Source: Bacillota bacterium
GTDB taxonomy: Bacteria; Bacillota; Sulfobacillia; Symbiobacteriales; ZC4RG38
Length of the DNA stretch: 32,584 nucleotides
Direction: 5' to 3'
Assembly: GCA_021890795.1 (NCBI GenBank)
Contig: JAKKUO010000025.1
Location: 1 to 32,584, forward strand
Shown: positions 1 to 32,584 of the stretch, in pieces
Layout of the letters: each line of letters opens with the position of its first letter
How positions within the stretch are numbered: position 1 is the first letter of the stretch
Notes under the pieces: model-generated
Seen by the model: the letters and a program-made list of their open reading frames with translations, nothing else
Database searches by the model: none
Told to the model about the DNA's origin: nothing
Program-made: the position numbers and the translations under genes

Positions 1-5
1 AAGAA

Positions 6-35
6 ACGGGTCCGGTGCACAAGCACCGGACCCGT
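6..35 (-). terminator. Intrinsic terminator of the gatCAB operon
   Basis: A perfect 13-bp stem (6-18 with 23-35) closes a 4-nt loop. Read on the minus strand it lies about 37 bases after the gatB stop and is followed by TTCTT, which fits a rho-independent terminator. On the plus strand the stem is followed by CTTT, so it may also stop transcription arriving from the left of the window. Confidence 0.8.
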
Positions 36-71
36 CTTTGTCGGCGGCACCGGCCGCCGGTGCGGCCGGGG

Positions 72-1553
72 CTACTCGTTGGTCACCCCGGTGACCTCCG
101 CCAGCTTGGCCCGGATCACCTTGTTGGCCAGCTGCGGGTTGGCCCGGCCCCGGGTGGCCTTCATCATCTGGCCGACGAGGAACTGGGCCGCGGTGGCCTT
201 GCCCTTCTTCCAATCCTCCACCGCCTTCGGGTTGGCCTCAATCACCTGCAGGGCGATCTCCGCCAGGGCCGCCTCGTCGGTGAGCTGGACCAGCCCCTTC
301 TCCTTGACGATCTCTTCCGCGGACTTCCCGGTCTCCACCATCTCCGCGAAGACTTCCTTGGCGATCTTGCCGGAGATGGTGCCGGTATCCACCAGCTTCA
401 GCATCCCCACCAGGTGGTCAGGGGTGAGGGGCGTCTGGGCGAGTTCGGCGTTCTTCTCGTTGAGGATCCGGGCCAGTTCGTTGATCACCCAGTTGGCGAC
501 GACCTTCGCTCCCTCGGTCCCCTTGCCGTAGGCGGCCACCGCCGCCTCGAAGAAGTCCGCCACCGCCTTGTCCCGGACGATCACCCCGGCGTCGTAGGCG
601 CTGAGGCCGTACTCCTCCATGTACCGGCGCTTCCGGGCGTCGGGAAGCTCGGGGAGCTGGGCCCGGATCCGCTCGATCTCCGCGTCGGTGAGGACAATGG
701 GCGGCAGGTCCGGCTCCGGGAAGTACCGGTAGTCGTGGGCCTCCTCCTTGGACCGGAGGGAGAGGGTGATCCCCCGGTCCTCGTCAAAGGCCCGGGTCTC
801 CTGGACGATCTCCTCGCCCCGCTGGAGGGCCTCCCACTGCCGCCGGGCCTCGTACTCGATGGCCCGCACCACGCTCCGGAAGGAGCCGAGGTTCTTCAGC
901 TCCGTCCGGGTACCCAGGGCGGTGGACCCCTTCGGCCGGACCGAGACGTTGACATCCGCCCGCATCTGCCCTTCCTGGAGCTTGGCCTCCGTGACCCCGG
1001 CGTAGATGAGGATGCTCCGGAGCTTCTCCAGGAAGGCCCGGGCCTCCTCCGGCGAGCGGATGTCCGGCTCGGAGACGATCTCGATCAGGGGCACGCCGCA
1101 CCGGTTCAGGTCGATGTAGGAGGCCTGGGCCGCGGCGATGTTGTCGCCCGCGTGGATGTTCTTGCCCGCGTCCTCCTCCAGGTGGATCCGCCGGATGCCG
1201 ATGCGCTTGGGACCCTCGGGGGTGTCGATCTCCACGTACCCGTGCTCGCAGAGGGGCAGGTCGTGCTGGGAGATCTGGTATCCCTTGGGCAGGTCCGGGT
1301 AGAAGTACTGCTTCCGGTCAAACTTGGAGTACTTATTGATGGTGCAGTTCAGGGCCAGGCCGGCCCGGATGGCATACTCCAGCGCCTGCTGGTTCAGCAC
1401 CGGCAGGGTGCCGGGCATGCCCAGGCAGACGGGGCAGGTCTGGGTGTTGGGCTCGGCGCCGAAGGCCGTGGAGCAGCCGCAGAAGATCTTGCTCTTCGTC
1501 GCCAGCTCCACGTGGACTTCCAGGCCCACGACGATCTCGTACTCTCGGCTCAT
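72..1553 (-). CDS. gatB: Aspartyl/glutamyl-tRNA(Asn/Gln) amidotransferase subunit B
   Basis: GatB is the tRNA-binding and kinase-like subunit of the GatCAB amidotransferase. It activates misacylated Glu-tRNA(Gln) or Asp-tRNA(Asn) and transfers ammonia released by GatA. The protein is 493 residues, normal for the family. It opens with the typical VGLEVHVEL segment. The zinc-type cysteines are C25, C27, C40 and C43 (FCGC ... CPVC), and the C-terminal part matches the tail domain that contacts tRNA. The start is the ATG at 1553, because GGAGGT (1561-1566) lies seven bases upstream; a longer reading from a TTG at 1568 would begin inside that ribosome site. It is the last gene of gatC-gatA-gatB, 35 bases after gatA. 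Its presence implies that this organism makes Gln-tRNA and/or Asn-tRNA by the indirect route. Confidence 0.97.
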   Translation of the reverse strand: MSREYEIVVGLEVHVELATKSKIFCGCSTAFGAEPNTQTCPVCLGMPGTLPVLNQQALEYAIRAGLALNCTINKYSKFDRKQYFYPDLPKGYQISQHDLPLCEHGYVEIDTPEGPKRIGIRRIHLEEDAGKNIHAGDNIAAAQASYIDLNRCGVPLIEIVSEPDIRSPEEARAFLEKLRSILIYAGVTEAKLQEGQMRADVNVSVRPKGSTALGTRTELKNLGSFRSVVRAIEYEARRQWEALQRGEEIVQETRAFDEDRGITLSLRSKEEAHDYRYFPEPDLPPIVLTDAEIERIRAQLPELPDARKRRYMEEYGLSAYDAGVIVRDKAVADFFEAAVAAYGKGTEGAKVVANWVINELARILNEKNAELAQTPLTPDHLVGMLKLVDTGTISGKIAKEVFAEMVETGKSAEEIVKEKGLVQLTDEAALAEIALQVIEANPKAVEDWKKGKATAAQFLVGQMMKATRGRANPQLANKVIRAKLAEVTGVTNE

Positions 1554-1588
1554 CCCTGCTACCTCCAACTTCCCCAGGCGGGGTGGGG

Positions 1589-3061
1589 CTACTGGCCCAG
1601 GGCCGGCCGGGTCTGATGATGCTGGGTGACCTTCTCATAGGCGTAGGCGACCCGGAGCACCGTCGGCTCGTCGAAGTGCCGGCCGATGATCTGTAGCCCC
1701 ACGGGCAGCCCCTGGCTCAGGCCGCAGGGGATGCTGATGGCAGGCAGTCCGGCCAGGTTGGCGGGGATGGTCAGGATGTCGGCCATGTACATGGCCAGGG
1801 GGTCGTCCAGCCGCTCCCCCAGGCCCCAGGCTACGGTTGGGGAGGTGGGGGCGACCAGGACGTCAAACCGCCGGAAGGCCGCCTCAAAGTCCCGGATCAC
1901 CAGGGTGCGGACCTGCTGGGCCTTCTTGTAGTACGCGTCGTAGTACCCGGCGGAGAGGGCGTAGGTGCCGAGCATGATCCGGCGCTTGACCTCCAGCCCG
2001 AAGCCCTGCTGCCGGGTGCGGAGGTACATCTCCGTCACGGAGTCCGCCTCTGCCCGCAGCCCGTAGCGGACGCCGTCGTACCGGGCCAGGTTGGAGGAAG
2101 CCTCCGCGGTCGCCACGATGTAGTAGGCGTCCAGGGCGTACTCGGTATGGGGGAGGGAGACCTCGTCCACCGTCGCACCGAGCTCGGCCAGCTTGGCGAT
2201 GGCCTGCTCCACCGCCTGCCGCACCCCGGGTTCGACCCCCTGGGCGAAGTACTCCCGGGGCACCCCCACCCGGATGCCGCTCAGGTTCGGGTCGGTGGGT
2301 AGCTGGATCCGCTGCAGCCGGTCCGCGTCGGGGTGGGAGGTGGAATCCCGGCGGTCATAGCCGGCGATGACCGAGAGCAGGAGGGCGGCGTCGGCCACGT
2401 CCTTGGTGATGGGGCCGATCTGGTCCAGGGAGGAAGCGAAGGCCACCAGCCCGTACCGGCTCACCGCCCCGTAGGTCGGCTTCAGCCCCACCACCCCGCA
2501 GAGGGCGGCGGGCTGCCGGATGGAGCCGCCGGTATCGGACCCCAGGGCCGCGGCGCAGAGGTCCGCCGCCACCGCGGCCGCCGAGCCGCCGGAGGAGCCA
2601 CCGGGAACCCGGCTGATGTCCCAGGGGTTGCGGGTCACCTGGAAGGCCGAGTTCTCGGTGGAGGAGCCCATGGCGAACTCGTCCAGGTTGGTCTTGCCGA
2701 TGATGATGGCCCCGGCCGCCTGCAGCCGGCTGACCACCGTCGCGTCGTACGGGGGGACGAAGTTCTCCAGGATCCGGGAGGCACAGGTGGTCCGGATCCC
2801 CTGGGTGCAGATGTTGTCCTTGATCGCCACCGGCACCCCGGCCAGGGGCCCCAGGGCCGTGTCGCCGGCCTTGCGCCGGGCGTCGAGCTTCCGGGCCCGC
2901 TCCCGGGCTTCCGCGGCGGTGACGGTCAGATACGCGCCCACCTGGCCGTCCACCGCCTGAATCCGTTCAAGGTACGCCTCCACAATCTCCTCGGCGGAGA
3001 GTTCCCCAGCCAGGAACAGGCGATTCAGACGGGTTGCCGTGAGCTTGGTCGTGGCACTCAC
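1589..3061 (-). CDS. gatA: Aspartyl/glutamyl-tRNA(Asn/Gln) amidotransferase subunit A
   Basis: GatA is the glutaminase subunit of GatCAB, an amidase-signature enzyme that frees ammonia from glutamine and passes it to GatB. The protein is 490 residues, the usual size. The Ser-cisSer-Lys catalytic set is visible: Lys81 in PVAIKDN, the cis-Ser in the GGSSGGS motif near residue 156, and the nucleophile Ser179 in [11 protein letters not shown]. The start is a GTG at 3061, with GAGGAGG about ten bases upstream. It lies 24 bases after gatC and 35 bases before gatB, in the order gatC-gatA-gatB known from Bacillus. Nothing in the sequence suggests a defect. Confidence 0.97.
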
Positions 3062-3085
3062 CGGAATGAATCCTCCTCGCTGCCC

Positions 3086-3376
3086 TTAGCCTTCCGTGAT
3101 CTTGGGCACCTTGAAAGCCCCCGCCTCTGCCTGCGGGGCGTTGCGGAGGGCAGCCTCCTGGGACAGGGATTCCTGTACCGTATCAGTCCGCAGGACGTTC
3201 TGAAGCGGCAGCACGTGGTAGGTGGGGGGAACGTCCCGGGTATCCACCTGCCGCAGAACTTCCATGTGTGCGAGGATACGGCCGAGTTGCTCCGTCAGGG
3301 CCTCTATCTCCGCCTCCGTGAGGCCCAGCCGGGCCAGCCTGGCGACGTGTTCCACCTCGGCCCTGGAAATGGCCAC
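3086..3376 (-). CDS. gatC: Aspartyl/glutamyl-tRNA(Asn/Gln) amidotransferase subunit C
   Basis: GatC is the small subunit that wraps around the GatA-GatB interface and stabilises the complex. The protein is 96 residues, typical in length. It begins with the recognisable helix ISRAEVEHVARLARLGLTEAE and ends with the usual variable tail (KVPKITEG). The start is the GTG at 3376, preceded by AAAGGAGG with an eight-base gap; a longer reading from 3406 starts upstream of this ribosome site and is rejected. It is the first gene of the gat operon. A sigma-A-type promoter lies about 65 bases upstream, and the divergent marR gene begins about 265 bases away. Confidence 0.95.
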   Translation of the reverse strand: MAISRAEVEHVARLARLGLTEAEIEALTEQLGRILAHMEVLRQVDTRDVPPTYHVLPLQNVLRTDTVQESLSQEAALRNAPQAEAGAFKVPKITEG

Positions 3377-3440
3377 CGGTAAACCCTCCTTTCGCCGCTG
3401 CTGCAAGAGCGCCCGCAGAGGAGAGAAGGATTACCGTGCT

Positions 3441-3469
3441 ATTTTACCATGGGCACCGGAGCGGAGCAA
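3441..3469 (-). promoter_or_regulatory. Predicted sigma-A promoter of gatCAB
   Basis: On the minus strand a -35-like TTGCTC (3464-3469) and a -10 box TAAAAT (3441-3446, five of six consensus bases) are separated by exactly 17 bases. Transcription would start near 3434, giving a leader of about 58 nt to the gatC start codon. This is one of the few AT-richer patches in a GC-rich window. The -35 match is only moderate. Confidence 0.6.
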
Positions 3470-3537
3470 CGAGACCCGCCCGGAGGGTCTTTGTCGATTT
3501 ATGTCGTACCTGCCACGTTTTCGCCCGCAAAAGGAGA

Positions 3538-3550
3538 GCAATTCAATTGC
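3538..3550. promoter_or_regulatory. Palindromic operator candidate in front of marR
   Basis: GCAATT-C-AATTGC is a perfect 6-1-6 palindrome. It overlaps the -35 position of the predicted marR promoter and lies about 70 bases upstream of the gatCAB -35 box. MarR-family dimers commonly bind such AT-rich palindromes over their own promoters, so autoregulation is a reasonable inference. Binding itself is not shown by the sequence. Confidence 0.5.
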
Positions 3551-3576
3551 ACGGGGAGGACATTTGTATGTATAAT
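3547..3576 (+). promoter_or_regulatory. Predicted promoter of the MarR-family gene
   Basis: A perfect -10 hexamer TATAAT lies at 3571-3576. The only -35 candidate is TTGCAC (3547-3552), which matches the consensus in its first three bases and has an 18-base spacer. Transcription would start near 3583, about 60 bases before the preferred start codon. The -35 overlaps the palindrome at 3538-3550. Confidence 0.55.
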
Positions 3577-3641
3577 CGTGATGACAAGGATGCCTGCCAG
3601 GACCGATGGCAACGACTCAGATGCCTGCCGGGGGTGGCGCT

Positions 3642-4151
3642 ATGACCCGCGGAGATGCCGCGGCCAAGTCGGCGGAGATCTTGCACCTGTTGATGATCTG
3701 TTTCCGGAATTTTGAGTTGGCACTGGACCGTTTCGCTCACCAGCACTGGGAGCTGACAGCCAGCCAGTTGCGGGTCCTCCTCTATCTCCGGCCCGGGCAG
3801 GCGATCCCCGCCCTGCACCTGGCCCGGCGGCTGCACCTGGACCCCGGCACCGTGAGCGGCCTGATCCGGAGGGTACGGGAAAAGGGGCTGATCAAGGCCG
3901 AACAGCTCTCCGCCGACCGGAGGGTGCAGCTCATCTCCCTCACCCCCCGGGGCGAGGAGGTCCGGAAGGAGATTCTGGAGCGGGCCGTAGCCACAGCACC
4001 CTGGCAGAGCCTGCAGTCCATCTCGGACGAGGAGCGGCAGCAGATCCTGGATGGGCTTACCTGGCTGGCCCGCCAGGTGACGCCGCCGGAGGTGCTGGAG
4101 TGGAGCCTGGGGGAGCTGCGGGCCCTCCTCGGGGTCGCCGGCGACCGGTAA
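3642..4151 (+). CDS. MarR-family transcriptional regulator
   Basis: This is a DNA-binding regulator of the MarR family, 169 residues from the ATG at 3642. The winged helix is clear: LTASQLRVLLYL, then the recognition region LDPGTVSGLIRRVREKGLI, then the wing with the family signature SADRRVQLISLTPRGEEV. Flanking helices provide the dimer interface. The chosen start has GGGGGTGG about eight bases upstream. An ATG at 3606 would add twelve residues but has only AGGA four bases away. The gene stands alone, divergent from gatCAB and convergent with oppF, and is closed by a bidirectional terminator. A palindrome over its own promoter suggests autoregulation. The ligand and any other target genes cannot be read from the sequence; the ABC ATPases or an efflux system elsewhere are possibilities only. 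Confidence 0.92.
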   Translation: MTRGDAAAKSAEILHLLMICFRNFELALDRFAHQHWELTASQLRVLLYLRPGQAIPALHLARRLHLDPGTVSGLIRRVREKGLIKAEQLSADRRVQLISLTPRGEEVRKEILERAVATAPWQSLQSISDEERQQILDGLTWLARQVTPPEVLEWSLGELRALLGVAGDR

Positions 4152-4220
4152 CTTCCCGCCCAGAGGGTGCAACCCCGGTGCGCTCACCGGCAACCCGCAG
4201 CGCTGCCGACCACAGTGCGC

Positions 4221-4255
4221 AAAGCCCGGTTCGCGACGGACGCGAACCGGGCTTT
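4221..4255. terminator. Bidirectional terminator between marR and oppF
   Basis: A perfect 15-bp stem (4221-4235 with 4241-4255) has a 5-nt loop. The stem ends in AAA and TTTT, so it offers a U-tract in both directions. It sits between two convergent genes, 69 bases after the marR stop and 12 bases after the oppF stop. Confidence 0.88.
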
Positions 4256-4267
4256 TCGTACGTCCGG

Positions 4268-5272
4268 TCACCGGGTGCGGACGTGGCAGGCCACCCAGTG
4301 GTCGTTGCCGATGTCCACCAGCGAGGGCTCGACCTCCCGGCAGATCTCTTCCGCCAGCCGGCACCGGGTGTGGAACCGGCAGCCCGACGGCGGGTTGATG
4401 GGGCTCGGCACATCCCCTTCGAGGATGATCCGCTCCCGGCGCACCGTCGGGTCGGGGATCGGGATCGCGGACATCAGGGCCTCGGTGTAGGGGTGCCGGG
4501 GATTGGCGTAGATCTCCCGCTTGTCCGCGATCTCCACCAGCTTGCCCAGGTACATCACCCCGACCCGGTCGGAGATGTGCTTCACCACCGCCAGGCCGTG
4601 GGCAATGAAGAGGTAGGTGAGGCCGAACTCCTTCTGCAGGTCCGAGAGCAGGTTGAGGATCTGGGACTGGATGGAGACGTCCAGGGCGGAGACCGGCTCG
4701 TCGCAGACGATCAGCTTGGGGTTGAGGGCCAGAGCCCGGGCGATGCCGATCCGCTGCCGCTGGCCGCCGGAGAACTCATGGGGATACCGCCGGGCGTGGT
4801 AGGAGGCAAGGCCCACCACTTCCAGGAGCTGCTGGACCCGCTTCTCCTTCTCCCGCCCCCGGGCCACCCCGTGGATCTCCAGGGGCTCGCCGATGATCTC
4901 CCCCACGGTCATCCGGGGGTTGAGGGAGGCGTAGGGGTCCTGGAAGATGATCTGCATCTCCCGGCGGAGCTTACGCATCTCTTCCTTATTAAGTTCAAAG
5001 ATGTTCCGGCCCTCAAAGTAGACGGCGCCAGCGGTGGGCTCCTGGAGCCGGAGGAGCACCTTGCCCAGGGTGGTCTTGCCGCACCCCGACTCCCCCACCA
5101 GGCCGAAGGTCTCCCCCCGGCGGATGGTGAAGCTCACGCCGTCCACCGCCTTGACGTGGCCCACCACCCGGGAGATGATGCTGCCGCCGGTGACCGGGTA
5201 CCACTTCTTCAGGTTCTCAACCCGGACCAGGGTCTCCCCCTGGGCCTGCTGGAGCGGAGCAGCGAGTGCCAT
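4268..5272 (-). CDS. oppF: Oligopeptide/dipeptide ABC transporter ATP-binding protein (OppF/DppF type)
   Basis: This is the second of two ATPases that power import by an Opp/Dpp-type ABC transporter on the cytoplasmic face of the membrane. It has 334 residues. Walker A is GESGCGKT (residues 60-67), the signature is FSGGQRQR, Walker B is [12 protein letters not shown], and the C-terminal region carries the oligopeptide-ATPase motif GCRFHTRC, which in some relatives binds an iron-sulfur cluster. The H-loop reads IAHGLAVV where the family normally has AHDL: the His is kept and the Asp is Gly. The start is the ATG at 5272, overlapping the oppD stop by one base (TGATG), which implies translational coupling; a longer reading from 5392 would run into oppD. 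No permease or binding-protein gene is in the window, so the substrate is unknown. Confidence 0.9.
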
Positions 5273-6267
5273 CAGACCGTAACCCCCTTGGCCAAGCGTT
5301 CTGCTGCGACGTGGCAGGCGACCATCCGGCCGTCCCCCACCGGCTCGAGGGGCGGCTCCACCTCCCGGCACTTGTCGATGGCGTAGGGGCACCGGGGGTG
5401 GAAGCGGCAGCCCTGGGGCATGTTCAGCGGGTTGGGCACCACGCCCTCGATGACGTGCAGCCGCTCCCGGTCCTCATCGAGGCGGGGGATGGACTGGAGC
5501 AGCCCCTCGGTGTACGGGTGAAGCGGCTGCTTGAAGAGGGAGACCACGTCGGCCTCCTCCACCACCTTGCCGGCGTACATGACCACGACCCGCTCGCACA
5601 TCTCGGCCACCACGCCCAGGTCGTGGGTGATCAGCATGATGGCCATGCCCAGTTCCTTCTTGAGCTTGCGCATCAGGTCCAGAATCTGGGCCTGGATGGT
5701 CACGTCCAGGGCCGTGGTAGGCTCGTCGGCGATGAGGAGCTTTGGGTTGCAGGAGAGGGCCATGGCGATCATGACCCGCTGCCGCATCCCGCCGCTCATC
5801 TGGTGCGGATAGTCCCGGACCCGCTTCTCCGGCGCCGGGATCCCAACGAGCCGGAGCATCTCCACCGCCTTGGCCATGGCTTCCTTGTAGTTGAGCCCCT
5901 GGTGGAGCATGATCGCTTCCGCGATCTGGTCCCCGACGGTGAAGACCGGGTTAAGGGAGGTCATGGGCTCCTGAAAGATCATCGAGATCTCGTTGCCCCG
6001 GATCTTCCGCATCTCCGGCTCCGGCAGCTTCAGGAGGTCCCGGCCCTCGAAGAGGATCTCACCTTCCACGATCTTCCCGGGGGGGCTCGGGATCAGCCGC
6101 ATGATGGAAAGGGAGGTTACGCTCTTGCCGCAGCCGGACTCCCCGACCACGCCCAGGGTCTCGCCCCGGCGGATGTAGAGGCTCACGCCGTCAACCGCCG
6201 GCATGACCCCGTCTTCGGTGTAGAAATAAGTGCGTAGGTTGCGGATCTCCACCAGCTTGTCGCTCAT
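5272..6267 (-). CDS. oppD: Oligopeptide/dipeptide ABC transporter ATP-binding protein (OppD/DppD type)
   Basis: This is the first ATPase of an Opp/Dpp-type importer pair, 331 residues. Walker A is GESGCGKS (42-49), the Q-loop is [12 protein letters not shown], the signature is MSGGMRQR, Walker B is [12 protein letters not shown], and the H-loop is ITHDLGVV, all intact. The C-terminal [11 protein letters not shown] region is typical of the OppD/OppF family. The ATG at 6267 has AAGGAGTGA about seven bases upstream. A GC-rich hairpin (6294-6317) lies just in front of that ribosome site in the leader. OppD and OppF normally work as a heterodimer with two permeases and a lipoprotein receptor; those partners must be encoded elsewhere, or the pair serves another permease set. 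Confidence 0.92.
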
Positions 6268-6642
6268 GGACTCACTCCTTCTCCCCGCAGGAAGGTCCCG
6301 GACCCGGCGCCGGGACCCGGCCCTCCCGGGATATCTTCCGCATCAGCATCCGAGATATAGAAAAGCCACAGCCCCCTGACCGAAGGCCTGGTGTGGACTC
6401 ACGGAATCGCAAATCCTGTGACGGTGTTTTTTCGACCCGTATTTGAAAGAATCCTTCCGATTGCCGGTGATCCGAGATGAAAAATGAGGGCACCGTCCCC
6501 CGGGCGGCCCCGGGGTACTCGGGGCCGCCCGGGCCGCCGGAAGACCCGCGGCTGGGCCCTGTCTATGGCTTATGACGGACGCTGGAAACCAGAACCGGGG
6601 GCGCGGCCAGCCCCCGGTCTCTCTGCCCGCTGCCAGCGGCAC
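6268..6642. other. Intergenic region between ligA and oppD
   Basis: This 375-base gap holds no convincing gene. It contains a strong hairpin after ligA (6499-6533) and a second hairpin of 8 bp (6294-6301 with 6310-6317) just upstream of the oppD ribosome site. Between them is a less GC-rich stretch (about 6340-6485), with TTTTTT on the plus strand at 6427-6432. That stretch probably carries the oppD promoter, but no pair of hexamers with correct spacing stands out. The heptamer GACGGTG (6420-6426) has its complement at 6491-6497, which may be chance. Confidence 0.6.
6499..6533 (-). terminator. Strong GC hairpin, probable terminator of pcrA-ligA
   Basis: A perfect 14-bp stem (6499-6512 with 6520-6533) closes a 7-nt loop about 110 bases after the ligA stop. 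On the minus strand the nearest T-run (TTTTT) comes about 14 bases after the stem, so it is not a textbook intrinsic terminator. It could still stop transcription or protect the 3' end. Confidence 0.45.
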
Positions 6643-11083
<4,441 letters not shown>

Positions 11084-11107
11084 CGGATGCAACCTCCTGG
11101 CTGAGCT

Positions 11108-11167
11108 TTCACCCGCCGGGCGGAAGACCCGGCCGGCTTCACCTGCAGGGCAGAAGACCTGCCCGGC
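11108..11167 (-). repeat. Two tandem 30-bp hairpin repeats in the pcrA leader
   Basis: Positions 11108-11137 and 11138-11167 are direct repeats that agree at 25 of 30 bases. On the minus strand each can fold into a small hairpin around a shared GTCTTC-type loop. In one unit the stem is GGGCAG/CTGCCC. The other unit has a G-C pair where this one has A-T, plus one mismatch. They lie 10-70 bases upstream of the pcrA ribosome site. Confidence 0.6.
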
Positions 11168-11239
11168 CATGGCAGAAGGGCCGCGCGCTGCCGCGCCGGC
11201 CCGATCGGCTTCCTCGTTCCGGTTCCAGGAGATTCGCCG

Positions 11240-11269
11240 CCCCGGCCCGGCCATCCTGCCGGACCGGGG
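11240..11269 (-). terminator. Hairpin after pncB, possible terminator
   Basis: A 12-bp stem (11240-11251 with 11258-11269, one G-U pair in the minus-strand RNA) closes a 6-nt loop eleven bases after the pncB stop. There is no U-tract behind it, so termination is only a possibility. It marks the boundary between the NAD salvage operon and pcrA. Confidence 0.4.
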
Positions 11270-11279
11270 CAGTACCTGA

Positions 11280-12731
11280 TTACGGGCCCCCGCCCCGGAC
11301 GGCGTGGACCATCTCGTTCTTCAGCTTCCACAGCGCCGGGGAGAGGTCCACGGGATAGATCTCCGGGTTGACCAGCCGCTTGTACTCGTCCCAGAAGGTC
11401 GCCAGCTCCTGCCGGACGTACTCCCGGATCGCGCTGAGGGGCGGCGGGGTGTAGACCAGCTCGCCCCGGCGGAAGATGGGCACCAGCAGCTCCCGGGCTT
11501 CAAAGCCCTCCACGGTCTTCCGCCGCCAGGGGTGAACCGGGTCGAAGAGGGTGATCGCCGGGCCCGTGGGGGTGGGCTCGTCGGCCAGCATGATCAGGTC
11601 GCCCGCGGCCATGCCGGTGGACTTTTCGTAGATCCGCACCGCCTTCTTGACCCCGGGGTTGGTCACCTTGGCCGGGTTATCCGAGACCTTGATCTTGGGC
11701 ACCATCTGGCTGCCCACCTGGGTCGCGGCCAGCTTGTAGACCCCGCCCAGGGCGGGCTGATCCCGGGCGGTGATCAGGTTGGTGCCCACCCCCCAGACGT
11801 TGACCCGGGCCCCCTGGGCCTTCAGGTCCCGGATCAGGTACTCGTCCAGGTCCGAGGTCGCCACGATCAGGGCGTCGGGGTAGCCCGCCTCGTCCAGCAT
11901 CTTCCGGGCCACCTTGGACAGGTAGGCCAGGTCGCCGCTGTCCAGGCGGATGCCGAGGAACTTGCCCCCCGCGGCCTCCACCTCCCGGGCCACCTTCAGG
12001 GCGTTGGGCAGGCCGCTGCGCAGGGTGTCGTAGGTGTCCACCAGGAAAAGGACGCTGGCGGGGAAGGCCCGGGCCCAGGCCCGGAAGGCCTCGATCTCGC
12101 TCTCGAAGAACTGCACCCAGGCGTGGGCATGGGTGCCGACCACCGGGATCTGGAAGAGCTTGCCGGCCAGGAGGTTGGAGGTCGCCTCACACCCGGCGAG
12201 GATCGACGCCCGGGCCCCGTACAGCCCGGCGTCCGGGCCGTGGGCCCGGCGCAGGCCGAACTCCAGGACCTTGTCCCCCTGGGCGGCCTGGACCACCCGG
12301 GCGGCCTTGGTCGCGATCAGGGTCTGGTGGTTGATGATGTTCAGCAGCGCGGTCTCCACCAGGTGGGCCTGGATCACCGGGGCGGTCACCCGCAGGAGGG
12401 GCAGGTTGGGGAAGACCACCGTCCCTTCCGGCACCGCGTCCACGTCGCCGGTGAACCGGAGATCCCGCAGATACCTGAGGAACTCCTCGTCGTAAAGCCC
12501 CAGGCTCCGGAGGTACTCCAGATCGTCCTGGGTGAACCGGAAGTTCAGCAGGTACTCGATGGCCGTCTCCAGCCCGGCGGCGATGGCGTAGCCGTTGCCA
12601 AAAGGATTGGCCCGGTAGAAGAGGTCAAAGACCACCGGCGTCTCGTGGGTGCCGTTCCGGAAATGCGCGTAGGCCATGTTCAGTTGGTAAAGATCCATGA
12701 GCAGGGTCAGGTTGCGGGGCTCCCCCAACAC
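11280..12731 (-). CDS. pncB: Nicotinate phosphoribosyltransferase
   Basis: PncB converts nicotinate and PRPP to nicotinate mononucleotide, usually with ATP hydrolysis, the second step of the Preiss-Handler NAD salvage route. The 483-residue protein matches the long bacterial form. The N-terminal segment is [18 protein letters not shown]. The core contains [24 protein letters not shown] and the phosphoribosyl-binding region [13 protein letters not shown] followed by [13 protein letters not shown]. The GTG start at 12731 has GGAGGAGG seven bases upstream. It is the last gene of nrtR-pncA-pncB, 69 bases after pncA; that gap holds an 8-bp hairpin (12758-12765 with 12773-12780). Together with PncA it recycles nicotinamide into NAD. 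Confidence 0.96.
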
Positions 12732-12800
12732 CGTTTCGCCTCCTCCGTCCCTCGGTGACCGGGCCGCTTGAGGGCCCGGTTTCCGCTGCAGGGCCTGGGC

Positions 12801-13400
12801 TCACAGGACGATGCAGCCCGCGGCCCGCATCTCCTCCAGCCCCTGCCGGTGGCTCTCAGGGCTGAAGCTGGCCACCCCGGCCTCGTAGACCGCCACCTCC
12901 AGCCCCCGCTGCCGGGCGGCCTTGGCGGTGTGGCAGACGCAGATGGGGGTGACCAGGCCCACCAGTTCGACCCGGGTGATGCCGTACTTGGCGATCAGGC
13001 CGTCCAGGCCCAACCCCAGATCCTCCGCCGGGCCGTCGGTCACCCGGCCGAGGAAGGCATCGAAGGTCGGCTTCTCAATGAGGTAGATGGGCCGGCCGGC
13101 CAGCCGCTGCCGATCCACCACCTGCTGCACCGGGTCCACCAGTTGCCAGCCCCAGGAGTACCGCAGGCAGTGGGGGCCGAACTCCCGGAACTCCGCTTCC
13201 CCCCAGACCCGGAACTCCGGGGTGCCGGGCTGGTGGGTGTCCAGGGTGCAGGCCACCAGGGCCCCCGCGGCCAGCGCGGCCTCCATTCGCTCCACCACGA
13301 AGGGGGTGGTGGCCTGGGCCGCGGCTCCGGAGGTGAGCGCCCCCCGGTCGTCCTCGAAATCCCGCTGCTTGTCGATGACCAAGAGCAGCGTCCTCGCCAT
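12801..13400 (-). CDS. pncA: Nicotinamidase (isochorismatase-fold cysteine hydrolase)
   Basis: The predicted reaction is nicotinamide to nicotinate plus ammonia. The 199-residue protein carries the expected catalytic triad Asp10 (VIDKQRDF), Lys110 (IEKPTFDAF) and Cys154 (TPICVCHTA), and a metal site Asp54, His56 and His77 (TLDTHQPGT ... GPHC) as in known nicotinamidases. The ATG at 13400 has GGGAGGT seven bases upstream; a GTG three codons earlier overlaps that site. It lies between nrtR and pncB, which makes nicotinamidase much more likely than another isochorismatase-family hydrolase. A 5-bp hairpin (13421-13425 with 13432-13436) lies in the 36-base gap after nrtR. Confidence 0.92.
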   Translation of the reverse strand: MARTLLLVIDKQRDFEDDRGALTSGAAAQATTPFVVERMEAALAAGALVACTLDTHQPGTPEFRVWGEAEFREFGPHCLRYSWGWQLVDPVQQVVDRQRLAGRPIYLIEKPTFDAFLGRVTDGPAEDLGLGLDGLIAKYGITRVELVGLVTPICVCHTAKAARQRGLEVAVYEAGVASFSPESHRQGLEEMRAAGCIVL

Positions 13401-13436
13401 GGACGGCACCTCCCGTGAAGCCCCCTTTGCAGGGGG

Positions 13437-14285
13437 TCACTTGGTAATCAGGGTGAAGTCCCCCTGAAACCGGTACAGGTCCGCGGCCGGCCCCCGGGCG
13501 CCCTTCCGCTTCTTGCCGGTCTTCACCAGGGGGGGCTGGTACTGGCCGGTGCGGGCCTCCATCAGCCGGCCCACCCGCTCGTTCAGCAGGTGGATGCTCC
13601 GCTGGAAGTTGGCCTTCCGCCGCTCGTCGTAGGTGCCCAGGTCCTCGTCCAGGATCGCCTCGTAGACCTGCCGCAGCTCGGACATGGTGAACTCCTCGGG
13701 CAGCAGGCAGAAGGCCAGCAGGGTGTAGTCCACCTTGTTCCGCAGCCGCTGCAGCGCGTCGCTCAGGATCTGATCGTGGTCCAGGGCAAACCGCCGGTCC
13801 GACCCGGGCACCGGGGCGGGCGGCAGGTGGTCGACGGGGAACCAGGCCGCGTCGGGAGCGGTGGGGCCGTAATCCGTCGGCGCCACCAACCCCATGTAGG
13901 CGGTGGCGATGGTCCGCCGCAGGGGGTTGCGGTACGGGTCGTCGTAGGTGCGGAGCTGCTCCAGGTAGATGGGGCCTTTCAGCCCCACCCGGCGGCCAAG
14001 CTCCCAATAGGCTGCCTCCTGAAAGGATTCCCGCACGCCCACCGGCGCGCTGGGCAGGGCCCACCACCCCTGCCAGGGCTCCGTGCTGCGCCGGACCAGA
14101 AGCACCCGGAGTTCCTTCGGCGGCCGGCCGGGGCGGCGCCGTTCCGGCGGGCGATCGGCGATGGTGAAGAGGGCGATCTCGACGGTGTGGCTGACGTCCC
14201 AGAGGCCAGACCGCACCAGCCTGACCCGCCTGGGCAGTTCCCGGGTCGATGGCCGAACCGACACCTTCTCCCTTGCTCCCTCCAT
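13437..14285 (-). CDS. nrtR: NrtR-type regulator of NAD metabolism (degenerate Nudix plus winged helix)
   Basis: NrtR proteins join a Nudix-fold sensor domain that binds ADP-ribose to a C-terminal winged helix and repress NAD genes. In this 282-residue protein the Nudix fold spans roughly residues 30-170 (VEIALFTI ... RVLLVRRSTEPWQGWWALPS). Its Nudix box is degenerate: the REUxEE core reads WELGRR, so hydrolysis is unlikely and a sensor role likely. The winged-helix part follows (FTMSELRQVYEAILDEDLGTYDERRKANFQRSI), ending in a basic tail. It is the first gene of nrtR-pncA-pncB, which fits the function. The ATG at 14285 lies about 26 bases after the predicted transcription start and has only a weak ribosome site (CGGGA); a GTG at 14264 is an alternative. 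The longer reading from 14345 starts upstream of the promoter. Confidence 0.9.
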   Translation of the reverse strand: MEGAREKVSVRPSTRELPRRVRLVRSGLWDVSHTVEIALFTIADRPPERRRPGRPPKELRVLLVRRSTEPWQGWWALPSAPVGVRESFQEAAYWELGRRVGLKGPIYLEQLRTYDDPYRNPLRRTIATAYMGLVAPTDYGPTAPDAAWFPVDHLPPAPVPGSDRRFALDHDQILSDALQRLRNKVDYTLLAFCLLPEEFTMSELRQVYEAILDEDLGTYDERRKANFQRSIHLLNERVGRLMEARTGQYQPPLVKTGKKRKGARGPAADLYRFQGDFTLITK

Positions 14286-14308
14286 TCCCGCGGCAATGGC
14301 CGGCGGCA

Positions 14309-14333
14309 AAACAGTGTCATTATCACACGGTTT
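14309..14333 (-). promoter_or_regulatory. Palindromic operator overlapping the nrtR promoter
   Basis: This 25-bp element is an imperfect palindrome in which 10 of 12 half-site pairs match. Its core, GTGTGATAATGACAC on the minus strand, contains the likely -10 box GATAAT (14319-14324) preceded by TG one base earlier, an extended -10. No good -35 is visible. An operator lying on the -10 box of an operon whose first gene is an NrtR-type repressor strongly suggests autoregulation in response to ADP-ribose or NAD status. Confidence 0.65.
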
Positions 14334-14366
14334 GCCATTAAGCATACCACACCGGGGCCCGGCCGT

Positions 14367-17321
14367 CTACCCGGCCTGACCCGGCGGCGCGGGGAGCCAG
14401 ACCCGGAAGGTGCTCCCGGCGCCGGGCTCCGACTCCACCTCGATGCGGCCCCCGTGGGCCTCCACCACCGCGTAGCAGATGGCCAGCCCCAGCCCCGTGC
14501 CCCGCTCCTTGGTGGTGAAGAACGGGGTGAAGAGGGAGACCCGGGTTTCCGGCGGGATCCCGACCCCGTGGTCCCGGACCGCGAACCAGGCCTCCGGCCC
14601 GCAGGCGCCGGTGGAGAGGACGAGCCGCCGGTCCGGCCGCCCGGCCATGGCTTCCACCCCGTTCCGGACCAGGTTGATGGCCACCTGCCGGAGCCGCTCC
14701 TCGTCGCCCCAGGCCACCGCGGGCTCCGGGTCGTAGGCCCGGAGGACCGTCACCCCGGCCTGCTCCAGTTCCGGCCGGAGGAGCTGAACCACCTCGTCGA
14801 GAAGCCGGGGAAGGCTGACCGGGGCCCGGGCCGGGTCCCCCGGCCGGGCCAGGAGCAGCATGTCCGAGACCAGCCCCTCGATCCGGTCGATCTCCCGGAT
14901 CAGGATCTCCGCGTACTCCCGGAAGGGGCTGCCGGGCTCCGCCTCCTGGTGGATGAGCTGGGCAAAACCCCGGATGGCGGTGAGGGGGTTGCGGATCTCG
15001 TGGGCGGCCCCCGCGGCCAGCTTCCCCAGGTCCGCGAGGCGGGCCACCCGCTGCACCTCCTGCTCCATCTGCCGGACCCGGGTGACATCCCAGCCCAGGG
15101 CCAGGGCCCCCCGGGTCTGCCCCTCGGCGTCCCGGAGGGGCACGGCCCGGAGCTCAATGTACCGGCCCGGCTGGGGCTCCCAGATCACGCAGCCGACGCT
15201 CTGGCCGGCCAGGGCCTGCCGGAGAGGCCGGGCCGACTCCAGGTCCGGAAAGGGATCGCCGACGGCCAGGGCCGGGTAGCCCCCGGCCTGGAGCATCTCC
15301 CGGGCCGTCTGGTTGATCAGGGTGATCCGGCCCTCGACGTCCAGGGCCACCACCCCGGTGGGGAGCTGCTCGATCAGCGTCCCCAGGAACCGGCGCATCT
15401 CGTCGATCCGCAGCATCCGCTCCCGGGCCTCGGCCAGCAGGAGCCCGTTGTCCACCGCCAGGGCCGCCTGCCCGGCGACCAGCTCCAGAAGGCTGACCTG
15501 CCGGGGCGTAAAGCCGTCGCCGCTCCGCTGGCCGACAAAGAGGAGGCCCACCGTCCGGCCCCGGGCCACCAGCGGGAAGTACCCCGCGGCCCGCACCCCT
15601 TCCGCCACGGCGACGGCCCGGGCCAGGGTGCCCGGCGGGTTGGCGGCCAGGTCCGGGACCAGCAAGGGGTGCTGGCTGAGGAGCACCCGGGTGACGGGCC
15701 CCCCGTCCAGGGGCAACCGGGTTCCCAGGAGGCTCAGCCGCTGGAACCCCCGGGCGGCCCGGACGGAGAGGGCCGCTCCGTCCGGGTCCCGGAGGGCAAG
15801 AAAGACGCAGCCGCCGGTCAGCGCCGCCACCGCGTCGGCCACCTGCTCCGCCGCGGTGGCCGGGTCGGTGGTGGTGCCCAGGAGCTGGCCCAGCTCCGCC
15901 ACCGCCAGGACCTCCGGGGAGAGCCGGTCAAGCCAGGTGAGCCGGTGCCGGAGGGGCCAGAGCAGCCGGCCGAGGGGCCCGGGCATCCACCCGGACACCG
16001 GCCCGTTCCCCGGGGACCGGAGCTGCCGGAGGATCCGGGCCACCCGCTCCCGGCTCCCCCGCTGGGCGGCATCGTCGGCCCGGAGCACCTCCTGGGCGGC
16101 CCGGACCACCTCCGGGTCGAGCCGGCGCCCCTCCTGCTGCCGGAGCCACTGCCGGGCCGACTCGACCTGGGCGCCGGGGTCCGGCAGGGGCTGCCGGCTG
16201 GCCGCCAGGGGATCCTCCAGCTCCGGGGGCGGGGTGAGGAGCCAGGCGAGGCCGTTCGCCGCCGCCAGCACCCGGGCCGCGAGGGGGATGGCATCGCCCC
16301 GGGCCGGGGGCACCCCGGTGCCGTCCCACCAGGCGTAGCGGTACCGCAGGATCCGGGCGACGGGGGCCAGGGGGCCGATCCGGGCCGCCAGGGCGGCCAC
16401 CGCCGCCGCCCGCCGGGCCAGCTCCCCCCGGAGGGCGGGGGCCGGCGGGTCCGGGGCCAGGTCGACCTCCGGCTGGGAAGGCGGCTGGGCCGCATCCTGG
16501 AGCACCGCGGCGTAGCCCAGGAGCCGGAGTTCCTCCTCCGGCAGGCCGAGGGCGCTGCCGATGCCGTAGGCGTAATGGAGCACCCGCTCCTGCCGGCCGG
16601 GGTAGGCCTGGCGGCTCAAGCCGATGCGCTGGATCAGCTCGTCCACCGCCCGGTCCTGGAAGACCCGGTTGAGAAGCTGGCCCAGCCACCGCTGGGCAAG
16701 GGCAAGGGCCGCCACCGCCGCCGGCTCGGCCGCCGGCAGGGCCAGGAAGACCAGGCCGGCCCCGGTCAGGTAGTAAGCGACGGCCCACAGGCTCTCCCCG
16801 AGGATATCGGCGTAGACCCGCCAGAACCCCTCGGAACGGCTGCGGGCTAGGAAGACGGCGTCCAGAGCCCGGCCGCCCAGCCAGGTGCCCACGGCGCTGG
16901 CCACCAGGGCCAGCGCCTCCCGGTTTGCCGGAGCCAGGCCAGCCCCCGCGGCCAGGGCCAGGAGGCGGAACAGAAGGGCTCCGCCGAGGGCGGCGGCCCG
17001 GATCGCCAGGATGGCAAGGAGGTCGGCCCGCTCCCGGACCAGAGCCAGGAAGCAGACAGCGGCGGCCACCGAGGTCGCTGCGGTAATGGGACCGTGGAGG
17101 GCTAGGACCGCGACCAGGAGCCCCCCGGCGATGGAGACCCGGCCACCGCTCTGCGGCAGCAGGAGTCCCCCCTGGACGCCGGTGGCCATGGCGAGCCCGT
17201 AGAGCACCCCGAGCCCCACCTGGCCCTCCCTGCCGGACAGGGGGCCCAGCACCAGGGCCATAGCCAGCACCGCCAAGAGCCCCGGCAGCAGGTCGTCGAG
17301 CCGGCGCATCCCCCTGCCCAC
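14367..17321 (-). CDS. Membrane sensor histidine kinase with degenerate HD-GYP, GAF and PAS domains
   Basis: The protein has 984 residues from the GTG at 17321, which has GGAGGT seven bases upstream. Residues about 10-220 are a multi-helix hydrophobic domain, probably a membrane sensor. Residues about 240-412 follow the HD-GYP phosphodiesterase plan, but the metal sites are lost: LHDIGK reads LQDAA, HHE reads YAW, and only DGTGVPPA, IPLAARVL and LDPEVV remain. A GAF domain (about 470-630), a PAS domain (about 645-750, LPTGVVALDVEGRITLINQTA) and the kinase core follow. His774 in AAHEIRNPL is the phospho-acceptor. The N box is NLVRNGVEAM, then DHGVGIP, FTPFFTTKERGTGLGL. No response regulator is encoded beside it, so it is an orphan kinase. 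The signal is unknown. Confidence 0.9.
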   Translation of the reverse strand: MGRGMRRLDDLLPGLLAVLAMALVLGPLSGREGQVGLGVLYGLAMATGVQGGLLLPQSGGRVSIAGGLLVAVLALHGPITAATSVAAAVCFLALVRERADLLAILAIRAAALGGALLFRLLALAAGAGLAPANREALALVASAVGTWLGGRALDAVFLARSRSEGFWRVYADILGESLWAVAYYLTGAGLVFLALPAAEPAAVAALALAQRWLGQLLNRVFQDRAVDELIQRIGLSRQAYPGRQERVLHYAYGIGSALGLPEEELRLLGYAAVLQDAAQPPSQPEVDLAPDPPAPALRGELARRAAAVAALAARIGPLAPVARILRYRYAWWDGTGVPPARGDAIPLAARVLAAANGLAWLLTPPPELEDPLAASRQPLPDPGAQVESARQWLRQQEGRRLDPEVVRAAQEVLRADDAAQRGSRERVARILRQLRSPGNGPVSGWMPGPLGRLLWPLRHRLTWLDRLSPEVLAVAELGQLLGTTTDPATAAEQVADAVAALTGGCVFLALRDPDGAALSVRAARGFQRLSLLGTRLPLDGGPVTRVLLSQHPLLVPDLAANPPGTLARAVAVAEGVRAAGYFPLVARGRTVGLLFVGQRSGDGFTPRQVSLLELVAGQAALAVDNGLLLAEARERMLRIDEMRRFLGTLIEQLPTGVVALDVEGRITLINQTAREMLQAGGYPALAVGDPFPDLESARPLRQALAGQSVGCVIWEPQPGRYIELRAVPLRDAEGQTRGALALGWDVTRVRQMEQEVQRVARLADLGKLAAGAAHEIRNPLTAIRGFAQLIHQEAEPGSPFREYAEILIREIDRIEGLVSDMLLLARPGDPARAPVSLPRLLDEVVQLLRPELEQAGVTVLRAYDPEPAVAWGDEERLRQVAINLVRNGVEAMAGRPDRRLVLSTGACGPEAWFAVRDHGVGIPPETRVSLFTPFFTTKERGTGLGLAICYAVVEAHGGRIEVESEPGAGSTFRVWLPAPPGQAG

Positions 17322-17460
17322 TATGTTCACCTCCCGTTGGGGAAAGGCTAAGGTCATGGGGAAACGCTAGTGTCGAATTCGGCAGCCACCGCCGGGCTCC
17401 TGCGGTACCGGCCGGGCCGCGGGCCGAGGGCCGGCGGGGCTTGGGAAGAGGGCTGGTGCC

Positions 17461-19218
17461 ATGCCGTCCGACACGGGACGCCCGCTCATCGTCCAGAGCA
17501 ACCACGAGCTGCTGTTGGATGCCGAACACCCCATGGCCGAGGCGGCCCGGGAGGCCCTGGCCGGGTTTGCGGAACTGGTCCGGGCCCCGGAGCACGTCCA
17601 CACCTACCGGCTGACCCCCCTCACCCTCTGGAACGCCGCGGCCGCCGGCCTCACCCCGGCCGAGGTGCTGGCCGCCCTCGGCCGGTTCAGCCGCTACCCC
17701 CTGCCGGCCAGCCTCCGGGCCGAGGTGATCGACCGGATGGGGCGCTACGGCCGGGTGAAACTGGTCCGGGAGGAAGGCGAACTGCGGCTGGTCTCCGAGA
17801 GCCGGGTCCTCCTGGAGGAGGTGGCCCGGCACCGGCTGACCCGGCCCTACGTCCTGGCCGACCGGGGGGAGGAGGGCCTCGCGGTCCACCCGGACCGCCG
17901 GGGTCACTTGAAGATGGCCATGACCCGGCTGGGGTACCCGGTGGAGGACCTGGCGGGGTACGTGGAGGGGGCGCCCCTGCCGGTGGCCCTCCGGGACCGG
18001 ACCCTGGCCGGCCAGCCCCTGCGGCTCCGCCCCTACCAGGAGGCCGCGGTGGCCCGGTTCTACCAGGAGGGGCGGGCCACCGGCGGCTCCGGGGTGGTGG
18101 TGCTGCCCTGCGGGGCCGGGAAGACCGTGGTCGCCCTGGCGGCCATGGCCGCGGTGGGGGCCCAGACCCTGATCCTCACCTCCAACGTCACCGCGGTGCG
18201 GCAGTTCATCCGGGAGATCCGGGACAAGACGGATCTCGCCCCGGAACTGGTGGGGGAGTACACCGGGGAGATGAAAGAGGTGCGGCCGGTCACCGTCACC
18301 ACCTACCAGCTCCTGGCCCGTCGGGAGCCGGGCCGGGACCGGTTCCCCCACCTGGCTCTCTTCAACCGGATGGACTGGGGGCTGGTGATCTACGACGAGG
18401 TCCACCTGCTGCCGGCGCCGGTCTTCCGGGTAACCGCGGAGATCCAGGCCCGGCGGCGGCTGGGGCTCACGGCCACCCTGGTCCGGGAGGACGGCCGGGA
18501 GGAGGACGTCTTCAGCCTCATCGGCCCGAAGCGCTACGAACTCCCCTGGCGCTCTTTGGAGCGGCAGGGGCACATCGCCCGGGCCACCTGCTGGGAGGTC
18601 CGGGTCCCCCTGCCGGAGGCGGAGCGGCTGGCCTACGCCCTGGCCGACGAGCGGAGCCGCTTTCGGCTCGCCGCGGAGAACCCCGCCAAGCTGCCCCTGG
18701 TGGAGCGGATCCTCGCCCTGCACCCCGGGGAGCCGGCCCTGGTCATCGGCCAGTACCTGGGCCAGCTCCAGGCCCTCAGCCGGCGGCTGGGGGCGCCGCT
18801 CATTACCGGTCAGACCTCCAACCGGGAGCGGGAGGCCCTCTACGCCCGTTTCCGGTCCGGGGCCGAGCGGGTGCTGGTGGTCTCCAAGGTGGCCAACTTT
18901 GCGGTGGACCTCCCGGACGCCAGCCTGCTGATCCAGGTCTCCGGCACCTTCGGCAGCCGGCAGGAGGAGGCCCAGCGGCTCGGCCGGGTCCTCCGGCCCA
19001 AGGCCGACGGCCGGGCGGCCCACTTCTACTCCCTGGTCACCGGGGAGACCCGGGAGGAGGGGTTCGCCCGGAACCGGCAGACGTTCCTCACGGAGCAGGG
19101 CTACCGGTACCGGATCCTCCGGGCCGAAGACCTGGAGCCCGGGGCCACCGGCATCGAAAGCGGGGAGGTTCGCGAGGCCACCCGCATCGCCAGCGGGGAG
19201 ACCAGCGGGGAGGGGTGA
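17461..19218 (+). CDS. XPB-family DNA helicase (ERCC3-like)
   Basis: This is a 585-residue superfamily 2 helicase of the XPB type, related to archaeal and mycobacterial XPB, enzymes that unwind DNA 3'-5' in repair. The N-terminal part (residues 1-130, SNHELLLDAEHPMAEAAREAL) matches the domain found in front of bacterial XPBs. Walker A is LPCGAGKT (215-222), motif II is DEVH (312-315), motif III is GLTATL, and the XPB-specific RED motif is at 342-344 (VREDG). Motifs V and VI are SKVANFAVDLPDA and QRLGRVLRPK. The ATG at 17461 has a modest purine-rich site (AAGAGGG) upstream. It diverges from the sensor kinase with a 139-base gap and is followed after four bases by a second gene, the likely partner. 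Confidence 0.92.
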   Translation: MPSDTGRPLIVQSNHELLLDAEHPMAEAAREALAGFAELVRAPEHVHTYRLTPLTLWNAAAAGLTPAEVLAALGRFSRYPLPASLRAEVIDRMGRYGRVKLVREEGELRLVSESRVLLEEVARHRLTRPYVLADRGEEGLAVHPDRRGHLKMAMTRLGYPVEDLAGYVEGAPLPVALRDRTLAGQPLRLRPYQEAAVARFYQEGRATGGSGVVVLPCGAGKTVVALAAMAAVGAQTLILTSNVTAVRQFIREIRDKTDLAPELVGEYTGEMKEVRPVTVTTYQLLARREPGRDRFPHLALFNRMDWGLVIYDEVHLLPAPVFRVTAEIQARRRLGLTATLVREDGREEDVFSLIGPKRYELPWRSLERQGHIARATCWEVRVPLPEAERLAYALADERSRFRLAAENPAKLPLVERILALHPGEPALVIGQYLGQLQALSRRLGAPLITGQTSNREREALYARFRSGAERVLVVSKVANFAVDLPDASLLIQVSGTFGSRQEEAQRLGRVLRPKADGRAAHFYSLVTGETREEGFARNRQTFLTEQGYRYRILRAEDLEPGATGIESGEVREATRIASGETSGEG

Positions 19219-19222
19219 AGCC

Positions 19223-20884
19223 GTGGACCTCGCCAAGGCCCTTGCCGGCGCGCCGGATGACCAACTGGTCCGGATGGCCCGGGCCCACGGCCTCCCGGCG
19301 GCGCCGGACCGGCGGGAGCTCGTGGATCGGCTCCTCCGGCACCTCAGTGACCCGGGCCAGGTGGCCCGGAGCCTCAGCGAGCTTTCCCCGGAGGAGTGGG
19401 AGGCCCTGAAGGTGGTCTACTGGGGGGGCGGCCGCACCGGCATCACCGTGGAACTCTGCCAGGAGCTCGCCGGCAGCCTGGGGGGCCGGCGGCGGCCCGG
19501 CGCCGCCCGGGCCCTGGCCCGGCTCGCGGACAAGGGGCTCATTGGCACCTGGAAGTCCGGCTACCGGGAGGTCTACGTCATCCCCGGGGAGGTGCGGCCC
19601 GGGGTGGAGGCCGCCCTGCGGGCGGAGATGGTCCGGCGGGTGACCGTGGCCGGCCCGCCGGCGGAACCCGCCGCCGGAATCGACCTTCTGGAGGAACTCG
19701 TGCGGCTGCTGGCCTACCTCCGCCGGGGGCCGGTGCCCCTCACCCAGCAGGGCACCCTCCACCGGCGGCACCTGCGGGCCCTGTGGGGGCCCGCAGGCAC
19801 AGCCGAATGGGGCGAGTTCAGGGGGATGGGGGCCGAGGAGGCGGAGAGCAGCCCTGCGGAGACAGGCCGTGACTCGGCGGGCCGCCGCCCGGAGACGCTG
19901 GGGCTGCTAGTGGACTTCGCCCTGGCGGAGGGGCTTGCGCGGCAGCAGGGGGGCTCCCTCCACCCCGGGCCGGAACTGGAGCGGTGGCTCCGGCTGCCGG
20001 AGGAGAAGATGCGGGCCGGGCTCTACCGGTTCTGGTCCGGCCGCAGCCCTCAGCTGGAACTGCAGGCCTTTCTACACCTGGTCGGGGCGGTCGCACCCCG
20101 GTGGGTGAGGCTCGCCGCCGCGGCCGAGGAACTGGCGGCGGTGGTCCGCCCGGGTCAGCGGCCGGGGCTGCTCACCCGGCTCACCCACCACCTGCAGGAC
20201 GTCCTGGCCCCCCTGGGGCTGATGGCCGCCGCCCACACCGAGGATGGCGAACTCCTCTGCCGCCTCACCCCGGCAGGGGAGCGGATCCTGGCGCCGGATC
20301 TGCCCCCAGCGGGAGAGCGACTTCGGGCTCCAGACCTGGCCCCGGCGGGGGAGCGGCTTCGGGTCCCGGACCCGGAGGGCCCCGAGGCGCCGGACCGGGG
20401 CGAGGGGGCCGGATACCGGTTTGTCCTCCAGCCCAGCGGGGAGATCGTCGCGCCCCGGCCGGTGCCGGTCCCGGTCCTCTGGCGGCTCGAGGGGGCGGCG
20501 GACCTGGTCCGGCGGGGCCCGGCCCTGGTCTACCGCCTCAGCCGGGAGAGCGTCTACCGGGCCCTCCGAGCCGGGGAGACCGGACCCGGCCTCCGCGCGT
20601 TCCTGACCGAGCACAGCGCCACCGGCCTCCCCCAGAACCTGGCCTTTGACCTCGAGGCCTGGAGCCAGTCCTACGGGCAGGTCTACTTTCAGCAGCTCTG
20701 CCTCCTGCGTTGCGCCGACCCGGTGCTGGCGGCCCGGATCCGGGCGAGCCGGCGCACCGGGCCTTACATCCGGGGCGTCCTCACCCCCTGCGACCTGGTC
20801 GTCGACCCCCGGGATTACCCGGCCCTGGACCAGGCCCTCCAGGAGGAGGGGCTCCTGCCCAGGCCCGGGATCCTGCCGCCGTGA
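19223..20884 (+). CDS. Helicase-associated protein next to XPB (Helicase_C_3-like)
   Basis: This 553-residue protein has no enzyme motif that I can see. Its N-terminal part (residues 1-130: DDQLVRMARAHGL, LSPEEWEALKVVYWGGGRTGI, ALARLADKGLI) looks like a helical, winged-helix-like module. The C-terminal part (about 395-553: YRFVLQPSGEIVAPRPVPVPVLWRLEG ... YRLSRESVYRALRAG ... DLVVDP) resembles the Helicase_C_3 family found in proteins encoded beside XPB helicases in actinobacteria. Between them lies a threefold 12-residue repeat. The GTG at 19223 comes four bases after the helicase stop, with AGGGGTGA overlapping that stop, so the two are co-translated. The likely role is a partner or regulator of the helicase; this rests on context and family resemblance from memory. 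Confidence 0.75.
   Translation: MDLAKALAGAPDDQLVRMARAHGLPAAPDRRELVDRLLRHLSDPGQVARSLSELSPEEWEALKVVYWGGGRTGITVELCQELAGSLGGRRRPGAARALARLADKGLIGTWKSGYREVYVIPGEVRPGVEAALRAEMVRRVTVAGPPAEPAAGIDLLEELVRLLAYLRRGPVPLTQQGTLHRRHLRALWGPAGTAEWGEFRGMGAEEAESSPAETGRDSAGRRPETLGLLVDFALAEGLARQQGGSLHPGPELERWLRLPEEKMRAGLYRFWSGRSPQLELQAFLHLVGAVAPRWVRLAAAAEELAAVVRPGQRPGLLTRLTHHLQDVLAPLGLMAAAHTEDGELLCRLTPAGERILAPDLPPAGERLRAPDLAPAGERLRVPDPEGPEAPDRGEGAGYRFVLQPSGEIVAPRPVPVPVLWRLEGAADLVRRGPALVYRLSRESVYRALRAGETGPGLRAFLTEHSATGLPQNLAFDLEAWSQSYGQVYFQQLCLLRCADPVLAARIRASRRTGPYIRGVLTPCDLVVDPRDYPALDQALQEEGLLPRPGILPP
20264..20371 (+). repeat. Three in-frame 36-bp repeats in the XPB partner gene
   Basis: Three adjacent 36-base units (20264-20299, 20300-20335, 20336-20371) encode three versions of a 12-residue repeat of the form L-x-P-A-G-E-R-L/I-R/L-x-P-D. 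The units differ at many third positions, so the peptide is better conserved than the DNA. They join the N- and C-terminal parts of the protein. Confidence 0.85.
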
Positions 20885-20900
20885 CCTCGCCCAAAGGAAA

Positions 20901-20932
20901 GCGGAGGGGTCAGGAGCTTCCTCCCCCTCCGC
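20901..20932 (-). terminator. Terminator at the end of the his operon and lipoprotein gene
   Basis: A 9-bp stem (20901-20909 with 20924-20932) encloses a smaller inner pairing (AGGA with TCCT). On the minus strand it is followed by TTTCCTTT. It overlaps the last codons of the lipoprotein gene and lies between two convergent genes, where an intrinsic terminator is expected. The U-tract is interrupted. Confidence 0.55.
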
Positions 20933-21398
20933 CGCTTCCGCTGCCGCCCCCGTTGCCGCCTGCGCCGCCTCCCTGGCCGCCCTGCTGACCGCCCCCGACT
21001 CCCCGGGCCAGGACCTCCAGCAGGGTCTCCCGCACCGCCTCCCGCAGGGCCTGCTGGATCTCCGGTTTCTCGGTGAGGAGCAGGACGGCCTCTTCCAGCT
21101 GTTCCTTGCCGATGGCAGACTCCAGGTGCCGCCGGACCGCTTCGCTGAGCGCGCTCCTGCCGTCATCGGTGCGCAGGGCCCGCTCCAGGAGTACCGTGGC
21201 TGTCACGTCCTGCAGCTCCCGGCGCAGGAAATCCTTCATGTCCTCTTCGTGGAGCACCGCGGTGACGGCCTGCTTCACGTTCTCCCGATCGACCGACGAC
21301 GGCCCCTGCCCCTGGGGCTGCTGTGTCGACTGCCCCCCGGAAGCCATGCAGCCGGCCAGGGCCAGGATCCCCGCCAGCAGCCAGAGTCGTCTCTGCAC
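20910..21398 (-). CDS. Small lipoprotein resembling spore germination protein GerD
   Basis: The 162-residue product begins with a short signal sequence and a lipobox (LALAGC), so it should be lipid-anchored outside the membrane with Cys17 as its first mature residue. The middle (residues 36-130) is helical and charged, with repeats of the type LRTDDGRSALSEAVRRHLE and LTEKPEIQQALREAV. The tail is almost pure Gly/Ser/Gln. This plan (lipobox, repeated D-G-K/R helices, glycine-rich end) resembles GerD, a lipoprotein that assembles germinant receptors in Bacillus spores. I recognise the pattern, not a close sequence match. The GTG at 21398 has a G-rich site (GGGGGG about six bases upstream). It is 64 bases after hisC and may be transcribed with it. 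Confidence 0.7.
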   Translation of the reverse strand: MQRRLWLLAGILALAGCMASGGQSTQQPQGQGPSSVDRENVKQAVTAVLHEEDMKDFLRRELQDVTATVLLERALRTDDGRSALSEAVRRHLESAIGKEQLEEAVLLLTEKPEIQQALREAVRETLLEVLARGVGGGQQGGQGGGAGGNGGGSGSGGGGGSS

Positions 21399-21462
21399 CC
21401 TCCGCCCCCCTGCCGTCTGGTCCGGCCTGTTACGGGTTAACGTACCCCGGCGGGGGGACGGG

Positions 21463-22575
21463 CTATTCGGCCCTCGCCCCCAGAACCGCCCGGAGGGCCG
21501 CGGCGAACCGCCGGTTCTGCTCCGGCGTTCCCACGGTCACCCGAATGCAGGTGGGCAGGCCGAAGGAGCCCCCGGGCCGGACGATCACCCCCCGGCGCAG
21601 CAGGGCCTGGTGCACCGGCGCCGCGGGCCGGCCGAGGTCGATGAGCACAAAGTTCGCCTCCGAGGGCCAGTACCGCAGCCCCAGTTCCCGGCAGAGGTCG
21701 GCGAGGAACTTCCGGCCCTCCCGGGCCAGGGCCACGGACCGGCTGAGGTGGTCCGCATCGGCCAGGGCGGCCTCCGCGGCGGCCTGGGCGATGAGGCTGA
21801 CGCTGAAGGGGTCCCGGACGGTGAGGAGCGGGGCCAGCACCTCCGGCCGCCCCACCCCGTATCCCACCCGGAAGCCCGCCAGGCCGTACACCTTGGAGAA
21901 GGTCCGGGTGACCACCAGGTTGGGGTGGGCGAGGAGAAATCTCCGGGCGTCGAAGGGGGTGCTGTCGAACTCCCGGTAGGCCTCGTCCAGGACCACCAGG
22001 GTCTCCGGGGGCACTTCGGCCAGAAACCGGGCGAAGCTCTCTGCGGAGAAGACGCCGCCGGTGGGGTTGTTCGGCCGGGTGAGGAAGACCATCCGGGCCG
22101 GCGGCCGTCCGCCGGCCCCCGCGGCCGCCGCGGCCATGGCCGGCAGGTCCATCGCCCCGTCCGGGGTCAGGGGCACCGGCTCCACCGCCGCCCCCATCAG
22201 CCGGGCGACGATGGTGTAGGCGGCAAACCCCGGGGTGGGCACCACCACCCGGTCCCCCGGCCGCAGGTAGGCCTCTGCCAGGAGCCGGAAGACCTCGTCA
22301 GAGCCGTTGCCGACGATGAACCAGTCCGGCTCCAGCCCCCAGGCGGCGGCCAGCGCCCGGCGGAGGGACGGGGCGGTCCCTTCGGGGTAGAGGTGCCCCT
22401 GGGCGGCAGCCCGGGTCGCCGCGGCCACCGCCAGGGGCGAGGGGCCGAGGGGGTTTTCGTTGGAAGCCAGCTTCACCACGTCGGAGATTCCCAGTTGCCG
22501 CTCGACCTCGGCCGGGGAGAGGCCGGGGACGTAGGGGGGAATCGCGCCCACTTCCGGTCGGACTGGGATCGCCAC
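21463..22575 (-). CDS. hisC: Histidinol-phosphate aminotransferase
   Basis: HisC transfers an amino group from glutamate to imidazole-acetol phosphate, giving histidinol phosphate. The 370-residue class-II aminotransferase starts with the GTG at 22575, six bases after GGAGGG; a longer reading from 22734 would add 53 Arg/Gly-rich residues and overlap hisIE, so it is rejected. Typical features are KLASNENPLGPSP (32-44), the PLP-phosphate region VGNGSDEV, RPNNPTGG, VLDEAY and the PLP lysine Lys228 in TFSKVYGLAGFRVGYG. It is the last biosynthetic gene of the his operon, 64 bases after hisIE. Some HisC enzymes also act on aromatic amino acids; that cannot be decided here. Confidence 0.95.
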   Translation of the reverse strand: MAIPVRPEVGAIPPYVPGLSPAEVERQLGISDVVKLASNENPLGPSPLAVAAATRAAAQGHLYPEGTAPSLRRALAAAWGLEPDWFIVGNGSDEVFRLLAEAYLRPGDRVVVPTPGFAAYTIVARLMGAAVEPVPLTPDGAMDLPAMAAAAAGAGGRPPARMVFLTRPNNPTGGVFSAESFARFLAEVPPETLVVLDEAYREFDSTPFDARRFLLAHPNLVVTRTFSKVYGLAGFRVGYGVGRPEVLAPLLTVRDPFSVSLIAQAAAEAALADADHLSRSVALAREGRKFLADLCRELGLRYWPSEANFVLIDLGRPAAPVHQALLRRGVIVRPGGSFGLPTCIRVTVGTPEQNRRFAAALRAVLGARAE

Positions 22576-22639
22576 CGGGCTCCCTCCTCTCCTCGCTCCT
22601 TCGCTACTCGGTCCTCGTCGACCCCTCTTACTCGCTCCT

Positions 22640-23509
22640 CTAGCACTCCCTCCTCTGGGGGTCCGTCCCGGCCGCCGTCTCCGGGGCGTCCCCCCGCTCC
22701 CCCGCCGCCCGGCGCCGGCCCCGGCGGCGGGCAAGCTCGGCGGCCACCTCGTCCAGGGAGATCCCCATGGCGGTGAGCACCACCAGGGTGTGGAACCAGA
22801 GGTCCGCCACCTCCCAGACCACCGCCGCCCGGTCCCCCGCCTTGGCCGCGAGGAGCACCTCGCCGGCCTCCTCCGCCACCTTCTTGAGCGGGCCGTCCGG
22901 CCACCGGGCCAGGAGCCGGGCGGTGTAGGAGCCGGGATCGGGGTGCCGCCGGCGCTCGGCCAGCACCCCCGCCAGTTCCGTCAGCACCGCCCCGATGGCG
23001 GCGGACTCCGCCGGGGCGTTCGGGAACCACCCCGCGGGTGCGGCGGCGGCCGGCGCCCCGGGGAGCCGGCGGCGGAAGCAGGAGTAGGTGCCCTCGTGGC
23101 AGGCCACCCCCACCTGCTCCACCAGCACCAGGAGGGCATCGCCGTCGCAGTCGACCCGGATCTCCCGGACCTGCTGCCGGTGGCCCGAGGTCTCCCCCTT
23201 CTGCCAGAGCCGGCCCCGGGACCGGCTCCAGAACCAGGTGGTCCCCTTGGCCAGGGTCCGGCGGAGGGCCTCTTCATTCATGTAGGCCACCATCAGCACC
23301 TGGCCGGTGCGCACGTCCTGGACCACCGCGGGCAGGAGGCCGTCGGGGCCCCACCGGAGGCCGGCGAGCCCCTCCGGTGCGATTCCCGCCGCCCGGTCCT
23401 CCTCCGCCGGCACCAGCCCCGCCGCCCGGTCCTCCTCCGCCGGCACCAGCCCCGCTGGCGCCGGCCCCGCTGGCCCCTCCTGGCCCACAGGCGTCCGCCT
23501 CTCCGTCAT
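22640..23509 (-). CDS. hisIE: Bifunctional phosphoribosyl-AMP cyclohydrolase / phosphoribosyl-ATP pyrophosphatase
   Basis: HisIE carries out steps two and three of histidine synthesis: HisE hydrolyses PR-ATP to PR-AMP and HisI opens the purine ring. The 289-residue protein has an unusual Pro/Ala/Glu-rich N-terminal extension of about 45 residues with an 11-residue tandem repeat. HisI follows (about 48-150) with its metal motif [14 protein letters not shown] and the cysteines of [10 protein letters not shown]. HisE is about residues 170-270 ([16 protein letters not shown] ... [23 protein letters not shown]). A basic tail ends the protein. The ATG at 23509 overlaps the hisF stop by four bases (ATGA) and has no clear ribosome site, so translation is probably coupled. 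Confidence 0.94.
23388..23453 (-). repeat. Perfect 33-bp tandem repeat in the 5' end of hisIE
   Basis: Two identical 33-base units (23388-23420 and 23421-23453) sit side by side in frame and encode an 11-residue repeat ([11 protein letters not shown]). Degenerate partial copies follow towards the start codon. Exact identity suggests a recent duplication or slippage event in the dispensable N-terminal extension. Confidence 0.95.
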
Positions 23510-24267
23510 CGCCGCACCACCACCCCCTGCCGGGCGAGGTACTCCTTTACATCCGCCACGGTGTACTGGCCGGAGTGGAAGATGGAGGCCGCCAGCGCGG
23601 CGTCAGCCTCCCCCTCCCGGAGCACCCGGGCGATGTGCTCGAGGCTCCCGGCCCCTCCAGAGGCGATGACCGGGATCCCCACCGTCGCCGCCAGGGCCCG
23701 GTGAAGCTCCAGGTCGTAGCCCGCCCGGGTGCCGTCCGCGTCCATGCTGGTCACCAGCAGCTCCCCGGCCCCCAGGCGCTCCGCCTCCCGGGCCCAGGCC
23801 AGGGCATCGAGCCCCGTGGGGGTCCGGCCCCCGTGGATGTAGACCTCCCAGCCGCCACCGGGGCGGCGTCGGGCGTCGATGGCCACCACGATGCACTGGG
23901 AGCCGAAGGCCTCCGCCCCCCGGCGAATGAGGTCCGGGTCCCGGACCGCCGCGGTGTTGATGCTCACTTTGTCCGCCCCGGCCCGGAGGGCCGCCCGGAT
24001 CTCCTCCAGACTGCCGATGCCGCCGCCGACGGTGAGAGGGATGAAGACCCGCTCCGCCGCCCGGGCGATCACCTCCAGCATCGTCCGCCGGCCCTCCGCG
24101 GAGGCGGAGATATCCAGAAGGACCAGCTCGTCCGCCCCCTGGGCCTCGTACCGGGCGGCGAGTTCGACCGGCTCGCCGGCCTCCCACCGGCCGGTGTGGA
24201 ACTGCACGTGCTTCACCACCCGGCCGTGGTCAATGTCGAGGCAGGGAATGATCCGCTTGGCCAGCAT
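23506..24267 (-). CDS. hisF: Imidazole glycerol phosphate synthase subunit HisF
   Basis: HisF is the cyclase that joins ammonia from HisH to PRFAR, giving imidazole glycerol phosphate and AICAR. The TIM-barrel protein has 253 residues. Catalytic Asp11 (PCLDI) and the second catalytic Asp (VVAIDARR) are present, and so are Lys19 and the ammonia-gate residues known from Thermotoga HisF: Arg5, Glu in ADELVLLDI, Lys in GADKVSINT and Glu in GAGELLVTS. The flexible loop 1 is unusual: VVKHVQF and GRWEAGEP replace the common VVKGxNF and LRDAGDP. The start is the ATG at 24267, seven bases after GGAGGT; the GTG at 24276 lies inside that ribosome site. It overlaps the 3' end of hisHA by 38 bases. Confidence 0.95.
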
Positions 24268-25705
24268 CGGCCTCACCTCCCCTGGCAGCCAGTCCGCCGG
24301 CGCCCTTTGCGCCCGGAGGCCCCCCGGCCTGGGCGGGTCCCCCGCCGCCCACCGCCCGGAGGGCCGCGGCCAGATCCAGCACCCCCTCGTAGAGGGCCCG
24401 GCCCACGATGGCCCCGGCCACCCCGGGGGTGGCCCGGGCCTTTTCGAGGTCCGCCACGGTGCGGATGCCCCCGGAGGCCACCACCCGGAGGCCGGTCGCC
24501 GCCACGGCCCTCAGCCCCGCCCAGTCGGGACCGGCGAGGGTGCCGTCCCGGCTGACGTCGGTGTAGACTGCGTGCCGCACCCCGAGGCGATAGAGCCGCC
24601 GGGCGAGTTCCACCGCCGGCACCTCCGTCACCTGCATCCAGCCGTGGGTGGCCACTCGGCCCTCCCGGGCGTCGATGCCGGCGACGATCCGCTCCGGGCC
24701 GAACCGGGCCAGGGCCGCGGCCATGAAGGCCTCATCCAGGGCCCGGCTCCCCACCACCACCCGGCTCACCCCCAGGTCCAGGGCGGCAGCGATGGCCTCC
24801 AGGGTCCGGAGGCCCCCGCCGAGCTGGACCGGCACCCCCCGGCGCCGGGCCTCTGCCACGATGGCGGCGATGGCCGGGGCGTTGGCCGACCCGGCCGCCC
24901 CGGTGAAGGCCCCGTCCAGGTCCACCAGGTGCAGGGCCCGGGCCCCCTGGTCGAGCCAGCGCCGGGCCGCGGCCACCGGGTCGCCGTAGTCCGTCGCCTG
25001 GTCGGGCCGGCCCTGCCGGAGCCGGACCGCCCGGCCGCCCCTCAGGTCGATGGCCGGGTAGAGAGTAAACGTCGCCCAGCGCCGGACCTCTTCCACCCAG
25101 TTCCCGAGGAGGGTGAGCCCCGCCGCCCCGGACTTTTCGGGGTGGAACTGGACCCCGGCCACACTGCCCCGGGCCACCGCGCTAACGAAGGGGGCACCGT
25201 GCTCCGTCACCCCGGCGATGTCCGCCGGATCGGCGGGCCGGGCGGCGTAGGAGTGGGCAAAGTAAGCCCAGAACCCGCCCTCCAGGCCCCGGAAGAGGGG
25301 ATGGGGCATGCAGGGCACGACCTGGTTCCAGCCGATGTGGGGCAGCTTCACCCGGCCGGCAGAGGCCTGGGCCGGCAGCGGTTCCACCCGGCCCGGAATC
25401 AGCCCGAGCCCCTCGGTCTCCCCCCACTCCGCCGAAGCCTCGAAGAGGAGCTGCTCCCCCAGGCAGATGCCCAGGAGCGGCCGGCCGCTCCGGGCCACGG
25501 CCCGGAGGGGCTCCACCAGCCCCCGGGCCCGGAGGTTGGCCATTCCGGCCCGGAAGGCCCCCACCCCCGGGAGGACCACTCCGTCCGCGGCCGCCACGGC
25601 CTCCGGGTCCGAGGTAACCGCCACCTCGGCCGCCCCGGCCCGGATGAGGGCCTTCCGGACGTTGGGCAGGTTGCCCAGCCCGTAGTCGACCATCACGATG
25701 CGCAC
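24230..25705 (-). CDS. hisHA: Fused HisH-HisA: glutamine amidotransferase of IGP synthase plus ProFAR isomerase
   Basis: One 491-residue reading frame encodes two enzymes. Residues 1-208 are HisH: oxyanion region LPGVGAF (45-51), nucleophile Cys81 in GICLGEQ (family usually GMQ), and His188/Glu190 in VQFHPE. Residues 211-450 are HisA, the isomerase that makes [16 protein letters not shown] with catalytic Asp220, VDLDGAF, LGGGLR, and AGIDAREG with Asp345, then YTDVSRDG. A Gly/Ala-rich tail (452-491) follows and overlaps hisF. No stop or Met separates the halves; Thr212 (ACG, 25070-25072) stands where a free HisA would have its initiator Met. The GTG start at 25705 has GGAGGG eight bases upstream. 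HisA makes the substrate used by HisF with ammonia from HisH, so the fusion tethers consecutive activities. Confidence 0.93.
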
Positions 25706-25805
25706 CTCTGCATCCCTCCCCGCCGGTGCCCACCCTATCCGTGCCCGTCGCTGCCAGCCCGGGGCCGCCCGCCCACCGGGCCGGCCTCTCCGGGCTCCCC
25801 CGCCC

Positions 25806-26405
25806 TCAGAGCAGCGCCCCCTTGGACGAGGGTACGTCCGTCACCCGGGGGTCCCGGGTCTTGGCGGCGTCGAAGGCCCGGGCAAAGGCCTTGAAAAGGG
25901 CTTCCACCATGTGGTGGGTATTCCGGCCGTACTCCACCCGCAGGTGGAGGGTGAATCCGGCGTGGACCGCCAGGGCCCGGAAGAACTCCTCCGTCAGCTC
26001 GGTGTCGAAGGTCCCTACCCGCTCCCGGGGGAAGTCGGCCCGGAAGACCAGGGACGGCCGGCCGGAGATGTCCAGGGCGCAGAAGGCCAGGGTCTCGTCC
26101 ATGGGGACATAGCTGTGGCCGTAGCGCCGGATGCCCCGGCCGTCCCCCAGGGCCTGGCGGATCGCCTGTCCGAGGGCGATCCCCGCGTCCTCCACGGTGT
26201 GGTGGGGGTCCACCTCCAGGTCTCCTTCCACCGTCAGCTCCAGGTCTAGAAGGCCGTGCCGGGCGATCTGAACCAGCATGTGGTCGAAAAAGCCCACCCC
26301 GGTGGCCACCGCGTACCGGCCGGTGCCGTCCAGGTCCACCGCCGCCACGACCCGGGTCTCCCGGGTCTGCCGCTCCACCCGGGCCTGCCGCCGCTCCCCG
26401 CTCAT
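25806..26405 (-). CDS. hisB: Imidazoleglycerol-phosphate dehydratase
   Basis: HisB dehydrates imidazole glycerol phosphate to imidazole-acetol phosphate. The 199-residue protein is the monofunctional form, with no N-terminal histidinol-phosphatase domain. It shows the manganese-binding repeats [12 protein letters not shown] and [16 protein letters not shown] together with GFFDHM and the substrate region [21 protein letters not shown]. The ATG at 26405 overlaps the hisD stop by four bases (ATGA), implying coupled translation. The next gene, hisHA, begins 100 bases downstream. Confidence 0.97.
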
Positions 26406-27694
26406 GTCCCTTCCCCCTCTCCCAGCCGCACGGTGAAGGCCCGGGCGTGGCCCGGAAGCCCCTCCCCCTCCGCCATCCGGGCCCCCAGGGGGGCCTCGGC
26501 CCGGAAGGCCCCGGGGGAGTAGGCGACCACGCTGGAGCGCTTGAGGAAGGTCTCCACCCCCACCGGGGAGGCGTAGGCCGCGGTGCCCTCGGTGGGGATC
26601 ACGTTGGAGGGGCCGGCGATGTAGTCCCCCAGGGCCTCGGGAGTCCAGGGCCCGAGGAAGATGGCACCGGCGTTCCGGATCGCCGGCAGCAGGGCCCAGG
26701 GATCCCGGATCAGCAGTTCCAGATGCTCCGGGGCGATGGCGTTGGCCAGGTCCGCCGCTTCCGCCAGGTCCCGGGCCACCAGCAGGGCCCCCCGCTCCCG
26801 GATCCCCGCCGCCACCGGTCCGGGGTCCGGATGCCGCGCCACCTCCTCGGCCAGGGCGGCGTTCACCGGGCCGGCCCGGTCCGGGTCCGTGGTCACCAGC
26901 ACCACGGTGCCGCCCCGGTGCTCGGCCTGGGAGAGGAGGTCCGCGGCCACCCACCGGGGGTCCGCCGACCCGTCGTCGATGATGAGAAGCTCCGTGGGGC
27001 CGGCGAGCATGTCCACCCCCACCGGGCCGAAGACCAGTTTCTTCGCCAGGGTGACGTAGTAGTTGCCCGGCCCAGCGATGACGCTCACCCGGGGCACCGT
27101 CTGGGTGCCGTAGGCCATGGCCGCCACTGCCTGAGCGCCGCCGACCTTGAAGATCCGGTCCACCCCGGCGATCCGGGCCGCGGCCAGCATCGCCGGGTGG
27201 AGCCGGCCGTCCCGGCCCGGCGGGGTGCAGAGGATCACCTCCGGTACCCCCGCCACCCGGGCGGGGATCGCGGTCATCAGCAGGCAGGAGTAGAGGGGCG
27301 CCTGGCCGCCGGGGACGTAGAGCCCCGCCCGGTCCACCGGGGTCACCTTCTGCCCCAGCACCGACCCGTCTTCCCGGGTGATGAACCAGGACCGGGGCAC
27401 CTGGGCCCGGTGGAACTCCGCGATGTTCCGGGCGGCAGCCTCCAGAGCCCGGCGGAGTTCCGGCTCCACCCGGGCCTCCCCCTCGGCCCACTCCTCCGGC
27501 GTCACCTCCAGGCCCACGGGCCGCAGGTCCACCCCGTCGAACCGGGCGGTAAAGTCGTAGAGGGCCTCATCCCCCCGGCGCCGGACCTCGGCCAGGATCG
27601 CCCGGACCTGGGCCTCGATCTCCGGGTAGAACTCGGCCCGCCGGGACCGGAGGGCTTCCAGGTACTGAGCTGGGTCACGGGGCTGCAGCAGCAT
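26402..27694 (-). CDS. hisD: Histidinol dehydrogenase
   Basis: HisD oxidises histidinol to histidine in two NAD-dependent steps. The 430-residue protein has the usual length and motifs: RAGLYVPGG, VIAGPGNYYVTLAKK, DMLAGPTELLIIDD, and the zinc ligands Gln and His in LLSQAEHRG, Asp in LGDYIAGP and His in GLPGHARAF. The catalytic Glu-His pair is in APEHLEL. One family-typical residue differs: the segment usually read as GPNHVLPT or GPSHVLPT is GPSNVIPT, with Asn (codon at 26603-26605) in place of the conserved His. The ATG at 27694 has GGGAGGTGA about seven bases upstream, overlaps hisG by 20 bases, and the gene overlaps hisB by four. Confidence 0.96.
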   Translation of the reverse strand: MLLQPRDPAQYLEALRSRRAEFYPEIEAQVRAILAEVRRRGDEALYDFTARFDGVDLRPVGLEVTPEEWAEGEARVEPELRRALEAAARNIAEFHRAQVPRSWFITREDGSVLGQKVTPVDRAGLYVPGGQAPLYSCLLMTAIPARVAGVPEVILCTPPGRDGRLHPAMLAAARIAGVDRIFKVGGAQAVAAMAYGTQTVPRVSVIAGPGNYYVTLAKKLVFGPVGVDMLAGPTELLIIDDGSADPRWVAADLLSQAEHRGGTVVLVTTDPDRAGPVNAALAEEVARHPDPGPVAAGIRERGALLVARDLAEAADLANAIAPEHLELLIRDPWALLPAIRNAGAIFLGPWTPEALGDYIAGPSNVIPTEGTAAYASPVGVETFLKRSSVVAYSPGAFRAEAPLGARMAEGEGLPGHARAFTVRLGEGEGT

Positions 27695-28331
27695 GCCGGG
27701 TCACCTCCCGCAAGGCCTGGACGATAGCCGCCAGCCGGTCGCCTTTCAGCCGGTAAGAAGCCCGGTTGGCGATGAGCCGGGCGGTGGACTCGGCGATGGT
27801 CGCCAGGGGGACCAGACCGTTCTCCCGGAGGGTCCGCCCGGTCTCGACGATGTCGACAATGAGGTCCGCCAGCCCCACCTGGGGGGCCACCTCCACCGAG
27901 CCGGCCAGGGGGATCACCTCCACCGGCAGCCCCCGGGACCGGAAGTAGGCCTCCGCCACCCGGGGAAACTTGGTGGCCACCCGCCGGTGGACGCCGCTGC
28001 CCAGCAGCCGGTCCGGGTCGGCGCCGGCGGGGCCCGCCACCACCAGCCGGCACCGGAGGTAACCGAGGTCCAGCAGCTCGTAGACCAGGGGCCGGGCCTC
28101 CAGTAGGACGTCCTTGCCCACGATGCCGAGGTCCGCCGCCCCGTGTTCGACGTAGGTCGGAACGTCCGCCGGCCGGGCCAGGACATACCGGAGGCCCAGG
28201 TCCGGGTCGACGGTGACCAGGCTCCGCTCCGCCTCCCTCAGCCGGGGCGAAGCCAGCCCCGCCCGCTCCAGCAGCGCCACCGTGGGCGCCAGGGGCCGGC
28301 CCTTGGGCAGGGCCAGGGTGAGAAGCTCCAT
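27675..28331 (-). CDS. hisG: ATP phosphoribosyltransferase, short form
   Basis: HisG starts the pathway by joining ATP and PRPP to phosphoribosyl-ATP. The 218-residue product is the short form, which lacks the C-terminal regulatory domain and needs HisZ for activity and for feedback inhibition by histidine. It shows LTLALPKGR at the start, DLGIVGKDVLLE in the middle and the PRPP-binding region DLIVDIVETGRTLRENGL. The start is the ATG at 28331, with GGGAAGG about eleven bases upstream. A longer reading from 28406 has no family similarity in its extra residues. The 101-base gap after hisZ carries a perfect 7-bp hairpin (28382-28388 with 28393-28399). Confidence 0.95.
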   Translation of the reverse strand: MELLTLALPKGRPLAPTVALLERAGLASPRLREAERSLVTVDPDLGLRYVLARPADVPTYVEHGAADLGIVGKDVLLEARPLVYELLDLGYLRCRLVVAGPAGADPDRLLGSGVHRRVATKFPRVAEAYFRSRGLPVEVIPLAGSVEVAPQVGLADLIVDIVETGRTLRENGLVPLATIAESTARLIANRASYRLKGDRLAAIVQALREVTRHAAAAP

Positions 28332-28432
28332 GGCGACGACCGACCTTCCCTTGGCATTCTCTTGGTGATGTGCCTGCGGTTCCCGGGGCCGCCCCCGGGA
28401 TGGCACCGCCGGGACCGCCCCAGGGGACCGCC

Positions 28433-29692
28433 CTAGTGGATGGAGACCACCCCGGGGGGCCGGGGCGGGATCCGGCGGGCCGGCTGCCCACAGCCCCTGC
28501 TGTCCGCGGCCACGGTCCGGACCTCCCGGACCTGCCGGGCCTTTACGTAGGCGGCCCGCTCCTCCGGGGTGCGGCGCTCCAGCTCCACCTCCACCGCCAG
28601 CCCCGCCCGGCGGAATTCCCGGGCCTGAGCCAGGGCCTGCCCCTCCGCCCCGGGCTCGGGCACCAGCAGGAGGTCCAGGGCCGGCTCCGCCGGGGGCTGC
28701 CCCTGCCGGCCAAGGGCCGTCAGCACCCGGTCCAGGTCCACGGCAAAGCCGACGGCCGGGAGCGGCCGCCCGTCCCCGGCGAAGGCGGCCAGCAGCCCGT
28801 CGTACCGGCCACCGCCGAGGACCGGCGCCCCCACCCCGGGGGCGTAACCCTCGAAGACCACCCCGGTGTAGTAGCCGAAGGACCGGACCAGGGCCAGGTC
28901 CAGGCTCACCCGTTCGGCCACCCCGTACGCCTCCAGGAGGGCAAAAACCGCCTGGAGTTCCCCGAGGGCCCGGGCGATCCGGGGGTTGGCCAGGTGGCCG
29001 AACCGGGCCGCCGCCTCCTGGGCGCTGCCCCGAAACTCCGCCACCGCCAGGAGGAGTTCGGCTCCCGGCGCCTCCCGGGCCACGGCCTCGAAGGCCACCA
29101 GATCCCGGGCGGCGAGGGCCTCCCGGATCGCCGCGCCCTGGGCCGGGGTCACCCCCGCCTCCTCCAGCACCCCCTCGAGAAAGGCCACGTGGCCGACGCT
29201 CACCTGAAAACCCTCCAGCCCGGCCTCGGCGAGGGCCTCACAGGCCAGGGCGACCAGCTCCGCATCCGCCGAACCGCCCGCCAGGCCCACCTGCTCCACC
29301 CCGGCCTGCCAGATCTCGTGGAGGGCTCCGGCCCGCTCTTCCCGGCGCCGGAAGACCGGCCCCCAGTAGCTCAGCCGCAGGGGCAGCGGCTCCCCGGCCA
29401 GCCGGGTGGCCGCCAGCCGGGCGACGGCGGCGGTCATGTCCGGCCGGAGGGCCAGGGTTCGCCCCCGGCGGTCGAAGAACCGGTAGCAGTCCTCCGGCCG
29501 GCTCGCCTCCCCGGCCACCGCCGCCTCCAGGAACTCGAAGGCAGGGGTCACCACCTCCCGGTAGCCCCAGCGCCGGAAGAGCTCCAGCAGCCGGTCGGTC
29601 ACCTCCCGGAGCCGGTACCCCTCCCCGGGCAGCCGGTCCCGCACCCCCTCCGGCACCTGCTGCCGGAGCCGTACCTGCCCATCGCCGGTCAT
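28433..29692 (-). CDS. hisZ: ATP phosphoribosyltransferase regulatory subunit
   Basis: HisZ is a catalytically inactive relative of histidyl-tRNA synthetase that forms the hetero-octamer with short HisG and binds histidine for feedback control. The 419-residue protein has the class II synthetase-like core (PEGVRDRLPGEGYRLREVTDRLLELFRRWGY-type opening, DMTAAVARLAATRL, YWGPVFRRREERAG with the adjacent HEIWQAGVEQVG, SFGYYTGVVFEGY, LGGGRYDGLLAAF). It ends in a shortened C-terminal region instead of a full anticodon-binding domain. The order hisZ-hisG and the short HisG argue against a true HisRS. The ATG at 29692 has GGAGGGGAGG seven bases upstream; a longer reading from 29824 adds an Arg-rich stretch without support. 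It is the first structural gene behind the T-box leader. Confidence 0.93.
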   Translation of the reverse strand: MTGDGQVRLRQQVPEGVRDRLPGEGYRLREVTDRLLELFRRWGYREVVTPAFEFLEAAVAGEASRPEDCYRFFDRRGRTLALRPDMTAAVARLAATRLAGEPLPLRLSYWGPVFRRREERAGALHEIWQAGVEQVGLAGGSADAELVALACEALAEAGLEGFQVSVGHVAFLEGVLEEAGVTPAQGAAIREALAARDLVAFEAVAREAPGAELLLAVAEFRGSAQEAAARFGHLANPRIARALGELQAVFALLEAYGVAERVSLDLALVRSFGYYTGVVFEGYAPGVGAPVLGGGRYDGLLAAFAGDGRPLPAVGFAVDLDRVLTALGRQGQPPAEPALDLLLVPEPGAEGQALAQAREFRRAGLAVEVELERRTPEERAAYVKARQVREVRTVAADSRGCGQPARRIPPRPPGVVSIH

Positions 29693-29738
29693 GGGCACGC
29701 CTCCCCTCCTCCACGCCCTCGCTCGCCAGCGCCCAACG

Positions 29739-29778
29739 GGGCGGCCCGGCCTGACCCGTCTTCCCGACCGGGCCGCCC
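29739..29778 (-). other. Strong hairpin between the T-box terminator and hisZ
   Basis: A perfect 11-bp GC stem (29739-29749 with 29768-29778) with an 18-nt loop lies about 50-90 bases upstream of hisZ in the his transcript. No U-tract follows, so it is not an intrinsic terminator. It could mark a processing or stability site, but no role can be assigned from sequence alone. The rest of the 220-base stretch between the T-box and hisZ shows no gene. Confidence 0.5.
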
Positions 29779-29914
29779 GCTCCCCGCTCCTGCCTCCATC
29801 CTCGCCCCGCCCCGTCTTCATCATGGCAGCATGTTAAAGTGATACCGTGTGAAAGAAGCGGGGACAGAATCCGAGGCAGTCCGGCTAGGAGGGAGCGGGG
29901 AGCCGCCGGCAACC

Positions 29915-29950
29915 AAAAAGGCGCTTCCGTCCCCATGGGACGAAAGCGCC
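29915..29950 (-). terminator. Regulated terminator of the T-box leader
   Basis: The minus-strand RNA forms a 14-bp stem (29937-29950 with 29920-29933, one G-U pair) with a 3-nt loop, directly followed by TTTTT (29915-29919). It begins seven bases after the T-box sequence, as expected for the competing terminator of a T-box element. Confidence 0.92.
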
Positions 29951-30224
29951 TTGGCTTCCGCGGTACCACCCACGTTGGTGCGCACCTGTCAGCACGCACC
30001 CACTCGCCAGGGCACGAGCGCCGCAGCCCATGCCCCCCTCCTCTGCTAACGGCGGAGGTCTCCGTCCACGCCTACTGGCGCCCGACGCCGCCGGGCCGTT
30101 CGGGTGGAAGCTCCGGGGTGTGTTCACCGGGTGCCACCCACCGGCTTGCACCGGCCGCCGGCTCTCTGCAGGGCGCCGCCCGGCTACTGCTCCCCTTCAT
30201 CGCCTTTTCGATATCCTTTGGCAT
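29915..30224 (-). ncRNA. T-box riboswitch leader with a His (CAC) specifier
   Basis: This leader RNA senses uncharged tRNA(His) and controls the his operon. The T-box sequence GGTGGTACCGCGG lies at 29958-29970 (minus strand) and should pair with the tRNA acceptor end and form the antiterminator. The Stem I start has the typical GATGAAGGGGAGCAGTA pattern (about 30185-30201), followed by AGAGA- and GGTGCAAGCCGG-type elements of the upper stem. The specifier strand reads GAACACACC; the codon CAC at 30120-30122 is His, and the overlapping frame at 30118-30120 is also CAC. The terminator hairpin follows the T-box. The length of about 310 nt from the predicted start site fits the class. When tRNA(His) is uncharged the operon is transcribed; otherwise the terminator forms. 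Confidence 0.93.
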
Positions 30225-30230
30225 GAGCGT

Positions 30231-30259
30231 ATTATAGCCCCGCCCGAAAGGGGTGTCAA
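30231..30259 (-). promoter_or_regulatory. Consensus sigma-A promoter of the his operon
   Basis: On the minus strand TTGACA (30254-30259) and TATAAT (30231-30236) are separated by exactly 17 bases, so both hexamers match the sigma-A consensus perfectly. Transcription should start near 30224, directly in front of the T-box. A promoter of this strength fits an operon controlled by premature termination instead of initiation. Confidence 0.93.
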
Positions 30260-30277
30260 GGGGAGACCGGGTGGGTC

Positions 30278-30529
30278 GTGGGAAAGGCGGGGCAGGGCAG
30301 CACGGGCTGGCGGCGATACGCCCCGGTCCTCGCCCTGCTGGGGGCATACCTGGCCATTCGCTACCTGGTCCGGAACACGGTCCGGCACCAGTTGTCCGGC
30401 GACGAATACGGGATCGCGATGGGCTTTTTCGTCCTCGGCCTTTTCTCCGCCTACTACGTGCCGTACGCGCTCCCCTTGTGGAAGAACCGGCCCGGGCGCC
30501 AGGGTCCGCCCGGGCCGACCCCAGGGTAG
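30278..30529 (+). CDS. Small membrane protein of unknown function
   Basis: The 83-residue product has two clear hydrophobic segments, about residues 14-32 (YAPVLALLGAYLAIRYLV) and 45-65 (GIAMGFFVLGLFSAYYVPYAL), joined by a polar loop with basic and acidic residues, and a basic, Pro/Gly-rich C-terminus. I do not recognise a family. The GTG at 30278 has GGGGAG about twelve bases upstream, which is far, so the start is uncertain. The gene diverges from the his operon and begins only 19 bases beyond its -35 box; no promoter of its own is evident. The alternation of hydrophobic segments argues for a real gene over a chance frame. Confidence 0.6.
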   Translation: MGKAGQGSTGWRRYAPVLALLGAYLAIRYLVRNTVRHQLSGDEYGIAMGFFVLGLFSAYYVPYALPLWKNRPGRQGPPGPTPG

Positions 30530-30541
30530 GCCCCGGGGACA

Positions 30542-30558
30542 GGGGGCCGCGGGCCCCC
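30542..30558. terminator. Hairpin between convergent genes
   Basis: A perfect 7-bp GC stem (30542-30548 with 30552-30558) closes a 3-nt loop in the 58-base gap between the small membrane protein gene and the convergent oxidoreductase gene. It has no U-tract on either side, so its role as a terminator is only suggested by its position. Confidence 0.35.
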
Positions 30559-30587
30559 CGGACGGTCTCCCGGGCTGCCCTCCGGGG

Positions 30588-31562
30588 CTACCGGGTCACC
30601 GGCTCCCCCCTGGCCGCGGACGCATAAGCCAGGAGGGCCACTTCCATGGCCCGCAGCCCGTCCTCGCCGGTGATGGGGGGCGTCCGGTTCTCCCGGGCGC
30701 AGCGGAGAAAGTCCGCCACCATCGCCTCGTCCACGTCGGAGCCGAAGCCGATCCACTGGGCCTTCTGCGCCCGGTTGTTGTACAGGGTCAGGTTCTGGCC
30801 GAAGGCGTCCACCCAGAGGGTCCCCCGGGTCCCCACGATCTCCATGGTCACGTCGCCCCAGGTGGGGTAGACCGGCGGCCGGGACCAGGAAGGGTCCAGG
30901 GTGGCGAAGATGCCCCCCTCCAGCTCCATGGTGAGGATGGCGCAGTCCTCCACCTCCAGGTCCTGGAACCGGGTGGCCATCTCGGCGTAGACCGACGTCA
31001 CCTCCCGGCCCAGGAGCCACCGGATCAGGTCCACCACGTGGACGGTGTGGTCCATCACCGCCCCGCCGCCGGAGAACTCCTTCTGCACAAACCACCCGCC
31101 GGGCATCCGCCCCCGGTTGGTGGCCCGGATGGCCAGCACCTCACCAATGGCCCCGGCCTGGAGCGCTGCCCGGGCCCGGATGACCGGCGGGGCGTAGCGG
31201 CAGGGAAAGGCGGTCATGAACTGGACCCCCGCCGCCTTCGCCGCCGCGATCATCGCCTCCCCGTCGGCCAGGGTGGTGGCCAGAGGCTTCTCGCAGAGGA
31301 TGTGCTTCCCCGCCCGGGCGGCCCGGACGGCCAGGTCCTTGTGATGGGCGTTGGCCGCGGTGATGATCACCGCGCCGATCTCCGGGGCCAGGGCCGCGTC
31401 CAGGTCCTCCACAAAGGGGCAGCCAAAGCGGCGGGCCGCCTCCCGGCCCCGGTCCGGGTCCTCGTCCCAGGTGCAGGCGAGTTCCGCCTCCGGGTTACGC
31501 TTTACCGCTGCGGCGTAGCTCCAGGCGTGCATGTGGGCAAAGCTCAGGATCGCCACCCGCAC
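30588..31562 (-). CDS. Gfo/Idh/MocA-family oxidoreductase with atypical nucleotide-binding motif
   Basis: This 324-residue protein belongs to the Gfo/Idh/MocA family, NAD(P)-dependent dehydrogenases of sugars, inositols and related compounds. The catalytic Lys is in CEKPLATTLADG (EKP, 91-93), and the substrate-side motif GGGAVMDHTVHVVDLIRW contains Asp171 and His175. The N-terminal strand reads MRVAILSFAHMHAWSYA, which lacks the normal GxGxxG glycine motif of the Rossmann fold but resembles a subgroup with SFAHxHA. The GTG at 31562 has AGGAGG about eight bases upstream; a GTG two codons later is possible. It follows the second oxidoreductase after three bases, so the two are co-transcribed. 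The substrate cannot be inferred. Confidence 0.88.
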   Translation of the reverse strand: MRVAILSFAHMHAWSYAAAVKRNPEAELACTWDEDPDRGREAARRFGCPFVEDLDAALAPEIGAVIITAANAHHKDLAVRAARAGKHILCEKPLATTLADGEAMIAAAKAAGVQFMTAFPCRYAPPVIRARAALQAGAIGEVLAIRATNRGRMPGGWFVQKEFSGGGAVMDHTVHVVDLIRWLLGREVTSVYAEMATRFQDLEVEDCAILTMELEGGIFATLDPSWSRPPVYPTWGDVTMEIVGTRGTLWVDAFGQNLTLYNNRAQKAQWIGFGSDVDEAMVADFLRCARENRTPPITGEDGLRAMEVALLAYASAARGEPVTR

Positions 31563-31565
31563 GGG

Positions 31566-32561
31566 TCACCCCTCCTTTCCCAGGGAAACCGGCCGGCCGG
31601 TCCGGGCCGACTCCAGAGCGGCCAGGCTGATCGCCAACGCTTTGTACGCGTCCCAGGCGGTCACCACCGGCTTCTCCTCCCCCCGGATGCACCGGGCGAA
31701 GTGGCGGAGCTGGGTCGTGTACGGCGACTCCGCCAGGGGCGACTCGGGCACCTCCACCCCGGCCGGGCCAGAGCCGTGGCCGGCCTGCCGGGGCCGGACC
31801 ACCAGGGGCTGGACCCTCGCGCTGTCGAACTCCAGCACCCCGGCGTCGCCGGCGATCTCGAAGGCGTACCGGAACCCCGGGTGGGCCCAGGAGCCTTCCA
31901 CGTGGGCGATGGCCCCGGAGGCCAGCCGGAGGGTGACCAGGGCGTAGTCCAGCCGCTCCGCGGTCCGGCCGGTCAGGGACTTGGCGTAGACCCGCTCCAC
32001 CTCCCCGAAGGTCCACCGGAGCCAGTCGAAGTCATGGATCACCAGGTCGACGAGAACCGTCCCGCCCATCTCCGGCTGGGCGTACCAGTCCGCCCAGCCC
32101 GCGGGGAAGCCGCCCATCCGGCTGGTGCGGATGATCCCCGGCCGGCCGACCTCGCCGGCGAGCACCAGCTCCCGGGCCCGGCGGTACTCCGGGAAGAACC
32201 GGACCACGTGGGCGATGTAAAGGTGAACCCTCGCGGCCTGGCAGGTCTCGATCATCGCCCGGGCGTCGGCGAGGCTGAGCGCGATGGGTTTCTCGCAGAT
32301 CACGTGCTTTCCCGCCCGGGCCGCTGCCTCCACGTACTCCCGGTGCAGGTGGGTGGGCAGGCAGATGTCCACCACCTCCACCGCCGGATCCCCCAGGAGG
32401 TCCTCGTAGCTCTCCGCCGGCCGGGCCCCGGTCTCCCGGGCCAGGGCCTCGCGGGCCTCGGGCCGCAGGTCGTAGACCGCGACCACCTCGTGGCCCGCCT
32501 CCCGGTGGCTTTCCCCGTGGACCCGCCCCATGGTGCCGGCGCCCACGATGCCAACCCGCAT
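31566..32561 (-). CDS. Gfo/Idh/MocA-family oxidoreductase
   Basis: This 331-residue protein is a second NAD(P)-dependent Gfo/Idh/MocA dehydrogenase. It has the normal Rossmann motif VGIVGAGTMG (GxGxxG at 7-12), the catalytic ICEKPIALSLADA (EKP at 90-92), and GGTVLVDLVIHDFDWLRW with Asp172 and His176 at the active site. The ATG at 32561 has AGGAGG six bases upstream; readings from 32567 or 32576 would start on that ribosome site. It is the upstream member of a tight pair with the next oxidoreductase. Such pairs often serve in catabolism of inositol or uncommon sugars, with other genes further upstream outside the window. The substrate is unknown. Confidence 0.92.
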   Translation of the reverse strand: MRVGIVGAGTMGRVHGESHREAGHEVVAVYDLRPEAREALARETGARPAESYEDLLGDPAVEVVDICLPTHLHREYVEAAARAGKHVICEKPIALSLADARAMIETCQAARVHLYIAHVVRFFPEYRRARELVLAGEVGRPGIIRTSRMGGFPAGWADWYAQPEMGGTVLVDLVIHDFDWLRWTFGEVERVYAKSLTGRTAERLDYALVTLRLASGAIAHVEGSWAHPGFRYAFEIAGDAGVLEFDSARVQPLVVRPRQAGHGSGPAGVEVPESPLAESPYTTQLRHFARCIRGEEKPVVTAWDAYKALAISLAALESARTGRPVSLGKEG

Positions 32562-32584
32562 CTCCATCCTCCTCACGACGAATC

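Follow-up and report, generated by a model that had tools for sequence, protein, structure and literature searches.

HD-GYP domains are usually regarded as output enzymes. SgmT of Myxococcus xanthus reportedly binds c-di-GMP through a GGDEF-type domain, not through an HD-GYP domain. Non-catalytic HD-GYP receptors, degenerate HD-GYP regulators and orphan kinases that bind c-di-GMP are all already known. The first are represented by DvhD of Desulfovibrio vulgaris, a c-di-GMP receptor in whose HD-GYP domain SQ replaces HD (PMC13090378), and the second by NosR, a degenerate HD-GYP response regulator (PMC12570481), while SgmT is both an orphan histidine kinase and a c-di-GMP receptor (PMC3509222). 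On the membrane side, a published analysis finds a link between the S-component fold and the membrane part of 5TMR histidine kinases (PMC11109136). A literature search, with most subscription journals outside its coverage, returned no earlier description of an HD-GYP domain as the input domain of a histidine kinase, and within the literature searched we found none of a fusion between the two.

Here we describe such a fusion, encoded in a 32,584-nucleotide stretch of DNA from a Bacillota bacterium (contig JAKKUO010000025.1), referred to as the window. We read the protein as an orphan sensor histidine kinase in which an HD-GYP pseudoenzyme forms the second domain and relays between the membrane sensor and the GAF-PAS-kinase part, and give this reading a probability of roughly 0.6.

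Domain layout of the kinase

The gene and its parts, numbered in codons from the ATG at 17357, are:

14367-17357 (-): membrane histidine kinase gene, 996 codons
16662-17312 (-): N-terminal membrane domain, residues ~16-232, predicted to hold six or more transmembrane helices
16017-16655 (-): HD-GYP-derived pseudoenzyme domain, approximately residues 235-447, from profile, fold and shuffled sequences
16308-16346 (-): remnant of the HHExxDGxGYP motif, RYRYAWWDGTGVP, residues 338-350
16143-16232 (-): insertion replacing the RPY loop, residues ~376-405
15450-15869 (-): GAF domain, residues 497-636 (Pfam)
15072-15371 (-): PAS domain, residues 663-762 (Pfam)
14838-15029 (-): HisKA dimerisation domain, residues 777-840 (Pfam), H-box HEIRNPLT with His786 at 15000-15002
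14385-14708 (-): HATPase_c domain, residues 884-991 (Pfam)

Both the GC content per codon position and the domain content mark 14367-17357 as a coding frame, the true start of which is probably the GTG at 17321, behind GGGAGGTG. The protein has the make-up of a HisKA-type histidine kinase, with HisKA and HATPase_c domains and the H, N, G1, F and G2 boxes all present. A frameshifted or truncated kinase was ruled out, the reading frame being open and every motif there. From the N-terminus, a polytopic membrane sensor leads by a long helix into the HD-GYP-derived domain, which a helical linker joins to GAF, PAS and HisKA/HATPase in turn.

An earlier note, made from the sequence, had placed a degenerate HD-GYP module at 16083-16604, which is correct and corresponds to residues ~252-425 of the kinase frame on the reverse strand. 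The profile search that it proposed finds Pfam HD_5 in this region (residues 248-372) above the cut-off, at 32.9 bits in the whole protein and 38.3 bits (E 1.5e-9) when the region is searched alone. Against a profile made only from 38 unfused HD-GYP proteins of related genomes the region scores 72.2 bits; the best of 2,000 shuffled sequences reached 5.2 bits, which rules out a chance match. This profile aligns from the first helix to beyond LDPEVV; the HD-GYP plan had been traced from LLGYAAVLQDA to LDPEVV. An AlphaFold2 model of the domain, built from 26 aligned sequences, has the HD-GYP fold at a mean pLDDT of 86.8, the alignment including intact relatives that pull it towards this fold, such that the model is not independent of homology. 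The structural ranking is headed by HD-GYP entries, namely DvhD (Z 17.0), V-cGAP3 (16.9), PmGH (16.6) and PA4781 (16.2), followed by Bd1817 (14.6) and then by other HD proteins, whose Z-scores are about 11 at most. The prediction of some other fold, which would have spoken against the module, was thus not seen, and profile matches and modelled structure together confirm that residues ~235-447 are HD-GYP-derived.

The membrane domain gave no match of any kind in Pfam, and so none to PF07694 or to MASE9; 9 of 27 relatives do match MASE9, the best with an E-value of 2.2e-12. No S-component match was found for it by sequence. In a two-domain model (mean pLDDT 81), model residues 28-197 resemble ECF S-components and CbiM-NikM, with Z-scores of 10.7-13.6 to NikM, RibU, ThiT, BioY and PanT over 155-181 residues, values that helical bundles can reach by their arrangement. 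The structures that VIA-align returned for this domain did not include 5TMR kinases. We treat an ECF S-component-like fold as a lead offered by the model.

Metal site and nucleotide contacts

When the kinase is aligned to intact HD-GYP domains, the seven ligand positions H-H-D-H-H-H-D read R-Q-D-R-R-Y-N, a loss of six of the seven. The earlier note had described the metal residues of the HD and HHE motifs as replaced, which stands for the His of HD (now Q287) and must be corrected for its Asp, which is kept as D288; the Glu of HHE, which it also counted, is absent from the ligand list of PmGH (PMC4159591). In place of HHExxDGxGYP the kinase reads RYAWWDGTGVP, retaining only DGxGxP, and the GYP loop survives as DGTGVP with the next residue deleted. 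The DGxGxP...G...P loop keeps its glycines and prolines invariant across the family, although the ligands vary. Replacing a ligand of PmGH by alanine all but eliminates its activity, except at E185 and D305 (PMC4159591). Given the loss of six of the seven ligands, hydrolysis of c-di-GMP or of another substrate by this domain appears very unlikely, in agreement with what had been proposed.

The residues that contact the nucleotide in PmGH and DvhD have also gone. The Tyr of GYP is Val, and the RPY loop, with its Arg and Tyr, has been replaced by the insertion, which occurs only in the window kinase and its same-genus relative. DvhD contacts Y523, L577, K582, Y621, M646, R650 and Y652 correspond to A, P, R, V, L, P and E, as mapped from published residue numbers onto the aligned sequence, a mapping in which any one position could be shifted by a residue. 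The earlier suggestion that the module may bind c-di-GMP is therefore weak for the window kinase, though some relatives keep these contacts. Judging from its residues, the window domain probably lacks canonical c-di-GMP binding, a survey of this kind being able to miss a ligand in a pseudo-active site, as DvhD binds c-di-GMP without metals (PMC13090378). The family members that keep the contacts are candidates for DvhD-like receptors. Loci L044 and L048 retain the equivalents of DvhD Y523, L577, Y621, M646, R650 and Y652 and are concrete candidates for c-di-GMP-sensing histidine kinases that use an HD-GYP domain; L044, which has lost five ligands yet kept most of the DvhD contacts, is a candidate receptor.

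Comparing the window with its same-genus relative, we obtained dN/dS values of 0.26 for the HD core, 0.28 for the membrane domain and 0.13 for GAF, with 0.93 in the 30-codon inserted loop, where sites are few. They point to purifying selection on the HD core, but come from one genome pair with few differences and are no more than indicative.

The kinase family and its chromosomal locus

We surveyed homologues for the layout of membrane domain, HD-GYP, GAF, PAS, HisKA and HATPase, and 25 of the 154 genomes of the class carry it. Among 398 sampled genomes of the phylum there were only six matches at E 1e-80, all within this class, and none with the layout was seen in the ~380 sampled genomes from outside it. 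The combination had been called unusual; it is indeed restricted to this class within the genomes searched, but there it forms a coherent family. The 25 loci include L171, with no recognised PAS, L039, which meets a contig edge before the kinase, and L047, where the kinase part lies in another frame. In L047 (genome G060, 852-5800) this part is out of frame with the membrane-HD-GYP-GAF part, through either a frameshift or a sequencing error. One more locus, L041, keeps its site intact but is cut off by a contig edge.

In 24 of the 25 family loci one or more metal ligands have been lost, the exception being L172. Counting all kinase-linked HD-GYP domains, at least one of the seven ligands is missing in 26 of 27 (two of these, from G041, have another architecture without a membrane domain), while 32 of the 38 unfused HD-GYP proteins have lost none. 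Fisher's test on this contrast gives p 2e-11, a value that overstates the evidence and should not be taken as if each locus had changed separately. A single fusion or origin of the kinase-linked group fits the tree, with weak branch support (41), and parsimony on this tree requires at least five changes between intact and degenerate. The window kinase, that of its congener and those of two genomes of the same order form one clade (support 97), in which six or seven ligands are lost. Loci L054 and L190 of G041 represent a second type of kinase-linked HD-GYP, lacking a membrane domain and degenerate (HHEGHLN, HHEGQFN).

The genes around the kinase in the window are:

6646-8688 (-): NAD-dependent DNA ligase LigA
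8717-11254 (-): UvrD/PcrA helicase
11283-12731 (-): nicotinate phosphoribosyltransferase PncB
12804-13409 (-): isochorismatase family protein, nicotinamidase PncA-like
13440-14345 (-): NUDIX and NrtR winged-helix regulator, following the kinase after 20-odd bases
17461-19215 (+): XPB/RAD25-type helicase, divergent from the kinase

Of the 22 loci whose flanks reach far enough, the window among them, 20 have UvrD/PcrA downstream of the kinase, mostly directly, a pattern that speaks for a single locus passed on vertically. Loci L177 and L178 have a family-4 glycosidase after the kinase instead. The synteny with UvrD/PcrA extends class-wide (window 6646-17357; loci L040-L058 and L170-L180), with LigA behind UvrD in several relatives, and so ties a membrane kinase to genes of DNA repair. 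On the other side, 17461-20881 (+) encodes the XPB/RAD25-type helicase and then a Helicase_C_3 protein, both divergent from the kinase; the pair also adjoins the kinase in L039 and L172, and XPB alone was seen in L040 and L042. Between the kinase and UvrD of the window sit the NrtR-type regulator, the PncA-like isochorismatase and PncB (11283-14345, reverse strand). These three are likely to form an NAD-salvage operon, which may share a transcript with the kinase; the set was not found at L040.

The observation that no response regulator is adjacent proved right, there being none among the scanned neighbours, from UvrD to NrtR and both genes on the helicase side. Nor was one found beside the kinase elsewhere in the window or among ten neighbours in relatives, and a partner would be encoded elsewhere in the genome. 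The genome carries 24 receiver domains, one of them with the output domain of Spo0A, as well as four clear GGDEF domains and four other HD_5 domains. We considered Spo0F/Spo0A as a candidate partner, because of the Spo0A in the genome and because the kinase core resembles the AtoS, ZraS and KinD models.

Role of the HD-GYP-derived domain

It is plausible, from conservation of the family, purifying selection on the HD core and intact kinase motifs, that the HD-GYP domain passes a signal to GAF, PAS and kinase, as the earlier note proposed. A signal from the membrane domain would move the long helix entering the HD-GYP domain, and this domain, being non-catalytic, would send the change via the linker to GAF, PAS and the kinase dimer, acting as a dimerising, allosteric relay without hydrolysis. 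Such a role is supported in principle by DvhD, in which the helices entering the non-catalytic HD-GYP domain splay apart on c-di-GMP binding (PMC13090378). Since relatives at the same chromosomal spot show wear in many stages, the most likely explanation is that a worn HD-GYP domain has been put to new use as a mechanical or sensory link, and that its wear is not random decay.

There are several competing explanations. One is that the domain has altered ligands but remains a metal-dependent phosphodiesterase. It could draw on the residual activity of the PmGH E185 and D305 mutants (PMC4159591) and on L172, the one family member with all seven ligands intact; however, the six positions lost in the window kinase have mostly become basic or bulky residues, and we rejected an active phosphodiesterase on these residues as hardly credible. 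It is also improbable that the domain is a dispensable relic tolerated in an otherwise normal kinase. Ligands have been lost progressively in several lineages, as a relic would allow, but the domain was never deleted in the 25 loci (though these were found partly through that domain), its core appears to be under purifying selection, and the GYP-loop glycines and prolines are retained.

The remaining two explanations give the domain a ligand. As a c-di-GMP receptor, it would gate the kinase in the way that the HD-GYP domain of DvhD gates a periplasmic output. DvhD (9rbz) is the best structural match and also has HD and HH replaced (PMC13090378), the Asn in the VAN position is common to both proteins, GGDEF domains are present in the genome, and relatives such as L044 and L048 keep the contacts. 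Yet in the window kinase the GYP Tyr has become Val, the RPY loop has given way to the insertion, and equivalents of Y523, L577, R650 and Y652 are absent, so that we think this reading unlikely. We are doubtful, too, that the domain senses a different small molecule on behalf of the kinase by binding it in a modified pocket. Many nucleotides are ligands of HD-fold proteins, and the pocket set R-R-Y-A-N is consistent in the window and its three nearest relatives and looks selected; against this, no ligand or ligand-binding motif was identified, and the loop that covers the pocket changes quickly (dN/dS 0.93 over its 30 codons).

The relay that we prefer probably descends from a membrane HD-GYP protein that was active or bound c-di-GMP and was later fused to a kinase. 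We suggest only tentatively that one vertically inherited locus holds a graded series, from a near-intact phosphodiesterase through a metal-dead, nucleotide-competent receptor to a ligand-free relay, such that these would be c-di-GMP-gated kinases whose input has been replaced in some lineages. The HD-GYP domain here stands on the input side of a histidine kinase, with many decay stages at the same locus in relatives, and these stages make a testable series for the passage from enzyme to sensor or relay.

Among known systems, DvhD shares with the kinase the HD-GYP fold, replaced HD and HH pairs, an Asn for the late Asp, and a membrane protein context with a PAS domain, and is its top structural match; it differs in having no kinase, in controlling a periplasmic protease partner and in retaining contacts to c-di-GMP that are missing from the window protein (PMC13090378). 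PmGH and other active HD-GYP phosphodiesterases have the fold, the GYP loop and the helix order in common with it, whereas the window protein has lost their metal site and nucleotide contacts and is fused to a kinase (PMC4159591). The unfused membrane HD-GYP proteins of the class (~450 aa, MASE9-like) show the same order of membrane domain and then HD-GYP, but have no GAF-PAS-kinase part and usually an intact metal site. In 5TMR sensor kinases a membrane domain of S-component fold feeds a histidine kinase, a likeness that for the window protein is only a prediction, and this protein does not match their PF07694; the text describing them makes no mention of HD-GYP (PMC11109136). SgmT resembles the window protein in being an orphan kinase with a c-di-GMP-related domain within the kinase polypeptide (PMC3509222).

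Follow-up and report, generated by a model that had tools for sequence, protein, structure and literature searches.

A predicted tRNA-His T-box riboswitch at the head of a Symbiobacteriales his operon and its kinship with a hisS-aspS leader

The window, by which we mean the whole stretch of 32,584 nucleotides analysed here, carries on its minus strand a histidine biosynthesis operon preceded by an RNA leader. The genes of the histidine pathway follow one another in the order hisZ, hisG, hisD, hisB, hisH+hisA, hisF, hisIE and hisC. hisZ (28433-29692) starts at an ATG at 29692 behind GGAGGAGGGGAGG, a strong ribosome-binding sequence. It is followed by hisG (27675-28325, with either 28325 or 28406 as its start), hisD (26402-27694), hisB (25806-26405, start approximate), hisH and hisA in a single reading frame of 491 aa (24230-25705), hisF (23506-24276), hisIE (22640-23509) and hisC (21463-22734, start uncertain). 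On the minus strand of 20000-30300, a simple scan found no further promoter besides that of the leader. Apart from the leader's terminator, the same interval holds two weak terminator-like sites, a total of three compared with 2.1 in shuffles. Because of the gene order, the short gaps and the lack of a strong internal promoter or terminator in this simple scan, control of the whole his operon by the leader can fairly be expected.

The leader begins with a sigma-A-type promoter, described as perfect in a preliminary description of this DNA and indeed matching in 12 of 12 positions (30259-30231, minus strand), with the -35 hexamer TTGACA at 30254-30259 and the -10 hexamer TATAAT at 30231-30236, separated by 17 bp. 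A simple scan of 28500-32584 returned two promoter-like sites, compared with an average of 0.1 in shuffles, and we infer a transcript start at about 30224. The Rfam covariance model of the T-box family (RF00230) matches 30209-29933 on the minus strand along the entire model, scoring 95.7 bits against a gathering score of 93 (E-value 5e-20), and the T-box is the sole family above its cut-off in the window. Stem I, delimited by folding and by covariation among eight leaders, occupies 30098-30206, and a Stem III hairpin was folded at 29977-30000. The T-box core sequence is GGGUGGUACCGCG, in which UGGU lies at 29968-29965. The seven-base bulge UGGUACC (29968-29962), located by the covariance model and the sequence, sits between helices A1 and A2 of the folded antiterminator (29934-29974), and the fold of 29930-29982 has a free energy of -19.5 kcal/mol. 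An intrinsic terminator with a 16-pair stem and a U-rich tail was found by scanning and folding at 29918-29952 (-29.6 kcal/mol, z -6.5). The antiterminator (29974-29934) and the terminator (29952-29918) have bases in common and are therefore mutually exclusive. Taken by themselves, Stem I (z -0.37) and the antiterminator (z -0.39) are no better in free energy than shuffles. Promoter, Stem I, CAC specifier, T-box sequence and terminator are all present on the minus strand in the order first described, and the span of 29915-30259 given for them takes in the promoter through the terminator. Between the terminator and hisZ lies a strong GC-rich hairpin, GGGCGGCCCGG...CCGGGCCGCCC (29720-29800, minus strand), which is devoid of a U tract; its fold has a z of -1.36, with 18 of 200 shuffles equally stable.

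In the fold of Stem I, the predicted specifier loop is closed by GGGG/CCCC and its 3′ strand reads GAACACA. The specifier rule, given in the passages on His T-boxes in PMC7778990 as bases 2-4 counted from the loop end, places the specifier at C30122-A30121-C30120 (30120-30122, minus strand), a position at which fold and alignment agree. The folded loop thus holds CAC, with no non-His codon in its place, and the specifier fits the amino acid made by the genes downstream, as had been proposed.

Eight leaders were aligned column by column, comprising the his leaders of the host genome (G000), of a congener (G001) and of another genus in the same family (G002), the hisS leaders of the host genome, of a sister-family genome (G006) and of G007, and two further leaders, L003 of the host genome and L267 of G002. 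The specifier column reads CAC in five leaders, the three his leaders and the hisS leaders of G006 and G007; it reads GAC in the hisS-aspS leader of the host genome and TAC in L003 and L267. By eye, we take the gene downstream of L003 to be a DAHP synthase. ACC follows the specifier triplet in eight of eight leaders, and therefore an overlapping CAC accompanies every NAC specifier, including those of the TAC leader before the presumed DAHP synthase gene and of the GAC leader before hisS-aspS. The preliminary description had taken the overlapping second CAC of the window leader (30118-30120, minus strand, placed by fold and alignment with its final base in the helix below the loop) to mean that either register still reads His. 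This argument does not hold. As a backup register, the second CAC would draw on C30118, a base that in all eight leaders is paired with G in the helix under the loop, an invariant pair that is no proof alone. A shift of the register by +1 or -1 gives ACA (Thr). With the second CAC unusable and ACA in the neighbouring registers, the two-register argument falls, while the His assignment stands.

The same alignment agrees with the fold of Stem I. The pairing holds in 82.7% of 220 cells, compared with 32.9-45.9% when the partners are slid, changes on both sides occur in 9 of 28 pairs (reached by 2 of 500 shuffles), and the covariation score is 0.264, with shuffles at 0.151 and none of 500 as high; these figures are biased toward the fold, as the leaders are related and the structure was derived from one of them.

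ARAGORN, applied to the stretches around tRNA matches, identified one tRNA-His in the host genome. It has the anticodon GTG, C73, the 3′ end CCCCA and an encoded G at -1, and the combination of C73 and G-1 recurs in 31 of 31 tRNA-His genes (30 loci). The U that ends UGGU in the window leader is unable to pair with C73. In the relevant passages of PMC7778990, His T-boxes are exempted from the base-73 match on the ground that C73 can form a pair within the tRNA; given this exemption, the mismatch is not counted against T-box membership. Nor is it a novelty, being already in print there. In the other leaders of the host genome, as judged by eye and with some specifiers ambiguous (L004, L006 and L010), the nucleotide that follows UGG agrees with base 73 of the tRNA named by the specifier: it is C in the leaders for Asn and Asp and in one for Trp, A in those for Gly, Thr and Cys, and U where the tRNA has A73. 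The exception is the second Trp leader (L019), where a G-U pair is possible; in the Trp T-boxes covered by the same parts of PMC7778990, U stands against G73 in 46%. The his leaders of the window's family have UGGU, compared with UGGC in the CAC hisS leaders of G006 and G007. Two distant His leaders, L117 of the MAG UBA10085 (1867-2181) and L262 of G049 (2653-2981), have UGGG, matching C73.

The element before hisZ is very probably a canonical transcriptional T-box riboswitch specific for tRNA-His and a near-copy of a hisS-aspS leader. This reading draws on computed features (the parts and their order, the model score, the specifier column, the cognate tRNA gene, the downstream genes and the hisS-aspS kinship), from which we infer tRNA binding, switching and operon-wide control. 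RNA polymerase would start at the consensus promoter and produce a leader of about 300 nt, in which uncharged tRNA-His (anticodon GUG) would pair with the CAC specifier of Stem I while its free CCA end would pair with the UGG of the T-box bulge. The CCA-UGG contact would stabilise the antiterminator, the terminator at 29952-29918 would fail to form, and hisZGDB(HA)FIEC would be transcribed. Charged tRNA-His would be unable to make the second contact, and transcription would stop. The leader would then most likely serve to raise histidine production when histidine tRNA is uncharged.

The nearest other element in the host genome is the leader of hisS-aspS (C14:6051-6473), which is the closest relative of the window leader apart from the congener's orthologue. 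The two are 89% identical over 121 bases of Stem I (BLAST), and they differ in the specifier (CAC in the window leader, GAC in the hisS-aspS leader) and in the acceptor-pairing base (UGGU and UGGC, respectively), two points at which the copies would have been retuned or held apart. Over the 5′ 125 bases, the local alignment score of the window leader is 91.5 with the hisS-aspS leader, 67.0 with the orthologous his leader of G002 and 58.0 with the next host leader. In the phylogeny, the host's hisS leader joins the his leaders of the host genome and the congener with a support of 92/81, and the five sister-family hisS leaders form a separate group with 99/97, in a tree whose bootstrap had not settled. 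Because of this tree placement and the local alignment scores, it is likely that one of the two leaders was recently copied from the other, or that the his and hisS-aspS leaders exchanged sequence, in either direction. A duplication from hisS-aspS to his was considered and rejected as a proven direction: the three his leaders of the window's family fail to group in the tree, the hisS of G002 has no T-box match, and the hisS gene was not found in G001. T-box evolution by duplication with a change of specificity has been named by Wels et al. (in a passage of PMC2494555). The GACAC of hisS-aspS leaders and its possible sensing of both tRNAs are likewise in print (in parts of PMC5313534 and PMC4342826). 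The hisS-aspS T-boxes described there share their architecture with the window leader, but they combine GAC (Asp) overlapping CAC with UGGC, whereas the window leader has CACAC before hisZ with UGGU. It does not have GAC overlapping CAC, nor does it precede hisS-aspS; the GACAC element of the genome is the one on C14.

A second way of regulating the same operon is the repressor HisR, a DNA-binding protein rather than an RNA switch, whose control of his operons and operator consensus are published in the relevant sections of PMC9413887. The operon might be governed mainly, or also, by HisR at an operator at 29830-29849, the T-box being present all the same. The host genome does encode a TrpR-family protein, a candidate HisR (C40:894-1148), and a degenerate palindrome resembling the HisR operator lies at 29830-29849 on the minus strand, between the T-box terminator and hisZ. 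Measured against the published consensus, this site has 10 of 14 bases, a count attained in 3 of 1000 shuffled versions of the interval. Its homologous counterpart in the congener has 11 of 14 and lies inside a conserved block, and four sister-family genomes (G003 to G006) have HisR-like palindromes of 11-12 of 14 just before hisZ. Yet no HisR operator was found anywhere in the window at up to three mismatches, and across the genome the pattern turns up no more often than the reversed pattern used as a control (7 and 7 in the host genome), which leaves the candidate operator weak. Moreover, G001 and G002 share the T-box before their his operons but yielded no HisR gene, and the candidate site is some 380 bases downstream of the promoter; in contrast to HisR-controlled operons, the window has no convincing operator at its promoter. 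We consider such HisR control unlikely. Equally improbable is a two-layer arrangement, in which a T-box copied from the hisS-aspS leader would have been set before an older HisR-controlled start, with a decaying operator remaining between the terminator and hisZ. If it were true, an RNA switch would be seen taking over from a repressor in this family.

A specificity other than His for the T-box is highly unlikely. The leader might be read in another register as ACA, by tRNA-Thr, or partly by tRNA-Asp as in its hisS-aspS twin: the +1 and -1 registers do give ACA, a tRNA-Thr(TGT) is present in the genome, the twin has GAC, and the acceptor base U is mismatched to C73 of tRNA-His. Against this, the three tRNA-Thr genes checked have U73, equally unpairable with U, the loop is free of any GAC, His genes lie downstream, and the column alignment sets CAC at the specifier position. 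Given U73 and this alignment, Asp and Thr are unlikely as the true ligand. Extremely unlikely is a decayed or chance T-box-like leader without function, for although the score is just 2.7 bits over the cut-off, every part is intact, from the promoter and Stem I through the specifier, T-box core and antiterminator to the terminator, the leader is 96% conserved in the congener and 78% in the other genus, paired changes included, and the cut-off is strict here, with 1 of 28 genome matches passing.

The host genome is rich in T-boxes, with 28 RF00230 matches on many contigs, some of which are halves of one leader. The window leader is the best of these 28 and the only one that passes the Rfam cut-off, which suggests that this cut-off is strict for GC-rich leaders. 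Orthologous leaders are located before hisZ in the congener (89.9 bits) and in the other genus (98.7 bits). T-boxes at the head of his operons were thus identified in G000, G001 and G002, which form one family, and in the distant G049 and MAG UBA10085 (L117). Upstream of the his operons of 20 scanned genomes, a T-box was found in three (G001, G002 and G049), the upstream stretches of G004, G008, G009 and G026 being short or cut by contig ends, and the T-box model matched nothing ahead of the his operons in the sister-family genomes G003, G005 and G006. Nine of 44 named hisZ loci were scanned, of which two had a T-box (L081, which is the G001 contig, and L117). For hisS leaders, 58 genomes had a hisS match and 30 had loci scanned, with a T-box in six.

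His-specific T-boxes before his biosynthesis operons are known from Lactobacillales and Erysipelotrichales (Ashniev et al. 2022, PMC9413887). Like the window leader, these are RF00230 elements at the head of a his operon with presumed His specificity, but they belong to other orders; the table of that paper is without Symbiobacteriales and its main text without the word Symbiobacterium. The His T-boxes treated in the TBDB passages of PMC7778990 resemble the window leader in that the acceptor base need not match C73 and the specifier is bases 2-4 from the loop end. A search of the literature for T-box together with Symbiobacterium and the his operon, with most subscription papers outside its scope, returned no paper on the window leader. 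The element is therefore a complete and well-supported His T-box of ordinary mechanism, in a lineage without coverage in the literature searched. It adds a Symbiobacteriales family to the lineages with a T-box-governed his operon and leaves the general picture unchanged. Its near-duplicate pairing with the hisS-aspS leader offers a natural comparison for a change of T-box specificity, and the same pair is useful for the established puzzle that His T-boxes can do without a match to tRNA base 73.

Two further observations concern the operon itself. In the uninterrupted hisH-hisA frame (24230-25705, minus strand), HisH corresponds to aa 3-205 and HisA to aa 212-452. The two are likewise in a single frame in G002 (458 aa), while in G003 their matches fall in different frames, and HisH-HisA is absent from the five his fusions given in the pertinent part of Fani et al. 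2007 (PMC1963479). Directly after hisC lies a small lipoprotein-like gene (20910-21398, minus strand) with a weak match to the spore germination protein GerD (21.3 bits, well short of the cut-off, which is 100), and a similar small gene occupies the same place after hisC in G002.
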